Source: Crenothrix polyspora
GTDB taxonomy: Bacteria; Pseudomonadota; Gammaproteobacteria; Methylococcales; Methylomonadaceae
Length of the DNA: 64,000 nt
Reading direction: 5' to 3'
Assembly (NCBI RefSeq): GCF_900163755.1
Contig: NZ_FUKI01000135.1
Coordinates: 1-64,000 of the forward strand
A program made the position numbers and the translations under genes. The notes under the pieces are model-generated. The model worked only from the letters and a program-made list of their open reading frames with translations, was not told the DNA's origin and searched no databases. Numbering within the stretch: the first letter of the stretch is position 1; each line of letters opens with the position of its first letter. Shown in pieces: positions 1 through 64,000 of this stretch.

Positions 1-50
1 TATTGGCGTAATTTGCCAATCGCAGCAGCTGCATGAGATTCCCCGCACTT

Positions 51-695
51 TTAATCACACCCCGTTAATGCGGATGATTTTCTTGCTACGATGGCCAGCC
101 ACGGTTGTTCTGCTAGCGGTTTACCGGCAGGTCGATAATAATGGTTCAACACAGTGAAGCCTGCGGTTTGCAAAAATAATCTACTGGTCTCTAATTGCAG
201 ATAATGCCCGTAACGCTGTCCAGACCAACCTTCGCCATTACCGCGCGGATTAGATATAAACAATATGCCCTCTGGCCTTAAGGCTGTATGCAAGTCTAAA
301 AGCACCCGTGGTAGTTCTGTACTGGGCACATGAAATAACGACGCGTTGGCAAACACACCGTCAAAAGCGTGCTGTGCTAAGCTGAGGCTCAGAAAGGTTT
401 GATGCAGAATGGGGCAGCCCGTGTAGACACGCGCCATTGTACAAAATACTTCGCTACCATCAAGACCCACAGGACGATGTCCCCGTGTTTTAAAATACGC
501 CACATCTCGACCAGGCCCGCAGCCAAAATCTAAAATATCCAGTTGCTTATTGTTTGGCAACGGCGCTAAGAAAGCGGCGTAATTTTGACTGACATCGTGG
601 TCTTTAGTGCCTTGCCAAAACGCATCGGCATTTTGATTGTAATGGCTTAGCGTCAGCGTTTCTATAGTATTTAATTCAGCGGTGTTGGCTATCAT
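51..695 (-). CDS. class I SAM-dependent methyltransferase
   Basis: Predicted soluble methyltransferase of 214 residues. The SAM-binding motif I, DFGCGPGRDVAYF, lies about 65 residues in, followed by the acidic end of strand 2 (GLDGSE) and a motif like LLDLHTALRPEGILFIS that is typical of Methyltransf_11/25 proteins. The substrate cannot be read from the sequence. I chose the ATG at 693-695 because it overlaps the TGA of the upstream gene as ATGA, which suggests translational coupling; a slightly longer start exists at 716. It is the last gene of a four-gene minus-strand operon with an ABC-2 exporter. Confidence 0.85.
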   Translation of the reverse strand: MIANTAELNTIETLTLSHYNQNADAFWQGTKDHDVSQNYAAFLAPLPNNKQLDILDFGCGPGRDVAYFKTRGHRPVGLDGSEVFCTMARVYTGCPILHQTFLSLSLAQHAFDGVFANASLFHVPSTELPRVLLDLHTALRPEGILFISNPRGNGEGWSGQRYGHYLQLETSRLFLQTAGFTVLNHYYRPAGKPLAEQPWLAIVARKSSALTGCD

Positions 696-1195
696 GCTTT
701 TCTTTGCGTATCGCAATCGCTTATATCGCGGTAGACCAGCGCAGGTGCTGATTTTAAAAACACATCCGCATCAAAATGCTTTAGCCAGGCCACGTTTACA
801 ATAACGTCTTCATACAGCCAATAATACAGCCCAGATTGAAACACGCTATACCGACAGTTATATTGGCACTGTAACCATTGATTGTTGAGTGAGCCAACCA
901 TGTGAGGCAGGCTGTCTACTTTACTAGCCCAATAAGCAAGACTTTGATCTACTGTATTTATATAAAAACGGTCGAAAATCAGTAGCTCATTGCTCACCAC
1001 AGGAGGCTTCACTCGATTGCCTTGTCGGTCATCACCGTGCTGATCAATAACACAGCGTTTATCTAAAACAAATAGCGCGGGCGGAAAATATACAGCGTGT
1101 TGATGGCCAATAGCAGAACGTTGCATAACATCGGCTGGACTTCTTTGGCTTTTGTCCCATTGCTTAATAATGATTTGTAAAATTAATAGCGACAC
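692..1195 (-). CDS. hypothetical protein in ABC exporter operon
   Basis: Unrecognised protein of 167 residues with a GTG start, 8 bases after the stop of the ABC ATPase gene and overlapping the methyltransferase start by four bases. It has a short hydrophobic N-terminus (SLLILQIII) but no clear signal peptide, and many aromatic residues in the C-terminal half (QSGLYYWLYEDVIVNVAWL). The tight packing on both sides argues that it is a real gene co-translated with its neighbours. Function unknown; co-occurrence with an exporter and a methyltransferase could mean a shared substrate, but this is inference. Confidence 0.6.
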   Translation of the reverse strand: MSLLILQIIIKQWDKSQRSPADVMQRSAIGHQHAVYFPPALFVLDKRCVIDQHGDDRQGNRVKPPVVSNELLIFDRFYINTVDQSLAYWASKVDSLPHMVGSLNNQWLQCQYNCRYSVFQSGLYYWLYEDVIVNVAWLKHFDADVFLKSAPALVYRDISDCDTQRKA

Positions 1196-1203
1196 AATTG
1201 ATA

Positions 1204-2121
1204 CTACTCTCTAAAAAACAACTTCTCTTCTAATGATTTACCATGACTCAACTGCCGATAACGCCACTGATTAGCACTGATACACTGCATTAGCTGCATA
1301 TCCATATTGGCTTCTAGGTCTGAATTATAGGTAATAATAAATTCGTTTTTTTGTGGGTTAGTAATTTGCTCAACACCGTTTAAAAGCTGAAGTTTAGCCA
1401 TAAGTTCTGTTGCCGGACACGCTTCCATTTGCAACGTTATAAAACGGATGTTGGCTTGCTGCTCGTTTATCGTGGCATATTCTGGCTGCAAAATCCCTTT
1501 TTCCAATAATAAAACCCGCTGACACAAGCGATCCAGCTCAGTTAAATCATGAGAACTGATAACAAAAGTTGTCTCTGTTGATTGTTCGGCAATAATTGAA
1601 CGTACAGTACGGACATTAACGGGATCTAAGCCAGCGGTAGGCTCATCCAGCAATACCAATGCCGGCTTGCCTATTAAAGCTTGGGCAATTGCCACCCGTT
1701 TACCCATACCGTGACTAAGCACTTGCGGCTTTTTGTGTGCTATATCACTGAGCGTTACCGCCTCCAGTACACGATTGGCTTCTGAGATTGCTTGCTGCCG
1801 AGTTAATCCTTGTAAACGCGCATAAAAAACCAATTGTTCTATAAGAGTAAAGCTTGGATCTAATCGCGCATCTTGCGGCAAAGCAGACACCTTACCAATC
1901 AACTGCGTTGCGCCAGGCGAGTAGCCAAACAAGCTAACTTTACCTGATGTTGGCCGTAAAAAGCCGCATAGAATACTCAACAACGTGGTTTTACCCGCAC
2001 CGTTTGGACCAACTAAACCGATAGGTTCGCCCGCCTCTAACTCAAAATTGAGATTGCTAAGTGCAAGTTTGCCCGAATAAACATGGCTTAATTGTCGGCA
2101 TTGAATAATCGCTGTTTTCAT
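1204..2121 (-). CDS. ABC transporter ATP-binding protein (ABC-2 exporter type)
   Basis: ATPase subunit of about 305 residues that should energise the membrane protein encoded just upstream. Visible motifs are Walker A (GPNGAGKTT), a signature-like LSHGMGKRVAIAQAL, Walker B (ALVLLDEPTAGLDP) and the H-loop (ISSHDL). A C-terminal extension of roughly 80 residues follows the ATPase domain, as in NosF/CcmA-type exporter ATPases. The ATG at 2119-2121 overlaps the stop of the permease gene (ATGA), so I prefer it to an in-frame start at 2259 that would lie deep inside the permease gene. Substrate unknown. Confidence 0.9.
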   Translation of the reverse strand: MKTAIIQCRQLSHVYSGKLALSNLNFELEAGEPIGLVGPNGAGKTTLLSILCGFLRPTSGKVSLFGYSPGATQLIGKVSALPQDARLDPSFTLIEQLVFYARLQGLTRQQAISEANRVLEAVTLSDIAHKKPQVLSHGMGKRVAIAQALIGKPALVLLDEPTAGLDPVNVRTVRSIIAEQSTETTFVISSHDLTELDRLCQRVLLLEKGILQPEYATINEQQANIRFITLQMEACPATELMAKLQLLNGVEQITNPQKNEFIITYNSDLEANMDMQLMQCISANQWRYRQLSHGKSLEEKLFFRE

Positions 2122-2939
2122 AATGTTTGCCTTACCATTAACCAACGACCTAAGCCCAATAAAACCAAGGCTTGCAAAATAGGAATATAAGCCAATTGCA
2201 AAGTTTTCCACTCCGACAACTTGGTTAAATCGGCTATTTGATAGCCTGGAATCAAACATTTAAAAAAGTCCAGTACCGGCAAATAATGCGCCAAGCCACT
2301 GATAATAGCCGCAAGAAACGTCCAAATTAAAATAGCCCACAACGTTGCTTGGCGCACCGATTTAACTTTGGCAGACAATACCGCCATCATGGCGGTGAAA
2401 GGTAAAATCGCCAAAGCAACATTAACAACAATGGCTAACAGATTAGCTAATGCGGCAGAAAAAAGTGTAGCGTCACGGTAAACTACCAAAGCCAGCGTTG
2501 CTAATGCCGTCATGCTAATTAATAGCATCTGTATCAGCATAACACCCAAAAATCGTCCAAAGAAAATACTGTCACGACTACTGCGTAAAGCGATAAAACG
2601 CAATGTACCGCGTTCTCGATCGGAACAGCTTTGATCGGCGGCCAGGTTAATGCTTAACATAGGAAAGATAAACAAGGCAAAATGCCAATAAACTGCAAAT
2701 TCTGGGATAGCCCAGTGGTGTAAAGAACTCAGGCCAATAAAATCAAAAAAACTAGAGCCCTCAATAAACCCTTGACCTTTTATGAGCATATCGGCAGCAA
2801 AACGCAACGGATACCGCAAGATAACATACCAAACAACGGCAAAGGTTAGCAAAGACAGCAGGCCTTTGCGGGTTGCAAAAAACCTTTTCAGTTCAAATTG
2901 GCTAATAAGTAAGAGCTGGTTAAAGAAGCCGGAGTGCAT
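2118..2939 (-). CDS. ABC-2 type permease
   Basis: Integral membrane subunit of 273 residues with about six hydrophobic segments, and the typical ABC-2 signature of a cytosolic start (ISQFELKRFFATRKG), a large periplasmic loop, and SDRERGTLRFIALRSSRDSI before the second helix pair. The last part resembles NosY-type permeases. It is the first gene of the operon and overlaps the ATPase start by four bases. Export is the expected direction; the cargo is not identifiable. Confidence 0.88.
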   Translation of the reverse strand: MHSGFFNQLLLISQFELKRFFATRKGLLSLLTFAVVWYVILRYPLRFAADMLIKGQGFIEGSSFFDFIGLSSLHHWAIPEFAVYWHFALFIFPMLSINLAADQSCSDRERGTLRFIALRSSRDSIFFGRFLGVMLIQMLLISMTALATLALVVYRDATLFSAALANLLAIVVNVALAILPFTAMMAVLSAKVKSVRQATLWAILIWTFLAAIISGLAHYLPVLDFFKCLIPGYQIADLTKLSEWKTLQLAYIPILQALVLLGLGRWLMVRQTL

Positions 2940-3041
2940 AATTTTATTTTAATTCCGTTGAGTCATGAGGACTTGCCATCTAAAACACTGCGTGTATTGC
3001 TTTAGATTCTAGCGTAATTACAACGTATTCGCTACGACACA

Positions 3042-4493
3042 TTAAACACGGTGAATTAAAAATAAACTCGCTAAACCTAAGAAAATAAAAAAACCCATAG
3101 AATCGGTAATTGACGTTAACATAACACTGGTACCAATAGCCGGATCTTTACCAAACTTATAGCGCAATAACGGGATAGCTAAACCCACCGAAACCGCAAC
3201 GATTAAGTTAATAAACATGGCCATTGCCATCACCGCCGCCAGCGCCAAATCTCGATACAACAACCACACTAAAAAACCCACTAAAAATCCAATCAATGTG
3301 CCGTTTAGCGCAGCCAATGTCAGTTCTTTTTTAATCAACCGGCGTTTATTAACCGGTGTTATTTGGCCTAATGCCAGCGATCGTATAATCAAAATACTGG
3401 TTTGATTACCTGTATTACCCCCCGTTGCGGCGATAATTGGCATCAACGAAGCCAGCGCGACCAATTGTAAAATCACATCTTCAAACAATCCAATAATACG
3501 CGTGGAAACAAATGCCGTGGCAATATTAATCAGCAGCCAACCCCAACGATTTTTAGCGCTTTTCCAAACACTGGAGAACAAGTCCTCTTCTTCGGACACC
3601 CCTACTTTGGCAAGCATGTCTTCGTCAGTTTTATCACGGATGAAATCGACAATACTGTCTACACATAAACGACCTTGCAAACGACCGTCGCTATCAACAA
3701 CTGGCGCTGAAATAAGATCGTAGCGCTCAAAAGCCCGTGAAGCCTCGGCGATTTCTTGCCCAGCCTGAAAATGTACAAAATCGCTGATCATCACATCGGC
3801 CACCGACTGCACCGGCAAATGCGTCAATAATCGGTGTATGGGTAAAATACCTTTTACAATACCGTGCTGATCAACAACAAAAAATTTATCTGTATGCTTA
3901 GGCAGCTTACCCAGTTTACGAATGTAAGCGGCAACAGCTTTTAAATTCAGGTCATCTTGTATAACAATCATGCCCAAATCCATGCGTGAACCAACCTGAT
4001 TTTCTTGGTAAGATAAAATATCGTTTAAGTGCTTACGTTCTTTATTATTTAAAGAACGCAGAATTTTCAACATGGCTCGCTTAGGTAAGTCAGCGGCTAA
4101 ATCAGCAATTTCATCGGTATTTAATTTACCAGCGGCATTAACAATTTCTTCCGCCTCCATGCTGGATATTAACGTCTGCCTTACCGCATCAGACACTTCC
4201 AGTAAAACATGGCCGTCATCGTCTATTTTTATGGCATCCCAGGCAATCTGGCGCTGATCTAACGGCAGAGACTCTAAAATATAAGCAATATCAGCAGGAT
4301 GCAAGAGATCGAATTTTTCTTGTAAGCGATTTTGTTGTTGTTTATTAAGCACAGCCTCGACCAAATCATGATTAATGATAGGCCCACGCTCTACTAATGA
4401 TTTTTCTAGCTGCTGCTTTTCAAGCAGCGTCACAATTTCTTGTAATTGCTGCTGTAAAAATTGTGTGGGACTGAGTGTGTTGGAAGATGCCAT
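3042..4493 (-). CDS. mgtE: magnesium transporter MgtE
   Basis: Mg2+ channel/transporter of 483 residues, close to family length (about 450) with a longer N-terminus. The order is MgtE N-domain (helical repeats, ADIAYILESLPLDQRQ), two CBS domains (KFFVVDQHGIVKGI and SAPVVDSDGRL regions, about residues 200-320), then five membrane helices from about residue 315. The family-typical membrane motif ATGGNTGNQTSILIIRSLA is present. In this family the N- and CBS domains sense intracellular Mg2+ and gate the pore. The gene stands alone; I saw no M-box-like leader in the 263 bases upstream. Confidence 0.95.
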   Translation of the reverse strand: MASSNTLSPTQFLQQQLQEIVTLLEKQQLEKSLVERGPIINHDLVEAVLNKQQQNRLQEKFDLLHPADIAYILESLPLDQRQIAWDAIKIDDDGHVLLEVSDAVRQTLISSMEAEEIVNAAGKLNTDEIADLAADLPKRAMLKILRSLNNKERKHLNDILSYQENQVGSRMDLGMIVIQDDLNLKAVAAYIRKLGKLPKHTDKFFVVDQHGIVKGILPIHRLLTHLPVQSVADVMISDFVHFQAGQEIAEASRAFERYDLISAPVVDSDGRLQGRLCVDSIVDFIRDKTDEDMLAKVGVSEEEDLFSSVWKSAKNRWGWLLINIATAFVSTRIIGLFEDVILQLVALASLMPIIAATGGNTGNQTSILIIRSLALGQITPVNKRRLIKKELTLAALNGTLIGFLVGFLVWLLYRDLALAAVMAMAMFINLIVAVSVGLAIPLLRYKFGKDPAIGTSVMLTSITDSMGFFIFLGLASLFLIHRV

Positions 4494-4756
4494 AACGTAG
4501 GGTCTACTTAAGGTGGATCGATAGCGGTTATTAACGACACCGTTAACGACACAAATAATGTGTTTACAGCGTTATTGTAATTCAATTTTAAATAAAACCA
4601 CGTTATCGCAGGAAATAGGCTTAGATAACCTTTTTTTGTATGTCTTTATTCGCCTTTAAAAAAACACTTACCAAGCACGTAGGAAAATTTAAAAACATCT
4701 TTTACATTGATTTTTCAAATCAACGAATTGAATAATCAACACAGTAAAACCTACAC

Positions 4757-5218
4757 TTAAGGCCGCCGTGCCCCTGTAAAATGTTTACGCCAATATTGAT
4801 TATTAAGATCGGATACCAACACCCTACCGGTACGCTGACTGGGCGCATGAATAAACTCATCATCCTCAATATAAATACCCACATGAGAATAGGCTCTACC
4901 ATTGGTATTAAAAAACACCAAGTCGCCAGGCATCAGCTCGGCTTTTGTAATCGCTGGCAATACGTGCGCCATATCCTGCGCTCTACGCGGTAACGATTTG
5001 CCATATTGTTTATAAACATGCTGAACAAAACCGCTGCAATCAAAACCCTCTTCTGGCGAAGATTTTCCGTAGCGATAAGGCGTGTCTTCTAAGCTTAATG
5101 CGTAATCAACAATAGCTGCTTTATTTTTGACAGACCCAATAACACCAGGTTTTATGTCTGGCGAACTGGCGCAGCCTGAAAACAACAGCACGACACCCAC
5201 CAAGACACTAAAGCGCAT
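4757..5218 (-). CDS. NlpC/P60 family lipoprotein (peptidoglycan endopeptidase)
   Basis: Predicted outer-membrane-anchored cell wall hydrolase of 153 residues. The N-terminus is a lipoprotein signal ending in LLFSGC. The catalytic Cys is in EGFDCSGFVQHVYK, the His in YSHVGIYI, and a polar third residue lies near FIHAPS; these are the NlpC/P60 triad positions, so it likely cuts peptide stems. I chose the ATG at 5216-5218, which puts the signal peptide at the N-terminus; an in-frame ATG at 5275 would add 19 polar residues ahead of it. Confidence 0.88.
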   Translation of the reverse strand: MRFSVLVGVVLLFSGCASSPDIKPGVIGSVKNKAAIVDYALSLEDTPYRYGKSSPEEGFDCSGFVQHVYKQYGKSLPRRAQDMAHVLPAITKAELMPGDLVFFNTNGRAYSHVGIYIEDDEFIHAPSQRTGRVLVSDLNNQYWRKHFTGARRP

Positions 5219-5588
5219 AAATCCATATAAATAACTGCCCGTATTATCGTTTGTTTTAATCTCATATCTGTCCATAATAAAAACCCTGCTAATAAAAGTT
5301 TTTCGTAGTTGACATCCGTTATAAAAAGCGCGGCTAACAAAGTGACATTTGATTTTCTCTCATCTGTTTGGAGCGCGTTTTTAATAGCAATCAACTCTCT
5401 ATCAGTATAGATCGTGGCAGTATGCTGCACAGAATATTGAACACGATACGACATAATTTTCTGCTGAATCCAATAATTAATAAAACGCCAGCTCATTGGC
5501 AAAAGACATCAATATCCATTAAAATACAGCTACTTCGTATTATTGTTGTACTTAGCAGGCGCTTAACTCAGTTTAGAGAACAAACTCA

Positions 5589-7253
5589 ATGCCAACATTA
5601 AAATACATCCGCTGGCTCAGTTGTTTTTTAAGCCTTACAGCATCAAGTTGTGCCGATTTAACACCGCGCCTAAGCGTCGAACCACCACTAAAAAATGTCA
5701 TTCTGATTATTGGCGATGGTATGGGGCCACAGCAGATCGGCCTATTATTATCCTATGCAAGACAAGCGCCCAACTCTGTTATTAAAAATCGCCGCACGGC
5801 ACTGGATCGCGTGCTTAATAACGGTCAATTGGGCATTTCTTTAAGCTATCCCGATAATGCCTTAGTAGTGGATTCTGCTGCATCAGCCAGCCAAATAGCC
5901 ACGGGAAAATTTGCCGGTTCAGAAATGCTCGGGCTAGACAAAGACGGTAATCCACAAACCAATATTATCGAACACGCCAAACGTCTGGGTAAAGCGACAG
6001 GATTGGTTTCTGACACGCGAATTACCCATGCGACACCGGCGGCCTTTGCTGCACACCAAACCCATCGTAGCCAAGAAAATGACATTGCCGACGATTTATT
6101 AGCCGCAGAACCAGATGTGATGTTCTCGGGTGGTTTTAATAATTGGATACCCCAGCACGCCAACGATAAACACTCAGCACTGCATGCGCAATTATCACAA
6201 TTAATAAAACACAGTTTTCCAGTAACATCTGAGCGTAAAGACAATAAAAATTTGCTGACTGTAGCACAACAAAAAAACTATACGCTGGCGTTTAACAGCA
6301 CGCAAATGCAACAAGCACGCGGTAAAACGTTGGGCTTATTTGCAGATTCCAGTATGGCAAATGGTATTATTGAAGCGCACAATAAAAACACTGCCCAACA
6401 CACCGAACCCACGCTAACAGAAATGACGCAAAAAGCGTTGGAAATTCTGGATTTTAATCCAAAAGGATTTTTCCTGATGGTAGAAGCAGGACAAATTGAT
6501 TGGGCGTGCCACCATAATGACACCGGTTTGTTATTACACGAAATGTTACGTTTTAATGACATGCTCAATACAGTTTTGGATTGGGCAGCCAAGCGCAATG
6601 ATACTTTAATTATTGTCACTGCTGACCATGAAACCGGTGGCTTTGGTTTCAGCTATTCCAATGCTAATCCACCCAAAGGTCGTCATTTATCGGGCAGTGC
6701 CTTTGCCGGTGGCACGCTATTTCAACCTAAGTTTAATTTTGGTGATCCGATGATATTAGACAAACTGTACGCACAACAACGCAGTTATCATGATATTTTT
6801 GCCGAGTTTACGGCTTTACCCAAAAACCAGCAGACCGCTAAAACACTGGTTAAAAAAGTAAATCATGACACATCATTTGCTATTACCGAAACAGATGCGA
6901 CTAACATATTAAAAACCAAAATTAAGCCTAATTATCATTCTGACCAATCTAAAATAGCCAAAAACACCCCTATAATGCCTGTTAACGCAGCATTTTTTAT
7001 AGGCGATATGGATAATCGTGAAAACTTGCTGGCACAAGCCGTCGCCACAAAGCAAAGTGCAGTGTGGGCAACCGGCAGCCACACCAGCACACCGGTATAC
7101 GTTTTTACACAAGGACCAAAACATATCACTGCTCAGTTCAAGAAGATTTTACACCACACGGAGTTAGGCCAGTTAGCACTGGATGCCCTACAATGCTCCC
7201 ATGCTAATGCTGTTTGTAATAAACCGCCTCCCCCAGCCAATGTCGTGGAGTAG
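5589..7253 (+). CDS. alkaline phosphatase family protein
   Basis: Exported alkaline phosphatase of 554 residues. The N-terminal hydrophobic segment ends at SSC, so it is either secreted or a lipoprotein. Metal and catalytic motifs are all visible: GDGMG (Asp43), VVDSAASASQIATG with the nucleophile Ser96, THATPAAFAAH, EAGQIDWACHHND, TADHETGGF and a late ATGSHTS. Expected role is release of phosphate from phosphomonoesters in the periplasm. It is the first gene of a run in which the next start lies 10 bases after its stop, linking it to a GH17 protein and two Ter-associated enzymes. I saw no convincing pho box upstream. Confidence 0.92.
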   Translation: MPTLKYIRWLSCFLSLTASSCADLTPRLSVEPPLKNVILIIGDGMGPQQIGLLLSYARQAPNSVIKNRRTALDRVLNNGQLGISLSYPDNALVVDSAASASQIATGKFAGSEMLGLDKDGNPQTNIIEHAKRLGKATGLVSDTRITHATPAAFAAHQTHRSQENDIADDLLAAEPDVMFSGGFNNWIPQHANDKHSALHAQLSQLIKHSFPVTSERKDNKNLLTVAQQKNYTLAFNSTQMQQARGKTLGLFADSSMANGIIEAHNKNTAQHTEPTLTEMTQKALEILDFNPKGFFLMVEAGQIDWACHHNDTGLLLHEMLRFNDMLNTVLDWAAKRNDTLIIVTADHETGGFGFSYSNANPPKGRHLSGSAFAGGTLFQPKFNFGDPMILDKLYAQQRSYHDIFAEFTALPKNQQTAKTLVKKVNHDTSFAITETDATNILKTKIKPNYHSDQSKIAKNTPIMPVNAAFFIGDMDNRENLLAQAVATKQSAVWATGSHTSTPVYVFTQGPKHITAQFKKILHHTELGQLALDALQCSHANAVCNKPPPPANVVE

Positions 7254-7263
7254 ATAATCCGCT

Positions 7264-8958
7264 ATGAGAATATTTGTAATTGTTAGTCTAGTGATGTTAG
7301 TTAACGGGCTGTTTGCTTGGTTAATCAACTTACCTCAGAATGTAGGCCAAGACGTGCCACAAGGCAAGCTTAACAGCTTGTCGTTTGCACCGTTTCGTAC
7401 AGGGCAAAGTCCTTTAGAAGAAAAATTCCCCAGCGCTGAGCAAATTGACGAAGATTTGCGTTTATTAGCGCAAAAAACCCATATTGTGCGCACTTATTCC
7501 AGTGCGCGGGTGATGAATACCATTCCGTCTTTGGCGCAAAAACACGGTTTGGAAATGATTCAAGGTGCGTGGATAGGCTTTGTTAAAAAAGACATTCGAA
7601 CCGAAATTGCAGAATTAATTCACGCGGCCAATACTTACCCCGATGTTGTTAAACGGGTGATTGTGGGTAACGAAGTGTTATTGCGCGGTGAGATGGAGCC
7701 GGAAGAGCTGATTGGCTATATCCGCGAAGTGAAAGCCGCCATTAAACAGCCGGTGTCTTACGCCGATGTTTGGTCGATGTACATGAAAAATCCCCAGTTA
7801 ATTAAAGAAGTAGACTTTATCACTATCCATATCTTGCCATACTGGGAAGACGAGCCGATTCCCGTTAGCCAAGCGCCGGCACATATCGCTAAAATTTATA
7901 ATATTGTTCGTAAAGAAGCCGAAAGCATTGCCCCAGGCAAGCCAATCTTGATTGGGGAATCCGGCTGGCCAAGTGCAGGACGACAACGTGGCTGGGCCGT
8001 GCCTAGCGTTAGCAACGAAGCCGAGTTTATTAGAGGCTTGCTTAAAGTGGCTACCGAAAATAAGTTTGATTACAACATTGTCGAAGCCTTTAACCAACCC
8101 TGGAAAGATGCGTTAGAAGGCGTGATCGGTGCAAACTGGGGCATTTTTACCGCAGATCGCAAGCATGACGTGTTTCCGCTCACGGGTAAAGTCTACGAGA
8201 ATGTCAATTGGTTAACGCAATTTGGCTATACCTGTGCGCTGTTACTGGCGGTGACGCTATGCTATCGTAAAAAATTACACGCACTGAGTATCTCACAGCA
8301 CGCGGTGTTTTTACTGTTCTCACACCTATTATTACTGGTGCTGGTAAGTTTGGCCTGCCATCTTTGGTATACCAGCTATAACAATACACAGTATTGGCAA
8401 TCGTTTGCCGCTGTCAGTTTAAATGTGGCGCTGGTGGTGTTATTAATGCAGCGTGCCAGCCATATACTTACTAAACAAACCAACCCTAAAACAGGGCTAT
8501 GGTTATACGGCCTGTATCTGTTTTTGGTGATCTTAGCCCTGAACAGAACCTTCGACTTAGCCACCGATGGCCGCTATATCAGCTTCCCCTTTAGCTTAAC
8601 AGCGCTTCCTGTGCTAGGCTTACTGGGTTTAATGATTCTGCACTATTTAGCCAATAAGCCTTTACCAGAAAAAACCCTTGCGCTTGACGTTCTCCTGGGC
8701 AATCAACGTATCGTGGTGCATCATAAAATTATCGGCTACGGTTTACTGGCGATGGTGGTGGGCTTACTGTTTGGCGAAATTCGTTCTTTTATGGTGGGCA
8801 GAGATTTTGTCGCTGAACACCCTGAGTTTATCCAGCGTTTCGGACGGGCATTTGTGTTTACTATTACCAATCTGCAACTGGTTGAATGGCTGGTTAGCCT
8901 GATAATTTTGGCCGCTGCTTTTTTACTGTGTAAACAACCCATTCGCCGCCTACACTAA
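7264..8958 (+). CDS. membrane-anchored glycoside hydrolase family 17 protein
   Basis: Protein of 564 residues with an N-terminal membrane anchor (about 1-22), a GH17-like TIM-barrel (about 35-305), and about seven membrane helices (about 320-560). The barrel has RTYSSARV, the acid/base motif VIVGNEVL (Glu137) and the nucleophile motif IGESGWPSAG (Glu232), as in bacterial beta-1,3-glucan-acting GH17 proteins, some of which work as transglycosylases with glucan synthases. No glycosyltransferase is nearby. Spacing is 10 bases from the alkaline phosphatase and 7 bases to the next gene, so it is probably co-transcribed with both. Confidence 0.87.
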   Translation: MRIFVIVSLVMLVNGLFAWLINLPQNVGQDVPQGKLNSLSFAPFRTGQSPLEEKFPSAEQIDEDLRLLAQKTHIVRTYSSARVMNTIPSLAQKHGLEMIQGAWIGFVKKDIRTEIAELIHAANTYPDVVKRVIVGNEVLLRGEMEPEELIGYIREVKAAIKQPVSYADVWSMYMKNPQLIKEVDFITIHILPYWEDEPIPVSQAPAHIAKIYNIVRKEAESIAPGKPILIGESGWPSAGRQRGWAVPSVSNEAEFIRGLLKVATENKFDYNIVEAFNQPWKDALEGVIGANWGIFTADRKHDVFPLTGKVYENVNWLTQFGYTCALLLAVTLCYRKKLHALSISQHAVFLLFSHLLLLVLVSLACHLWYTSYNNTQYWQSFAAVSLNVALVVLLMQRASHILTKQTNPKTGLWLYGLYLFLVILALNRTFDLATDGRYISFPFSLTALPVLGLLGLMILHYLANKPLPEKTLALDVLLGNQRIVVHHKIIGYGLLAMVVGLLFGEIRSFMVGRDFVAEHPEFIQRFGRAFVFTITNLQLVEWLVSLIILAAAFLLCKQPIRRLH

Positions 8959-8965
8959 TCCCTAC

Positions 8966-10168
8966 ATGTCACCCACACTCACTATCAATTTAGACACCGG
9001 TTTTTTACATATCACTACTGAACCAGGACGTATTCCGCTCAGCCGTTTATTGGGTTTTGCGGCACGGATCAGTAGTAAACGAAAATTTTTGTTGGTCAGC
9101 AAAATCTTGGGTAAACACCATCCAGTAGCACCGCGCATGATGAGTTGGTCTTACCGTGCCTTAGCGCGTGCCTTGCTTAAACACAGTCTCATTGGCGAAT
9201 CTCTCTGGCTAGGCATGGCAGAAACCGCTACTGGTTTGGGCTACGGTGTCTTTGCCGCCGCTTATCGTGAAGGCGTGCGCAACAGCTTGTTTATACAAAC
9301 CACCCGCTACCATATCGACGGTGTGAAACGTTTGGAATTTACAGAAGCCCACAGCCATGCCACCGATTTCTTCCTATATTATCCCGATACAGAAGAACGC
9401 CAGCAGCAGTTTTATCATGCGCAAACCCTGGTATTAATTGATGATGAAATCAGCACCGGTAAAACCTTTTTACGTTTGATTCAAGCTTACCAAGCCATTA
9501 ACCCTAATCTGTGCAAAGTGTTTATTGTCAGCCTGGTTAATTTTGCCAACCCGATTGATCGCAAAGCCCTAGAAACAGAAGCCGGCGTGCTGGTACAGTG
9601 GGTTTCTCTCAGGCAAGGCTGTTTTCATTTTGAAGAACACGATAATCCCGCATTGGCCGCTATAACGGTCAACGTATTGGGTAATGGCCGCTGTAAAAAA
9701 CAGTTATTCGGTTGGCCAGGACGACAAGGCTTAAATGCGCCAATTACACTCGACAGTGATATTGTTAATGCCTTACTGAACTTCTTTAAACCCGCAACAA
9801 CCAGCGACACCTTGATACGTCCGGTTTTGATTCTAGGATCGGGTGAATGCAACGTGCCTGCTTACTTGCTTGGCCGCGAACTGGAACGGCACGGCTATAA
9901 GGTAAAAGTGCAAAGTACCACGCGCTCGCCGATTCACGTCAGCAATGCCATAACCTCAGTCATTCAATTTGAAGATAATTACGATGACCAGATCCCTAAT
10001 TTTATCTACAACCTTGACCCCAGCGCGTATCAAGAAATTATCCTGTGCCATGAAACACCGTTGTGCCACGCTTTGCGCACACTGCTTGATCAATGGCACG
10101 CTATCAGCGCCCGCATAGACCTTCCGGCACACTCAACCCATGCAAGCTTACATTTTTTTAGACCTTGA
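8966..10168 (+). CDS. Ter-module phosphoribosyltransferase with TRSP domain
   Basis: Protein of 400 residues matching the phosphoribosyltransferase of tellurium-resistance gene clusters. The N-terminal domain (about 1-240) has GMAETATGLG and TEAHSHATDFF, which I recognise as hallmarks of this subfamily, and the PRPP-binding loop LVLIDDEISTGKT (about 155-167). The C-terminal part, starting near VLILGSGECNVPAYLLGREL, resembles the TRSP domain. Comparative genomics places these enzymes with HAD and ATP-grasp proteins in a proposed nucleotide-derivative pathway; the product is unknown. The end overlaps the HAD gene by 29 bases. Confidence 0.85.
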   Translation: MSPTLTINLDTGFLHITTEPGRIPLSRLLGFAARISSKRKFLLVSKILGKHHPVAPRMMSWSYRALARALLKHSLIGESLWLGMAETATGLGYGVFAAAYREGVRNSLFIQTTRYHIDGVKRLEFTEAHSHATDFFLYYPDTEERQQQFYHAQTLVLIDDEISTGKTFLRLIQAYQAINPNLCKVFIVSLVNFANPIDRKALETEAGVLVQWVSLRQGCFHFEEHDNPALAAITVNVLGNGRCKKQLFGWPGRQGLNAPITLDSDIVNALLNFFKPATTSDTLIRPVLILGSGECNVPAYLLGRELERHGYKVKVQSTTRSPIHVSNAITSVIQFEDNYDDQIPNFIYNLDPSAYQEIILCHETPLCHALRTLLDQWHAISARIDLPAHSTHASLHFFRP

Positions 10169-10886
10169 CGATACGCTGTTTCAAACGCTCAAAAAATGCG
10201 CCGAGGACGATTATCCGCACTTAAAGTTACGCGCTACTTTACCAGACGGTACGCCCAATTCTTTTGCTACCGCTAAGCAGCAATGGTTGTGGCAGTGGTT
10301 GGCCAGAGATTTTAAAATGGTGGCGGTAACCGCACGAGATTTTCATGCCTTTGGCCGTGTTGATTTACCGTTTCAGGAAGACGTGGTGTTAAATCACGGT
10401 GCGGTTATTTTAGATAAGCAACGCAATATAGATGCGCTGTGGATGGCTAAAATGCAAGCTGCATTGCCATTTTACGTTGAGAAATTAATGGCCGTTTGGC
10501 AACAGGTTACAGCGTTTTGTGCGTCAGATACAGGCTTTAAACTCAGATTGGTTGATGACTTTGATATGACGTGGTATGGCGTTATCAAGCATAAATCCGG
10601 CATCGAAGCTGCATTGCTACCGATATTGCACGCTATAAAAACACACGAGCATTTTGTTGATGGCAGTCTGTATTGGCATTTAAACGGCAATAATTTGGCG
10701 ATTTTACCCAAAATAATCAATAAACAGGATGCGGTGGCGTATTTGATTGCACGTTATAAACAGCAATTTTCCGAGCTAATCACTTTTGCCGCCGGTGATA
10801 GTCAATCTGATGCGGCGTTTTTGGCACTTTGTGATTATGCACTGATTCCAACCAATACCCAGTTGTTCAAAACATTCATTCCTTAA
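10140..10886 (+). CDS. HAD family phosphatase of the Ter module
   Basis: HAD-superfamily hydrolase of 248 residues with the nucleophile motif FLDLDDTLF (Asp8, Asp10) at the extreme N-terminus, a Thr/Ser motif II candidate in VAVTARDFH, and the acidic motif FAAGDSQSDAAFLAL near residue 218. It resembles Cof/SPP-type phosphatases. The start lies inside the end of the phosphoribosyltransferase gene, which implies translational coupling and a joint pathway. An HAD protein next to this phosphoribosyltransferase is the usual arrangement in Ter clusters. Substrate unknown. Confidence 0.87.
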   Translation: MQAYIFLDLDDTLFQTLKKCAEDDYPHLKLRATLPDGTPNSFATAKQQWLWQWLARDFKMVAVTARDFHAFGRVDLPFQEDVVLNHGAVILDKQRNIDALWMAKMQAALPFYVEKLMAVWQQVTAFCASDTGFKLRLVDDFDMTWYGVIKHKSGIEAALLPILHAIKTHEHFVDGSLYWHLNGNNLAILPKIINKQDAVAYLIARYKQQFSELITFAAGDSQSDAAFLALCDYALIPTNTQLFKTFIP

Positions 10887-11142
10887 GCAGATTATTTCGG
10901 CGAGGTACTGCACTTAATCTGGCAAAATCTGCTCATCTAAAGTATTACAAATCTACACGTCACTTGTTATCAATGCAAAATAAAAACACTGTAAGCATTT
11001 ATACGTATTGTATGTAAAAGCAATTTATATCATTATGCTGCTAGGCCTACTTGTGTGGGCGACACAAAGCAAGCTCGATCTGACTCAAGTGATAATACGT
11101 CATTGAGTCTGTTAGTCGCCATGTTAATACAAGAGATATAAA

Positions 11143-12309
11143 GTGCATTCAAATTATTTGGTTGTGGCTAGTACAAATATGATTTCTATAAAAATCCGCA
11201 TTATACTTAGCATAACTGCTACAGTAACCTTAGGTAGTGTAGTCACTGACAATGCTTATGCTGATACTATCAAACAATTTCCCATTCTTGAAAGACTTCA
11301 GCGTCAAGGGAAACCGTTAGCAAGTGAAACCACAAAATGGATGAAAAAATGGCGAGGTGTCGACCTAGATAACCCCGTATTTAAACTGAATGAACTCTCA
11401 GGCAGTTCATCTGTGTATTTAAAAGTCCGAAAGCCAGATCCTACCGATAAAGACGGCTACAAAGCCTATGGCACATTCGCGTCAAGCAACGCATCGGGCA
11501 ATCCTTACACTGAAATTGCCTATTTTAATCTAGCGGCTATCTTAGGCTACGATCATATTTTTCGGCCTGCCGTTCGCTATGCATTAGGGGCACGAGCAAG
11601 ACAGGCATTCAAGTTTTTACTGCAAAATACAGTTATTCCTGTAGGCAATCGTCTTGAAAACAAAATACACGTTTTGCAAGACATTGCAACCGGCAAGCCA
11701 CTGAAAGGTTGCTTAAAAGCCAAAAAACTCGATACAAACATGGCTTACGATGCCATTGCCGACATAAAAAATAATTTGCCTCGAAAAAACAACGCTATCA
11801 TCGCCGCTTTGCAGGCTGGCAATACACAACCCAGTTCCAGTCAAAAGCTTACTCTTCTATCAGGTTATAAAGCCAATCTACTGCAATTGGCACGCGAGTA
11901 TTCAATCATCATGACCTTGGATGTTATCTTTCAGCAATGGGATCGTTACAGCGGTGCTAATGTTGTTTTAGCAAAAGATAATACGGGTATAGCGCATTTT
12001 TATTCCACAGATAATGGCGGTGCTACATTAGAAAAAAATACAACGCAAGTAGTGCATAATCTCAAAAATTTTAGTCGCTATGACCGCAAAACAATTCAAC
12101 AATTAAGAGCGCTGTATGTTTTTTTGGTGACCCCATCCAAAGGTTTTCTAGGCTACAAAAATGCAGAAACTTTTGTGGTTGATTTGGGGTTATATAACAA
12201 TCTAAAACCAACAGAATACGTTGCTATACTCAAACAAAACTTGCGGCTACTGCTTAATCAGGTGGCTAACGTTGAGCGTCAGTTTGGTAACAAGGCCTAC
12301 CTGCCATAA
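11143..12309 (+). CDS. secreted protein, putative FAM20/HipA-like kinase
   Basis: Exported protein of 388 residues (GTG start; a second possible start is the ATG at 11179). A signal peptide ends near DNAYA. I do not recognise it as a named family, but the spacing of polar residues fits an atypical kinase: a beta-strand lysine in SVYLKVRK (Lys94), a helix glutamate in PYTEIAYFNLAAILG (Glu124), a catalytic-loop-like QQWDRYSGAN (Asp267, Asn273) and a metal-binding-like STDNGGA (Asp290). The DNG variant of DFG is known from FAM20 secreted kinases. It stands alone, followed by a hairpin and carA. The kinase reading is inference; expression as a secreted protein is better supported. Confidence 0.6.
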   Translation: MHSNYLVVASTNMISIKIRIILSITATVTLGSVVTDNAYADTIKQFPILERLQRQGKPLASETTKWMKKWRGVDLDNPVFKLNELSGSSSVYLKVRKPDPTDKDGYKAYGTFASSNASGNPYTEIAYFNLAAILGYDHIFRPAVRYALGARARQAFKFLLQNTVIPVGNRLENKIHVLQDIATGKPLKGCLKAKKLDTNMAYDAIADIKNNLPRKNNAIIAALQAGNTQPSSSQKLTLLSGYKANLLQLAREYSIIMTLDVIFQQWDRYSGANVVLAKDNTGIAHFYSTDNGGATLEKNTTQVVHNLKNFSRYDRKTIQQLRALYVFLVTPSKGFLGYKNAETFVVDLGLYNNLKPTEYVAILKQNLRLLLNQVANVERQFGNKAYLP

Positions 12310-12397
12310 TAGTTTACAAAACCAAGGCTGAAACTTAAAATTGTTGATGATCAACATGGTATAATTTTGTATAGTATCCCAGTTTACACATTTTATG

Positions 12398-12428
12398 ACG
12401 GGATGAGTCGCAGGATTCATCCCGTTTT
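12398..12428 (+). terminator. hairpin plus T-run between 11143 gene and carA
   Basis: ACGGGATGA (12398-12406) pairs perfectly with TCATCCCGT (12417-12425) around a 10-base loop, and TTTT follows. It is shaped like an intrinsic terminator for the upstream gene. Because it ends only 20 bases before the carA start it could also act as a leader attenuator of carA. Confidence 0.7.
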
Positions 12429-12448
12429 GCACATTTGAGGTGGCGTGT

Positions 12449-13582
12449 TTGAGCAAGTCGGCATTATTGGTATTGGAAGATGGCACAGTATTTAACGGCG
12501 TATCGATAGGCGCTGACGGTTGCTCAGTGGGTGAAGTGGTATTTAACACCGCGATGACCGGCTATCAGGAAATTCTCAGCGATCCGTCTTATGCGAAACA
12601 GATCGTCACATTAACCTATCCGCACATAGGCAATGTCGGCACCAACAGCGAAGATGACGAATCGGCGGGCGTGTTTGTCAGTGGCTTAGTCATCCGAGAT
12701 TTACCCTTGCTGACCAGTAATTGGCGCAATGAAATGTCTTTGCAAGATTATTTGCTGAAACATAATGTGGTGGCTATTGCCGATATAGACACCCGCAAGC
12801 TCACTCGGTTATTGCGCGACAAAGGTGCGCAACGCGGTTGTATTATTGCTGGCGAAACTGTTGATATCGAAACCGCACAACAAGCTATCGCTGGCTTTTC
12901 TGGCTTAAAAGGCCTCGATTTAGCCAAAGAAGTTACCACTGCCAAGTCTTACGAATGGACAGAAGGTGTGTGGGATTTACAAGCAGGCCATCAACCCGGC
13001 GTAAACCTCACCAAGCATGTTGTTGCCTACGATTTTGGTATCAAACGTAATATCTTAAGATTGATGGTCAAGCGCGGTTGTCGCATTACCGTAGTGCCAG
13101 CGACTACGCCAGCCGATGTGGTGTTGGCCATGCAGCCGGACGGTGTGTTCTTGTCCAATGGCCCTGGCGATCCTGAGCCGTGTACTTACGCTATTGAAGC
13201 CATTAAAACCATTCTTGCTACCCAAACTCCAGTGTTAGGTATTTGCTTGGGTCATCAGCTACTCGCTTTGGCCAGTGGCGCACAAACCGAAAAAATGAAG
13301 TTCGGCCATCACGGTGCCAACCATCCCGTGCAAGAGCTGGCTACTGGCCGAGTGATGATCAGCAGCCAAAACCACGGCTTTGCAGTTAACGAAGCCAGTT
13401 TGCCGGATAATCTAATTCCGACTTACCGTTCGTTATTTGATGGCAGTTTGCAAGGTATAGAACGCACCGACTGCCCCGCCATGAGTTTTCAGGGACATCC
13501 TGAAGCCAGCCCTGGCCCGCATGATGTGGAGTTTTTGTTTGATTGGTTTATTGCCAAGATGGATGCGGCGAAGTCAGCTTAA
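12449..13582 (+). CDS. carA: carbamoyl-phosphate synthase small subunit
   Basis: Glutaminase subunit of carbamoyl-phosphate synthase, about 377 residues, feeding pyrimidine and arginine synthesis. The N-terminus [14 protein letters not shown] and the class I glutamine amidotransferase domain are clear: nucleophile Cys in [12 protein letters not shown], and His/Glu in [12 protein letters not shown] prefer the TTG at 12449: a GAGG Shine-Dalgarno at 12437-12440 lies 8 bases before it, and the protein then begins [12 protein letters not shown] as in homologues. The in-frame GTG at 12440 overlaps that ribosome site. carB follows, but only after three inserted genes. Confidence 0.95.
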
Positions 13583-13605
13583 CATTAGTATTATCAGATA
13601 TTGCC

Positions 13606-14178
13606 ATGACAACTTTGCGAAAAATCACTTATTTATCGGAGCAAGAATATTTAGTTGCTGAACTGACTGCCAACGTGCGTCATGAATATATTGATGGGCA
13701 AATTTATGCGATGGCTGGGGCAAGCGAGAACCATAACCGTATCGCGGGCAATGTGTTTTTTCAATTACGGGCGGCAGCTCGCGGTGGACATTGCGGTGTT
13801 TTCATGAGTGACATGAAACTGAAAATTGCCTGGCAAAAAGCGTATTATTACCCTGATGTTATGCTGGCTTGCCATCGTCAGGATGATGGGGAACATTTTA
13901 AGCAACAACCTTGTCTCATTGCTGAGGTGTTATCCCCCAGCACAAACAAAACGGATCGGCGCGAAAAGCTCTGGGCTTATCAAAAAATACCCAGTTTGCG
14001 GTATTACTTACTGGTGAGCGCTAATCGAGAAAACGTTGAATATTTTGTCCGTAATAGCCAGGACGAGTGGCAATCGGCACTGCTGGAAGCGCATGAAACG
14101 ATCACAGTTGAATGTGAAAACTATCAGGCAGTTTTGAGTTTGACTGATATTTATGAGGATGTGGTATTTGATGGCTGA
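13606..14178 (+). CDS. Uma2 family (DUF820) putative endonuclease
   Basis: Protein of 190 residues of the Uma2/DUF820 family, which has a PD-(D/E)XK nuclease fold and is common in cyanobacteria and mobile regions. Family features seen: YLSEQEYLVAEL and RHEYIDGQIYAMAGAS at the N-terminus, then YYPDVML with the catalytic Asp, and LIAEVLSPSTNKTDRREKL with Glu and Lys. It begins 23 bases after the carA stop; a longer in-frame start inside carA is unlikely. Role in the cell is not established for this family. It interrupts the carA-carB string. Confidence 0.88.
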   Translation: MTTLRKITYLSEQEYLVAELTANVRHEYIDGQIYAMAGASENHNRIAGNVFFQLRAAARGGHCGVFMSDMKLKIAWQKAYYYPDVMLACHRQDDGEHFKQQPCLIAEVLSPSTNKTDRREKLWAYQKIPSLRYYLLVSANRENVEYFVRNSQDEWQSALLEAHETITVECENYQAVLSLTDIYEDVVFDG

Positions 14179-14234
14179 TGCTACGGTCTTATTAGTAAAT
14201 CGTTAATGCATCAATGAATTGACGGAGGTGCGAC

Positions 14235-14471
14235 ATGTTACAAATAACTTTAGAACTTAAAAATAACGAGGATGAAAATCTTTTATTGCCTTTGTTGCAA
14301 CGTTTAGGTATCAGCTACACAATGCTAAAAAAAGAAGACATTAATCCCGACAGTCTTGATTTCCACCGCCGCGTTATTGAACAAGGTGTTGATGTAGTAG
14401 ATTTTAATAGCTTACTGCAAGAATTTAATAAAAGCCGCCAAGATAGATATTTACCGTTTGACAGCGAATGA
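14235..14471 (+). CDS. putative antitoxin of PIN-toxin pair
   Basis: Small protein of 78 residues starting 9 bases after a GGAGG ribosome site. The N-terminal LQITLELKNNEDENLLLPLLQRL looks like a short beta strand and helix, and the C-terminal part DVVDFNSLLQEFNKSRQDRYLPF is the kind of tail that wraps a VapC-like toxin. The stop overlaps the start of the PIN gene as ATGA. Function as antitoxin is inferred from size, order and the toxin next to it. Confidence 0.72.
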   Translation: MLQITLELKNNEDENLLLPLLQRLGISYTMLKKEDINPDSLDFHRRVIEQGVDVVDFNSLLQEFNKSRQDRYLPFDSE

Positions 14472-14833
14472 AGTTATTGGACAGCAACATTCTTATTTAT
14501 TCGCAACAAACACAATATGCTTATTTGCGCCCCCTTATTTTTGATAAAGAAAGCTATGCTTCAAAAATTACCCAACTTGAAGTATTAGGTTTTCATCGTT
14601 TGGATGATAAAGCCATGCAATATTTCACAAGCTGCTTCCAGTTTATAAAATTGATTGCCATAAATAACACTATTATTGATAGCTCGATTATTCTGCGTCA
14701 GCAACGAAAAATGTCTTTAGGTGATGCCATTATTGCCGCGACTGCCTTGCTTTACGACGCGACAATAGTAACGCGCAATGTGGATGATTTCTTAAGTATC
14801 AAAAATCTAAAGGTCATAAACCCTATTTTGTAA
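14468..14833 (+). CDS. PIN domain ribonuclease, VapC-like toxin
   Basis: Protein of 121 residues with the PIN-domain acidic positions: Asp5 in MKLLDSNILIY, Glu in the KITQLEVLGF helix, Asp in MSLGDAIIAATALLYDA, and Asp in TRNVDDFLSI. VapC-type toxins are Mg2+-dependent RNases that cut tRNA or rRNA when the antitoxin is lost. The gene overlaps its putative antitoxin by four bases. The pair sits between carA and carB, so loss of the locus would be costly for the cell. Confidence 0.85.
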   Translation: MKLLDSNILIYSQQTQYAYLRPLIFDKESYASKITQLEVLGFHRLDDKAMQYFTSCFQFIKLIAINNTIIDSSIILRQQRKMSLGDAIIAATALLYDATIVTRNVDDFLSIKNLKVINPIL

Positions 14834-14880
14834 TGATATTCTCGCCAAAACCCAACACACACTAAAACAAACGGTAGAAC

Positions 14881-17800
14881 ATGCCCAAAAGAACCGACAT
14901 AAAATCGATATTACTCCTAGGCGCAGGCCCCATTGTTATTGGCCAGGCCTGCGAATTTGACTATTCCGGCACACAAGCCTGCAAAGCCCTGCGCGAAGAA
15001 GGCTACCGTGTCATTCTGGTCAACTCCAACCCTGCCACTATCATGACCGACCCTGATATGGCCGATGCGATTTATATCGAACCTATTGATTGGCAAACTG
15101 TAGAAAAAATCATCGCCAAAGAACGCCCCGATGCTATCTTGCCCACAATGGGTGGCCAAACCGCGTTAAATTGCGCCTTGGATTTGGACAAACACGGCGT
15201 GCTGGCCAAATACGGCGTGGAAATGATCGGCGCCACCAAAGCAGCCATCCACATGGCCGAAGACCGCGAACAATTCAACCAGGCCATGCGCCGCATTGGT
15301 TTTGAAGTCGCCAAATCCAAAACCGCGCACTCTATGGAAGAAGCCTTCGCCGCACAACTGGAAGTGGGTTATCCCACTGTCATACGCCCCTCATTCACTA
15401 TGGGTGGCAGCGGCGGCGGTATCGCTTACAACAAGGAAGAATTCGTCGAAATTTGCGAACGCGGTCTGTATTTATCGCCCACCAAAGAACTGTTGATTGA
15501 AGAATCGGTGCTGGGCTGGAAAGAATTCGAAATGGAAGTGGTACGCGACCACAAAAACAATTGCATCATCGTCTGCTCCATTGAAAACTTTGACCCAATG
15601 GGCGTGCATACCGGCGATTCCATCACGGTTGCCCCCGCACAAACGCTAACCGACAAAGAATACCAAATTCTGCGTAATGTATCGCTTGCCGTATTGCGGG
15701 AAATTGGTGTCGATACCGGCGGCTCCAACGTACAGGTAGCGATTAATCCCGTCGATGGCCGCATGATCGTCATTGAAATGAACCCACGGGTATCACGTTC
15801 GTCGGCTTTGGCCTCTAAAGCTACCGGTTTTCCGATTGCCAAGGTGGCGGCAAAATTGGCGGTGGGTTTCACACTGGACGAGCTGCAAAATGAAATCACC
15901 GGCGGAGCAACACCGGCTTCTTTTGAGCCGTCGATTGATTACGTGGTGGTTAAAGTACCGCGCTTCACCTTTGAAAAATTCCCGCAAGCCGATGACCGCT
16001 TGACCACGCAAATGAAATCGGTTGGCGAAGTGATGGCCATAGGCCGCACCTTCCAGGAAGCGCTGCAAAAAGCCTTGCGCGGTTTGGAAATCGGTATCAG
16101 CGGCCTGGATGAAATTACCGATTTAACCTCACCGGATGCGGGCGATAAAATGCGCCGCGAAATGCGTCATCCTGGCCCCAATCGCTTGCTGTATGTTGCC
16201 GATGCCTTCCGTAGCGGCATGAGTCTTAGCGAAGTTCACGACTCCAGTAAAATTGACCCGTGGTTTTTAGCGCAGGTTGAGGATTTGGTCATTACCGAAC
16301 AATCCCTATCCACCAAAACCTTGTCGACCTTAAAAGAAGGTGAGTTGTACAAGCTTAAACGCAAGGGATTTTCCGATATTCGCATTGCGAAATTATTGGG
16401 TGCCTCAGAAAACGAAGTCCGTAATGTTCGCCATAAACAAAATCTGCATCCGGTGTATAAACGCATCGATTCGTGCGCGGCGGAGTTCTCCTCCGATACT
16501 GCGTATTTGTACTCAACCTATGAAGAAGAGTGCGAAGCGCGAGTTACCGACAAGGAAAAAATCATCATACTTGGCGGTGGCCCCAACCGGATTGGCCAGG
16601 GCATCGAGTTTGACTACTGCTGTGTCCACGCGGCTTTGGCTTTGCGTGAAGACGGTTACGAAACCATCATGGTCAACTGCAACCCTGAAACCGTGTCCAC
16701 CGATTTTGACACCTCAGATCGTTTGTATTTTGAATCGTTAACGCTGGAAGACGTGCTGGAAATTGTGCATTTGGAAAAACCCAAAGGCGTGATTGTGCAA
16801 TACGGCGGCCAAACCCCACTGAAACTGGCGCGTGCCTTGGAAGCCGCTGGCGTGCCGATTATTGGCACTTCACCGGATTCCATCGACTTGGCGGAGGACC
16901 GTGAGCGCTTCCAGAAATTGCTGGAACGTTTAAACCTGAAGCAACCGCCTAACGCCACTGCACGCTCCACCGAACAAGCCATTAATGCCGCCAAAGAGCT
17001 GGGCTATCCCCTGGTGGTGCGCCCGTCTTATGTATTGGGTGGCCGTGCGATGGAAATTGTCTTTAACGAAGAAGGCCTTAACCGCTACATGAAAGAAGCG
17101 GTGTCTGTGTCCCATGATTCGCCGGTATTGCTGGATCGGTTTTTGGATGATGCGGTAGAAATGGATGTCGATGCGATTTACGACGGTGAACACACCTTGA
17201 TTGGCGGCTTGATGGAACATATCGAGCAAGCCGGTGTGCATTCAGGCGATTCGGCTTGTTCTTTGCCGCCTTATGAACTAGCACCTGCTATTCAGGACAG
17301 ACTGCGTGAGCAAGTCCATGCCTTGGCTGAAGCCTTGGGTGTTAGAGGTTTAATGAATACCCAGTTTGCCGTGCAAGGTGAAGATATTTATGTGCTGGAG
17401 GTCAATCCACGGGCTTCGCGTACCGCGCCGTTTGTCTCCAAAGCCACCGGTTACGCATTGGCCAAGATTGCGGCACGGGTAATGGTAGGGCAAACCTTAA
17501 CACAGCAAGGCATTACCGAAGAGCGTATTCCGAGTTATTTTTCGGTTAAAGAGGCGGTGTTCCCGTTTGTTAAATTCCCAGGTGTTGACCCATTATTAGG
17601 CCCTGAGATGAAATCCACCGGCGAAGTCATGGGTGTGGGCAAAACTTTTGGTGAGGCGTTTGCCAAATCGCAACGCGCGGCAGGCGTTAGCTTGAATGCC
17701 ACAGGTAAAGTACTTATCAGCATTCGTGATGCGGACAAGCACAAAGCCCCAGAAGTGGCTAAAATGCTGGTCAGTAAGGGCTATCAGATTGTCGCTACCG

Positions 17801-18099
17801 GTGGCACAGCCAAATACATTAAAGACGCGGGTATTCCGTGTGAGATTGTTTACAAAGTTAACGAAGGTCGCCCGAACACGGTGGATATGATTAAGAATGA
17901 TCAAATTCAGCTCATTATTAACACTACAGAAGGCGCAAAAGCTATTTCGGATTCCTTCACCATGCGCCGCGAAGCCTTGCAACATCGCATCGCCTATTAC
18001 ACAACGATGGCCGGTGCAAAGGCGGCGTGTTATGCTTTAGGCGAATTGGATGCAGGCGAAGTCAACAGTCTGCAAGATTTGCATAAAACCTTGTCATAA
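14881..18099 (+). CDS. carB: carbamoyl-phosphate synthase large subunit
   Basis: Large subunit of 1072 residues, full family length. Two homologous ATP-grasp halves are visible: the first begins [22 protein letters not shown], with [18 protein letters not shown]; the second begins [20 protein letters not shown], with [16 protein letters not shown]. The C-terminal MGS-like allosteric domain starts near [21 protein letters not shown]. It makes carbamoyl phosphate from bicarbonate, ammonia from CarA and two ATP. It starts 47 bases after the PIN gene. Confidence 0.97.
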
Positions 18100-18142
18100 T
18101 AGCTAAAATAAAGTTTTTACACGTAACTGAGATAATGAGCGG

Positions 18143-18244
18143 GACTTAACCGTTCGTCCTGAAGAAGCTTGGCAGGGCGGACGTTTAAGTCGTTCATGGC
18201 ACAATTGGACTTAGCAAAGCCTGGTTGTGGGCTGACCATGAACG
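18143..18244. repeat. two adjoining imperfect palindromes between carB and greA
   Basis: GACTTAA (18143-18149) and CGTCC (18155-18159) pair with GGACG (18179-18183) and TTAAGTC (18185-18191). Directly after, CGTTCATGG (18191-18199) pairs with CCATGAACG (18236-18244), with CACAA/TTGTG inside. The block also contains CCGTTCGTCCTGAAG, similar to CCGTTCGTGCTGAGC in the repeat at 60191-60299. It looks like a REP-type repeated palindrome and may also end the carB transcript. Confidence 0.6.
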
Positions 18245-18301
18245 GCTTACTCTTTATCTTGACTGGCATTGAAAAATAATACCTGTTTGGAGCTGTAAAC
18301 C

Positions 18302-18778
18302 ATGATTAAAGTACCCCTCACCGTTAAAGGTGCAGAAAAATTACGTGCCGAATTAGAAGAATTAAAATCCGTGGTACGACCACGCATTATTGCATCCATT
18401 GCCACTGCCAGAGCGCACGGTGATTTAAAAGAAAATGCCGAATACCATGCCGCTAAAGAGCAACAAAGCTTTGCTGAAGGCCGTATTGGCGAAATTGAAG
18501 GCAAATTGTCCAACGCACAAATTATTGATGTCACTAAGGTGGATGCCAATGGCAAAGTAGTGTTTGGCGCAACAGTAGAATTAGAAGCCATTGAATCAGA
18601 AAAACGCGTTGTTTATCAAATTGTCGGCGAAGATGAAGCCAGTATTAAAGAAGGCCGTATTTCTATCGGCTCGCCGATTGCGCGTGCCTTAATTGGCAAA
18701 GAAATGGAAGACGTGGTAACAGTTAAAGCGCCAGGCGGTAATATCGATTATGAAATCATCAATATTCAATATATCTGA
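18302..18778 (+). CDS. greA: transcription elongation factor GreA
   Basis: Protein of 158 residues, the normal GreA length. It rescues backtracked RNA polymerase by stimulating transcript cleavage. The N-terminal coiled coil carries [14 protein letters not shown] and the conserved [14 protein letters not shown] with the acidic tip; the C-terminal FKBP-like domain has [15 protein letters not shown]. The carB-greA order is common in Gammaproteobacteria. Confidence 0.96.
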
Positions 18779-18804
18779 TCGGTTAACTCAATTAAACTGT
18801 TAGC

Positions 18805-18822
18805 TTGCGGAAATACCCGCAA
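18805..18822. terminator. short hairpin between convergent greA and DUF1566 gene
   Basis: TTGCGG (18805-18810) pairs with CCGCAA (18817-18822) across six bases in a 59-base gap between convergent genes. The stem is short and only AT-rich sequence follows, so termination is plausible but not certain. Confidence 0.4.
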
Positions 18823-18837
18823 TAATTAAAACACTGA

Positions 18838-20094
18838 TTAATCCAAAACGGGCTGTGTGTTGCGTACCAATCTAAGCTGATAGTCACTGTATTTATAGCT
18901 CCAGTCGTCATACCCATAGCCAAAAAAAACATACCATGCATAACTGCTACTGCTTGCATATGGCGATGACGACCAAAACCACGCCGGTGTTTCTGGAAAT
19001 GCTGCTGTCACAATAGTCGGGCTGACGGAATTATCATCACAGGCGTTCAAGGTTTTTTCGCCTACCGCGTGGGTTTTACCACTGCTGCAATACACTAAAG
19101 TTTTCAACTCCTCTCGTGTGGGCACACGCCAATCGGTATAACCTGCATAATCAACGTTCTTAAAGCTATTCATTGCCTGTTCCCATGAATAGCTTGTTGC
19201 CGCACCGGTACAACTTTTGCCTTGCCAATTTTGTCCCAGGCTACACCGCATCCACATTAAGCCTGTTTTAGTGTCTTTTACCAAACCGTCCTTCACTTGA
19301 TAATGTGCTATTGCTTGCCAACCCGCTGAGCTGTCGTGTTTAGTTTGCAAAGCTTCAATACGCTGCTGACGCTGCGTTTTTGTATTATATTCTAACTGCT
19401 TCTGTGCAATAGCTGCATACTGGCCACTAGGGTATTGCTGTAAATAATTTCGATATAATTCAATATTGGGATGCGTTTGAATACTACGCCAATATATTTT
19501 TTCAGCGTTACCGGCATCGTCTACTATTTCAACATGCTCAGTCGGTAGGTTTACTGCACGCGACATTTTCATATAACTGTTCAGTTGGGTACGCGCAATA
19601 TCAGCGAACCGACCCTTCGGATACTGTTTTAAATAATCTCGATATAATTCAACGCTGGGATGGCTTTCAACACTTGCCCAATACAGTTGCTCAATACTGG
19701 CTGTGTCCTGCGTTGTTAGATTTTTTGGGGTCGACACAAATGCTTGATACAGCTCAGCTGTGGGCATTAACTCTGCGTAATCGGCTATTTGGGTACGCGC
19801 CAATCTTATAAATTTTCCGTTAGGGTACTGATTTAGATACGTACGATAGGCGGCTGCACTGGGGTGTTTTTCTACACTTTCCCAATAAATTTGCTCGGTT
19901 TTATCGGCTTCATCATCAGGAAAAACCTCTTTAACATCAATAACAAACATTAAAAATGTCATTATACTGACAACAATACCGGCAATTTTGGTGACGAGGC
20001 TTGAATGATGGTGCGCGACAAAAGCCTGAAAAAGTAGCCCCCCTGATACAATAGAGCCCAACAGCTTAAGCACGGTAATAATAAGTGCCGACAT
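18838..20094 (-). CDS. membrane protein with three tandem repeats and DUF1566 domain
   Basis: Protein of about 418 residues. Two N-terminal membrane helices (about 1-50) are followed by three copies of a 36-residue unit of the pattern IYW-SV--HP---YR-YL-QYP-G, spaced through about residues 65-235, and a C-terminal DUF1566 (Lcl) domain with DTKTGLMWMRCSLG, GYTDWRVPTREELKTL and FWSSSPYASSSSYAW. The repeats look like a TPR-related helical hairpin. DUF1566 is found in many exported or surface proteins. Start is uncertain: an in-frame GTG at 20142 would add 16 residues before the first helix. Function unknown. Confidence 0.8.
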   Translation of the reverse strand: MSALIITVLKLLGSIVSGGLLFQAFVAHHHSSLVTKIAGIVVSIMTFLMFVIDVKEVFPDDEADKTEQIYWESVEKHPSAAAYRTYLNQYPNGKFIRLARTQIADYAELMPTAELYQAFVSTPKNLTTQDTASIEQLYWASVESHPSVELYRDYLKQYPKGRFADIARTQLNSYMKMSRAVNLPTEHVEIVDDAGNAEKIYWRSIQTHPNIELYRNYLQQYPSGQYAAIAQKQLEYNTKTQRQQRIEALQTKHDSSAGWQAIAHYQVKDGLVKDTKTGLMWMRCSLGQNWQGKSCTGAATSYSWEQAMNSFKNVDYAGYTDWRVPTREELKTLVYCSSGKTHAVGEKTLNACDDNSVSPTIVTAAFPETPAWFWSSSPYASSSSYAWYVFFGYGYDDWSYKYSDYQLRLVRNTQPVLD

Positions 20095-20190
20095 GATATG
20101 GTTTATTTTATTATTGGCGGCAGTAACCAAGCCAAGTTTCACCTGTTACCACACGACTGAATGCTTACATATTAGCAGAATCGAGCGATT

Positions 20191-20334
20191 CTAAAACCTC
20201 AGCCGCCTCAGAAATAGAAATACTTTGTCTAAATTCATGTCTTCATTTTCAACGCAACCATTAATATATTCACAGCAAAGATCAAAATTCGGCTCGCTGG
20301 CTAAATAATCTGCTTCGCTCATACGGTTATCCAT
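20191..20334 (-). pseudogene. possible frameshifted small gene
   Basis: A 47-codon frame begins MDNRMSEADYLASEPN and continues FDLCCEYINGCVENED. The neighbouring frame then reads FRQSISISEAAEVLESLDSAN to a stop at 20165-20167, so the two could be one gene of about 65 codons broken by a single-base shift. The start has a faint likeness to the Uma2 N-terminus (YL-x-E, EYI-G). No strong ribosome site. Very tentative. Confidence 0.25.
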
Positions 20335-20975
20335 ATATGAGTAGCCTATAAAATGTATCCTTGCTTGTGGATTAGCCTAATTTACTAAACTCTACTCACT
20401 AACTAAAAATAAAAGCTTACAAACGTGATGATCGTATAAAATATACTTACCTTATACAACACAGTTAACGTCGGTTATTTTTACAAACTCAATTATATAT
20501 ATCATTGCCTTACATGACTCATTATTCATAAATAAGAAAAACTTTAACAGTCATTATGAGTATAAATCAATGTCTGATTAATTTACGAAGAAGTCATTAA
20601 ATCAGCGTATAAAAGACACTCAATAATCCTACAAAACTGATTATATAAACAATAATAATCTTGGTGTGTATTTTGCTTAACTCTATAAGGACTACCTAAT
20701 GATTTGGTGTCATTCAATTTTGAGCTTATTGCCTTAAAGCATTAAGCTTATCAAACTGGCTTGTTTAGATAAAGCCTACCGGATGAAAAAAGAATGCCTC
20801 ATCCTGAATTATCAAAATAATAAGCACCAGCTTTCAATTGAGCGCCATTTGTTAGGTGATTCTACCAAAGTCTCGTACACGATGTTCGAGATCCAATTCC
20901 CTTTAAAATTCCGTTTTTGCTAAGCTTAATTGGACACAATAAGCTCGTAAAACAAAAACAACACTCTGGAGACAA
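20335..20975. other. AT-rich intergenic region upstream of RTX gene
   Basis: About 640 bases of strongly AT-rich sequence without a convincing gene. A 46-codon frame at 20783-20923 lacks a ribosome site and similarity that I can recognise. The stretch must hold the promoter of the RTX gene, whose ATG is preceded by CTGGAG at 20965-20970, a usable Shine-Dalgarno site. Confidence 0.5.
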
Positions 20976-23552
20976 ATGATGGCCATAATAATTAAAGGTG
21001 GTTTCGGTAACAATAGTTTAACCGGGACTTTAGCTGACGAAATCCTTTATGGATTAGAAGGTAATGACATTCTCAATGGCGGCGGTGGTAATGACCAACT
21101 GTTTGGTGGCGCAGGAGATGATACGTATATTATTAATGGTGTAGGTGATATTGCCAGCGAAACCAATACCGATAACAGCGATGCCGGAGGCACAGACACA
21201 ATAAAAACGTCGATATCTTTTACATTGGAAAATTTTTTAGAAAATCTAATTTTAACCGGTACAGGCGCTATTAACGGCACAGGTAATAATCTGGACAATA
21301 CCCTAACCGGCAATGCCGGTAATAATCTACTCATTGGCGCTGCTGGAGATGACGATCTCTATGGCATGGCAGGTGATGATGTCTTAGAGGGCGGTGAAGG
21401 CAATGATATGCTGAATGGCGGTACAGGTGTAGATCAAATGTTTGGTGGTGCAGGTAATGACAGCTATTTTATCGACAATGCCGACGATGTCGTCAGCGAA
21501 GACACTATTGCCGGCGATGATGCAGGCGGTATCGATACAATCAACACACCTTTTTCAAGCACATTAAGTAGTTTTTTTGAGAACCTAACCTTAACAGGTA
21601 ACGCAATTGTTAACGGTACTGGCAACAGTTTTAACAACACGTTAACAGGCAACGCAAATAACAATACCCTTACCGGCGCAGAGGGCAATGATGTTTTATA
21701 CGGCAAAACTGGCGATGACATCTTAAAAGGCGATGCAGGCAATGACATACTTGTTGGTGGTGCAGGTAAAGATAAAATGTTCGGTGGCGCAGGCAATGAC
21801 ATTTATTACGTAACTTCTGCTAGCGATGTCATCAGTGAAGACAATGCGGCGGGTAACGATACCGGTGGCACCGATACTGTTAGTACAAACATTAGCTATA
21901 CTTTGGCTGATCGCTTTGAAAATCTTGCCTTATCTGGCTCAACAAACATTAACGGTACTGGCAATGCAGTAGATAATATATTACGCGGTAATGCGGGTAA
22001 TAATATTTTACTAGGCCTTGCCGGTGAAGATACTTTAAATGGCGGCGTAGGCAATGATACCTTGCACGGCGGTGATGATACTGACCTCTTGATTGATAGC
22101 GATGGCGATAACACGCTTTCCGGTGAAGGTGGAGATGATTTGCTTAATATAGATAACTCAACCGGCAATAGTACGCTGGACGGTGGCATCGGTCTTGACA
22201 GTTTTTCAGCCATTCGCTCTGTAGGCAAAAACGCATTGCTAGGTGGTGCCGGTGACGACCGTTTTGATATTGAAATGGCCAGCGGCGACAATACCGTAAC
22301 CGGCGGAGACGATGATGACACTATTCGTATGGATTCAGCCAGCGGTAATAATACCCTAGATGGCGGCACAGGCAATGATTTTATTAACGGCAACAATACC
22401 AGCGGCAACAACAGTATTAATGGCGGCCTGGGCGATGATCGTTTAATACTCCTCGCCCCAAAAGGCTCTAACACCTTGCTGGGCGCTGAGGGCTATGATC
22501 GCATTACACTGTCTGCGGGTAACACAGCCTCAGCCATACAAACAGTAGACGGTGGTGACCAACAAGACACGCTTATTGTTGATTACAATAATGCCAGTAC
22601 GGCACTATCTATGTCTTTTGATCCAATAAACAATACAATTGGCAGCATTATCACCGATACCGATCAGATTAAATTTACAAATATCGAGATTCTGACTATT
22701 ACTGGTAGCAACTTTAACGATACCATAAAAGGCGGCGAGGGTAATGATAAACTCAATGGTGGCGCAGGTGATAATACCGTACTTGGCGGCAACGGCGCAG
22801 ATGCACTATTGATTGACAACAATGCTTCAGGAAACAATACGTTAGACGGCGAAGCAGGTAACGATACGCTATCGTCTTCTGGCAGCACCGGCAATAACAC
22901 GTTAAACGGTGGCACTGACAATGACACATTAACAATGAGCAACGGCACGGGTATCAATACGCTTAATGGCGGTGACGGTGATGATAGGCTAACTGTCTCA
23001 GGAAATACCGGCACGACTACATTGTTAGGCGGCGCAGGTGACGATGTGCTTTTCGCTAAACAATCTAACGCGTCTAATACATTAAACGGCGGTGAAGGCA
23101 GCGACTTTTTAGATGCCACCGGCTCTATCAACGCAACTATCATGATGGGTGGCGACGGTAATGACAACATAATAGGCGGCTTAAGTAACGACCGGTTAAT
23201 CGGTGGTTTAGGCAGAGACACGCTGCATGGCGGGGCTGGCACAGATAGCTTTGTTTTTAACACTGCACCCGATGGCTTATTAGATAAAATCAGCGACTTT
23301 TCTTTAACAGAAAACGACATCATCGAAATTTCTGCCGGTGCTTTCGGTTTAAATTTAACCAGCGGCAAATTAGATATCGGCCAATTTACCTCAATATCCG
23401 CAACCTCAGTGGATCATCACTTTATTTACAACCAAGATACTGGGGCATTATCATTTGATAGCGATGGTGATGGTGCTACTGCACCTATCCAGTTGTTGGG
23501 TATTAGTGTGGGCATTGCACTGACAGCCGACAATATTAATATTGTTGCTTAA
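20976..23552 (+). CDS. RTX calcium-binding repeat protein (type I secretion substrate)
   Basis: Acidic protein of 858 residues built almost wholly of glycine-rich nonapeptides of the GGxGxDxLxG type, for example GGGGNDQLFGGAGDDTY and GGLGRDTLHGGAGTDSF. The first third has three larger modules (about 40-130, 140-240, 245-340), each ending with a segment like ENLILTGTGAINGTGN. The middle has a different, Ser/Asn-rich repeat, SGNNTLDGG. No N-terminal signal peptide is seen; the C-terminal 90 residues (KISDFSLTENDIIEIS onward) look like the uncleaved type I secretion signal. Such proteins fold outside on Ca2+ binding. No enzyme domain is seen and no type I exporter is in the window. Likely a surface or matrix protein. 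Confidence 0.9.
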   Translation: MMAIIIKGGFGNNSLTGTLADEILYGLEGNDILNGGGGNDQLFGGAGDDTYIINGVGDIASETNTDNSDAGGTDTIKTSISFTLENFLENLILTGTGAINGTGNNLDNTLTGNAGNNLLIGAAGDDDLYGMAGDDVLEGGEGNDMLNGGTGVDQMFGGAGNDSYFIDNADDVVSEDTIAGDDAGGIDTINTPFSSTLSSFFENLTLTGNAIVNGTGNSFNNTLTGNANNNTLTGAEGNDVLYGKTGDDILKGDAGNDILVGGAGKDKMFGGAGNDIYYVTSASDVISEDNAAGNDTGGTDTVSTNISYTLADRFENLALSGSTNINGTGNAVDNILRGNAGNNILLGLAGEDTLNGGVGNDTLHGGDDTDLLIDSDGDNTLSGEGGDDLLNIDNSTGNSTLDGGIGLDSFSAIRSVGKNALLGGAGDDRFDIEMASGDNTVTGGDDDDTIRMDSASGNNTLDGGTGNDFINGNNTSGNNSINGGLGDDRLILLAPKGSNTLLGAEGYDRITLSAGNTASAIQTVDGGDQQDTLIVDYNNASTALSMSFDPINNTIGSIITDTDQIKFTNIEILTITGSNFNDTIKGGEGNDKLNGGAGDNTVLGGNGADALLIDNNASGNNTLDGEAGNDTLSSSGSTGNNTLNGGTDNDTLTMSNGTGINTLNGGDGDDRLTVSGNTGTTTLLGGAGDDVLFAKQSNASNTLNGGEGSDFLDATGSINATIMMGGDGNDNIIGGLSNDRLIGGLGRDTLHGGAGTDSFVFNTAPDGLLDKISDFSLTENDIIEISAGAFGLNLTSGKLDIGQFTSISATSVDHHFIYNQDTGALSFDSDGDGATAPIQLLGISVGIALTADNINIVA

Positions 23553-23570
23553 CATACACTAACTTTACAG

Positions 23571-23597
23571 CACGAACAGATGTTCTATCTGTTCGTG
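23571..23597. terminator. hairpin between convergent RTX and ATP-grasp genes
   Basis: CACGAACAGAT (23571-23581) pairs perfectly with ATCTGTTCGTG (23587-23597) around five bases. It lies in the 58-base gap between two convergent genes, so it probably ends transcription from both sides. Confidence 0.75.
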
Positions 23598-23610
23598 TCT
23601 GTCTCTTCGT

Positions 23611-24636
23611 TTAATATGCCGCATCCAACAGTATGACTGGCGTATTAATCTCACTTATTTTAAGGCCGTAACGAATGCTTGGTTGTGGAATCGCGGCTCC
23701 TTTTATGGCTTGCAATGCAATATGCGCCAAATTAGCCCCCGATAAACACGCCATACCAAAGCCACCCGATGGCCGCGCATTAATTTCCAACAAGCGCACA
23801 CCTTGCACACCTTCTTTAAATTGGATATTAAATATGCCATTAAGACGATAATATTGCGTTAAACGCAATACCATATCTTGTATTTCGCAATTATTATCAA
23901 TAATTTGCCCATGCCCTGCTAGTGGCATTTTTTTTCTTTGCACCGCGCACAATAATTCTCCGTGTCGCCCCGCACAATCCACGCTCCACTCATAGCCAGC
24001 CAAATGCTCCATAACCAGTAAAGTATCAAATTGCGGTGTATTCAGCATGCCTTGTCGCAACTCTTGCAAGGGGATTTGGTATTCAACGCCTTTTAAAACT
24101 TGCGTAATACTGTCACGCGCTGTATCCAAAATTCTAAAACCCAAGCCAAAAACTGAAACAGCGGGCTTAATGCAAAGTTTTTCATGCTGGGCGGATAATG
24201 TTACAACAGCCCGATCGAACGCCTCACTGTTATTGACGGCAACAAAATCCATAACTTTAGCGACACTGGTCGGTAAATCACGGTAAAAGTGGGCTTTATT
24301 ATGTAATAAGCTGAGAGTTTCATAATCAGCAACTGACATCACCTGCACACCCATAGCATTAAATACCGCATGCTGTGCGCTAATCAAAGCGGCTTCCTTA
24401 CCTGGCCAAAACAAATCAATTTTATATTGCTGACAAAAATTCACACACCAAGACAAGTAGTCTTCAGCGGTTAAATCTGTAGGTTCAAGATAATTTTCAT
24501 CGGCGGCTAAAAAAGCTGTCGCCATCGGGTATGTTTGTGTGCAAATCAGCGTTATATCACCCGTAGAGTGTGATTGCCGTAGATTTCTAAATACCCCGTC
24601 TATGGTTGAGAATGTCTTATTAAACCAAATTCGCAT
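23611..24636 (-). CDS. ATP-grasp enzyme of the Ter module
   Basis: Protein of 341 residues with an ATP-grasp fold: N-terminal pre-domain, KLCIKPAVSVFGLGFRIL as the ATP-lysine strand and loop, LVMEHLAGYEWSVD with the hinge acidic residues, and the metal-binding end LLEINARPSGGFGMA. This kind of enzyme joins a carboxylate to an amine or thiol using ATP. It is the last gene of the ter operon, 5 bases after the terZ-like gene, matching the ATP-grasp proteins of known Ter clusters. Substrate unknown; it may act with the phosphoribosyltransferase and HAD enzymes at 8966-10886. Confidence 0.85.
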   Translation of the reverse strand: MRIWFNKTFSTIDGVFRNLRQSHSTGDITLICTQTYPMATAFLAADENYLEPTDLTAEDYLSWCVNFCQQYKIDLFWPGKEAALISAQHAVFNAMGVQVMSVADYETLSLLHNKAHFYRDLPTSVAKVMDFVAVNNSEAFDRAVVTLSAQHEKLCIKPAVSVFGLGFRILDTARDSITQVLKGVEYQIPLQELRQGMLNTPQFDTLLVMEHLAGYEWSVDCAGRHGELLCAVQRKKMPLAGHGQIIDNNCEIQDMVLRLTQYYRLNGIFNIQFKEGVQGVRLLEINARPSGGFGMACLSGANLAHIALQAIKGAAIPQPSIRYGLKISEINTPVILLDAAY

Positions 24637-24641
24637 ATAAC

Positions 24642-25241
24642 TTATAAATGCACAACAATTTGCGGTAACAAACTGTCAATAGTACGACCATTACCATTTT
24701 CACCAATCGCATGCATTTTCCACTCGCCATTATGACGATACACTTTAGCCATGATCTGTGCAGTATGAGAGCCTTGTGAACTCAGGGTATAGCGGGCAAT
24801 TTCAGTGTTATTCACGCCATCAACCAAACGGCAATAGGCATTTTCAACAGCGTTAAATGTTTGATTAGTAAACGAATTAACCGTAAAAACCAATGATTTA
24901 ACGTCAGAGGGTACTTTTTCTAGTAACACAATAATTTGTTCATCATCACCATCGCCATCACCCGTACGGTTATCACCCGTATGTAAAATGCTGCCATCTC
25001 GGCTTTTTAATTGCTTAAACCAAACTGTGTCTACGAGTTTATTTTGCTCATTAAACATAACACATGATGCATCTAAATCAATAGATTCACTGGCACCGCC
25101 ACCACCAAAAAAACCTTTCATTAGCCCGCCACCGGCAGTTTTTTTAGCGTCCCATCCCAATCCCATAATAACCTTGGTTAACGCAGCACCACTGTCTTTG
25201 GTCAACGAAATTTTCTGACCCTTTTGTAAGCTAATAGCCAT
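24642..25241 (-). CDS. terZ: TerZ-like calcium-binding TerD-domain protein
   Basis: TerD-family protein of 199 residues. [35 protein letters not shown] (calcium-binding acidic loop) and FTVNSFTNQTFNAVENAYCRLVD are present. The glycine-rich insert between the first two (GGGLMKGFFGGGGA) and the VNSF-type motif are TerZ-like rather than TerD/E-like. A strong AGGAG site precedes the ATG. There is a 125-base gap to terF, so it may have an extra promoter. Ter proteins are linked to tellurite, phage and colicin resistance; the mechanism is not settled. Confidence 0.88.
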   Translation of the reverse strand: MAISLQKGQKISLTKDSGAALTKVIMGLGWDAKKTAGGGLMKGFFGGGGASESIDLDASCVMFNEQNKLVDTVWFKQLKSRDGSILHTGDNRTGDGDGDDEQIIVLLEKVPSDVKSLVFTVNSFTNQTFNAVENAYCRLVDGVNNTEIARYTLSSQGSHTAQIMAKVYRHNGEWKMHAIGENGNGRTIDSLLPQIVVHL

Positions 25242-25366
25242 TGTGTAATACTCCTAATAGGGAATTAAATAGAGAAAGTTAGTTATTTTTTTAAGATCAC
25301 GATTTCAATTTTTGAACAATTTACTGTTAATGGCGACCCATCACGCTCAAAAGATCAAATCGTCTA

Positions 25367-26617
25367 TTATTGAATAATGCCTTTAAGTTTAGCCGCTTCC
25401 AACCAAAGTGGAAACTCACTTAATAAGCGCTCATACAAGTCTTGCTCACTGATACTGTTAATATCATCCAAAGCAAAAAAACCACAGTTATCAACAACAC
25501 GGCCAGGCAAGGTATCAAGTTTTTCTAAAATACCGTAGTTTCGCCCACCGATGCCGACAAATTGCCAGAAAATGGGCAACTTTGCCGCTTCTACTAATAG
25601 TTTTTTAATGACGGTGTTCTGGCTTACGCCCCCGTCACTGATAAAAATAATCAAAATTGGCAGTGTCGTGTTTTGATAATGTTTAACAACCTGCTCAATA
25701 ACTGCGGGTTCATTATTAATGCCCATCATGCCCCACTGTCGCCAACCGTATTCAGCACTGGCAATATAATCAGCATAATTTCTTAAGGTTGCAGGGGGCA
25801 ATGCCAAAACTTTATTAGAAAATGCCCACACATCCAAGGCACCATCGTTATCAAAATGCACGGCCAAAGGTAACAAGCGTTCAATAACTTGCTGTACTTT
25901 GCCTTTATCGTATTGTGCGTACATTGATCCTGAGGCATCCAACACTAAACCGACCTGAGCAAGCGTTGCAGACAATCGATGTTTTTCCAGTGAAATAGTG
26001 GCTTTTTTGGCAAGATCTACCAATTTTGGTGCTAGTGCCGCCACTTTTTTCTCTAATGAAATACGACTAACCGGTGGTGGCAACGCGTCAATAACATCAC
26101 CACCAAAGTGCATCACTAATGCTGCCAAACCGCCCGTAAAACCTTGTCCAATAGCATTAAAACGCCAGGTATTATCTTTACGATAAAGCTCACCAAGCAT
26201 TAAAGCTTTTTCATCGTGAAAATCAGAACCTGAAAATGAAAATCGCGCGACCTCTTGATTAGCACTCAGAAAACACACATAACCGTTATGAATATCGTGC
26301 ATAGTTTCGGTGCTATTTAATGCCGCAGTAAACACCAAGCGATCAATGGTTTGAGGTAGCACAGCCACATCACATAAAAATGTACTCGAACCCAACGCAG
26401 AGGCTATCAACTTAACAGCACCACACGGACTGTTCGGTTGATTATAGAATGTCATATAACGATCGTCTGACAATTTTTGCTGGTTATTTAAACCAAAACA
26501 AGCAAAATCAACCGTGTCTTGTATACCAGAAATCGATAACACAACATGCAATACTTGCGTGTTAGCGCACTGACACAATTCTGTTATCGACACGCGTTGA
26601 CCACGACGAATTTCCAT
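25367..26617 (-). CDS. terF: TerF-like protein: TerD domain fused to vWA domain
   Basis: Protein of 416 residues. The N-terminal TerD-like domain (about 1-170) is divergent: the usual GDGDDE calcium loop is not evident. The C-terminal vWA domain (about 205-400) has an intact MIDAS start LVLDASGSMYAQY and a later IIFISDGGVSQN. Such two-domain proteins are typical of TerF. I chose the ATG at 26615-26617, 7 bases after the terE stop; an upstream TTG at 26641 would overlap terE by 17 bases. The vWA domain probably binds a partner through a divalent metal. Confidence 0.88.
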   Translation of the reverse strand: MEIRRGQRVSITELCQCANTQVLHVVLSISGIQDTVDFACFGLNNQQKLSDDRYMTFYNQPNSPCGAVKLIASALGSSTFLCDVAVLPQTIDRLVFTAALNSTETMHDIHNGYVCFLSANQEVARFSFSGSDFHDEKALMLGELYRKDNTWRFNAIGQGFTGGLAALVMHFGGDVIDALPPPVSRISLEKKVAALAPKLVDLAKKATISLEKHRLSATLAQVGLVLDASGSMYAQYDKGKVQQVIERLLPLAVHFDNDGALDVWAFSNKVLALPPATLRNYADYIASAEYGWRQWGMMGINNEPAVIEQVVKHYQNTTLPILIIFISDGGVSQNTVIKKLLVEAAKLPIFWQFVGIGGRNYGILEKLDTLPGRVVDNCGFFALDDINSISEQDLYERLLSEFPLWLEAAKLKGIIQ

Positions 26618-26624
26618 ACTTTGA

Positions 26625-27200
26625 TTAAACACTGACTCCAAACGATGAGGCCAATGGCCCTAAGCCCCCGGCAAAACCTTGACCAACCGCTTTAAATTTC
26701 CAATCTGTTCCAACACGGTAAATTTCACCGAAAATCATCGCTGTTTCTATCGATGCATCTTCACTGAGATCATAACGCGCAATTTCTTGACCGCCTTCTT
26801 CGTTGATAATTCGAATATAGGCACGATTCACTTGACCAAAATTTTGCTTACGCTCTGCCGCATCATGAATAGTTACTGCAAAAACCACTTTATCTAAATC
26901 AGCGGGTATTTTACTTAATTCCACTTTAAGGCATTCATCATCACCATCGCCTGCACCAGTCAAATTATCGCCTGCATGCTGTACCGCACCGTCAGCAACA
27001 ATTTTATTGTTATAAAAACAAAAATCACTGTCCGAGCGAACTTTACCATCCAACTTTACCAAAAATCCACTGGCATCTAAATCGAACGCCGCACCATCGG
27101 TAGCGCGTGCATCCCAACCCAAGCCAACCACAACCTTATTTAATCCTGGAACTTCTTTGCTAAGGTTAACGTTACCACCTTTACTCAATGATATTGCCAT
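26625..27200 (-). CDS. terE: TerE-like calcium-binding TerD-family protein
   Basis: TerD-family protein of 191 residues, the standard length. It opens [16 protein letters not shown], and has [22 protein letters not shown], the Ca2+ loop [13 protein letters not shown] and the family signature [21 protein letters not shown]. By eye it is closer to TerE than to TerD (NNK before the GAVQH motif). It lies 56 bases after terD. The family binds Ca2+ in tandem sites and is cytosolic or membrane-associated. Confidence 0.93.
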
Positions 27201-27256
27201 AAAAATCTCCGTGTTATATAAATATAGTGAATTTTAATGTGATTTACTTAACCACG

Positions 27257-27832
27257 TTAAATATTAATACCGTATTGTTTTGCTAAAGCAGATAACCCGC
27301 CCGCATAACCCTGGCCAACCGCTTTAAATTTCCATTCTGCGTTATTTTTATAAATTTCACCAAAAATCATCGCTGTCTCAATGGACGCATCTTCACTTAA
27401 ATCGTAACGCGCAACTTCGTTATCAGTCTCACGATTAACCACTCTGACGTAGGCATGAGATACTTGGCCAAAATTTTGTTTACGTGCTTCGGCATCATGA
27501 ATAGTCACTGTAAACACAATGCGCTGAATATCGGTTGGTACTTTATCTAGTAAGATAACCAGAGATTCATCATCACCATCACCTGCACCCGTGCGATTAT
27601 CGCCCGTATGCTCTACTGAACTACACAGCGATTTTGTTTGATTATAAAAAATAAAATCACTGTCTGAACGTACTTTACCATCCTCTTTTACCATAAAGGC
27701 ACTGGCATCCAGATCAAAATCAATGCCATCGGTAGGTCTTGCATCCCATCCCAAGCCAACAATGATATTTTTTAACATTGGATCTGTTTTTGACAGACTG
27801 ATATTACCGCCTTTACTTAATGAAATACCCAT
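27257..27832 (-). CDS. terD: TerD calcium-binding stress protein
   Basis: Protein of 191 residues and first gene of the ter operon. It matches enterobacterial TerD along its length: [61 protein letters not shown] and a C-terminal [27 protein letters not shown] site lies 8 bases before the ATG. The promoter region carries a perfect dyad (27878-27896). terA, terB and terC are not seen in the window. Confidence 0.95.
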
Positions 27833-27877
27833 AAATCGAACTCCAATTAGTTATTTTTAAAAAATAATTTCCTCATG

Positions 27878-27899
27878 ACTTTGTTCATAACAAAGTATA
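27878..27899 (-). promoter_or_regulatory. ter operon -10 element overlapped by an operator-like dyad
   Basis: Reading the minus strand, TATACT (27899-27894) is a good -10 hexamer 62 bases before the terD start. A perfect inverted repeat ACTTTGTT-CAT-AACAAAGT covers 27878-27896 and overlaps the last half of that hexamer. No good -35 hexamer stands at the right distance. The arrangement suggests a repressor site, or a promoter that needs an activator. The protein that binds it is not known. Confidence 0.5.
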
Positions 27900-28050
27900 G
27901 AAGAGTATTTTGAGCTATCCGTACAAATACGATATTACCTATATCAACAGTTCTCTACAACCAATAATACCCATTAATCGACTTTTTGCATAGCAACTAC
28001 AACTACTTTAAAAACTAATCTAACTGTAATAAAAATATTTCAAAAGTCTG

Positions 28051-28091
28051 AAAATAAAAAACCCCCGCTACCTAAAAGATAGCGAGGGTTT
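28051..28091 (-). terminator. rho-independent terminator of the pmo operon
   Basis: On the minus strand, AAACCCTCGCTA and TAGCGGGGGTTT form a strong stem with one mismatch (28080-28091 with 28058-28070), and a run of Ts (28061-28051) follows. It lies about 48 bases after the pmoB stop and fits a strong terminator for a very highly expressed operon. Confidence 0.9.
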
Positions 28092-28138
28092 CAATTCCTT
28101 TTAACTAGCAATTATACATTGCTAGCAAATTTCATTGA

Positions 28139-29383
28139 TTAGATAAATGATGGAATTAATGGAGCATCTACAGTAACCATTTGACGGTTGCCAGATTCAT
28201 CAGTAAAGAACAACAAACCGGCGAAACGACTGTCTGGATCGTAGATCAAGTCAGCTAGACGATAAACTTCCCAAGCCGCGTCAGACGCAGTAACTTGGTA
28301 AGTTCTTGTTTGGCCTGGAGCAAGTGGGCTGTTATCGCTAACAGTCAACCCTTCTTCAGCCAACAAGTCATCTGGGTATCCAGTTTCATCTTCATGAACA
28401 GCAGGATCTAAGAAACGTACGCCAGCAGTATTGAATTCGCCTAAACGAACAGCTGAATCGCCATTATTAGTAACAGTCAGTGTCATTTGCATAGCACGAC
28501 CTGGTACACGGTAAGTAGCGTCATCAACTTTAACTGCAACTGTTGGAGCAGGCATTTCAATCGGCTTCATACCACGTAACAAACCAGCTTGCAGCGGGGT
28601 TGTAATTGGGTAAGCAGCGTTTGTGCTAGCCATAGTAGCCGCAACGATTGCCATTGTACCAACAGCAAAAGCAATACCGACTTTCTTATCAGTTGGAGTG
28701 ATTAATGTATCCGCTTTACCAGCTTCAACAGCAATCAAACGTGGAATGAATATTGGCTTACGCATCCAATAAACCATCCAAGCCAAACCAATTGCATACC
28801 AGAAGGCATGCCAGAAGTAGATGTTGTCTATGTTGTAGTTTTCTAAATCAACTGTTACACCAGTCAAAGTAGTAATTGGGTTTTTGAAATCTTTCATAGA
28901 ACCAGTAATAGTTACCCATTTACCTGGTCCGATGATTGGTCCACCACCTTTTACGTTCATCATACTGTGAACATGCCAATCACCTGGGCGACGTGCTTTC
29001 AACAATACTTTGAATTCATAGGTTTCGCCCAATTCTAAACTGCATGAACGTGGAACTAACTGACCACCGATCCAAGACCCTGCACGAATAAATACAGGAC
29101 CTGGTGTACCGATGTTTAAGAATGATGATTCTGGTAAATCAACAGTTTCAGGCCATCCTTTGAAAACGTGGAATTTACCTGTAACAGTCATTGTGTCATT
29201 TACAGCAACGGTATCTTTTGACCAATTAAGATCATACCAGTGAATAGTACGCATACGCATGAACGCTGCTTGAGACTTTTCACCATGAGCTGCTGCTGTT
29301 GGAGCGTAGAACATTGCTGCTGTAACACCAACTAACACGCCGACAAAGGACAATTTAGCAATCTTGTCTTTAATCATTTTCAT
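28139..29383 (-). CDS. pmoB: particulate methane monooxygenase subunit B
   Basis: Largest soluble-domain subunit of the copper methane monooxygenase, 414 residues. A signal peptide ends at PTAAA, leaving His33 as the mature N-terminus; with WHVHSMM (His137, His139) this gives the PmoB CuB site. His48 (TIHWY) and His72 (KFHVF) match the second site residues of Methylococcus capsulatus. Two membrane helices (about 185-210 and 230-255) join the two cupredoxin domains. A GGAGGA ribosome site precedes the ATG. Last gene of pmoCAB. Confidence 0.98.
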   Translation of the reverse strand: MKMIKDKIAKLSFVGVLVGVTAAMFYAPTAAAHGEKSQAAFMRMRTIHWYDLNWSKDTVAVNDTMTVTGKFHVFKGWPETVDLPESSFLNIGTPGPVFIRAGSWIGGQLVPRSCSLELGETYEFKVLLKARRPGDWHVHSMMNVKGGGPIIGPGKWVTITGSMKDFKNPITTLTGVTVDLENYNIDNIYFWHAFWYAIGLAWMVYWMRKPIFIPRLIAVEAGKADTLITPTDKKVGIAFAVGTMAIVAATMASTNAAYPITTPLQAGLLRGMKPIEMPAPTVAVKVDDATYRVPGRAMQMTLTVTNNGDSAVRLGEFNTAGVRFLDPAVHEDETGYPDDLLAEEGLTVSDNSPLAPGQTRTYQVTASDAAWEVYRLADLIYDPDSRFAGLLFFTDESGNRQMVTVDAPLIPSFI

Positions 29384-29515
29384 ATATCCTCCTCTATAAT
29401 AGAGAATCTATAGTTTTGAGTATCTAGCCAGTAGCCGTTATTAAATAATCGTCTCTAACCAGTTTTTATGTACATGTTCTTAATCAATGATTCTTAACGA
29501 ATCAATAAACGTTTC

Positions 29516-30259
29516 TTATGATGCAGTTGTGAAAGCGGTGCTTCCGAACCAACGGCCAAAGAAGTGCCACAATACATATACAATGATACTCACGAAACCA
29601 GAGAAGAACGCTGATACTGGAGCAACGTCTTTACCGAAGGTTCTCAGAGTACCTTTTTCAACCATACGGATATACTCAGGCATACCAGTTCTGATGTAAT
29701 GGTAACCTGTTAAGTCAGCCAAAGTCATTACCATACCATTGTATTCAACTGGTTGATGTAATGGAGCGATAACAGGCCAGTTACTTGGGTAGAACAACAA
29801 ACCGAAAGCCAAACCACCTAATACGGCAGTCAACTGCATAGAACCAGACATCATTAAAATAACGTCAAGAACGATAGCGCCTGGAATCAATTGTGATGGG
29901 AATACAAAGTTGATTGGGAAGTATGTCCAGCCCCAAAAGTTGAAGTATCTATTTACCCATTCACCGAACAACAAACCCATAACACAAAGTGTAGCGCCGA
30001 ATGCGATGCGATATCTCCACCACAAAACAGCTTGAACAGCAGCAGGGAAAGTAATAGCCATAATTGGCAATACTGTTACCCAAAGACGTCTATCTTTCCA
30101 GTCAACCCAGAAATCCCAGTCACCTGCAACAAGCATAAAGTGAACGTGGTAACCACCAAGTACAACGAAGAAAAGTGTAAAACAAATTAGCCAGTCAAAC
30201 GTACGTGAAACTTTTACAGCTTCAGCACGTGAACGTACAGCTGATTGAGATGCGCTCAT
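29516..30259 (-). CDS. pmoA: particulate methane monooxygenase subunit A
   Basis: Membrane subunit of 247 residues, the family length and the standard marker gene for methanotrophs. Recognisable segments are HFMLVAGDWDFWVDWKDRR, WRYRIAFGATLCVMGLLFGE, GWTYFPINFVFPSQLIPGA and EYIRMVEKGTLRTFG. It has about seven membrane helices and packs against PmoC in the PmoABC trimer. The gene follows pmoC after 137 bases holding a hairpin, and precedes pmoB by 132 bases. Confidence 0.98.
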   Translation of the reverse strand: MSASQSAVRSRAEAVKVSRTFDWLICFTLFFVVLGGYHVHFMLVAGDWDFWVDWKDRRLWVTVLPIMAITFPAAVQAVLWWRYRIAFGATLCVMGLLFGEWVNRYFNFWGWTYFPINFVFPSQLIPGAIVLDVILMMSGSMQLTAVLGGLAFGLLFYPSNWPVIAPLHQPVEYNGMVMTLADLTGYHYIRTGMPEYIRMVEKGTLRTFGKDVAPVSAFFSGFVSIIVYVLWHFFGRWFGSTAFTTAS

Positions 30260-30313
30260 AGCTTTACCTCCAAAAAGGATTAAATTATTTTTATTAAAAC
30301 TATCTTCTCTTAA

Positions 30314-30360
30314 GGTTGTCTCAAAACTTTCCCTTTACAGAGTTCAGTAAAGAGACAACC
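30314..30360 (-). promoter_or_regulatory. pmoC-pmoA intercistronic hairpin
   Basis: GGTTGTCTC (30314-30322) pairs with GAGACAACC (30352-30360), and inside them TTTAC (30334-30338) pairs with GTAAA (30347-30351) around eight bases, with an 11-base bulge on one side. No T-run follows on the minus strand other than loose AT-rich sequence. It may mark an RNA processing site or partial terminator that sets subunit ratios. Confidence 0.6.
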
Positions 30361-30396
30361 AAGGAGATAGTTACTACAGCAAAAGCTCGGCTTAAA

Positions 30397-31149
30397 TTAA
30401 GCTAAGTCTTTTTTCAGAAGTTTTGCAAGTGCAGCAACTTCTATATTTACAACACCTAATACACCTAAAGCTGACCATCCGAAGAATACGAAGCCGTAGT
30501 GCAAAGGAGCAACAAACAACTCTTCCATAAACCAGAAAGTGTGACCCCATTCATTCAAGCCAACATTTGGCAGAATCATGAAAGGTCCAACTGTAGCAAC
30601 CATGTATTGAATTGAATTACCTTGTTGGTAGGTAGGCAATCTTGTTTTTGCATACAAGAAAGCGCCGCCGCCAGTGATAATGTATACTGGGTAGCTCAAG
30701 TAAAATTCGATAACGTGACTTGGTGTAAAGTCAGTGTCACGAACAATAGTTTGATGCCAAGTACCATCTTGCTCAGTGAAGTAGCTAGCGCCGAAGTAAA
30801 TAGCAACGCCGTAAGCAACTAACCAAACCCAATGATGGAAATGTCTTCTCAACTCTTCTCTTGGAGTGATTGACATCACTTTACGATCGCGTGATTTCCA
30901 CAGGTAACCCCATAGAATACCAGCAGTTGATACTTCTAAAACAAATTCGATATACAGGAAGTTCATCCAGTATGTTTCGAACTCAGGTGCGAAAGAATCT
31001 AAGCCAGCAGACCAGCCGTAAACGCCTTCATACCAACGAACCCATGCATAAAATACGCAATAAATTGCGACTGCAAAGATCAGGTTTCTTTTATTTAACA
31101 GCGGTGCTTCCGCAGCATCAGCTTTCACTGATTCAGTTGTAGCTGCCAT
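30397..31149 (-). CDS. pmoC: particulate methane monooxygenase subunit C
   Basis: Membrane subunit of 250 residues and first gene of the operon. The metal-ligand set of the PmoC site is present as Asp128 and His132 (EQDGTWHQT) and His145 (DFTPSHVIEFYLSYP), with spacing equal to Asp156/His160/His173 of Methylococcus capsulatus. The stretch WMNFLYIEFVLE and the PREELRRHFHHWVWLV helix are also typical. An AGGAG site precedes the ATG. This subunit is thought to hold the catalytic or an essential copper site in the membrane. Confidence 0.98.
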   Translation of the reverse strand: MAATTESVKADAAEAPLLNKRNLIFAVAIYCVFYAWVRWYEGVYGWSAGLDSFAPEFETYWMNFLYIEFVLEVSTAGILWGYLWKSRDRKVMSITPREELRRHFHHWVWLVAYGVAIYFGASYFTEQDGTWHQTIVRDTDFTPSHVIEFYLSYPVYIITGGGAFLYAKTRLPTYQQGNSIQYMVATVGPFMILPNVGLNEWGHTFWFMEELFVAPLHYGFVFFGWSALGVLGVVNIEVAALAKLLKKDLA

Positions 31150-31249
31150 TTCTATCTCCTAAAAATGATTAAACCTAGCTATAATAGCCAGTGTCGATAG
31201 TAACAAGTCCTTTTTACCCAATTAAACCAAAATATTCGGATTTAAAAGA

Positions 31250-31267
31250 CACCAAATTCTTTTGGTG
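31250..31267 (-). promoter_or_regulatory. 5'-terminal hairpin of the pmo transcript
   Basis: CACCAAA (31250-31256) and TTTGGTG (31261-31267) form a perfect seven-base stem with a four-base loop. If the promoter at 31275-31302 is right, transcription begins at about 31268, so the mRNA would open with this hairpin, followed by TCTTTT. It could protect the 5' end from RNase E or act as an early attenuator. Confidence 0.5.
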
Positions 31268-31274
31268 CTCTCAA

Positions 31275-31302
31275 AGTCTACCAGTTCGATTAACCTTGTC
31301 AA
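31275..31302 (-). promoter_or_regulatory. sigma70-type promoter of pmoCAB
   Basis: On the minus strand a perfect -35 TTGACA (31302-31297) is followed after 16 bases by TAGACT (31280-31275), four of six matches to the -10 consensus. It lies about 125 bases upstream of pmoC, leaving a leader of about 120 nucleotides. Confidence 0.6.
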
Positions 31303-31442
31303 GCCTATTCACACTACAGCTTAAATATTTTTTTTCACATCACTCGCACTATAAATTTTATTACCTTTAACTACTTGATTTCTGATATTATCAGGGTAAG
31401 TTGCCCTTAATTCTTTAACTATAAAAATTATTATAAAATCTT

Positions 31443-31868
31443 ATGAAAAAATACTTGCTTTTAATTGTAGGATTGGGAGTTTTAATCGCCTTCATGCGCT
31501 TTGTTTTACTACCCTTAGTCATGGAAGTGGTTGCATCGGATGCTTTTCTTGTTGATAGTAAAGATGAACCCAGCTTACATAGCCTAGATACGCCACTCAC
31601 AGCAATCGCATTTAATCACTGCAACACTTATGTAAAAGCAGAATTGGGTAAAGATGTTTCAATCAGTTTTCCTGACAAACCGACGAAAGCATGGGGCTTT
31701 GGTGGCTATAAATTTATGATTCGCTCCAATTTTAACGTGGTGGGTAGCGCAAAAACAACAAATGAATACGCATGCCAAATAACTTATAATAATGGCGACG
31801 ACCAAGAAGGCATTGCCGATTTTGAGAACTGGACGATAAACGGCATAACAGGTTTAGACGGATTATAA
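31443..31868 (+). CDS. hypothetical membrane-anchored protein
   Basis: Protein of 141 residues, divergent from pmoC across a 293-base gap. An N-terminal helix (YLLLIVGLGVLIAFMRFVLLPLV) should anchor it in the inner membrane with the rest in the periplasm. The soluble part has two cysteines (FNHCNTYVKAEL and EYACQITYN) that could form a disulfide, and mixed beta-strand-like sequence. I do not recognise a family. A hairpin at 31892-31927 follows. Confidence 0.7.
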   Translation: MKKYLLLIVGLGVLIAFMRFVLLPLVMEVVASDAFLVDSKDEPSLHSLDTPLTAIAFNHCNTYVKAELGKDVSISFPDKPTKAWGFGGYKFMIRSNFNVVGSAKTTNEYACQITYNNGDDQEGIADFENWTINGITGLDGL

Positions 31869-31891
31869 CCACACCATTAGCACTAAAAATT

Positions 31892-31927
31892 AGCGGATTG
31901 TTAAATGCACCTAATTGACAATCCGCT
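31892..31927 (+). terminator. hairpin after the 31443 gene
   Basis: AGCGGATTGT (31892-31901) pairs perfectly with ACAATCCGCT (31918-31927) around 16 bases, 24 bases after the stop codon. There is no T-run after it, so it may terminate weakly or stabilise the 3' end. Confidence 0.5.
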
Positions 31928-32158
31928 TAACCAAACAACATGATATACATTTACAGCCCTCTGATTAGATAAAACCATCTCCCCACCTTTTACCCACCGC
32001 ACAATCTTTACGCCAACCGCGCCAAATTGGTGCGACAATCCCCATATAAGTGCAGACCCGCACAGCTAAGCCACCCGCCAATACGTTTTTATCAGCTACT
32101 TTTTAGATGGCGTGTAAATTGCTTAGTGTTATCTAAGATTCTACAAAAAACTAAAATT

Positions 32159-33208
32159 ATGTATAAACGCATCCTCGATCACCTTAATGTCGCCATTTTA
32201 CTGTTTGATGACACGCTTCGCCTGACTTATATCAATTCAGCCGGTGAAATTTTGTTAGCTGATAGCGCTAGGCATTTATTAGGCTTAACTGCTTACGACC
32301 TATTTCGGCAAGCAGATGCAGCGCTATTAACCAATTTACAACAATGCCTTGCATCCGCAGAACCCTTTGTAGAGCGTGAACTCATACTAGACAAACTGAC
32401 ACATACCATCACTATTAACCTTATCGCAACACCAATATTTGAAAATGATCGTATCAACGAAATTCTGTTAGAACTGCAACAAGTCGATAATCAACTGCGC
32501 ATTTCTAAAGAAGAACAGTTATTGACACAACAACAGACCGCACGTCTACTGGTGCGTGGTTTAGCACATGAAATTAAAAATCCGCTTGGTGGCTTACGTG
32601 GTGCCGCACAACTACTTGATTTAGAACTTAACAATCCTGATTTAAAAGAATATACCCGTGTAATTATTGCTGAGTCGGATCGATTACAAGGCTTAATGGA
32701 TAAAATGCTAGGGCCTAATAAATTACCAAATAAATCATACCTAAACATCCATGAAGTTTTAGAGCGCGTTAGACAATTAATAGATGCCGAATCCAACGGA
32801 CAAATCATTATAAAATGTGATTATGACCCTAGCATTCCGGACATAAAAGCCGATAAAGACCAATTAATTCAAGCCACTTTAAACATTGCTCGCAATGCCG
32901 TACAAGCCATGTACGGCAAAGGTCAACTAACATTAAAAACACGCATTTTTAGACATATGACCATCGGTCGTAAACACTACAAATTAGCTATAAAATGTGA
33001 ACTTATCGACACCGGTACCGGTATTGATCCTGACATTATGAATCAAATTTTTTACCCGATGATTACCAGCAGAGCCGAAGGCACTGGATTAGGTCTCTCA
33101 ATTGCCCAAGCACTGATTAACCAACATAACGGACTGATTGAATGCACCAGCGAACCGGGCAATACCGTGTTTTCAATACTTTTACCTTTGGAGAATGAGC
33201 GTGGTTAA
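32159..33208 (+). CDS. glnL: nitrogen regulation sensor histidine kinase NtrB
   Basis: Cytosolic histidine kinase of about 349 residues. An N-terminal PAS domain (about 1-120) is followed by the H-box LAHEIKNPLGGLRGAAQLL with the phosphoacceptor His, the N-box IARNAVQAM and the G-boxes DTGTGIDPDIM and GTGLGLSIAQALI. NtrB phosphorylates or dephosphorylates NtrC according to PII signals of nitrogen status. I chose the ATG at 32159, which gives the NtrB-like start MYKRILDHLNVAILLF; an earlier in-frame ATG at 32027 would add 44 unrelated residues. It overlaps ntrC. Confidence 0.95.
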   Translation: MYKRILDHLNVAILLFDDTLRLTYINSAGEILLADSARHLLGLTAYDLFRQADAALLTNLQQCLASAEPFVERELILDKLTHTITINLIATPIFENDRINEILLELQQVDNQLRISKEEQLLTQQQTARLLVRGLAHEIKNPLGGLRGAAQLLDLELNNPDLKEYTRVIIAESDRLQGLMDKMLGPNKLPNKSYLNIHEVLERVRQLIDAESNGQIIIKCDYDPSIPDIKADKDQLIQATLNIARNAVQAMYGKGQLTLKTRIFRHMTIGRKHYKLAIKCELIDTGTGIDPDIMNQIFYPMITSRAEGTGLGLSIAQALINQHNGLIECTSEPGNTVFSILLPLENERG

Positions 33209-34643
33209 CACAGAAACTATCTGGATTATTGATGACGATAAATCAATACGCTGGGTACTTGAAAAAGCCCTGCAAAAAGCAGATTTTATTACTCGCAGCT
33301 TTGAAAATGCCAACGGCTTACTCGCGGCTTTGCAAAAAGAATCGCCTGACGCGCTGTTAACCGATATTCGCATGCCCGGCATGGATGGCTTACAAATGCT
33401 GAACAAAGTACAAATTAGTCATCCTGACTTACCTGTCATTGTAATGACCGCACATTCCGATCTGGAAAGTGCCGTTTCGGCTTTTCACAGTGGTGCTTTC
33501 GAATACTTACCCAAACCATTTGATATTAAAGATGTCGTCGATCTTGCACATCGTGCCTGTCTACACAGCCACCATCAAGACAGTGAAAAATTAAACCTGA
33601 CAACACGTAAAGAAACACCTTTACCCACGCCAGAAATTATCGGTGCAGCCCCAGCTATGCAAGAAGTATTTCGCGCTATTGGTCGTTTGGCACGCTCTCA
33701 TATTACAGTTTTAATTAACGGCGAATCCGGCACGGGCAAAGAACTGGTCGCTAAAGCTTTGCACCGTCATAGCCCGCGTGCCAAAAATGCATTTATTGCG
33801 TTAAATATGGCTGCTATTCCAAAAGATTTGATGGAGTCAGAACTATTTGGTCATGAAAAAGGTTCATTTACCGGCGCACAGACACGACGCATGGGACGCT
33901 TTGAGCAAGCCAACGGCGGTACATTATTCTTAGATGAAATTGGCGACATGCCAGCAGAACTGCAAACTCGCTTGCTCAGAGTATTATCCGATGGTGAATT
34001 CTATCCGGTAGGGGGCTATAGTGCGATTAAAGTTGACGTGCGTATTATCACGGCAACACATCAAAATTTAGAAGCACTAGTGGCACAGGGGCGATTTAGA
34101 GAGGACTTATTTCATCGTTTAAATGTCATACGCGTACATATCCCACCCTTACGGGATCGCAAACAAGATATTCCACTGTTGTTGCAACATTTTTTGGCAC
34201 ACGCTGCGCAAGAACTCAATACAGAAATTAAGATTCTGACCCCAGAAGCGCAAACATTTTTAAGTATTTTTAACTGGCCAGGTAACGTCAGACAACTGGA
34301 AAATATTTGTCGTTGGTTATCGGTTATGGCGCCAGGTCGAGAGATTCATGTACACGATTTACCACCCGAATTAATTAACGAAACACCAGAAAAAACGCTC
34401 AATACAGACAACTGGGAAATTAGTTTAAAAAACTCGATTAACCAGCAACTCGCCGCTAAAAAACCGGAACTTGCCAAACACATAATTCCAACAATAGAAG
34501 CTATTTTAATCAAAGCCGCTTTGGATTTTACGCACGGTAAACGCCATGAAGCAGCCATTCTTTTAGGCTATGGCAGAAATACACTGACTCGGAAAATCAA
34601 GGAGTTGAACCTAGACGCTAACAGTTCTGGCTATGACAACTAA
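33195..34643 (+). CDS. glnG: nitrogen regulation response regulator NtrC
   Basis: Sigma54-dependent activator of about 482 residues. The receiver domain has [18 protein letters not shown] and the phospho-Asp in [12 protein letters not shown]. The AAA+ domain shows Walker A GESGTGKE, the sigma54 loop as GSFTGA (GAFTGA in most), and [14 protein letters not shown] Fis-type helix-turn-helix ([19 protein letters not shown]) ends the protein. The start is either ATG 33195 or GTG 33201; GGAG at 33190-33193 is better spaced for the GTG. The gene overlaps ntrB, so the two are co-translated. Confidence 0.96.
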
Positions 34644-34900
34644 TTTAAGTACGACAACAAACCCAGCACTCAGTCATATTTGTTTTGTCGGAAAAATTGC
34701 AGACCTACGAGGCTTTAAAAACCTCGTGAGTCTCACATGAAACAAAGCATACCTCACACTTAAAAGAACAACCAAGCACCCGTATTTAAGCAGCAATCAC
34801 CCTGCGCCGGTATAAGCACAAAGACTTACTGGTAGCTATAATTTAATTTCACGGGTTATCATGCAAGCTTTAACCAATCTTCCGCCCCATATACCAAGCT

Positions 34901-36061
34901 ATGCAACCTGCCGCAACCCCCATTAATTTTACAAGCCTAGGCTTGTCAAACGCATTATTAACCGCCATCCAACAACGCGGCTATACGCAACCAACGCCCG
35001 TTCAAATAGATACAATCCCAGTCATTTTAACCGAACAAGACTTACGCGCCAAAGCTCAAACCGGTTCTGGCAAAACCGCCGCTTTTGGCTTAGCGCTGCT
35101 GCAAAAAATAGTACAGCACCGAGAGCAGCGCCCATCAACCCGCACGGGTAATCAAGTTGGCACACTCATTTTAGCGCCCACCCGCGAGCTGGCCATACAA
35201 ATTGCTGAGGCGATTAGCGATTATGCCAGCGCGATAACACCCAAAGTTAAAATCATCTGCGCCCACGGCGGCATCAGTATTAACCCGCAAATGCTGGCAT
35301 TGCGTGGTGGTGCGGATATTCTGGTGGCAACCCCAGGACGCTTGCTGGATTTAGTCGAGCAAAATGCCATTAAATTTGCTGATTTAAATTGTTTGGTACT
35401 GGATGAAGCTGATCGCTTGCTGCAACTGGGCTTTAGCGAGGAACTGAATGAAATTCTAAAACTATTGCCTAAAAAACGCCAAAATCTGCTTTTTTCAGCC
35501 ACTTTTCCTGCCGAAGTAGATCAGCTGATTGCAAAACTATTAATAAACCCCGTACACATAGACAGCGCAACGCAAGCAGAAGCGCTTATAACGCAACGCG
35601 TGATTAGCGTCACGCAAGAACACAAAAACATCTTATTAGCGCATCTTATTAATGACGGTGATTTGCAGCAGGTCTTAGTATTTGCCAATGCCAAAAACAC
35701 CTGTAATCGCCTGGTATTAAAGCTGGGTAAAGCTGATATTTATGCAATGGCATTGCACGGCGACAAAACCCAATCAGCACGTAATCTGGCATTAAAAAAA
35801 TTCAAACAAGGCGAATGTCGGGTATTAATCGCCACCGATTTGGCCGCACGCGGCATTGATATTGAACAATTAGAAGCGGTCATTAACTTCGATTTACCCC
35901 GCTCACCGAATGATTACATACATCGCATAGGCAGAACAGGGCGTGCAGGACAAAGTGGTTTGGCGATTTCGTTACTGTGTGATGAGGATGAAGCACATTT
36001 TCGGGTTATTGAAAAACGGATGAAAATGCGTTTGGATCGAGAGTGTGTTGCTGGCTTTTAA
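34901..36061 (+). CDS. DEAD-box ATP-dependent RNA helicase
   Basis: RNA helicase of 386 residues with a minimal core and no long basic tail. Motifs in order: Q motif FTSLGLSNALLTAIQQRGYTQPTPVQ, motif I AQTGSGKTAAF, Ia PTRELAIQ, II VLDEADRLL, III SATFP, V IATDLAARGIDI, VI HRIGRTGRAGQ. The short length and RGYTQPTPVQ start resemble RhlE-type proteins. Likely role is RNA remodelling in ribosome assembly or RNA decay. It is a single gene. Confidence 0.94.
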   Translation: MQPAATPINFTSLGLSNALLTAIQQRGYTQPTPVQIDTIPVILTEQDLRAKAQTGSGKTAAFGLALLQKIVQHREQRPSTRTGNQVGTLILAPTRELAIQIAEAISDYASAITPKVKIICAHGGISINPQMLALRGGADILVATPGRLLDLVEQNAIKFADLNCLVLDEADRLLQLGFSEELNEILKLLPKKRQNLLFSATFPAEVDQLIAKLLINPVHIDSATQAEALITQRVISVTQEHKNILLAHLINDGDLQQVLVFANAKNTCNRLVLKLGKADIYAMALHGDKTQSARNLALKKFKQGECRVLIATDLAARGIDIEQLEAVINFDLPRSPNDYIHRIGRTGRAGQSGLAISLLCDEDEAHFRVIEKRMKMRLDRECVAGF

Positions 36062-36108
36062 AGCACCGTAAACCATGCAGCAGACAGCTGCGGCCTTAAT
36101 GACAGGAT

Positions 36109-36885
36109 TTATTTAAAAATCGCCTGATCAAAATTCTTACCGGTGGCAATGCTCTTCAGCAGCGTTTTATCAGAAATACTACTGAAATGCGCACCCTTCA
36201 AATCCGCACCGGTAAACTTGGTATCCACCAAAATGGTTGCTGTTAAATCGGCACCGGATAAATCGGCATTGCTTAAATCAGCACCGGACAGATCAACGCC
36301 AAACAAATTGGCTTTTTGCAATTGTGCGCCTGTTAAATCGGCACGGCGCATTAAAGCACGATCCAGATTGGCATTTTTAATATTAGCGCCGGATAAATTA
36401 ACCCCGTTCAGACTCACCCGCATCACGCCCATTGATTGGTTTTTCATATCCACACCCCAATTGACTTTCTCCAGATTGGCATGGCTGAGGTTGGAGCGAT
36501 CCAAATTGGCAATAAAACGACTTTCTGACAGATTGGCGTTAGCTAAATTAGCACTGTTCATGTGTACGCCAAATACGCTGACTTTAGATAGATTAGAACC
36601 GGCCAAATTAATATTGGTCATCACAGTTAAATCCAGATTCAATCCGGACAAATTACAATTACTCAAATTAGCACGGCGTAAATCCGAACCCCATAAATTG
36701 GCCTGTCTAAAATCCAGACCCGACAAATCCATTTCGGTCAAATCTTTGCGCTTTAAATCCGCTTTGTGGGTGGCATCTGCTTTGGCCAGACGCTGCTCTA
36801 CTTCTGAGCGCTCAAGATCGGCAGCAACTACCGCTACTGAACTCATCAATGTTGCTATACCCAAACAAAAAACCGGAAATTTCAT
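36109..36885 (-). CDS. exported pentapeptide repeat protein
   Basis: Protein of 258 residues. A signal peptide (MKFPVFCLGIATLMSSVAVVAA) precedes about 200 residues of A(D/N)LxG-type pentapeptide repeats, for instance ANLSNCNLSGLNL and GADLSNADLSGADLTATIL. These fold as a right-handed quadrilateral beta helix. The C-terminus carries a variant repeat (TKFTGADLKGAHFSSISDKTLLKS). Being exported, it is not a gyrase-protecting Qnr-type protein; function unknown. Confidence 0.88.
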   Translation of the reverse strand: MKFPVFCLGIATLMSSVAVVAADLERSEVEQRLAKADATHKADLKRKDLTEMDLSGLDFRQANLWGSDLRRANLSNCNLSGLNLDLTVMTNINLAGSNLSKVSVFGVHMNSANLANANLSESRFIANLDRSNLSHANLEKVNWGVDMKNQSMGVMRVSLNGVNLSGANIKNANLDRALMRRADLTGAQLQKANLFGVDLSGADLSNADLSGADLTATILVDTKFTGADLKGAHFSSISDKTLLKSIATGKNFDQAIFK

Positions 36886-37009
36886 CGTATTACCCTCAGT
36901 CTGGAATCAATATTTTTATGGTATCACACGGGCTTTAATTACTGTCACTCAACACTTACCCCTGTTTTTTATGTGTCCAGAGTACAAATCCTACACCCAC
37001 ACAGGCAAG

Positions 37010-37804
37010 TTAATTATCGTTATCGTCAAAATACTCTAGGGCATTGTTGTCATTATCAAAGAAGCTTTCCTCATCATTTCTATCAACCAAGCGCGAACAC
37101 AACAAACCAATCTCAAACAACATCCACATTGGCACAGCCAGTAATGTTTGTGATATCGCATCAGGTGGTGTCAGTAACATACCAATAATAAATGCACCCA
37201 CAATCACATAAGGCCGCTTTTCCGCTAACGACGCACGACTCACCAAGCGCGACCACACCAAAACAATAGTAAAAATAGGTACTTCAAAGCACACGCCAAA
37301 AGCAAAAAACAATGATAAAACAAAATCCAGATATTTGCTGATGTCGGTCATAACCGCAACACCTACCGGTGCAGCAGCCGTTAAAAAACCAAATATCAGC
37401 GGAAAAACCACATAATACGCAAACGCCACACCCGAATAAAATAACAACGTACTGGCAATTAACAACGGAAAAATCATCCGTCGTTCACGCTGATACAAGC
37501 CTGGCGCAACGAATGCCCAAAACTGGTACAAAATAAACGGTACACAAATAAAAATAGCGACAACCAGCGCCAATTTAAACGGAATAAAAAACGGCGATGC
37601 CACTTCAATAGCAATCATCGTGCTATTTTGTGGCATGTGTTTTAGCAGCGGCCCCGCTAAATAGGTATAAATTTGATTAGCGTAGCTGGAAAGCCCTAAA
37701 AATACCGCTAATACGCATAATACAATACGTAAAAGTCGGTCACGCAATTCAATCAAATGGCTGATAAAAGGCTGTTCCGTCGCCTCTTCAAAATTATTTT
37801 TCAT
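37010..37804 (-). CDS. tatC: Sec-independent protein translocase TatC
   Basis: Receptor subunit of the twin-arginine translocase, 264 residues, six membrane helices. The N-terminal PFISHLIELRDRLLR and the periplasmic loop with ATLLFYSGVAFAYYVVFPLIFGF are family hallmarks. The acidic C-terminal tail (NDEESFFDNDNNALEYFDD) is longer than usual. It overlaps tatB by 11 bases and ends the his-tat operon. TatC binds the RR signal of folded precursors. Confidence 0.96.
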   Translation of the reverse strand: MKNNFEEATEQPFISHLIELRDRLLRIVLCVLAVFLGLSSYANQIYTYLAGPLLKHMPQNSTMIAIEVASPFFIPFKLALVVAIFICVPFILYQFWAFVAPGLYQRERRMIFPLLIASTLLFYSGVAFAYYVVFPLIFGFLTAAAPVGVAVMTDISKYLDFVLSLFFAFGVCFEVPIFTIVLVWSRLVSRASLAEKRPYVIVGAFIIGMLLTPPDAISQTLLAVPMWMLFEIGLLCSRLVDRNDEESFFDNDNNALEYFDDNDN

Positions 37805-38123
37805 GCGGGGATTTAATAGATTGTTCTATCTGCTGCGCGCGTTTGTCGAATGAAGTTTTAAGATTATGGGCGCTGCTGTCCATTTCATCAAGCACGCCTT
37901 GTAAATCTTCTAAGCTACCCGCTTGCTCTTTTAGCATCTGACGAATTTCCTCAGCGTGAAATTCTTCCTTTATTTCTTCTTTTACTGACGCGACGATATT
38001 GCGGGTTTTTGCTATCCAAAAGCCCAGTAATCGCGCCACTTTGGGTAAACGTTCTGGCCCAATCACTAACAAAGCAACCAAGCCTACCATCAATAGCTCC
38101 GAAAAGCCTATATTCTCAATCAT
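37794..38123 (-). CDS. tatB: Sec-independent protein translocase TatB
   Basis: Protein of 109 residues with one N-terminal helix containing the family motif FSELLMVGLVALLVIGPERLP, followed by an amphipathic helix and a charged coiled tail. It passes the precursor from TatC to TatA. It starts 2 bases after tatA ends and overlaps tatC. Confidence 0.95.
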   Translation of the reverse strand: MIENIGFSELLMVGLVALLVIGPERLPKVARLLGFWIAKTRNIVASVKEEIKEEFHAEEIRQMLKEQAGSLEDLQGVLDEMDSSAHNLKTSFDKRAQQIEQSIKSPHEK

Positions 38124-38125
38124 GG

Positions 38126-38335
38126 CTAGACTTTATCTTTGTCTTTAGCAGCAACTTCGCCGTCAATCACATCTTCGCTGGCATTAGCCGATACTTCTTC
38201 GCCATCCTTAATGGCTTTGCGAAAAGTTTTGATAGCACCACCCAAATCAGCACCAATATTTTTAAGGCGTTTTGTACCAAATACAATAATAGTAATTGCC
38301 AATATAATTAATAACTTAGTTACACTAATGCCCAT
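38126..38335 (-). CDS. tatA: Sec-independent protein translocase TatA
   Basis: Protein of 69 residues: one short membrane helix ([20 protein letters not shown]), the FG hinge, the amphipathic helix with [12 protein letters not shown], and an acidic tail. It forms the variable pore of the Tat system. It follows hisE by 28 bases. Confidence 0.95.
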
Positions 38336-38363
38336 TTTATACTCCCGTCAATCGACTAATACC

Positions 38364-38681
38364 CTATTTATCACGCTGAGACTTCTCTTCCAAACCAGAC
38401 AAGCCAAAGCGGCGCTGCAATTCCAGTAACACATCTTGCGAACTCAAACCTTGTTGCGCCAACATCACCATGCAATGAAACCATAAATCTGCTGTTTCAT
38501 AAACAATTTTTTGCGGATCGCCATCTTTGGCAGCAATAACTGTTTCGGTGGCTTCCTCGCCAATTTTTTTAAGAATATGATCCAGACCCTTATTATACAG
38601 GCTAGATACATAAGATTTGTCAGGAGATTCGTTTTTACGTTGCTCCAGAATGTGGTCAAGTTGATCTAATGTATCATTCAT
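38364..38681 (-). CDS. hisE: phosphoribosyl-ATP pyrophosphatase
   Basis: Second enzyme of histidine synthesis, 105 residues, all-alpha MazG-like fold. The motif [18 protein letters not shown] with the metal-binding Glu pair and [18 protein letters not shown] are present. It overlaps the hisI gene by 8 bases; HisI and HisE are separate proteins here rather than a fused HisIE. Confidence 0.95.
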
Positions 38682-39063
38682 GTTTTTTGTAAATAGTATC
38701 GGGGTTTTTTAACACAGGCTCAACCGCTTGCCATTGACCATCAACCAATTGCCGGTAAAAGCAACTTTCCCTGCCGGTATGACAAGCAATACCACCTTCT
38801 TGTTCAATTTTAAGCAGCAACACATCTTCGTCACAGTCCATAAACAACGCGACAACTTTTTGCCGATGCCCCGATTCTTCGCCTTTATGCCACAGTTTAT
38901 TGCGTGAACGCGACCAATACACCGCATAGCCTTCCTGCACGGTTAATTGCAATGATTCAGCGTTCATCCAGGCGAACATCAGTATTTTGCCGGTTTCGGC
39001 CTGTTGTGCAATGACGGGGATTAGGCCGTCTACTGTCCAGCGGATTTTATTCAACCAGTTCAT
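38674..39063 (-). CDS. hisI: phosphoribosyl-AMP cyclohydrolase
   Basis: Third step of histidine synthesis, 129 residues. Family motifs [31 protein letters not shown] and the zinc/magnesium site [29 protein letters not shown] are complete. The start overlaps the DUF2442 gene stop by one base. Confidence 0.96.
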
Positions 39064-39308
39064 TAATGTTTATCAACTTTTATGGCATCTAAGTAAAGTG
39101 TATCGGGACAAATATCTTGTTCATGTGGCCACGATACCGTTCCGGCGCTAACGTCAACTTGTTTAAAATACTGTATATCCTGCAATTCTTTAAACACGCC
39201 AAAATCTAACAAAGGCCTACAGTCATAAAGACAATGCTCACCATTGGTAAACTCTAACATCAATTGATAATTATTGGTTGAATTAACGGCTTTTACACGG
39301 GGGTTCAT
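39063..39308 (-). CDS. DUF2442 family protein
   Basis: Protein of 81 residues of the DUF2442 family: [21 protein letters not shown], then [20 protein letters not shown] and a terminal [19 protein letters not shown]. Members are usually encoded next to DUF4160 proteins, as here, and have been suggested to be antitoxin-like; no activity is established. It touches hisI by one base and lies 3 bases after DUF4160, inside the his operon. Confidence 0.9.
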
Positions 39309-39311
39309 AGC

Positions 39312-39581
39312 TTAACGTAACGGTTCAATCTTATAAGGGTGTTCGCCAGCAACCGCAAGTTGCCAGTCTGCCATTAATTCATCACGGTGTATTTCCATCC
39401 ATGCTAGCAATAACTTCATTTTGGCTTTTGGAATGCTGCCGTCCAAAACATCACCCTCTGGAATAACAACAATAACCTCATCATCCTGATATTTCACATG
39501 AACATAAGGCAGTTTATGCTGTTTATTATCATTAAAATACATATAAATGATAATGCCGTAGAACATCGAGATCGCTGGCAT
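39312..39581 (-). CDS. DUF4160 family protein
   Basis: Protein of 89 residues of the DUF4160 family. PAISMFYGIIIYMYFND, the HVKYQ segment and KMKLLLAWMEIHRDELMADW are characteristic. It usually pairs with DUF2442 (next gene, 3 bases on). The pair looks like a toxin-antitoxin-type module; this is inference from size and gene order. It begins 2 bases after the hisF stop. Confidence 0.9.
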   Translation of the reverse strand: MPAISMFYGIIIYMYFNDNKQHKLPYVHVKYQDDEVIVVIPEGDVLDGSIPKAKMKLLLAWMEIHRDELMADWQLAVAGEHPYKIEPLR

Positions 39582-39583
39582 GG

Positions 39584-40360
39584 CTAAGCTAACCTGACCT
39601 CAATACCACGAGAACGCATCTGCTGTTTAGCCTGTTCAATGGTATATTCCCCAAAATGGAAGATACTTGCCGCCAGCACGGCATCGGCTTTACCTTCAAG
39701 CACACCCTCAGCCAAATGATCCAGATTGCCAACACCACCCGATGCAATCACCGGCACTGTGACAGCTGAGCTAATCGCCCGCGTTAACGGCAAATCGAAA
39801 CCTTCACGGGTGCCATCTCTGTCCATGCTGGTGAGCAGGATTTCTCCCGCGCCGTAATCAACCATTTTTATCGCCCACTCAATGGCGTTAATGCCTGTAC
39901 CTTTGCGGCCACCGTGGGTAAATATTTCCCAGCGGTCAGGTTCACCCACAGCACTGGTCTTTTTAGCGTCAATCGCCACCACAATACACTGAGAACCAAA
40001 ACGCTGCGCAGCTTCGCGGACAAACTCAGGGTTAAATACGGCGGCGCTGTTAATACCGACTTTATCCGCACCAGCATTGAGCATCCGGCGTATATCGTCC
40101 AGCGTTCTAATGCCACCACCGACAGTTAACGGAATAAACACTTGGCTGGCCACTTGCTCCACCACATGCACCATCGTATTGCGATTGTCGTGGGTGGCAG
40201 TAATGTCCAGGAAGGTCAGTTCATCCGCACCTTCGCGGTCATAGCGCCTGGCAATTTCAACAGGGTCGCCAGCATCACGGATATCAACAAACTTAACGCC
40301 TTTAACGACGCGGCCATTATCAACATCTAAACAGGGAATAATACGTTTGGCTAGGCTCAT
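39584..40360 (-). CDS. hisF: imidazole glycerol phosphate synthase subunit HisF
   Basis: Cyclase subunit, 258 residues, TIM barrel. It takes PRFAR and ammonia from HisH to give IGP and AICAR. The catalytic Asp11 is in [16 protein letters not shown] and Asp130-equivalent in [10 protein letters not shown]; phosphate loops [12 protein letters not shown] and [11 protein letters not shown] are present. It is separated from hisA by two inserted genes but keeps operon order. Confidence 0.97.
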
Positions 40361-40370
40361 GTCATTATAT

Positions 40371-40691
40371 TTATAAAGCTTTTAAAATTTGTGTATCAGT
40401 CTCTTCGTCCCAACAATGCAGGGATTCTTGCTCATCATAGATAGCAACAGTAAAAATATTTTCCCTGATTTTAGCCTCAGTTGTAGCCCATAAAATTTTA
40501 AGCAATCTATGCAAGGCATCAGAACAAGATATTTGCCGTAACCACCCTTTAGCAACAACTTTAACAATAAATGATGTTGGAATAACACCAGGGTAAGCTT
40601 CTTCCAATACCATATCACCTAGCGTATAACCTTCTGTTTCACATTGTTGTTTAAACGGTTGGAGTGCGACCATTAGCTCTTTTCTATCCAT
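40371..40691 (-). CDS. hypothetical protein paired with HEPN protein
   Basis: Protein of 106 residues that I do not recognise. It overlaps the HEPN gene by 19 bases and ends 10 bases before hisF. The sequence has an N-terminal helix ([18 protein letters not shown]), a central stretch [20 protein letters not shown] and a C-terminal [19 protein letters not shown]. Coupled translation with a HEPN protein suggests a two-part toxin-antitoxin-like unit. Confidence 0.65.
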
Positions 40692-41137
40692 TGCAGCAAC
40701 CCCCCATTACCTTTTAATAAACTAATTAATTTTTTAACATCATCAGAATTTTGTGAACCAGGAGCCTTATAACGGCTTTGTTCATTCCAAATACACTTGC
40801 CGGATGCCAAAAATAAAACACTGTTTGCTTCCATTAATTCTAATTTTTGGCTTTTTTCACTATCAAACAAATTTTTTAAGCCGCTGAAAATAAGTAAGAC
40901 AGTAATATCATGTGTTTTCAACGCTTTCCTGACTTCATTAATACCATGACCACTTTGTGCTTGCTCATCGAACAAATTATCGATACCCAATCTCTCGCAC
41001 ACTTTAGCTTTCAGCATAAGCTCAACACTGTAGCCCGCCAGATAAAACGCACCATCGTATTTACCATTTTGGGCTAATATTTGTGCTTCTTCAAGCCGTT
41101 CAAAAGCCAGTTGGCGGATTTGTGCTGGATTTTTCAC
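40673..41137 (-). CDS. HEPN domain protein
   Basis: All-helical HEPN-domain protein of 154 residues with a GTG start. The segment FYLAGYSVELMLKAKVCERLG is the core of the family, and a similar segment occurs in the protein at 50553-50969. I do not see a clear R-x4-6-H ribonuclease motif. HEPN proteins are often toxins or antitoxin partners in conflict systems. The gene begins 6 bases after the hisA stop. Confidence 0.82.
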   Translation of the reverse strand: MKNPAQIRQLAFERLEEAQILAQNGKYDGAFYLAGYSVELMLKAKVCERLGIDNLFDEQAQSGHGINEVRKALKTHDITVLLIFSGLKNLFDSEKSQKLELMEANSVLFLASGKCIWNEQSRYKAPGSQNSDDVKKLISLLKGNGGLLQWIEKS

Positions 41138-41143
41138 AAAGTA

Positions 41144-41875
41144 TTAATACTGCAAGGCCAACTGCTGCGCACTGGCAAAATCCAACGTACCTTCATAAAT
41201 AGCGCGGCCAGTAATAGCGCCCATGATGCCGTCATCCGCCACCGCACCCAAGGCGATAATGTCATCAATATTGGTGATGCCACCGGAAGCAATAACAGGG
41301 ATGGTAATCGCCCTAGCCAACCGCGCCGTGGCTTCCACATTAACCCCCTGCATCATGCCATCCCTGGAAATATCCGTGTAAATAATCGCTTCGACACCAT
41401 CGGCCTCAAAATGTTTCGCCATGTCGATAACATCGTGCTTAGACAGCTTCGACCAACCGTCAATCGCCACTTTACCGTCTTTGGCATCCAGGCCGACAAT
41501 AATGCGGCGCGGGTATTCCCTGGCCATATCACGGACAAAATGCGGTTCGTTCACCGCTTTAGTGCCAATAATTACGTATTCCACACCGGCTTCCAAATAA
41601 GCCTGGATCGTGTCTTCATCACGGATACCGCCGCCGATTTGCACCGGCACATCAGGGAAAGCCGCCACGATGGCATTGATAATATCAGCGTTTCTGGGTT
41701 TACCGGCAAATGCGCCGTCCAAATCAACCAAATGGATTCTTCTTGCGCCCTGCGCCACCCACTTGCCAGCGACCGCAACCGGATCGTCGGAGAAAACCGT
41801 GTCATCTTCCATGCGGCCTTGGCGTAATCTTACGCACTTGCCGTTTTTTAAATCAATTGCGGGTATCAGTAACAT
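41144..41875 (-). CDS. hisA: ProFAR isomerase HisA
   Basis: Fourth step of histidine synthesis, 243 residues, TIM barrel related to HisF. The catalytic Asp8 is in [15 protein letters not shown] and the second Asp in [25 protein letters not shown] and [13 protein letters not shown] are the family phosphate-binding loops. It follows hisH by 29 bases. Confidence 0.97.
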
Positions 41876-41904
41876 AACTTAAGGGTATCCTTGGCGACGA
41901 ACAA

Positions 41905-42546
41905 TCAGGCTTGACCATTCCAGTGCAAAAAGTTCTTTAATAATTGCAGACCGACGGCCTGACTTTTTTCGGGATGAAACTGTACGGCAAACACATTATC
42001 TTGTGACAAGGCACAGGCGAAATCATCGGGGTATTGCGTACTGGCCGCGACCATAGTTGGATCATTGGGCTTAGCGAAATAGCTATGCACAAAATAAAAC
42101 CGGCTGTCTTGCGGGATATTTTCCCACAATGGATGCACTTTATAATGTACCTGATTCCAGCCCATGTGCGGGATTTTTAAAGGATTACCATTACTATCAG
42201 CCAAAGACTTGGCAAAATGCACAACATGGCCAGGCAAGATATTTAAAGCTGCTGTGCCGCCATTTTCTTCATGGTCAGTAAGCAAAGCCTGCATTCCCAA
42301 ACAAATCCCCAAAAACGGCTTGGTTTGCGCGACGATTTTTATAACCTCGGACAAACCGGTATGCTCAAGTGCCTGCATACAATCACGTATAGCCCCTACC
42401 CCAGGGAACACTACCCGATCTGCCGCCAATATGCTGGCCGCATCGGAGACAACGTGGACATCGGTTTCGGGAGCAACAACATGTAGCGCCTTGGCGATGG
42501 AATGGAGATTACCCATTCCATAATCGATAACAGCAACTGAAGACAT
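41905..42546 (-). CDS. hisH: imidazole glycerol phosphate synthase subunit HisH
   Basis: Glutaminase subunit of 213 residues. VIDYGMGNLHSIAKAL starts the class I amidotransferase; the nucleophile Cys is in FLGICLGMQALL, and the His and Glu are in VFAVQFHPEKSQAVG. It supplies ammonia to HisF. Confidence 0.97.
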   Translation of the reverse strand: MSSVAVIDYGMGNLHSIAKALHVVAPETDVHVVSDAASILAADRVVFPGVGAIRDCMQALEHTGLSEVIKIVAQTKPFLGICLGMQALLTDHEENGGTAALNILPGHVVHFAKSLADSNGNPLKIPHMGWNQVHYKVHPLWENIPQDSRFYFVHSYFAKPNDPTMVAASTQYPDDFACALSQDNVFAVQFHPEKSQAVGLQLLKNFLHWNGQA

Positions 42547-42598
42547 AATGACGAATAAATTTATAAAGGGTGAGCAAGCTACCCCAAAGGCTTCCTAA

Positions 42599-43192
42599 TT
42601 AAAGACTGCCTTTGGTGGACGGTACGATACCGGCTATTCTGGGATCGACGGTAATTGCCATGCGCAATGCACGTCCCAGGGCTTTAAAAATGGTTTCGGC
42701 GATATGATGGGCGTTTGCGCCTTTCAAATTGTCGATGTGCAAAGTGACACCGGCGTGGTTGACGAAGCCTTGGAAAAATTCGCGGAACAAATCGACATCA
42801 AAGCGGCCTATCATGCCACGGGTGAATTTCACCTCGTAAAATAAGCCTGGGCGGCCGGAAAAATCCACCACTACCCGCGACAAGGCTTCATCCAGTGGCA
42901 CATAAGCATGGCCGTAACGTTGCAGACCTTTTTTATCGCCAACCGCCCTGGCAAAGGCTTGCCCCAAGGTAATGCCGATGTCTTCTACAGTATGGTGGGC
43001 ATCAATTTCCAGATCGCCGTTGGCACGGACATCAATATCGATCAGTCCATGCCGGGCGATTTGATCCATCATGTGATCCAAAAATGGCACACCGGTGGCA
43101 AATGAGGATTTGCCAGTGCCATCCAGATTGATGCTGACAGTGATTTGAGTTTCGAGCGTGTTGCGCTCAACCTCGGCAGTACGTTGTTCCAT
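42599..43192 (-). CDS. hisB: imidazoleglycerol-phosphate dehydratase
   Basis: Monofunctional HisB dehydratase, 197 residues, with no N-terminal phosphatase domain. The metal-binding His-rich motifs [31 protein letters not shown] and [19 protein letters not shown] are complete. First his gene of the visible operon. Confidence 0.97.
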
Positions 43193-43288
43193 GTTTACAG
43201 TAATAGCATCACAAGTGGTTTGGGGCAGTTTTAGCGGTGATAGTCCAGCGCATTAAACTAAGGCTAGCGTGGCTAGATCAAGCTAGTT

Positions 43289-43570
43289 TTACGGATAAAT
43301 AACCGTAGGCTGAAAGTTGTACGCGGGATAGTTTGGATCAACTTCCACTGGCGCTGCAGCCGCTTCTGCATGAACAGATTTATCGGGGCAACGGGTGTGG
43401 TCATGGCCATCTTGTGCGGCAGTAGGCGCAGCAGATTGCGCTGTCAATTGCTCATCCATATAAACAACACTGGGTTCAAAATGTGATGCGGGGTATGGGT
43501 CGTCGGCAGCAATCGCAGCAAAAGGGCTTAAGGCAGTGATTGCTAATCCTAAGATAAGTGCTTTTTTCAT
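43289..43570 (-). CDS. small secreted His/Asp-containing protein with internal repeat
   Basis: Exported protein of 93 residues. A signal peptide ends at AIAA. The mature part has two copies of one motif at its ends, DPYPASHFEPSVVY and DPNYPAYNFQPTVIY, with a central DGHDHTRCPDKSVHAEA that could bind metal. I do not know a family. I chose the ATG at 43568-43570; an in-frame TTG at 43576 sits 5 bases after GGAG and may be used instead. Confidence 0.75.
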   Translation of the reverse strand: MKKALILGLAITALSPFAAIAADDPYPASHFEPSVVYMDEQLTAQSAAPTAAQDGHDHTRCPDKSVHAEAAAAPVEVDPNYPAYNFQPTVIYP

Positions 43571-43668
43571 ACTCAATTAATCTCCAAAGTTTTATAACAA
43601 AGCCAGCTCATTGAGAGTATCGAATATTTTAAGGCTTTCCGCAACCGTTTTTACTGAAAAACCCCGCA

Positions 43669-44397
43669 TTACAACAGCTGTTTAATATCTGGGTGCTCGT
43701 TAAGCAGTTGTTGACGGAAATTTTCCACCGCCAGTTCGTTATTTCGCTCATTGCGCGGGATGGCTACAAGCACCTCACTGATGATCTGCATAGGGTTAGC
43801 AGACAGGAAAATCAACTTGTCAGCCAGGGTAATCGCCTCACGTAAATCGTGGGTGACAAACAACACGGTATGGGGGCGCTGTTGCCACAGTTGCAGCAAC
43901 AAGGCTCGCACCTGCCTTGCGGTAGGCGGATCTAACGAGACAAACGGCTCATCCATCAGCAACAATTCGGGGTTGACCGCAAAGGCACGAATAATCGACA
44001 CCCGACGCCCCATACCCAGCGACAGGCGGTCGGCATACACATGCTGGTGGGGAGTGAGTTGCATGATGTCTAACAAGTTGTCAACCACATCGCCAGCGTA
44101 ATCATCAGGCAACGCCAGCTCAATATTTTCCCGCACCGTGCGCCACGGCAGTAAGCGTGGATTTTGGAAGATATAACCAATCTTGGGCGATTTGTGTTGC
44201 TGGCCGACCACAATATCACCGTCGTAATCATAATCTAAATCGGCAATGATATTAAGCAAGGTGGTTTTGCCGCAGCCGGAGGCACCGACCAGACACACAA
44301 ACTCACCTGAAACCAGCGACAACGTGAAATCGGCAATCGTCGGCTCGGTGGCGGTCGCAAAGGTTTTGTTGTGAATAGTGATGTGAATATCGGCCAT
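43669..44397 (-). CDS. ABC importer ATP-binding protein (nitrate/sulfonate/taurine type)
   Basis: ATPase of 242 residues of the SsuB/TauB/NrtD kind. Walker A GASGCGKTTLLN, Q-loop FQNPRLLPWRTV, signature LSLGMGRRVSIIRAF, Walker B LLLMDEPFVSLD and H-loop VTHDL are visible. The signature LSLGM is a variant of LSGGM/LSGGQ. The ATG shares one base with the permease stop (TGATG), so the two are translationally coupled. Confidence 0.92.
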   Translation of the reverse strand: MADIHITIHNKTFATATEPTIADFTLSLVSGEFVCLVGASGCGKTTLLNIIADLDYDYDGDIVVGQQHKSPKIGYIFQNPRLLPWRTVRENIELALPDDYAGDVVDNLLDIMQLTPHQHVYADRLSLGMGRRVSIIRAFAVNPELLLMDEPFVSLDPPTARQVRALLLQLWQQRPHTVLFVTHDLREAITLADKLIFLSANPMQIISEVLVAIPRNERNNELAVENFRQQLLNEHPDIKQLL

Positions 44398-45137
44398 CAA
44401 CGCCGCCACTGCTGCGACTTTCTGTCCAGCGGTTTAAGTATGGTGAGTTCTATTAGCTGGATAACAGACACAAAAGCCACGGTATAGGCCAAAATACTTG
44501 CCACATCAAATAGCTGAAAAAACAAATGCAGTTGGTAGCCCATGCCATTGCTACGCCCCAACAACTCAACTACCAAAATGATCTTCCAGATCAGCGCCAG
44601 ACCGGTGCGGGTAGCGCCCATGACAAACGGATGCAATTGTGGCCAGATAACATGCTGCAAGATCTTGCGGCGGCTGAACCGGTAACACCGCGCCATGTCC
44701 AGCAAATCCTGATCCAGCGCTTTGGTGCCCTCCCGTATGGTGACGATGACATTGGGCAATTTGTTCACCACCACCGCCAAAATCGCGGCCGATTCCACCA
44801 GGCCAAACCACACGTAACACAGGATAATAGTCACCAAGGCCGGCACGTTCAGGAAAATAACCAACCAGTTATCAAAAAAGCTGTCCAATTTTTTACTGCG
44901 CCCAAGCATAATGCCAATGGCACAGCCCAAACTCATGGCAATAGTGAAACTGACCACCAAACGCAGCAAGGTTACTCCTAAATGAAACGGCAATTGCCCT
45001 GAGCGGCATTCTTTCCAAAATACCATCGCAACGACGACAGGTGTCGGCAAGGTGTGCGAGTGCAAATAACTGGCCAAGCCCTGCCAAAGCGCCAAAAAAA
45101 TCATCGCAGACAGGATGGACAAGGCCTTATTCGGCAT
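44397..45137 (-). CDS. ABC importer permease (SsuC/TauC type)
   Basis: Membrane permease of 246 residues with six helices and the EAA loop in the form VIVTIREGTKALDQDLLDMARCY followed by KILQHVIWPQLHPFVMGATRTG. It fits the nitrate/sulfonate/taurine/pyrimidine-precursor importers. The substrate is not evident. It starts 2 bases after the small channel-like gene. Confidence 0.92.
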   Translation of the reverse strand: MPNKALSILSAMIFLALWQGLASYLHSHTLPTPVVVAMVFWKECRSGQLPFHLGVTLLRLVVSFTIAMSLGCAIGIMLGRSKKLDSFFDNWLVIFLNVPALVTIILCYVWFGLVESAAILAVVVNKLPNVIVTIREGTKALDQDLLDMARCYRFSRRKILQHVIWPQLHPFVMGATRTGLALIWKIILVVELLGRSNGMGYQLHLFFQLFDVASILAYTVAFVSVIQLIELTILKPLDRKSQQWRR

Positions 45138-45139
45138 AA

Positions 45140-45490
45140 CTAGCGCAAATCCTCGTCATCAATATGGAACTTATGCAACATCCGATGGGTAATAGGCGCT
45201 AGAACCATGCCCATTGCCGCCACGAATACCAAGCCACTGAACAGCGCATAACAAGCGGCAAACAATTTTGCATCGGTGCTAGGCAAGGAACTGACAGGTC
45301 CCATGCCACCTAAAATCATCGAAGCTTCCAAAAAAGAATCTACCCAATCAAATCCAGCCAGATGATGGTAGCCCACGATACCGATGGATAAGGCGACTCC
45401 GATCAAAACACTGGCCATTACCAAAGACATCGCCATGCGCTTGGCAAAAACCGAGATATGCGCGAGTTTTTCGTGTCGTCTTTCAAACAT
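45140..45490 (-). CDS. small channel-like membrane protein in ABC operon
   Basis: Protein of 116 residues with two membrane helices (about 17-40 and 80-102) and a re-entrant-like stretch between them, SFLEASMILGGMGPVSSLPSTDAK in outline. This pattern resembles the pore module of two-helix potassium channels, but the TVGYGD filter is replaced by ILGGMGPV, so K+ selectivity is not expected. It lies between the binding-protein and permease genes, 2 bases before the latter. Function unknown. Confidence 0.7.
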   Translation of the reverse strand: MFERRHEKLAHISVFAKRMAMSLVMASVLIGVALSIGIVGYHHLAGFDWVDSFLEASMILGGMGPVSSLPSTDAKLFAACYALFSGLVFVAAMGMVLAPITHRMLHKFHIDDEDLR

Positions 45491-45531
45491 CCTAGCTGAA
45501 TTGAATCATCTGTTAATTTATCGACAAACTA

Positions 45532-46497
45532 TCAAGGCAATGACCAAAACGTACCCGGCGCTAAACTGTCCGCATCACCCGTCAGCTGGTTATTGCTTAA
45601 TGTGCGTAGCAAACTGTAAATACGCCCTGCCGCCTGCTGTTCTTTATCGCCCCACTGAGTAACATTACCCTCACAATAGCGCTGACGCAGCTTGCCTTGT
45701 GTCGCCACATTATCTGTCTTCAATAACGGAATGATTTTTTGCCAAGCCGGTTCCAAGGTACACAAACCATCCCTGGCCTGCTTACTGGCCTTAAAAAAAT
45801 CACTGAGTGCTTGTTTATGGCCATTAGCCCAACTGTCCTTAAACACATAACCTATCATAGGGACTTGCTCTTCTATGCCCAAGCCTTTTAACATGGCTTT
45901 GCCATCAATAATCTGCCGATAGCCCTCACTTTCCAAACTCACGGCAAAATGCCAATAGGTCAATACCGCATCGACACGACCTTGTTTAAGCTGTTCATTA
46001 ATCAATGGTGGCGCAGCAAACACTTTTTCTACTGACGCATTCAGCTTGATGTTTTCCTTGGCAGCCAACGCCTGCAAGAACAACCAGTTTTTATCCAACT
46101 CACCACCAGCTATGCCCAAGCGTTTTTTGGGCAAATCTTTAATGGACTGGATCGTGCTTTTTTCTGGCACGACCAAACCTCCGGCTGCGGTCGAATACGG
46201 ATAGAAAGTAAAATCAGCACCCGTAGCACGCAGTTTGGACACCCAAATCCAGTCAGACACCATCATATCCACCGCACCGGACTGCAAGGCGACTTTACCG
46301 GCTTCAGCGGTGGCGACAGGGTGTATCTCCAGTTGAAAACTGTGGGCTGCAAAAGCCGGATCAGCTTGCATGGCCGCTAACTCCCACGCTACCGTACCGG
46401 TTACTTGTACACCGATGCGCAAGGTGGTTTTTTCAACCGCCAAACAAGCACCGGATAACAACAGCCCTAAGCCGAAAACAAAAGCCGTTAATTTCAT
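45532..46497 (-). CDS. periplasmic substrate-binding protein of ABC importer
   Basis: Exported binding protein of 321 residues with a signal peptide (FVFGLGLLLSGACLA; the Cys may also make it a lipoprotein). LRIGVQVTGTVAWELAAMQ, GKVALQSGAVDMMVSDWIW and LINEQLKQGRVDAVLTYWHFA are typical of the NMT1/SsuA/TauA group. It is first in the operon before the channel-like protein, permease and ATPase. The ligand cannot be read; aliphatic sulfonate, nitrate or a vitamin precursor are all possible. Confidence 0.88.
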   Translation of the reverse strand: MKLTAFVFGLGLLLSGACLAVEKTTLRIGVQVTGTVAWELAAMQADPAFAAHSFQLEIHPVATAEAGKVALQSGAVDMMVSDWIWVSKLRATGADFTFYPYSTAAGGLVVPEKSTIQSIKDLPKKRLGIAGGELDKNWLFLQALAAKENIKLNASVEKVFAAPPLINEQLKQGRVDAVLTYWHFAVSLESEGYRQIIDGKAMLKGLGIEEQVPMIGYVFKDSWANGHKQALSDFFKASKQARDGLCTLEPAWQKIIPLLKTDNVATQGKLRQRYCEGNVTQWGDKEQQAAGRIYSLLRTLSNNQLTGDADSLAPGTFWSLP

Positions 46498-46549
46498 AGA
46501 TTAATCACTGATATTATTTATTGCTTACAAAAAGCACGAGAAACACAAG

Positions 46550-47080
46550 TTACGCAAACCGATCAATCATTTTTTCCACTTGTTTAGAAAACTCCTCAAG
46601 ATCGCCCGATTTAACCGTTGCTACCGGAATAACCAAAGCTGTCGTTAAATCCAAGTAAATATATACGTAGCGCCTGCCATATTCCAATCTAACCATATCC
46701 GCCCAGGCCATTTTATTATTGCCACTCGGTGATTTTTCCAGCAAATGGTTTGGACTGTGCGGATCAATTGTCAGTGTATAAGTACCGAACATTAATTTTT
46801 TTTCTTTAGCCGTATAGCCACTGAGAATCTTACGATGCACGTCTAGCAAAATAATACGCGGCGACAATAAGCTCCACAGCACAGCCACCGCCATGATATA
46901 ACCCGCCGAGGTCAAATCATGGTAGTAATAATAATAAAAGCTGGCAATCATTGTCATAATACCCGGTGCTAACCAACGATTTTTTTTGATACTGCTTTTA
47001 TATTCATCGGTTAGCATAAAACGCATTTGGTTAAAATGGACTAAATCTTCTTCTCTAAATTCGTATTCAACTTGAAACAT
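46550..47080 (-). CDS. YcxB-like membrane protein
   Basis: Protein of 176 residues with two close membrane helices (IMTMIASFYYYYYHDL and AGYIMAVAVLWSLL) and a C-terminal domain with KSPSGNNKMAWADMVRLEY and YIYLDLTTALVIP, a layout I associate with YcxB-like proteins. No function is established. It stands between NDH-2 and the ABC operon on the same strand. Confidence 0.65.
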   Translation of the reverse strand: MFQVEYEFREEDLVHFNQMRFMLTDEYKSSIKKNRWLAPGIMTMIASFYYYYYHDLTSAGYIMAVAVLWSLLSPRIILLDVHRKILSGYTAKEKKLMFGTYTLTIDPHSPNHLLEKSPSGNNKMAWADMVRLEYGRRYVYIYLDLTTALVIPVATVKSGDLEEFSKQVEKMIDRFA

Positions 47081-47112
47081 GGATTTTTATTTTTAATATG
47101 AGGATTAAAAGG

Positions 47113-48420
47113 TTAGTGCATTTTTATCTTGGCAAAAGCACTGCGTCTAAACAGATTGGAAAGCGTGAGCATGGCCGTTCTAAAATAGCCATGTATAGAT
47201 ACCTGGTGCATTTTATACAAAGACAAATAAAACACACGGGCAATAAAGCCTCCCACACTAACAGAGCCCATGAGGTTACCCATTAAATTACCTACCGTCG
47301 TATATTTGCCCAACGATACTAACGAACCATAATCATGATAAACAAACTCAACCAAAGCCTCACCATTCAAACGATTAATTAGCGATTTACATAACGCCGA
47401 TGCCTGCTGATGCGCGGCTTGGGCGCGGGGTGGTACGTTTCCGTCACGGCCTTTCCACACACAAGCGGCACAATCACCCATCGCAAAAATGCTATCGTCC
47501 GCTGTCTTTAAGGTGTTATCCACTACCAGTTGATTAATACGATTAGTTTCCAATCCATCCAACTCTTTTAACCAGTCGGGGGCTTTAATACCCGCTGCCC
47601 ATACCTTAAGATCAGCCACAATATAGTCGCCATCTTGGGTCACAATGGCTGCGGGAGTGATTTCTACCACGCGCCGTCCCAATTTAAGCTCCACACCTAA
47701 CGCAACCAATTGCTGCTGGGTAGCGGCGGCTAATTTAGCCGGTAATGCAGGCAATAACTGATTGGCAGCCTCAATAATGCACAATTTGACATCATTGGCA
47801 TCTCTCAAGCCATAAGTAGCCAACACGTTAGTCACTTCGTGCAGTTGCGCCGTTAATTCTACGCCAGTTGCACCCGCACCAATAATGGCAATAGACAACG
47901 GTTTAACCAATTTACCTTCATTACCGACATAATTTTTAATGTAGGTTTCCAGCAAGTGTTTTTGAAATTTGAAAGCTTGTGTGGTGGTATCCAAAAACAT
48001 GCAATGTTCCGCAACGCCTTTCACATTAAAGGAATTACTGACGCTGCCCACCGCTATCACCAAGGTATCGTAACTGATTGTCCGTTTAGGAATAATCTGC
48101 TCACCCTCTGAATTGACGGTAGCGCCCACATACACTTCTTTTTTCTGCCGGTTCAAGCCCTCCATTTTGCCTAAGCGAAAACGGAAATGGTTGCGATAGC
48201 CTTGTGCCAGGTAATCAACTTGCTCGGATTCATCCAGCGTGCCTGCGGCCACTTCATGCAGCAACGGCTTCCAGATATGGGTGGCAGTAGCATCCAGCAA
48301 GGTAATGTCCGCTAAACCTTTTTTGCCCAATTTTTTACCTAAGCTGGTAGCCAGCTCAAGCCCTGCTGCTCCCCCGCCCACAATCACGATTTTGTGCTTT
48401 TCAACGTTATCTGCCATCAC
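47113..48420 (-). CDS. ndh: type II NADH dehydrogenase (NDH-2)
   Basis: FAD-dependent NADH:quinone oxidoreductase of 435 residues, not proton-pumping. The FAD-binding KIVIVGGGAAGLELATSLG, the NADH-binding IAIIGAGATGVELTAQLHE and the late FAD motif DSIFAMGDCAACV are clear. The C-terminal GFIARVFYLSLYKMHQVSIHG is the membrane-binding amphipathic part. It would give the cell a fast NADH outlet to quinone, which could also feed methane monooxygenase. Confidence 0.93.
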   Translation of the reverse strand: MMADNVEKHKIVIVGGGAAGLELATSLGKKLGKKGLADITLLDATATHIWKPLLHEVAAGTLDESEQVDYLAQGYRNHFRFRLGKMEGLNRQKKEVYVGATVNSEGEQIIPKRTISYDTLVIAVGSVSNSFNVKGVAEHCMFLDTTTQAFKFQKHLLETYIKNYVGNEGKLVKPLSIAIIGAGATGVELTAQLHEVTNVLATYGLRDANDVKLCIIEAANQLLPALPAKLAAATQQQLVALGVELKLGRRVVEITPAAIVTQDGDYIVADLKVWAAGIKAPDWLKELDGLETNRINQLVVDNTLKTADDSIFAMGDCAACVWKGRDGNVPPRAQAAHQQASALCKSLINRLNGEALVEFVYHDYGSLVSLGKYTTVGNLMGNLMGSVSVGGFIARVFYLSLYKMHQVSIHGYFRTAMLTLSNLFRRSAFAKIKMH

Positions 48421-48861
48421 TCCCCCTCGCGTTAATGTATCGTCAATATTCTACTTTCCACGCTGTAAACAGACTGCATTCCCTTTTCTTCAGAGACATT
48501 ATATCCAATCAACTTGGGCTTGGCTGTTTTAGCTGATAATTGATAAAAATTATTTGTTGAATTAAAAAAATCACCTGCATTCATAACAATTGGACAACGG
48601 TTCGGCAACAATCAAAACACACCAGCCAAGTCAATTGTTACCAGCCAGATAAGATGGGTAACGTGAGACAGCAAAATTACCATTCTGATTGTCGGATATA
48701 AATCATGTTGTCATGAAATGATTTTAATATGTCATTGCATACCAGCAATCATTGCGAGTAAATTACAACCAGGCTTTAATGCGTTACAAGCCCCCACACG
48801 CTATAGCTAAACGATAGTTATTATCACTTTGTATTAGATTTATCAGTCTCGGGAATGTGTT
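48421..48861. other. intergenic region with no recognised element
   Basis: About 440 AT-rich bases between divergent ndh and the small gene at 48862. I see short inverted repeats (AATCAT/ATGATT near 48690-48725) but no gene, terminator or convincing promoter. Confidence 0.5.
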
Positions 48862-49095
48862 ATGAACCTAAAAGATGAAGAAATCCAAGCATTAATAATT
48901 CAACTCAACGAATACAATATTCAAATCAGCTTGCTAACTGAAAAACAGCAGGCAGCAGCAACAGTGGCAAAAAAGTGTGCTCAAGAACTGGGTGAGTTAC
49001 GGGAAAAATACCGCATAACCGCACAACAATTACGTAAACGAGAAGTGGTTAAAACCAGTTTTTATATGTGGGAGAACATAGGAGACGGCGGCTAA
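48862..49095 (+). CDS. small coiled-coil hypothetical protein
   Basis: Protein of 77 residues, mainly one helix with heptad-like hydrophobics (EEIQALIIQLNEYNIQISLL through LGELREKYRITAQQLRKRE) and a short tail SFYMWENIGDGG. A GGGA stretch is 6 bases before the ATG. I do not recognise it; coding is supported by the ribosome site and regular helix pattern. Confidence 0.55.
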   Translation: MNLKDEEIQALIIQLNEYNIQISLLTEKQQAAATVAKKCAQELGELREKYRITAQQLRKREVVKTSFYMWENIGDGG

Positions 49096-49427
49096 GTGTC
49101 GAATTTGTAATTAATGCTAGATGAGCGTGCTTAACAGGTCGTCACGCTCAGTATGCAAGACATAATTGGTTTGCAAGATAATCCCTGCGTAATGCCAGTT
49201 AATAATTGAATACATCTGTCAGATTTTTGTGGATTATGGTAAATGTGTCTCACCTATATCAGTCTAACCGAATTTCCCTGCTGTAGAACAAGTGGTTTTG
49301 TACTGCCTACCCACCGAATAACTGAATCGTCCCGTCACTGATTTTAAGTTCTTTATCCTCAGATAATCTTATCGTTTATAATCGTAGGCTTTATTTTATC
49401 CACGCACGCCCACGAATTTTAACGCCC
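49096..49427. other. intergenic region with hairpin and prfB promoter
   Basis: The first part has TGAGCGTG (49122-49129) paired with CACGCTCA (49143-49150), a possible terminator without a T-run for the gene at 48862. The last part has TATAAT at 49377-49382, a good -10 hexamer 46 bases before the prfB start; the -35 (TTATCC, 18 bases upstream) is weak. Confidence 0.5.
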
Positions 49428-50526
49428 ATGCAAGAAATAAATCCGATTAAAAACAAAATTGCCGATCTTAAAAGCCGCAGCGATGCGCTGAGGGGGTATC
49501 TTTGACTTCGACAACAAAAGCGAACGTTTAATAGAAGTATTACGCGAGCTGGAAAACCCTAAAATCTGGGATAACCCTGAACAAGCCTTAACCTTGGGTA
49601 AAGAGCGTGGTCAGTTAGAAATTGTGGTCAACACAATTAACGATATGGATCGCGGTCTTGCCGATGCGGAAGAACTGCTTGCAATGGCAGTGGAAGAAGA
49701 GGATGAAGATACTGTCAACACAGTCGTTGATGATCTGGAACATTTTGAGAAGCGCGTGGCCGATCTGGAATTTCGGCGTATGTTTTCTGGCCAAATGGAT
49801 GCCAACAACGCATTTTTGGATATTCAATCCGGCTCTGGCGGCACCGAGGCGCAAGATTGGGCTTCAATGATTGAGCGCATGTATTTGCGTTGGGGTGAAA
49901 GTCGTGGCTTTAAAACTGAGTTAATCGAAGAATCTGATGGCGATGTGGCCGGTATTAAAAGCGCTACTATCCGCTTTGAAGGTGAGTATGCCTATGGCTG
50001 GTTACGTACCGAAACCGGTGTTCACCGTTTGGTGAGAAAGTCACCGTTTGATTCCGGCAATCGCCGTCATACCTCGTTTGCATCGGTGTTTGTATCGCCT
50101 GAGATTGATGATGATATTGATATTGACATTAACCCTGCGGATATTCGTATTGATGTTTACCGTGCCAGTGGTGCCGGTGGCCAGCACGTTAACAAGACGG
50201 AATCGGCGGTGCGCATGACGCATAACCCGACTGGCATTGTCGTGCAATGCCAAAGTGATCGTTCACAGCATAAAAACCGCGATACCGCGATGAAACAGTT
50301 GAAAGCCAAATTGTATGAACTGGAAATACGCAAACGCAGTGAAACCGCACAGGCGTTGGAAGATACCAAGTCTGATATTGGCTGGGGTAGCCAAATTCGG
50401 TCTTATGTATTGGATCAATCGCGTATTAAGGATTTACGTACCGGCGTGGAAACCGGCAATACGCAGGCAGTGTTGGATGGGGATTTGGATCAGTTTATTG
50501 AAGCAAGTTTGAAGAGCGGCCTGTAA
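49428..50526 (+). CDS. prfB: peptide chain release factor 2, with programmed +1 frameshift
   Basis: RF2, 365 residues after frameshifting, equal to the Escherichia coli protein. The first 25 codons run from ATG 49428 to CTT 49500-49502, then an in-frame TGA (49503-49505). A +1 shift at CTT-T continues at GAC 49504 in the frame that ends at 50526. The catalytic GGQ is in [20 protein letters not shown]. The stop-codon recognition SPF motif is in [14 protein letters not shown]2 reads UGA and UAA; low RF2 favours the frameshift, giving autoregulation. Confidence 0.97.
49491..49506 (+). promoter_or_regulatory. RF2 programmed frameshift site
   Basis: The sequence AGGGGGTATCTTTGAC holds the internal Shine-Dalgarno (AGGGGG), the slippery CTT codon and the poor-context stop TGA-C, as in the classical RF2 autoregulation site. 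Confidence 0.97.
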
Positions 50527-50552
50527 GTTATTCTTGTGAATATAATCGTCTA

Positions 50553-50969
50553 ATGAACAAAAATGAACTTGAACATTTAGCAGCTATCAGAATTAAAGAA
50601 GCCGAGATTCTTTTGGCTACGGATTGTTATCAGGGTGCGTATTATTTGGCAGGCTACGCGCTGGAATGTACATTAAAGGCGTGTATTGCTAAACACGTTA
50701 AAGAATTTGATTTTCCAAATAAACAGCTGGCCAATGACAGTTACACGCATAATCTTAACAAGTTGCTTATTACAGCGGGTTTGAAGCAAAAACTCACTGA
50801 ACAAGAGAATCTCAGTAGCGACGTAAAACTGAACTGGGCGGTTGTTAATAGGTGGTCAGAAGAGTCTCGCTATGAATGCACTATTGGCGAACAAGAGGCT
50901 TACGACCTCTTTAATGCCATTACCGATAATGAATCAGGAATACTACCGTGGCTAAAGAATTATTTATAA
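50553..50969 (+). CDS. HEPN domain protein
   Basis: HEPN-family protein of 138 residues. The helix pair AAIRIKEAEILLATDC and YYLAGYALECTLKACIAKHV is the family core and is clearly related to the HEPN protein at 40673-41137; both also end with a WSEESRYE/WNEQSRYK-like motif. No R-x4-6-H ribonuclease motif is evident. It starts 26 bases after prfB and overlaps the next gene by 22 bases. Confidence 0.82.
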   Translation: MNKNELEHLAAIRIKEAEILLATDCYQGAYYLAGYALECTLKACIAKHVKEFDFPNKQLANDSYTHNLNKLLITAGLKQKLTEQENLSSDVKLNWAVVNRWSEESRYECTIGEQEAYDLFNAITDNESGILPWLKNYL

Positions 50970-51388
50970 CGCAATGGTTTTCTAACGAGATGCTGTTGGC
51001 GGGTGCTGCGTTAATCAAACGATTAGATGAAGCGGATGCACAGGTAGCGGCGGCTTTTTGGTTATTAGATGCCGAAGAAAAGACCTGGGCATTGACGATA
51101 GTTTCATCACTTATTGAAAGCGAAGGACCTAGAAAGTACTACAAGCGGATTAATGATGTTAATGACTCCGCCAACCCTAATGAAGAGATCATTTCTTTAC
51201 ATGACATTCAAGTAGTTAATACTAATAATCGTATTATTCGGGCAATACAGCACAGTAATTTAGGGAAAGCCTTACTTGAAAATAACCGGTTAGGTAGGAA
51301 TATTATTGGTGATGTATCTATTGAAGATATGTACCTTTATCGAATGGATTGGACGCTATTGACACCAGAAAATACAGCTGTGGCTTAG
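50948..51388 (+). CDS. hypothetical protein paired with HEPN protein
   Basis: Unrecognised protein of 146 residues (GTG start; an alternative ATG is at 50990). Helical N-terminal half (LAGAALIKRLDEADAQVAAAFWLL) and a C-terminal half ending EDMYLYRMDWTLL. The 22-base overlap with the HEPN gene implies joint function. It is not similar by eye to the partner of the other HEPN gene at 40371-40691. Confidence 0.65.
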   Translation: MAKELFITQWFSNEMLLAGAALIKRLDEADAQVAAAFWLLDAEEKTWALTIVSSLIESEGPRKYYKRINDVNDSANPNEEIISLHDIQVVNTNNRIIRAIQHSNLGKALLENNRLGRNIIGDVSIEDMYLYRMDWTLLTPENTAVA

Positions 51389-51444
51389 ATGAGTAGAGGA
51401 CATTACGGCCTACGTTTTATCAGTGATGTTGATTTATTCCGATT

Positions 51445-51669
51445 TTGAGTTGCCATAAATCAATTCAAATCCGCGCTAAAAGTACAGCTCCTCAGAAAAA
51501 TTATGTTTCTGTAGAATTGTTTGCCGGTGCAGGTGGACTTGCATTAGGTCTGGAGAAGGCGGGTTTCAAGGCCGTTATGCTGAATGAAATTGATAAGCAA
51601 GCGTGTGCTACTTTACGAATTAATCGACCCAACTGGCGTGTAATTGAAGGCAGTTGGGAAATAGCTTGA
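51445..51669 (+). pseudogene. truncated C5-cytosine DNA methyltransferase
   Basis: Only the first 74 codons of a cytosine-5 methyltransferase are left. YVSVELFAGAGGLALGLEKAG is motif I (SAM binding) and NEIDKQACATLRINRP is motif II; the frame then ends before the catalytic PCQ motif and the target-recognition domain, which I do not find downstream. The visible start is TTG. It is most likely the remnant of a restriction-modification gene next to the HEPN pair. Confidence 0.8.
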
Positions 51670-51748
51670 TTACATTATTAAATAGCTTAGAAAACAACGC
51701 GTCTGCGCTTAATGAATTATGCTAATAAAATGCCCAAACACCACTGCT

Positions 51749-52000
51749 ATGCAACTACAACTTTTGGGTACTGCTGGCTGTCATTTATGCGAACTGGCGG
51801 ATGCTATTCTCACCAGCGCTAAGATTGAATATGATATAACGACAGATTACATTGATATTGCCGAGCAGACGCAATGGCAAGCCCTTTACGCAACCCGCAT
51901 CCCTGTATTACGCCATCCCGTTACGCAAAAAGAACTGGGCTGGCCTTTTGATGTCGCCACTGTATTGGCATTTATTTCCGAGATAATAGCAAATGACTAA
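51749..52000 (+). CDS. glutaredoxin-like thiol protein
   Basis: Protein of 83 residues, thioredoxin fold of the DUF836/glutaredoxin-like group: LQLLGTAGCHLCELADAIL with a CxxC (C-H-L-C) near the N-terminus and the cis-proline motif TRIPVLRHP. Start chosen at the ATG 51749, giving the normal N-terminus; an upstream ATG at 51719 adds 10 residues. It overlaps fumC by 8 bases. Confidence 0.82.
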   Translation: MQLQLLGTAGCHLCELADAILTSAKIEYDITTDYIDIAEQTQWQALYATRIPVLRHPVTQKELGWPFDVATVLAFISEIIAND

Positions 52001-53375
52001 ATTCCGTTTAGAAAAAGACAGCATGGGTGAACTGCAAGTGCCGGTAGATGCGCTGTATGCCGCACAAACCCAACGTGCTGTTGAAAATTTCCCCATCAGT
52101 GGCTTAACCATGCCACCGGCATTTATTAAAACGGTGGCACTGATTAAAAAAACCGCCGCCAGTGTTAATATAAATTTAAGCGAATTGGATACCATTACTG
52201 GTAATGCCATTATGCAGGCAGCAGAGCAAATCATTGCAGGGCAACATGCCGAACAATTTCCTATTGATGTATTTCAAACCGGTTCTGGTACTAGCACCAA
52301 TATGAACGTCAACGAAGTGCTGGCAAGCCTTGCTAGCCAAATCGCCGGAAAAGCCGTCAGTGCCAACGATGATGTGAACATGGGACAAAGCAGTAACGAT
52401 GTTATCCCAACGGCCATCCACGTCAGTGCAGCACTGGAATGTCATCAACACTTGCTGCCTGCTTTACAACATCTGGCCGAAATCATTGAACACAAAGCGA
52501 CATCATTAAACGACGTGATAAAAACAGGGCGTACGCATTTAATGGATGCCATGCCAATACAAATGAGCCAAGAATTAGCTGGCTGGGCGCTACAAATTCG
52601 CAACAGTATAGACCGTATTAATGCCACCTTACCCAGAGTATATAAATTAGCGCAAGGCGGCACAGCGGTTGGTACAGGCATTAATGCACATCCTGAATTT
52701 GCCACATTGTTCGCCCATTATTTAAGTGATGACACCGGCTTACCGTTTAAAGCCAATAATAATTTTTTTGAAAGCTTAAGCACCCAAGATGCAATAGTGG
52801 AGTTATCCGGTCAACTTAAAGTAATAGCGGTTAGTTTGATGAAAATCGCTAATGATTTACGCTGGATGAACAGCGGGCCATTAGCAGGCCTAGGAGAAAT
52901 TGAACTCCCTGCTTTACAGCCAGGCAGTAGCATTATGCCTGGCAAGGTTAACCCAGTAATTCCAGAAGCGGTGGCAATGGTGGCGGCACAAGTAATCGGC
53001 AACGATGCGACGATTACTATCGCGGGACAATCGGGCACATTCCAGCTCAACGTGATGTTGCCAGTAATTGCCTATAATATTTTGCAAAGCATAGACATTC
53101 TGGCTAATGTCAGCACCGCACTAGCCAATAAGGCCATTGCAGGATTTACAGTGCAAACAGATAATTTGCAACAAACCTTGGCCAAAAACCCTATCTTGGT
53201 CACTGCGTTAAATCCTATTATTGGCTATGCCAAAGCGGCTGAAGTGGCCAAAGCCGCCTATAAACAAAAACGCCCCATTATTGAGGTTGCCGCTGAAATG
53301 ACCGAACTATCCATTGCCGAATTAGAAAAACTATTGAATCCGGCGCACTTAACCCAAGGTGGCATCAATCAATAA
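51993..53375 (+). CDS. fumC: class II fumarate hydratase
   Basis: Iron-free fumarase of 460 residues converting fumarate to malate in the TCA cycle. It starts FRLEKDSMGELQVPVDALYAAQTQRA; TGSGTSTNMNVNEV, KTGRTHLMDAMPIQ and the superfamily signature GSSIMPGKVNPVIPEA are all present. It overlaps the upstream thiol protein by 8 bases. The class II form resists oxidative damage. Confidence 0.96.
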   Translation: MTKFRLEKDSMGELQVPVDALYAAQTQRAVENFPISGLTMPPAFIKTVALIKKTAASVNINLSELDTITGNAIMQAAEQIIAGQHAEQFPIDVFQTGSGTSTNMNVNEVLASLASQIAGKAVSANDDVNMGQSSNDVIPTAIHVSAALECHQHLLPALQHLAEIIEHKATSLNDVIKTGRTHLMDAMPIQMSQELAGWALQIRNSIDRINATLPRVYKLAQGGTAVGTGINAHPEFATLFAHYLSDDTGLPFKANNNFFESLSTQDAIVELSGQLKVIAVSLMKIANDLRWMNSGPLAGLGEIELPALQPGSSIMPGKVNPVIPEAVAMVAAQVIGNDATITIAGQSGTFQLNVMLPVIAYNILQSIDILANVSTALANKAIAGFTVQTDNLQQTLAKNPILVTALNPIIGYAKAAEVAKAAYKQKRPIIEVAAEMTELSIAELEKLLNPAHLTQGGINQ

Positions 53376-53409
53376 GCTGTAAACGCGCTAACCACGACAA
53401 AGGATAACC

Positions 53410-53856
53410 ATGAAACGTATTGTTTTTATTTACCTTGCGGCGGCGCTGTTGTCTGCCCAAAGTGCCTACGCTAAATGTACAAACGGTAGTAAAACCGTGT
53501 TTTCCTGTATGACCACAAAAGCAAAAACCATCGAAGTTTGCGAGACCAAAAGCACTATTGCATATAGCTTTGGCAAGCCACCCGCTAAACCAGAAATTGA
53601 GGTTAAAATATTACGTCAGCAGGCATCAACCTTCCAATGGGCAGGCATTGGACGCTACATGTCCTACGCCGTAGACATTCCCAATGGCAACACCACTTAC
53701 AGTGTGTTTTGGGGTGTGGATAGAATTACCCCTGAACACGCCATTGAAGCAGGTGTCAATGTATTAATTAACAACAACGTGAAAGCTACTGTGCAATGTT
53801 CTGGAAAAAATATCGAACAACATCTTGAGGGTATCAACTTAAAACCTACCGAGTAA
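53410..53856 (+). CDS. hypothetical secreted protein
   Basis: Exported protein of 148 residues with a signal peptide ending AQSAYA. The mature part holds four cysteines (KCTN, FSCM, EVCE, VQCS) that may form two disulfides, and mixed beta sequence (STFQWAGIGRYMSYAVDIP, TYSVFWGVDR). I do not recognise a family. An AAAGGA site precedes the ATG, 34 bases after fumC. Confidence 0.72.
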   Translation: MKRIVFIYLAAALLSAQSAYAKCTNGSKTVFSCMTTKAKTIEVCETKSTIAYSFGKPPAKPEIEVKILRQQASTFQWAGIGRYMSYAVDIPNGNTTYSVFWGVDRITPEHAIEAGVNVLINNNVKATVQCSGKNIEQHLEGINLKPTE

Positions 53857-53992
53857 TCTGCTATTTTTGGTTATCCATTTAATGAGGCCAATAATCAACT
53901 AAGCTGCCGGCAGAAATGGTGCAGACGCGCGTCGAGCATAATAAAGTCTACTTAACCAATATTTGGCAACACGCTCACTGCGCTAAACATGC

Positions 53993-53998
53993 TATAAT
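53993..53998 (+). promoter_or_regulatory. -10 element of rnpB
   Basis: A perfect TATAAT lies 8 bases before the start of the RNase P RNA. No -35 with normal spacing is evident. Confidence 0.65.
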
Positions 53999-54005
53999 GC
54001 CACCC

Positions 54006-54414
54006 AGAAAGAGTCGGTTGAGCAGTCGCTATTTTTATCGCAAGATAAAGGTAGAGGAAAGTCCGGGCTCCAATGGGCGAGGTGCCAGGTAACGCCTGGG
54101 AGGCGTGAGCCTACGGCAAGTGCCACAGAAAATATACCGCCTAGCTTCTGAATTTTTCACTTATCAACCACCGTAAGGTTGTAGAGAAGAGAGATAATTC
54201 AGGGGCTGGGTAAGGGTGAAATGGTGCGGTAAGAGCGCACCGCGCAGCTGGTAACAGAGGTGGCATGGTAAACCCCACCTGGAGCAAGATCAAATAGAGG
54301 AACAGACGCGTGGCCCGCGCGGTTCCTGGGTAGATTGCTTGAGCCGACAGGTGACTTTCGGCCTAGATGAATGGCTGCTCTCGACAGAACCCGGCTTATA
54401 GACTGACTCTTTCT
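54006..54414 (+). ncRNA. rnpB: RNase P RNA (bacterial type A)
   Basis: Catalytic RNA that matures tRNA 5' ends. The P4-forming conserved block GAGGAAAGTCCGGGCTCC is at about 54054-54071 and its partner ACAGAACCCGGCTTA near 54385-54399. GAAAGAGTC at the 5' end pairs with GACTCTTTC at the 3' end (P1). The core AGTGCCACAGAAAATATACCGCC and GGTAAGGGTGAAA segments are also present. A TATAAT lies just upstream. Length is about 409 nucleotides. Ends are judged from the P1 helix. Confidence 0.96.
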
Positions 54415-54537
54415 TAACTTATCTATCCACAGCAGTATTTTAAAAACTGTGCATGCGTCAAAAAATATCGCTTTTCGTCACAACACCCTGTAATCTATAA
54501 AGCATTGATACTACTTCTTTGTAAAAAAGGTGAGTTT

Positions 54538-55203
54538 GTGCAATCAGAAGTTTATTCAGGTCTTAAAAAAATCCCGTTCCTCGCAACATTACCAAGTGAT
54601 GCCTTACAGGTTTTAGCATCAAAAGCTAAAGCTGTAAAATTTCTCAAACAAGAAGTCATTATTACCGAGGGCGATGAAACGCATTCTCTGTACATTATTC
54701 TGTCCGGCAAAGTACGTGTATTCAGTACAGATAACAAAAGCAAAGAAGTTACCTTGCTCATTCAAGAAACCGGTTCTTATTTTGGTGAAATTGCCTTATT
54801 AAGTGATGAGCCGCGTTCCGCATCTGTACTTGCTTTGGAAAAAACACTGTGCGGCATTATTTCTAAACACGATTTTATTCAGTGGCTAACCCTACACCCT
54901 GAGGTCGCTATTAGCTTACTGGGGGTATTGTCGGAAAAAATCAGAGCATTGACGCAAAAAGTAAAACAACTAGCCTTATCGAATGTTTACGAAAGAACCA
55001 TTAAAGTGTTAAATGATATGGCTCGCCCGTACGGTGATATGTACATTATAACCGCTCGACCTACACAATATGAATTAGCCACAATGGTCGGTTCATCCAG
55101 AGAAATGATTAATAAAATTATGCAAGAATTGGTCAAAGGCGGCTATATCATTCTTGAAGAAAAAACCCTGATCATTGAAAAAAAACTGCCTGCATCTTGG
55201 TAA
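54538..55203 (+). CDS. Crp/Fnr family transcriptional regulator
   Basis: Regulator of about 221 residues. The N-terminal cyclic-nucleotide-binding-type barrel has LYIILSGKVRVFSTD and GSYFGEIALLSDEPRSASV (the phosphate-binding cassette region), and the C-terminal helix-turn-helix is QYELATMVGSSREMINKIMQEL. There are no FNR-type N-terminal cysteines, so it is not an Fe-S oxygen sensor. I chose GTG 54538, 7 bases after AAGG; an upstream TTG at 54505 is possible. Target genes unknown. Confidence 0.92.
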   Translation: MQSEVYSGLKKIPFLATLPSDALQVLASKAKAVKFLKQEVIITEGDETHSLYIILSGKVRVFSTDNKSKEVTLLIQETGSYFGEIALLSDEPRSASVLALEKTLCGIISKHDFIQWLTLHPEVAISLLGVLSEKIRALTQKVKQLALSNVYERTIKVLNDMARPYGDMYIITARPTQYELATMVGSSREMINKIMQELVKGGYIILEEKTLIIEKKLPASW

Positions 55204-55308
55204 TCAAGCGCTGCTTATTTTTTAATACTGAACTTACCAAAAGGATTGTCCACAAAAAACACGAAAGTTTATCTGGGATATTTTTTCGTGAAAACTACCT
55301 TATTTCGA

Positions 55309-55815
55309 TCATTGTCTGATAATAACCGGACGATCAGGCAATTCGTTGTATTTGTGATCTGCGCCAGCTGGAAACCGATGCGCTAATAATAAAGTAATTT
55401 GCTCAATACCATCAATCGAGCCACTTTGAAAGTCACCTTTTAAAAAATACTGGCGCATGCCTTCTGCAATAGCATCCCACTCGTTTTGCAACACCTGCTG
55501 AGTAATGCCACGATCAGCAATAATATGAACTTCCTTATCAGCCAGCATTAAGTAGATTAACACCCCGCAATTTTCTGCTGTATCCCACACCCGTAGATTT
55601 GAAAATACTTCGGTAGCGCGTTGTCGCGCGGATAAGCCTTTCCATACCAGCCCAGGTGCAAGAGCATTTTCAATAGCAAAACGAATCTCACCACGGTGCT
55701 GCGCTTCTGACTGTCTAATCGTCATCTCAATGGCGCTAAGCACAGCCTTAGGAAAAATAATACGCCACCGCCAAGGTGGCATAAACGCATGCCGTAACCA
55801 ACGTTTAATTACCAT
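55309..55815 (-). CDS. TPM domain protein (short, membrane-associated)
   Basis: Protein of 168 residues. After a basic N-terminus (VIKRWLRHAFMPPWRWRIIFP) a TPM domain follows: IEMTIRQSEAQHRGEIRFAIEN, RATEVFSNLRVWDTAENCGVLIYLMLADKEVHIIADRGI and WDAIAEGMRQYFLKGDFQSG. It is the shorter TPM partner often encoded with YgcG-type and LemA proteins. The ATG at 55813-55815 overlaps the preceding gene by 7 bases; a longer frame from 55863 is less likely. Confidence 0.85.
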   Translation of the reverse strand: MVIKRWLRHAFMPPWRWRIIFPKAVLSAIEMTIRQSEAQHRGEIRFAIENALAPGLVWKGLSARQRATEVFSNLRVWDTAENCGVLIYLMLADKEVHIIADRGITQQVLQNEWDAIAEGMRQYFLKGDFQSGSIDGIEQITLLLAHRFPAGADHKYNELPDRPVIIRQ

Positions 55816-56669
55816 GAGCCTGACGCTCCGCCGCCACCAAAACCACCGCCACCACCGCCCCAAGAGCCACCACCAGAAGAACCGCCGCCCCAGCGAGAAT
55901 TGCCACCGAAACCACCGCCACCATTTGACCAGCCACCGCCGTTACCACCGACACCTATCATAAAGAAAACCATAATGCCGACAATAACAGCGGCTATACC
56001 CAAGCCAAATAATACAGAGACTAATACAGCACTACCAATACCTGCAAGCGTACCGCCCATGACGCGACCAAAAATAGACGACAACACAGAACCTACAAAC
56101 AATCCGGCGATTAATATGAAAACATAGCCGCCTTCATCGACGTGTTGACCACCACCGACCTTCGCTTTAGGTGCGGGCAATTCTTCGCCATTCACTAATT
56201 TTATGATTTGCGATACACCAGCATCAATACCACCGGCAAAATCACCGGTCTTAAAATAAGGCGTGATGACATCAGCAATAATGCGCTTGGCAATCACATC
56301 GGGAATCACACCTTCCAAGCCACGCCCAACTTCTATACGCAACTTATGATCGTCTTTAGCAACAATAACAATAATACCATCGTCTATTTTATTACGGCCA
56401 ATTTGCCATAAATCCGCCACTTGGATGCCATATTCGGCAATATCTTGCGGCTGGGTTGTTGGCACAATTAACACAGCAATCTGGCTGCCTTTTTGGGCTT
56501 CAAAAGCGGCAAGCTTTTCTTCTAAGCCAGTAAGTTGAGAAGCGCTTAACGTACCGGTAATATCCGTTACCCGTTGTGATAATTGAGGAATACTAATCTC
56601 AGCCCACACTGTTGTTATAAATAACAACAGTAATAGGCTAAATCCGTAGCGAAAACGCATTGATATCAC
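55809..56669 (-). CDS. YgcG-type TPM domain protein with Gly-rich tail
   Basis: Protein of 286 residues: signal peptide (FSLLLLLFITTVWA), TPM domain (about 25-160; VTDITGTLSASQLTGLEEKL, IAVLIVPTTQPQDIAEYGIQVADLW, DGIIVIVAKDDHKLRIEVGRGLEG), two membrane helices, and a C-terminus of about 55 residues that is nearly all Gly, Ser and Trp. Such proteins are found beside LemA; a role in membrane protein or photosystem-type complex repair is proposed for plant TPM proteins, unproven here. It follows lemA by 9 bases. Confidence 0.88.
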   Translation of the reverse strand: MISMRFRYGFSLLLLLFITTVWAEISIPQLSQRVTDITGTLSASQLTGLEEKLAAFEAQKGSQIAVLIVPTTQPQDIAEYGIQVADLWQIGRNKIDDGIIVIVAKDDHKLRIEVGRGLEGVIPDVIAKRIIADVITPYFKTGDFAGGIDAGVSQIIKLVNGEELPAPKAKVGGGQHVDEGGYVFILIAGLFVGSVLSSIFGRVMGGTLAGIGSAVLVSVLFGLGIAAVIVGIMVFFMIGVGGNGGGWSNGGGGFGGNSRWGGGSSGGGSWGGGGGGFGGGGASGSW

Positions 56670-56678
56670 GAGTCAGTT

Positions 56679-57359
56679 CTAATGTGTTAAAGCAGGCGCA
56701 GCAGCAGGTTGTGGTGCTGGTGCAGGCGGCGCTAGTTGTGCAGGAGCGACTAAGGTAGCGGGCGCTTGTGCTGGGGGTGCAGAGAAATCCACTTTAGGTG
56801 GCTCAGCAATGGCTTTTTCGTTTTCTACGATAAAACTGGGTTTGGTTTTATAACCAAATATCATTGAAGTTATGTTGCTAGGAAAAGAACGCACGGTAAG
56901 ATTGTAAGATCTGACAGCATCAATATAACGATGACGTGCGACTGAAATACGATTTTCTGTGCCTTCCAGTTGCGCCTGTAAATCACGGAAACCGGTATCA
57001 GCTTTCAGTTGTGGGTAATTTTCTGCTATGACCATTAAGCGAGACAATGCACCGCCCATGTCTTTTTGGGCAGCGACAAACTTTTTGAAGGCTTCTTCAT
57101 CATTAATTAATTCTGGGGTAGCTTGTAGCGATCCAACTTTGGCGCGTGCTTCGGTAACTTGCGTCAGCACGTCTTTTTCGTGGCTAGCATAGCCTTTTAC
57201 CACATTGACCAAGTTAGGTATCAGGTCTGCGCGGCGTTGATACTGGTTAAGTACATCCGCCCAAGAGGCTTTAATATCTTCATCCGTCATTTGTAAATTG
57301 TTATAACCACAGCCAGATAACATCACGGCCATAAATAAAGTAATCAGGTATTTAAACAT
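56679..57359 (-). CDS. lemA: LemA family protein
   Basis: Protein of 226 residues. The start YLITLFMAVMLSGCGYNN reads as a lipoprotein signal. The LemA core is clear: WADVLNQYQRRADLIPNLVNVVKGYASHEKDVL, VIAENYPQLKADTGFRDLQAQLEGTENRI and YNLTVRSFPSNITS. An extra Ala/Pro-rich tail of about 45 residues is unusual. First gene of the lemA-TPM-TPM operon. Function of the family is unknown. Confidence 0.92.
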   Translation of the reverse strand: MFKYLITLFMAVMLSGCGYNNLQMTDEDIKASWADVLNQYQRRADLIPNLVNVVKGYASHEKDVLTQVTEARAKVGSLQATPELINDEEAFKKFVAAQKDMGGALSRLMVIAENYPQLKADTGFRDLQAQLEGTENRISVARHRYIDAVRSYNLTVRSFPSNITSMIFGYKTKPSFIVENEKAIAEPPKVDFSAPPAQAPATLVAPAQLAPPAPAPQPAAAPALTH

Positions 57360-57572
57360 AGCAACTCTCTGGTTATTTTAAAAAAATATCGACAAACTGC
57401 CCCCAAAGTGGGACGACGTGATTGGGAAGATACACCTAAATGGCTCACTTGACAATCCGCGCATGCTGACATCCACTGATTAATGTATCTAAAAACAGGA
57501 ACTTTGGCCGTGCCAAACAGTTTACAGAAGCCGCTGTTATCGCGTTTTTATTCTCGATAATAGCTGGCGTGT

Positions 57573-57604
57573 AGATTGGGCTGTTACTCTTGGCAGCCCA
57601 ATCT
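57573..57604 (-). terminator. terminator after mepA
   Basis: AGATTGGGCTG (57573-57583) pairs perfectly with CAGCCCAATCT (57594-57604) around ten bases, 32 bases after the mepA stop on the minus strand. There is no long T-run. Confidence 0.65.
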
Positions 57605-57635
57605 TCATTAAGTTCCGGCTTAAATTGGCAGCCAT

Positions 57636-58472
57636 TTAATCGTTTAAAATGCTATCGCAACGATCAGGCAATCTTGGACGACCCGGTTTGCCTTGTGGTT
57701 TTTTAGGGTGTTTGGCTTCTTCTGAAAACCAGTAGGCTAAACTGGCATCACAACCATCGCCTTCAGGTAATGGCGCTTGGCTGGTGCAATACGGGTTGCT
57801 GTCTGGGCATTTTAAACGCACATGAAAATGATCGTCATGTCTCCACCACGGACGAATTTTTCTAAGCCAATCATGGTTAGATTTATTGGCGCATAACTGA
57901 CGTTTAATACTGGGGTTAACAAAGATACGATCTACTTCTGGCATGCGCGAGGCGACTTCTAGCATTTTTTCATGCTGATTAGTCCATTGCTGTGTATCAA
58001 TCGTATCTGAATTACTGACCAACACCGAACTTGCGCCCCAGGTTTCGCGCTCATTGGCATCCAGTTTTTTGGTAGATGCTATAGGCGATAGCAAAAACCA
58101 GATATCAACATCCAAACCTGTTTGGTGGCTACGGTGGCCACTTAATGAGGGTCCGCCTCTGGGTTGACCTAAATCACCCACCAGTAATGTGCCTATTTTT
58201 TGATCAGCGGCAGCGCGGCCAAAATTTTCGATAAAACCTATTAAATCAGGATGACCAAAATAACGACTTCTGGATAAACGCATTACTTGATAGCCTGTGC
58301 CCTCCAACGGCAAAGCCACCGCGCCACTGACACAGCCGCCATCGTATTTACCAATGCTCTGGGTAACAGGTGCTTTATTGGGTTGGGTTATTTTAGACCA
58401 ATCACTGGCCGATGAGGCAAGAACTGCTGTTGAAAAAATACTCAGCAATAAAGTAGATACTAAAATTTTCAT
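57636..58472 (-). CDS. mepA: penicillin-insensitive murein endopeptidase
   Basis: Periplasmic LAS-type metallopeptidase of 278 residues that cuts D-Ala-meso-DAP crosslinks in peptidoglycan. A signal peptide ends at VLASS. The zinc ligands are in GHRSHQTGLDVDIW and WRHDDHFHVRLKCP. Length matches E. coli MepA. A hairpin follows at 57573-57604. Confidence 0.95.
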   Translation of the reverse strand: MKILVSTLLLSIFSTAVLASSASDWSKITQPNKAPVTQSIGKYDGGCVSGAVALPLEGTGYQVMRLSRSRYFGHPDLIGFIENFGRAAADQKIGTLLVGDLGQPRGGPSLSGHRSHQTGLDVDIWFLLSPIASTKKLDANERETWGASSVLVSNSDTIDTQQWTNQHEKMLEVASRMPEVDRIFVNPSIKRQLCANKSNHDWLRKIRPWWRHDDHFHVRLKCPDSNPYCTSQAPLPEGDGCDASLAYWFSEEAKHPKKPQGKPGRPRLPDRCDSILND

Positions 58473-58570
58473 TGTGATTGTCTAGTGTTAGGTGATTTTA
58501 GCTAATAACAATTATAATCTAAAACCAAAGAGAGTTAAGAACGATAATCTTTAAAATGGGATACCACGCA

Positions 58571-58834
58571 ATGAAAAAACTCACAATATTGACGCTGGCG
58601 GTAGTGCTGACCAGTTGTACACAAGATCAACAAAATTCGGTTTTTAGAAAAGCAGTAGAGCTATTAGATAGCGACTATATGGTTACGTTTGCTAATGGCT
58701 CAACCACCAAAACCTGGCTGATTAAAAACGGCAAGGTAACCTCTACCGACAAAGGCTATTACTATTTTTGGAATGTTAAAAAGCACTATGTGCAAGTGCC
58801 GATAGTCAATACAGTGATTGAAGAAATCGATTGA
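58571..58834 (+). CDS. small lipoprotein, unknown function
   Basis: Lipoprotein of 87 residues with a signal ending AVVLTSC. The rest has MVTFANGSTTKTWLIKNGKVTSTDKGYYYFW and a C-terminal VQVPIVNTVIEEID. I do not recognise it. I chose the ATG at 58571 for the signal peptide; GGGA lies 9 bases before. It is alone, convergent with the next gene. Confidence 0.65.
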   Translation: MKKLTILTLAVVLTSCTQDQQNSVFRKAVELLDSDYMVTFANGSTTKTWLIKNGKVTSTDKGYYYFWNVKKHYVQVPIVNTVIEEID

Positions 58835-58845
58835 TTTTTGTATAC

Positions 58846-58878
58846 CGCCTGAGACAACAAAGCTTGATGTCTCAGGCG
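58846..58878. terminator. bidirectional terminator
   Basis: CGCCTGAGACA (58846-58856) pairs perfectly with TGTCTCAGGCG (58868-58878) around 11 bases, in a 56-base gap between convergent genes. T-rich sequence flanks the left side. Confidence 0.8.
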
Positions 58879-58890
58879 CACTGCTACGCA

Positions 58891-59541
58891 TTATTTTTTT
58901 CTTTTAACCCGCCGATACAGCAAATAAATTACGCCTAAAATAGCAAACCCTATACCGCTGGCAACGCCTATTAACGTTTCTCTTGGCCAGCCATAAGGGT
59001 TGTAAGGGTTGCTGCCGACATGGAAGGGGATTTTTAACTTGTCGTCTTCGGTTTTGGCATTTTCGCCACCAACTAACAAAATCATCGCGTAATCGCCGTC
59101 TTTATCGATAGTCGCCTGGGCTTCTACAACACCTTTAGGATAAGCCTTGGCAGGGATTTCGGTAATAGTACGAATTTCTGTACTGTCTCCAGCTTTGGCA
59201 TTGTTATTCACTTCAACCACACGGATACCAATCGGTGTTTCGCGAATATCGTTATCAATTAAATCTGCACTAAAAAACACCTTGCCGGCACCGGGTAATT
59301 CTTTGCAAAACGGTTTTAGCAAGGCGGCTCTATCGACGTTTTTTAACTCAACACTGGGCTGCAAATACGCACTAAAATGAACTGCGTAAAAATCGTTGGT
59401 AGCCAAACAGCCGACCTTATCTTTAGACGCAATTTTGGGGGCTTGGTTATCCTCGTCATCTTTATTGCAACCACTGACAAGCAGAGCAAGTGCTAGGCAC
59501 AAAGTTTTAGAAAATACAGGGTAGTAGATATTTTTTTTCAT
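58891..59541 (-). CDS. lipoprotein with C-terminal membrane helix
   Basis: Protein of 216 residues. The signal ends LALLVSGC, and a membrane helix (LIGVASGIGFAILGVIYLLY) followed by basic residues ends the protein, so it may be anchored at both ends. The central part is beta-rich (ETPIGIRVVEVNNNAK, VVEAQATIDKDGDYAMILLVGGE), somewhat like small periplasmic immunoglobulin-like domains. It follows the CopC-like gene by 44 bases and is probably co-transcribed; a role in copper handling is only a guess. Confidence 0.68.
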   Translation of the reverse strand: MKKNIYYPVFSKTLCLALALLVSGCNKDDEDNQAPKIASKDKVGCLATNDFYAVHFSAYLQPSVELKNVDRAALLKPFCKELPGAGKVFFSADLIDNDIRETPIGIRVVEVNNNAKAGDSTEIRTITEIPAKAYPKGVVEAQATIDKDGDYAMILLVGGENAKTEDDKLKIPFHVGSNPYNPYGWPRETLIGVASGIGFAILGVIYLLYRRVKRKK

Positions 59542-59585
59542 GGTGTTTTTTCTCGCCTGGAAAGAACGTAGCTAGCGATAATTAA

Positions 59586-59981
59586 TCAAGGTGCTGTTAC
59601 CGAAAACTGAAATTTTCCGGTAACGATATGCGTGTCTATTGATACCACCCGATAACGCACGGTATACGTGCCAGGCGGTAATGGCTTTAGCGTAGCAAAC
59701 ATATGCGCTGGGTCAAAAGCTTCCTGGGTAACATCTTTGTTGTCAAAGCGAGTACCGTTGCTGTCTATTACCGCCAAGGCCTTGTATTCGCTACCGACTT
59801 TATCGTTAAACCAAACATCAACCTGTGTAGGTGCAACTGCCACACTGGCATCCTTAACCGGCTGTGATTTGACAAGAATAGCGTGCGCGTAAGCAAAATC
59901 AGACAAAACCAAACCGGCAATAACAGCCAGTTTTGATACATACAATTTATGTTTTTTAGTGTTATAACAAATCAATTTCAT
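59586..59981 (-). CDS. CopC-like periplasmic copper-binding protein
   Basis: Protein of 131 residues with a signal peptide that should be cut at FAYA, leaving His as the mature N-terminus (HAILVKSQPVKDASV). The CopC fold follows: PTQVDVWFNDKVGSEYKALAVID, and SIDTHIVTGKFQFSV with the Asp and His that join the N-terminal His in the Cu(II) site. No CopD membrane partner is next to it. In a methanotroph it may help copper delivery to or protection from the methane monooxygenase pathway (inference). Start ATG at 59981; a longer start at 60005 is possible. Confidence 0.85.
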   Translation of the reverse strand: MKLICYNTKKHKLYVSKLAVIAGLVLSDFAYAHAILVKSQPVKDASVAVAPTQVDVWFNDKVGSEYKALAVIDSNGTRFDNKDVTQEAFDPAHMFATLKPLPPGTYTVRYRVVSIDTHIVTGKFQFSVTAP

Positions 59982-60005
59982 ACGCGATATTATTATCCAA
60001 ATCAA

Positions 60006-60363
60006 TCAAGCTGAACATTATATAACCGATAGAAGCTAACAGCAGTAAAACTTGGCAAGCAATGCACACGAAATAAGATGAGCATTTGATTTCGTGATCT
60101 TACTTTGCCCGAAGACAGACCTTGTGGGTTATTTCAGGGAGACTCCTCAGCATGGCTCTGGCCAGTTCACTTTGAGTGCAGGGTTAGGCTGCTTAGGAAC
60201 GTGCATGAAATAACTTGAACAACTTAAACGCCACCACCGTTCGTGCTGAGCCTGTCGAAGCATGAACTTGCTCAAGTTATTTCGTGCGCGTTCCTAAGCT
60301 ATGCAAAACTGCCAAATTAACACCAAACAAAAACGCTAAACTCGCAACTTAAGAACAGGGGGA
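60006..60363. other. intergenic region holding a palindromic repeat
   Basis: About 360 bases between two minus-strand genes without a coding frame that I would accept. The main content is the palindromic element at 60191-60299. The rest shows no clear promoter. Confidence 0.5.
60191..60299. repeat. 109-bp palindromic MITE/REP-like element
   Basis: A 32-base left arm (60191-60222, starting GCTTAGGAACG) matches the reverse complement of the right arm (60268-60299, ending CGTTCCTAAGC) with about four mismatches. The centre has CCGTTCGTGCTGAGCCTG followed by TCGAAGCATGAAC, a motif that I know as a dispersed short repeat in many proteobacteria. No coding capacity; likely a non-autonomous repeat spread by an external transposase. 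Confidence 0.75.
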
Positions 60364-60915
60364 TTATTTTGTGTGAACTGATTTAGAAGGAGGTGGTGGT
60401 GTGTAAATATTATCTAAGTCCTTATCCATCTTTGATGCAAAAGTTTCGACAGCTTTTAACGTTAATTTTTTATCTCCGCCTTTTGTTTCTACCGTATAAC
60501 TTCCTACCATTTTACCGTTATTAGCGTTAATTAAATGCCCCATTAAATAAGCAAATAAAAAACTTGGTTTATGTAACTTTCCAACTAATACATAATCAGC
60601 CCCTGCTTTTTTGGAAAATGCTGCGGCAATATCACCGTGGTCAAAAAGATACCCGAAACCACCGTTAGCTTCATGTTGAGTATCTAAGTCAACAGAAATT
60701 ATTTTATACCCCGCTCTTTTCAATTCATTTTCTAGCATAGCTTTTATACTGGCCGTTCTTGCAATTTCGGCAGGAATTCCAGGGGCAAGAGTGACATCAC
60801 TTAATTCAAAATCTAATATAGCAATACTGGTTTCAGCACATGCTGCAATACTGAATAGACTTAAAAATATTGCGCCAAATTTTCGACGTAATCCTATATT
60901 TTTTCTAAGGTTCAT
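60364..60915 (-). CDS. DUF2380-like exported protein
   Basis: Protein of 183 residues with a signal peptide (FGAIFLSLFSIAACA). The pattern SIAILDFELSDVTLAP, LENELKRAGYKIISVDL and AFSKKAGADYVLVGKLHKPS is like DUF2380 proteins, which resemble periplasmic CsgG/TolB-N-type folds. The tail ends in a proline run (YTPPPPSK). Function unknown. Confidence 0.72.
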   Translation of the reverse strand: MNLRKNIGLRRKFGAIFLSLFSIAACAETSIAILDFELSDVTLAPGIPAEIARTASIKAMLENELKRAGYKIISVDLDTQHEANGGFGYLFDHGDIAAAFSKKAGADYVLVGKLHKPSFLFAYLMGHLINANNGKMVGSYTVETKGGDKKLTLKAVETFASKMDKDLDNIYTPPPPSKSVHTK

Positions 60916-61054
60916 AATAAGTTATGCTATGTTTCATTGGGAATTGCATAGTCTACTATAGCTTTGCATGATGAAACGATAAAAACAAAATTCATGTTGA
61001 ATACCTAACTCTACGGTATGCTATTTAAACCATCCACCTACTTAACGCCGATCA

Positions 61055-62665
61055 ATGACCTTAAAAATCGCACTCGCTCAAACCAATTTTCTGGTAGGCA
61101 ATATCGCCGCCAATGTTGATAACATTGTGACTGCAGCACACTACGCGCGTGATAACTTACACGCAGACATCGTCATTTTTCCAGAATTGTGCATTACCGG
61201 CTACCCTGCCGAAGATTTGTTATTACGTAAAGATTTTATCAATACCGCTAATAACGCTGTCTATCAACTGGCAGAACGTATTGACGGTATTGCACTGGTC
61301 GTGGGTTATCCAGAACAGGCAGACGATAAACTGTATAACAGTGCAGTGGTGTTACACAATGGCGTTATGTTAGCTAATTACCGCAAGCAAGCTTTACCAA
61401 ATTACGGTGTATTCGATGAACAGCGTTATTTTTCAGCCGGCAATCAGCCGTGCGTGTTTGAGTTTAATGGCTTATTTATCGGCTTAGCGCTGTGTGAAGA
61501 TGTCTGGCAAGCCGGTATTATTGCCGCCAACAAACAAGCGGGAGCAGAGTTATTATTAGCATTAAATGCCTCGCCGTTCCATTCCGGTAAAATTTACCAG
61601 CGTGAAAAAACCATTAGTCCACAAATTAAAGCTGCTGCGCTTCCCTTAGTGTATGTCAATCAAGTGGGCGGACAAGATGAACTTATTTTTGATGGCGCAT
61701 CGTTTGTAATGAATGCAATAGGCGAAGTCGTGTTTAGAGCCACTGAGTTTACAGAACAACTCAGTGTGGTTGAGTTTGAGGGTAATCATCCGCTCAACAG
61801 TTCGCTTGCCGCACCGTACAGCAAAATTTCCAGTGATTACCAAGCCCTGGTATTAGGTATTAAAGATTATGTCCGTAAAAATGGTTTTCATGGCGCGTTA
61901 TTAGGCTTGTCAGGTGGGGTGGATTCGGCACTGGTTTTGGCGCTGGCAGTGGATGCATTAGGGGCGAATAAGGTTGAGGTGGTGTTAATGCCATCGCGTT
62001 ATACGCAGGATATGAGTAACGAAGATGCTGTGTTACAAGCTAACGCATTAGGCGTTAAATACCACATTATTCCTATTGAACCTGCGGTGACTGCGTTTAC
62101 TGATATGTTGTCGGTAGTATTTGCAGGCAATACACACGACACAACCGAAGAAAACATTCAGGCACGTTGTCGTGGTGTGGTTTTAATGGCCTTATCGAAT
62201 AAGCAAGGCAAATTATTACTAACAACCGGCAACAAGAGTGAAATGAGCGTTGGTTACGCTACGTTATACGGTGATATGGCCGGTGGTTTTGCGCCCATTA
62301 AAGATGTGCCTAAATTGCTGGTATATCAATTGGCGCGTTACCGTAACAGTGTATCGGTTGTTATACCAGAACGCGTATTGATTCGCCCCCCGTCTGCCGA
62401 GTTAGCACCGGATCAAAAAGATGAAGATTCACTGCCACCTTACGATGTGCTTGATCCCATACTGGAACGTTATGTAGAGCAGGATCAATCGTCAGAAGAC
62501 ATTATTGCCGCAGGCTTTAGGCCAGATCAGGTGGCTAGGGCAATCAGCCTAGTGGATAAAAACGAGTATAAACGCAGGCAATCACCGCCGGGTATTCGCA
62601 TTACACCCAGGGCGTTTGGCCGCGATCGACGCTACCCTATTACATCAGGCTATAAAGGGATTTAA
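61055..62665 (+). CDS. nadE: glutamine-dependent NAD+ synthase
   Basis: Final enzyme of NAD synthesis, 536 residues, two domains. The N-terminal nitrilase-type glutaminase (about 1-260) has the Glu in FPELCITGYPAEDLL, Lys in LPNYGVFDEQRYF region and Cys in ALCEDVWQ. The C-terminal synthetase has the PP-loop GLSGGVDSALVLALAVDALG, TTGNKSEMSVGYATLYGDM and the final ITPRAFGRDRRYPI. Single gene. Confidence 0.95.
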   Translation: MTLKIALAQTNFLVGNIAANVDNIVTAAHYARDNLHADIVIFPELCITGYPAEDLLLRKDFINTANNAVYQLAERIDGIALVVGYPEQADDKLYNSAVVLHNGVMLANYRKQALPNYGVFDEQRYFSAGNQPCVFEFNGLFIGLALCEDVWQAGIIAANKQAGAELLLALNASPFHSGKIYQREKTISPQIKAAALPLVYVNQVGGQDELIFDGASFVMNAIGEVVFRATEFTEQLSVVEFEGNHPLNSSLAAPYSKISSDYQALVLGIKDYVRKNGFHGALLGLSGGVDSALVLALAVDALGANKVEVVLMPSRYTQDMSNEDAVLQANALGVKYHIIPIEPAVTAFTDMLSVVFAGNTHDTTEENIQARCRGVVLMALSNKQGKLLLTTGNKSEMSVGYATLYGDMAGGFAPIKDVPKLLVYQLARYRNSVSVVIPERVLIRPPSAELAPDQKDEDSLPPYDVLDPILERYVEQDQSSEDIIAAGFRPDQVARAISLVDKNEYKRRQSPPGIRITPRAFGRDRRYPITSGYKGI

Positions 62666-62752
62666 TACGCACCAACTCCCCAAAAATCCTGTCATCTTCG
62701 CGTAAACAAGAGGGTATTTATTTATAGCCCTCTGTTTTTAAAAACTAAAAAA

Positions 62753-64000
62753 TTACGATAGTGTGTAGCGTTTTCGAAATGCGCCTGAAGCAGACAGGCT
62801 CGTTGCTTGTTTAACATACTCACTGATTAAAATAACAAAACTAACGATATGCCAAGGCAAATCAAAATACGATAAACTCAAAAAAGCGCCACCGACCAAA
62901 TAAGCAATTAAACTTACTTGTAGCATTTTCGCCAAAAAATTATAGTGTTTTAACGCTTCGATTTTAGCCGTTATTTTAATAACCTGAATTAATTTAAGCC
63001 ACGCTAAAAAATAAATCAATAAGTAAAGTATCAATCCAAACCAACCATGATCGGCCAATACTGAAAAATAAATACTGTGTGCCGCATGAACATCTTTTGG
63101 ATTAGGCGCATAAAGTGCAAAGGTTTCCGCTGACCACGAATCAAATCCCATGCCCAATAAATTATCGTTCGCCACATGATAAGCGTAATGCCAGGCATTA
63201 ATTCGCCCCATAGCCGAACCATCTTCTTGGTAGTTATCAATAGTATCCATTCGGACATACCAAGATGTGGGCATAAATGACAGCAATGCAACGGCGATAA
63301 CTGCAATGGCTAATCCAGAAGCTATTTTACTCTGGCTTTTACTCCAATAAAAAACTCCTACCGCGATAATACTTAATAATGCGCCCCTGGACTGACTACC
63401 TAATACGGTAAAAAGACTGAATACAATGGCAACCAATAAGGCTTTTTTAAGCCACTGCCGTTCTTCTATATAAGATAAATACAGCATAAGAGGTGCTGTC
63501 ATTAATATGGCAATCGCTAAGCCATTATTGTCTTCAATAAAACTATCAGCAGGCCCCCAGACAATAAAGCGCCCCCCTGTCATTAGCGTAAACAGCCCGC
63601 CTTTCACACTGTAATAACCGATAGATAGCACAATAACCCATATTAGTTTATTAAGCTTGTCCAGGTCAGTGATTAGCATCATTGTTAAAAAAACAATGAG
63701 CTGTATTTTTATTATTTTAATAAAATATATTTTTGCCGTATCAGGAAAATAAGCAAAATACGTGGTAATACTCATAAAAATAACAAACAGTATCCATATA
63801 AATAATAAGCCACTCGCAGGTATTTTTTTAGTGTCTTTCGATACTGCCATCGAGCAGATAAGCACAATAGCGGTAATGTAAGCAAAAGGTGCAGAATAAG
63901 CAAAACCATAGGATAATCGGTGTGGATTCATATAGCTAAGCCATGCCCACAAATACACACCAATATAAGGTTTTTTAAGGGTATAAAGACACCCTATTAA
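62753..64000 (-). CDS. O-antigen ligase-like membrane protein, 5' end outside window
   Basis: Polytopic membrane protein, at least 415 residues seen, with about ten helices. The motifs YMNPHRLSYGFAYSAPFAY, GPADSFIEDNNGLAIA, GSQSRGALLSI and a large periplasmic loop ending with HAAHSIYFSVLADHGW match the Wzy/O-glycosylation ligase associated with exosortase A systems. The frame stays open through a GTG at 63958 up to the window edge (14 more codons without a stop, reading LKKPYIGVYLW), and homologues have such residues, so the true start lies beyond 64000. Confidence 0.82.
   Translation of the reverse strand, partial: LIGCLYTLKKPYIGVYLWAWLSYMNPHRLSYGFAYSAPFAYITAIVLICSMAVSKDTKKIPASGLLFIWILFVIFMSITTYFAYFPDTAKIYFIKIIKIQLIVFLTMMLITDLDKLNKLIWVIVLSIGYYSVKGGLFTLMTGGRFIVWGPADSFIEDNNGLAIAILMTAPLMLYLSYIEERQWLKKALLVAIVFSLFTVLGSQSRGALLSIIAVGVFYWSKSQSKIASGLAIAVIAVALLSFMPTSWYVRMDTIDNYQEDGSAMGRINAWHYAYHVANDNLLGMGFDSWSAETFALYAPNPKDVHAAHSIYFSVLADHGWFGLILYLLIYFLAWLKLIQVIKITAKIEALKHYNFLAKMLQVSLIAYLVGGAFLSLSYFDLPWHIVSFVILISEYVKQATSLSASGAFRKRYTLS

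Follow-up and report, generated by a model that had tools for sequence, protein, structure and literature searches.

The window, a stretch of 64,000 nucleotides of DNA of the methane-eating bacterium Crenothrix polyspora, carries the gene for a protein, P0001, that belongs to an undescribed, rare and apparently horizontally scattered family of exported kinase-like proteins and that, judged from its sequence, most likely works like an exported FAM20-type kinase. The gene, its leader, the conserved residues and an in-register similarity to FAM20 are established; sequence comparison makes a kinase fold very likely for the family and phosphotransfer probable. The features concerned are the following (coordinates in the window).

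11143..12309, forward strand: gene for the exported kinase-like protein P0001 (open reading frame, homologues, purifying selection).
11143..11262, forward strand: N-terminal signal peptide, residues 1-40, with an AYA|D cleavage site (direct reading).
11422..11424, forward strand: Lys94, candidate ATP-binding Lys of strand beta-3; the Lys is kept only by the Crenothrix copies and by the alphaproteobacterial branch at 45% identity.
11506..11580, forward strand: predicted helix alpha-C segment YTEIAYFNLAAILGYDHIFRPAVRY, with Glu124 at 11512-11514; aligns with FAM20 NAEIAAFHLDRLLGF.
11920..11961, forward strand: predicted catalytic segment D260-V-I-F-Q-Q-W-D267-R268-Y-S-G-A-N273, with D-x6-D-R spacing as in FAM20.
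12010..12024, forward strand: putative metal-binding motif D290-N-G-G-A at the DFG position, DSG in one copy (alignment).

Bacterial kinases that act outside the cytoplasm are poorly understood, ATP being scarce there. To our knowledge, the FAM20 literature describes FAM20 from animals only; a bacterial family carrying the alpha-C and DNG signatures of FAM20 would, if true, bear on the origin of secreted kinases and offer a small system for questions about the donor and substrate of an exported bacterial kinase. Its branch lacking the Lys is a natural experiment on how far the canonical site can be pared down.

At 11143-12309 there is a genuine gene under purifying selection. The reverse strand over the same interval is full of stops, and the copies for which dS could be estimated show dN of 0.20-0.37 versus dS of 2.0-3.2 (dS was saturated for the other pairs). 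The start codon is uncertain: GTG at 11143, which gives a protein of 388 amino acids, is preceded by a weak AAGAGA, and ATG at 11179, which gives 376, is the position where one homologue starts. By direct reading, the signal peptide is retained with either start. The gene lies about 257 bases from the upstream HAD-like gene and 130 bases from the downstream carA and, judged by position, looks monocistronic. The n-region, h-region and AYA|D site of the signal peptide were read directly in P0001, and homologues have a similar leader at the N-terminus. A preliminary description of this DNA had proposed an exported protein with a signal peptide, which is borne out by the leader ending in AYA|D. 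The mature protein contains a single Cys, which is not conserved.

The residues that the same description had assigned to a kinase site, K94, E124, WDRYSGAN (D267, N273) and STDNGGA (D290), were all found in the open reading frame at the positions it gave. Their conservation was followed in an alignment (A5) of nine sequences, two of them partial. Positions invariant in 9/9 sequences include D260, Q265, W266, D267, R268, N273, D290, G292, G293 and A294, with Asp290-(Asn/Ser)-Gly present throughout, and E124 is invariant in the 8/8 sequences covering it; down to 22-28% identity, E124, D267, R268, N273, D290 and G292 are unchanged. The chance that D267, N273 and D290 would all fall among the 18 invariant positions of the 142 columns fully covered in nine sequences is approximately 0.0017, and with E124 added (eight covering sequences) approximately 0.00015. 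Position 94 is Lys in the five closer members and His, His and Phe in the three distant members covering it. Thus, conservation of the five proposed residues holds for Asp267, Asn273 and Asp290 (9/9) and for Glu124 (8/8) but fails for Lys94; of Lys94, Asp267 and Asp290, whose loss in homologues was to speak against a kinase, only Lys94 varies. The catalytic loop reads D-R-Y-x-x-x-N here versus D-R-F-[FW]-[NR]-N in the distant branch, which has the canonical +5 spacing from catalytic Asp to Asn. Positions 192 and 194 are also basic in 9/9 sequences, each being K or R.

We compared the mature family with solved FAM20 sequences using hhalign without secondary-structure scoring; the FAM20 set comprised four animal sequences taken from PDB chains (trimmed), and the CotH and HipA sequences came from genome loci. 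The FAM20 comparison scored 29.7 (E = 0.0021); the highest of 300 column shuffles reached 21.65, and the highest of 300 six-column block shuffles reached 28.8. The hhalign probabilities were low (13-19%), and the case therefore rests on the shuffles and on register, without a database-level E-value. In the top alignment E124 stood opposite the Glu of FAM20 NAEIAAFHL, which corresponds to the Glu that is canonical in alpha-C (PMC5865150). The second-best alignment, separate from the first, placed D260-x6-D267-R268 on FAM20 FDFLIGNADR. Taken apart, the gamma branch was in register at alpha-C and the distant branch at the catalytic Asp, on anchors named beforehand, although two branches of the same family count as only partly independent; column-shuffled profiles paired any anchor in 0-2/120 trials. 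When the FAM20 profile was ranked against 252 ORFs (window and fetched loci), rank 1 went to the 45%-identical homologue and rank 4 to a distant homologue, whose match spanned the catalytic loop to DNG. The window protein alone was only 18th, so the signal belongs to the family and not to a single sequence. FAM20 and HipA, whose fold relation is accepted, gave E = 0.0066 in the same set-up, so that an E of 0.0021 is as expected of a true but remote relation. A HMMER search of the PDB with the family profile returned no kinase at E <= 10.

Besides export, which is common to both, the family shares several features with FAM20 (FAM20A/B/C, animal secretory-pathway kinases; PDB 5yh0, 5xom, 5yh3). 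These are the alpha-C EIAxFxLxxxLG motif, in which E124 within TEIAYFNLAAILG aligned in register above all shuffles and corresponds to the canonical Glu218 of ceFam20 in its EIAAFHLDR context; the D-x6-D-R catalytic segment (D260...D267-R268, invariant in the family); and DNG in place of DFG (D290-N/S-G in the family, Asp-Asn-Gly/Ala in FAM20). In contrast, the catalytic DR is followed by HHYE in FAM20 and by Y/F-x(2-3)-N in the family (Y-S-G-A-N in P0001, F-F-N-N in the distant branch), and the conserved disulfide-forming cysteines of FAM20 have no conserved equivalent. The Glu that forms an ion pair in FAM20 (ceFam20 Glu213) precedes the alpha-C Glu by five residues; at this place P0001 has Gly119 and its homologues have non-acidic residues, and a Gln there in FAM20A contributes to its being a pseudokinase (PMC5865150). 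The beta-3 Lys, conserved in FAM20, is kept by five family members and is H, H and F in three. Of the FAM20/HipA-like kinase reading first given to P0001, the part that stands is a residue pattern close to FAM20, with profile tests above chance, but several features that define FAM20 are missing from the family.

Membership in FAM20, CotH or HipA proper was rejected. The Pfam Fam20C model PF06702 did not match P0001, and its search of the whole genome was empty; control genomes gave no match either. The spore-coat/extracellular CotH kinases (PF08757) resemble the family in being secreted and kinase-like and in the DUF4956 gene that neighbours the distant branch. PF08757 did not match P0001, it matched four other genes in the same genome, and inclusion of P0002, a protein described below, in the profile was needed for the alignment to reach the catalytic and metal Asp of CotH. 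The Ser/Thr kinase toxin HipA (PF07804) has its Asn at +5 after the catalytic Asp, as in the distant branch (+6 in P0001), and its alpha-C Glu was in register in several comparisons, but HipA is cytosolic and paired with HipB. PF07804 (HipA_C) did not match P0001, no HipA_C was found in the window genome, and no HipB-like small gene lies directly upstream of the P0001 gene. By description, the family can also be likened to novel kinase-like families of Legionella near FAM20 and CotH, which are bacterial and atypical kinase-like too but are Legionella effectors (PMC9758233). Pfam, NCBIfam and PDB sequence searches with P0001 or the family gave nothing significant, and absence from Pfam and NCBIfam agrees with the earlier proposal of an undescribed bacterial family.

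AlphaFold2, run on two input sequences with each in turn as query, gave unusable models (pLDDT 39.5 and 36.1) because too few sequences were available, and the fold of the family consequently remains inferred. Foldseek on the first of these low-pLDDT models returned only matches with E > 1, the most probable being zebrafish Fam20C, and was not counted as evidence.

The interpretation that we favour, with reasonable but not strong confidence, is an exported kinase-fold enzyme of an undescribed family, with an active site most like that of FAM20, that transfers phosphate to exported proteins or surface sugars. P0001 would be exported by Sec, and the mature protein (residues 41-388) would fold as two lobes, with Lys94 and Glu124 as the residues that hold the ATP phosphates, Asp267 as catalytic base, and Asn273 and Asp290 as ligands of Mg2+ or Mn2+. 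Phosphate would pass from the nucleotide to these acceptors, probably while a sheath or matrix is being formed. The distant branch, without Lys94, may use another residue in its place, or its chemistry may have changed or been lost. Crenothrix is a sheathed filament, and because of this and of the DUF4956 link described below, sheath or matrix proteins or glycans are our best guess, by analogy, at the substrate. Catalysis is probable and not secured, because the family has no equivalent of the ion-pair Glu that FAM20C needs, and Lys94 is missing from one branch.

The little ATP expected beyond the cytoplasm and the loss of Lys94 in a branch where Glu124, Asp267 and Asp290 stay would also suit a kinase-fold pseudoenzyme or an enzyme of altered chemistry, one that serves to bind a nucleotide, a metal or a glycan or that transfers a group other than ordinary phosphate, such as AMP. 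The missing FAM20 ion-pair Glu points the same way (compare the Gln of the pseudokinase FAM20A; PMC5865150). However, the window copy retains Lys, Glu, Asp, Asn and Asp, and D267, N273 and D290, invariant in remote members, argue for kept catalysis and metal binding; we regard this alternative as unlikely. It is quite improbable that the pattern is coincidental and the protein has a non-kinase fold, for example that of a binding or matrix protein. Such a protein would account for the failure to find a family, PDB-sequence or confident structural match and is compatible with the unusable AlphaFold2 models, but the scores exceeded all 300 column shuffles, two branches were separately in register on the pre-named anchors, and exactly the catalytic positions are invariant. 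Within the exported-kinase interpretation, P0001 could be a small-molecule or glycan kinase like FAM20B (a xylose kinase) that acts on envelope exopolysaccharide or lipid, a variant to which we give tentative credence. FAM20B represents the ancestral animal FAM20 activity (PMC5865150, PMC7948968) and DUF4956/CotH modules adjoin pel polysaccharide loci (PMC7112168), but none of the loci read links a glycan-biosynthesis gene to the family.

The scattered distribution of the family suggests spread by horizontal transfer. Three copies (100, 65 and 54% identity) lie on three contigs of the window genome (3.9 Mb), one copy was found in a second genome of the genus, which matches Crenothrix polyspora NZ_FUKJ01000323, and none in a third; of 311 genomes of the host's order, only these two have the family. 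A copy at 45% identity occurs in a single genome of an alphaproteobacterial genus, probably Bradyrhizobium, whose genomes are large; 60 other genomes of that genus have none. The same alphaproteobacterial order yielded remote copies (22-28% identity), two complete and two cut by contig ends, in four genomes that all belong to one genus of a different family. The Alphaproteobacteria and phylum samples contained no further relatives of this kind, and searches of IMG/VR and PLSDB (plasmids) returned no relatives. The weak matches in genomes G161 (coiled coil), G433 and G684 and the second match in G833 look like chance; the loci L008, L019 and L020 are without a family member.

The P0001 gene has alkaline phosphatase and PRTase_2/HAD genes upstream and carA/carB downstream; these were rejected as conserved context, the L012, L013 and L005 copies having other neighbours. 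In both distant-branch genomes with enough sequence (two species, one genus), the gene immediately before the family gene encodes an N-terminal DUF4956 membrane domain (E = 3e-12 and 6e-12). CotH, polyphosphate polymerase, DUF4956 and DUF4832 form a contiguous accessory set beside pel loci in streptococci and clostridia (PMC7112168). The window genome has four CotH genes, of which two were examined and both have leaders; in the stretches read, no DUF4956 or CotH gene lies directly beside its family copies. Elsewhere in this genome a DUF4956 gene is clustered with a gene that, read directly, presumably encodes a VTC-type polyphosphate polymerase. It is conceivable, if speculative, that a scattered exported kinase family at the FAM20 end of the superfamily replaces CotH beside DUF4956 in one lineage, with the Lys-less branch, its active site otherwise kept, using another basic residue for ATP or a different transfer reaction beyond the cytoplasm.

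The DUF4956 cluster of the window genome (L031:2271-7160, reverse strand) comprises DUF4956, periplasmic-adaptor-like, outer-membrane-efflux-like and VTC-like polyphosphate polymerase genes. In the two distant-branch loci (L029:4566-5645 and L026:4890-5978, both forward strand), the gene directly before the kinase-like gene shows an odd fusion of DUF4956 to a C-terminal integrase core (rve).

In the 45%-identical genome, the adjacent opposite-strand gene (L011:6568-7923, reverse strand) encodes P0002, a leader-bearing protein with QQDRFGN and KDNDCG motifs that is possibly a second, more diverged kinase-like protein. Its best FAM20 alignment also falls on the catalytic Asp-Arg. Its status as a second clear family member is only suggestive: it gave E = 0.00063 in one direction, but a decoy placed immediately above it when ORFs were ranked as a control. 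It had no relatives in 60 other genomes. After P0002, a leader-bearing protein (L011:7989-8663, reverse strand) has a phosphatase-like HCWYGLHASG segment in which Ala replaces the Arg of Cys-x5-Arg, and no Pfam match.

Upstream of the P0001 gene (window 8966-10886, forward strand), the gene for a PRTase_2-TRSP protein precedes one for a HAD phosphatase; such pairs occur in tellurite-resistance-associated nucleotide systems. Further downstream (window 18838-20142, reverse strand), three YW..(V/I)..HP....YR.YL.QYP.G repeats precede an Lcl C-terminal domain, and a second Lcl-type protein is encoded at L031:8291-8878.
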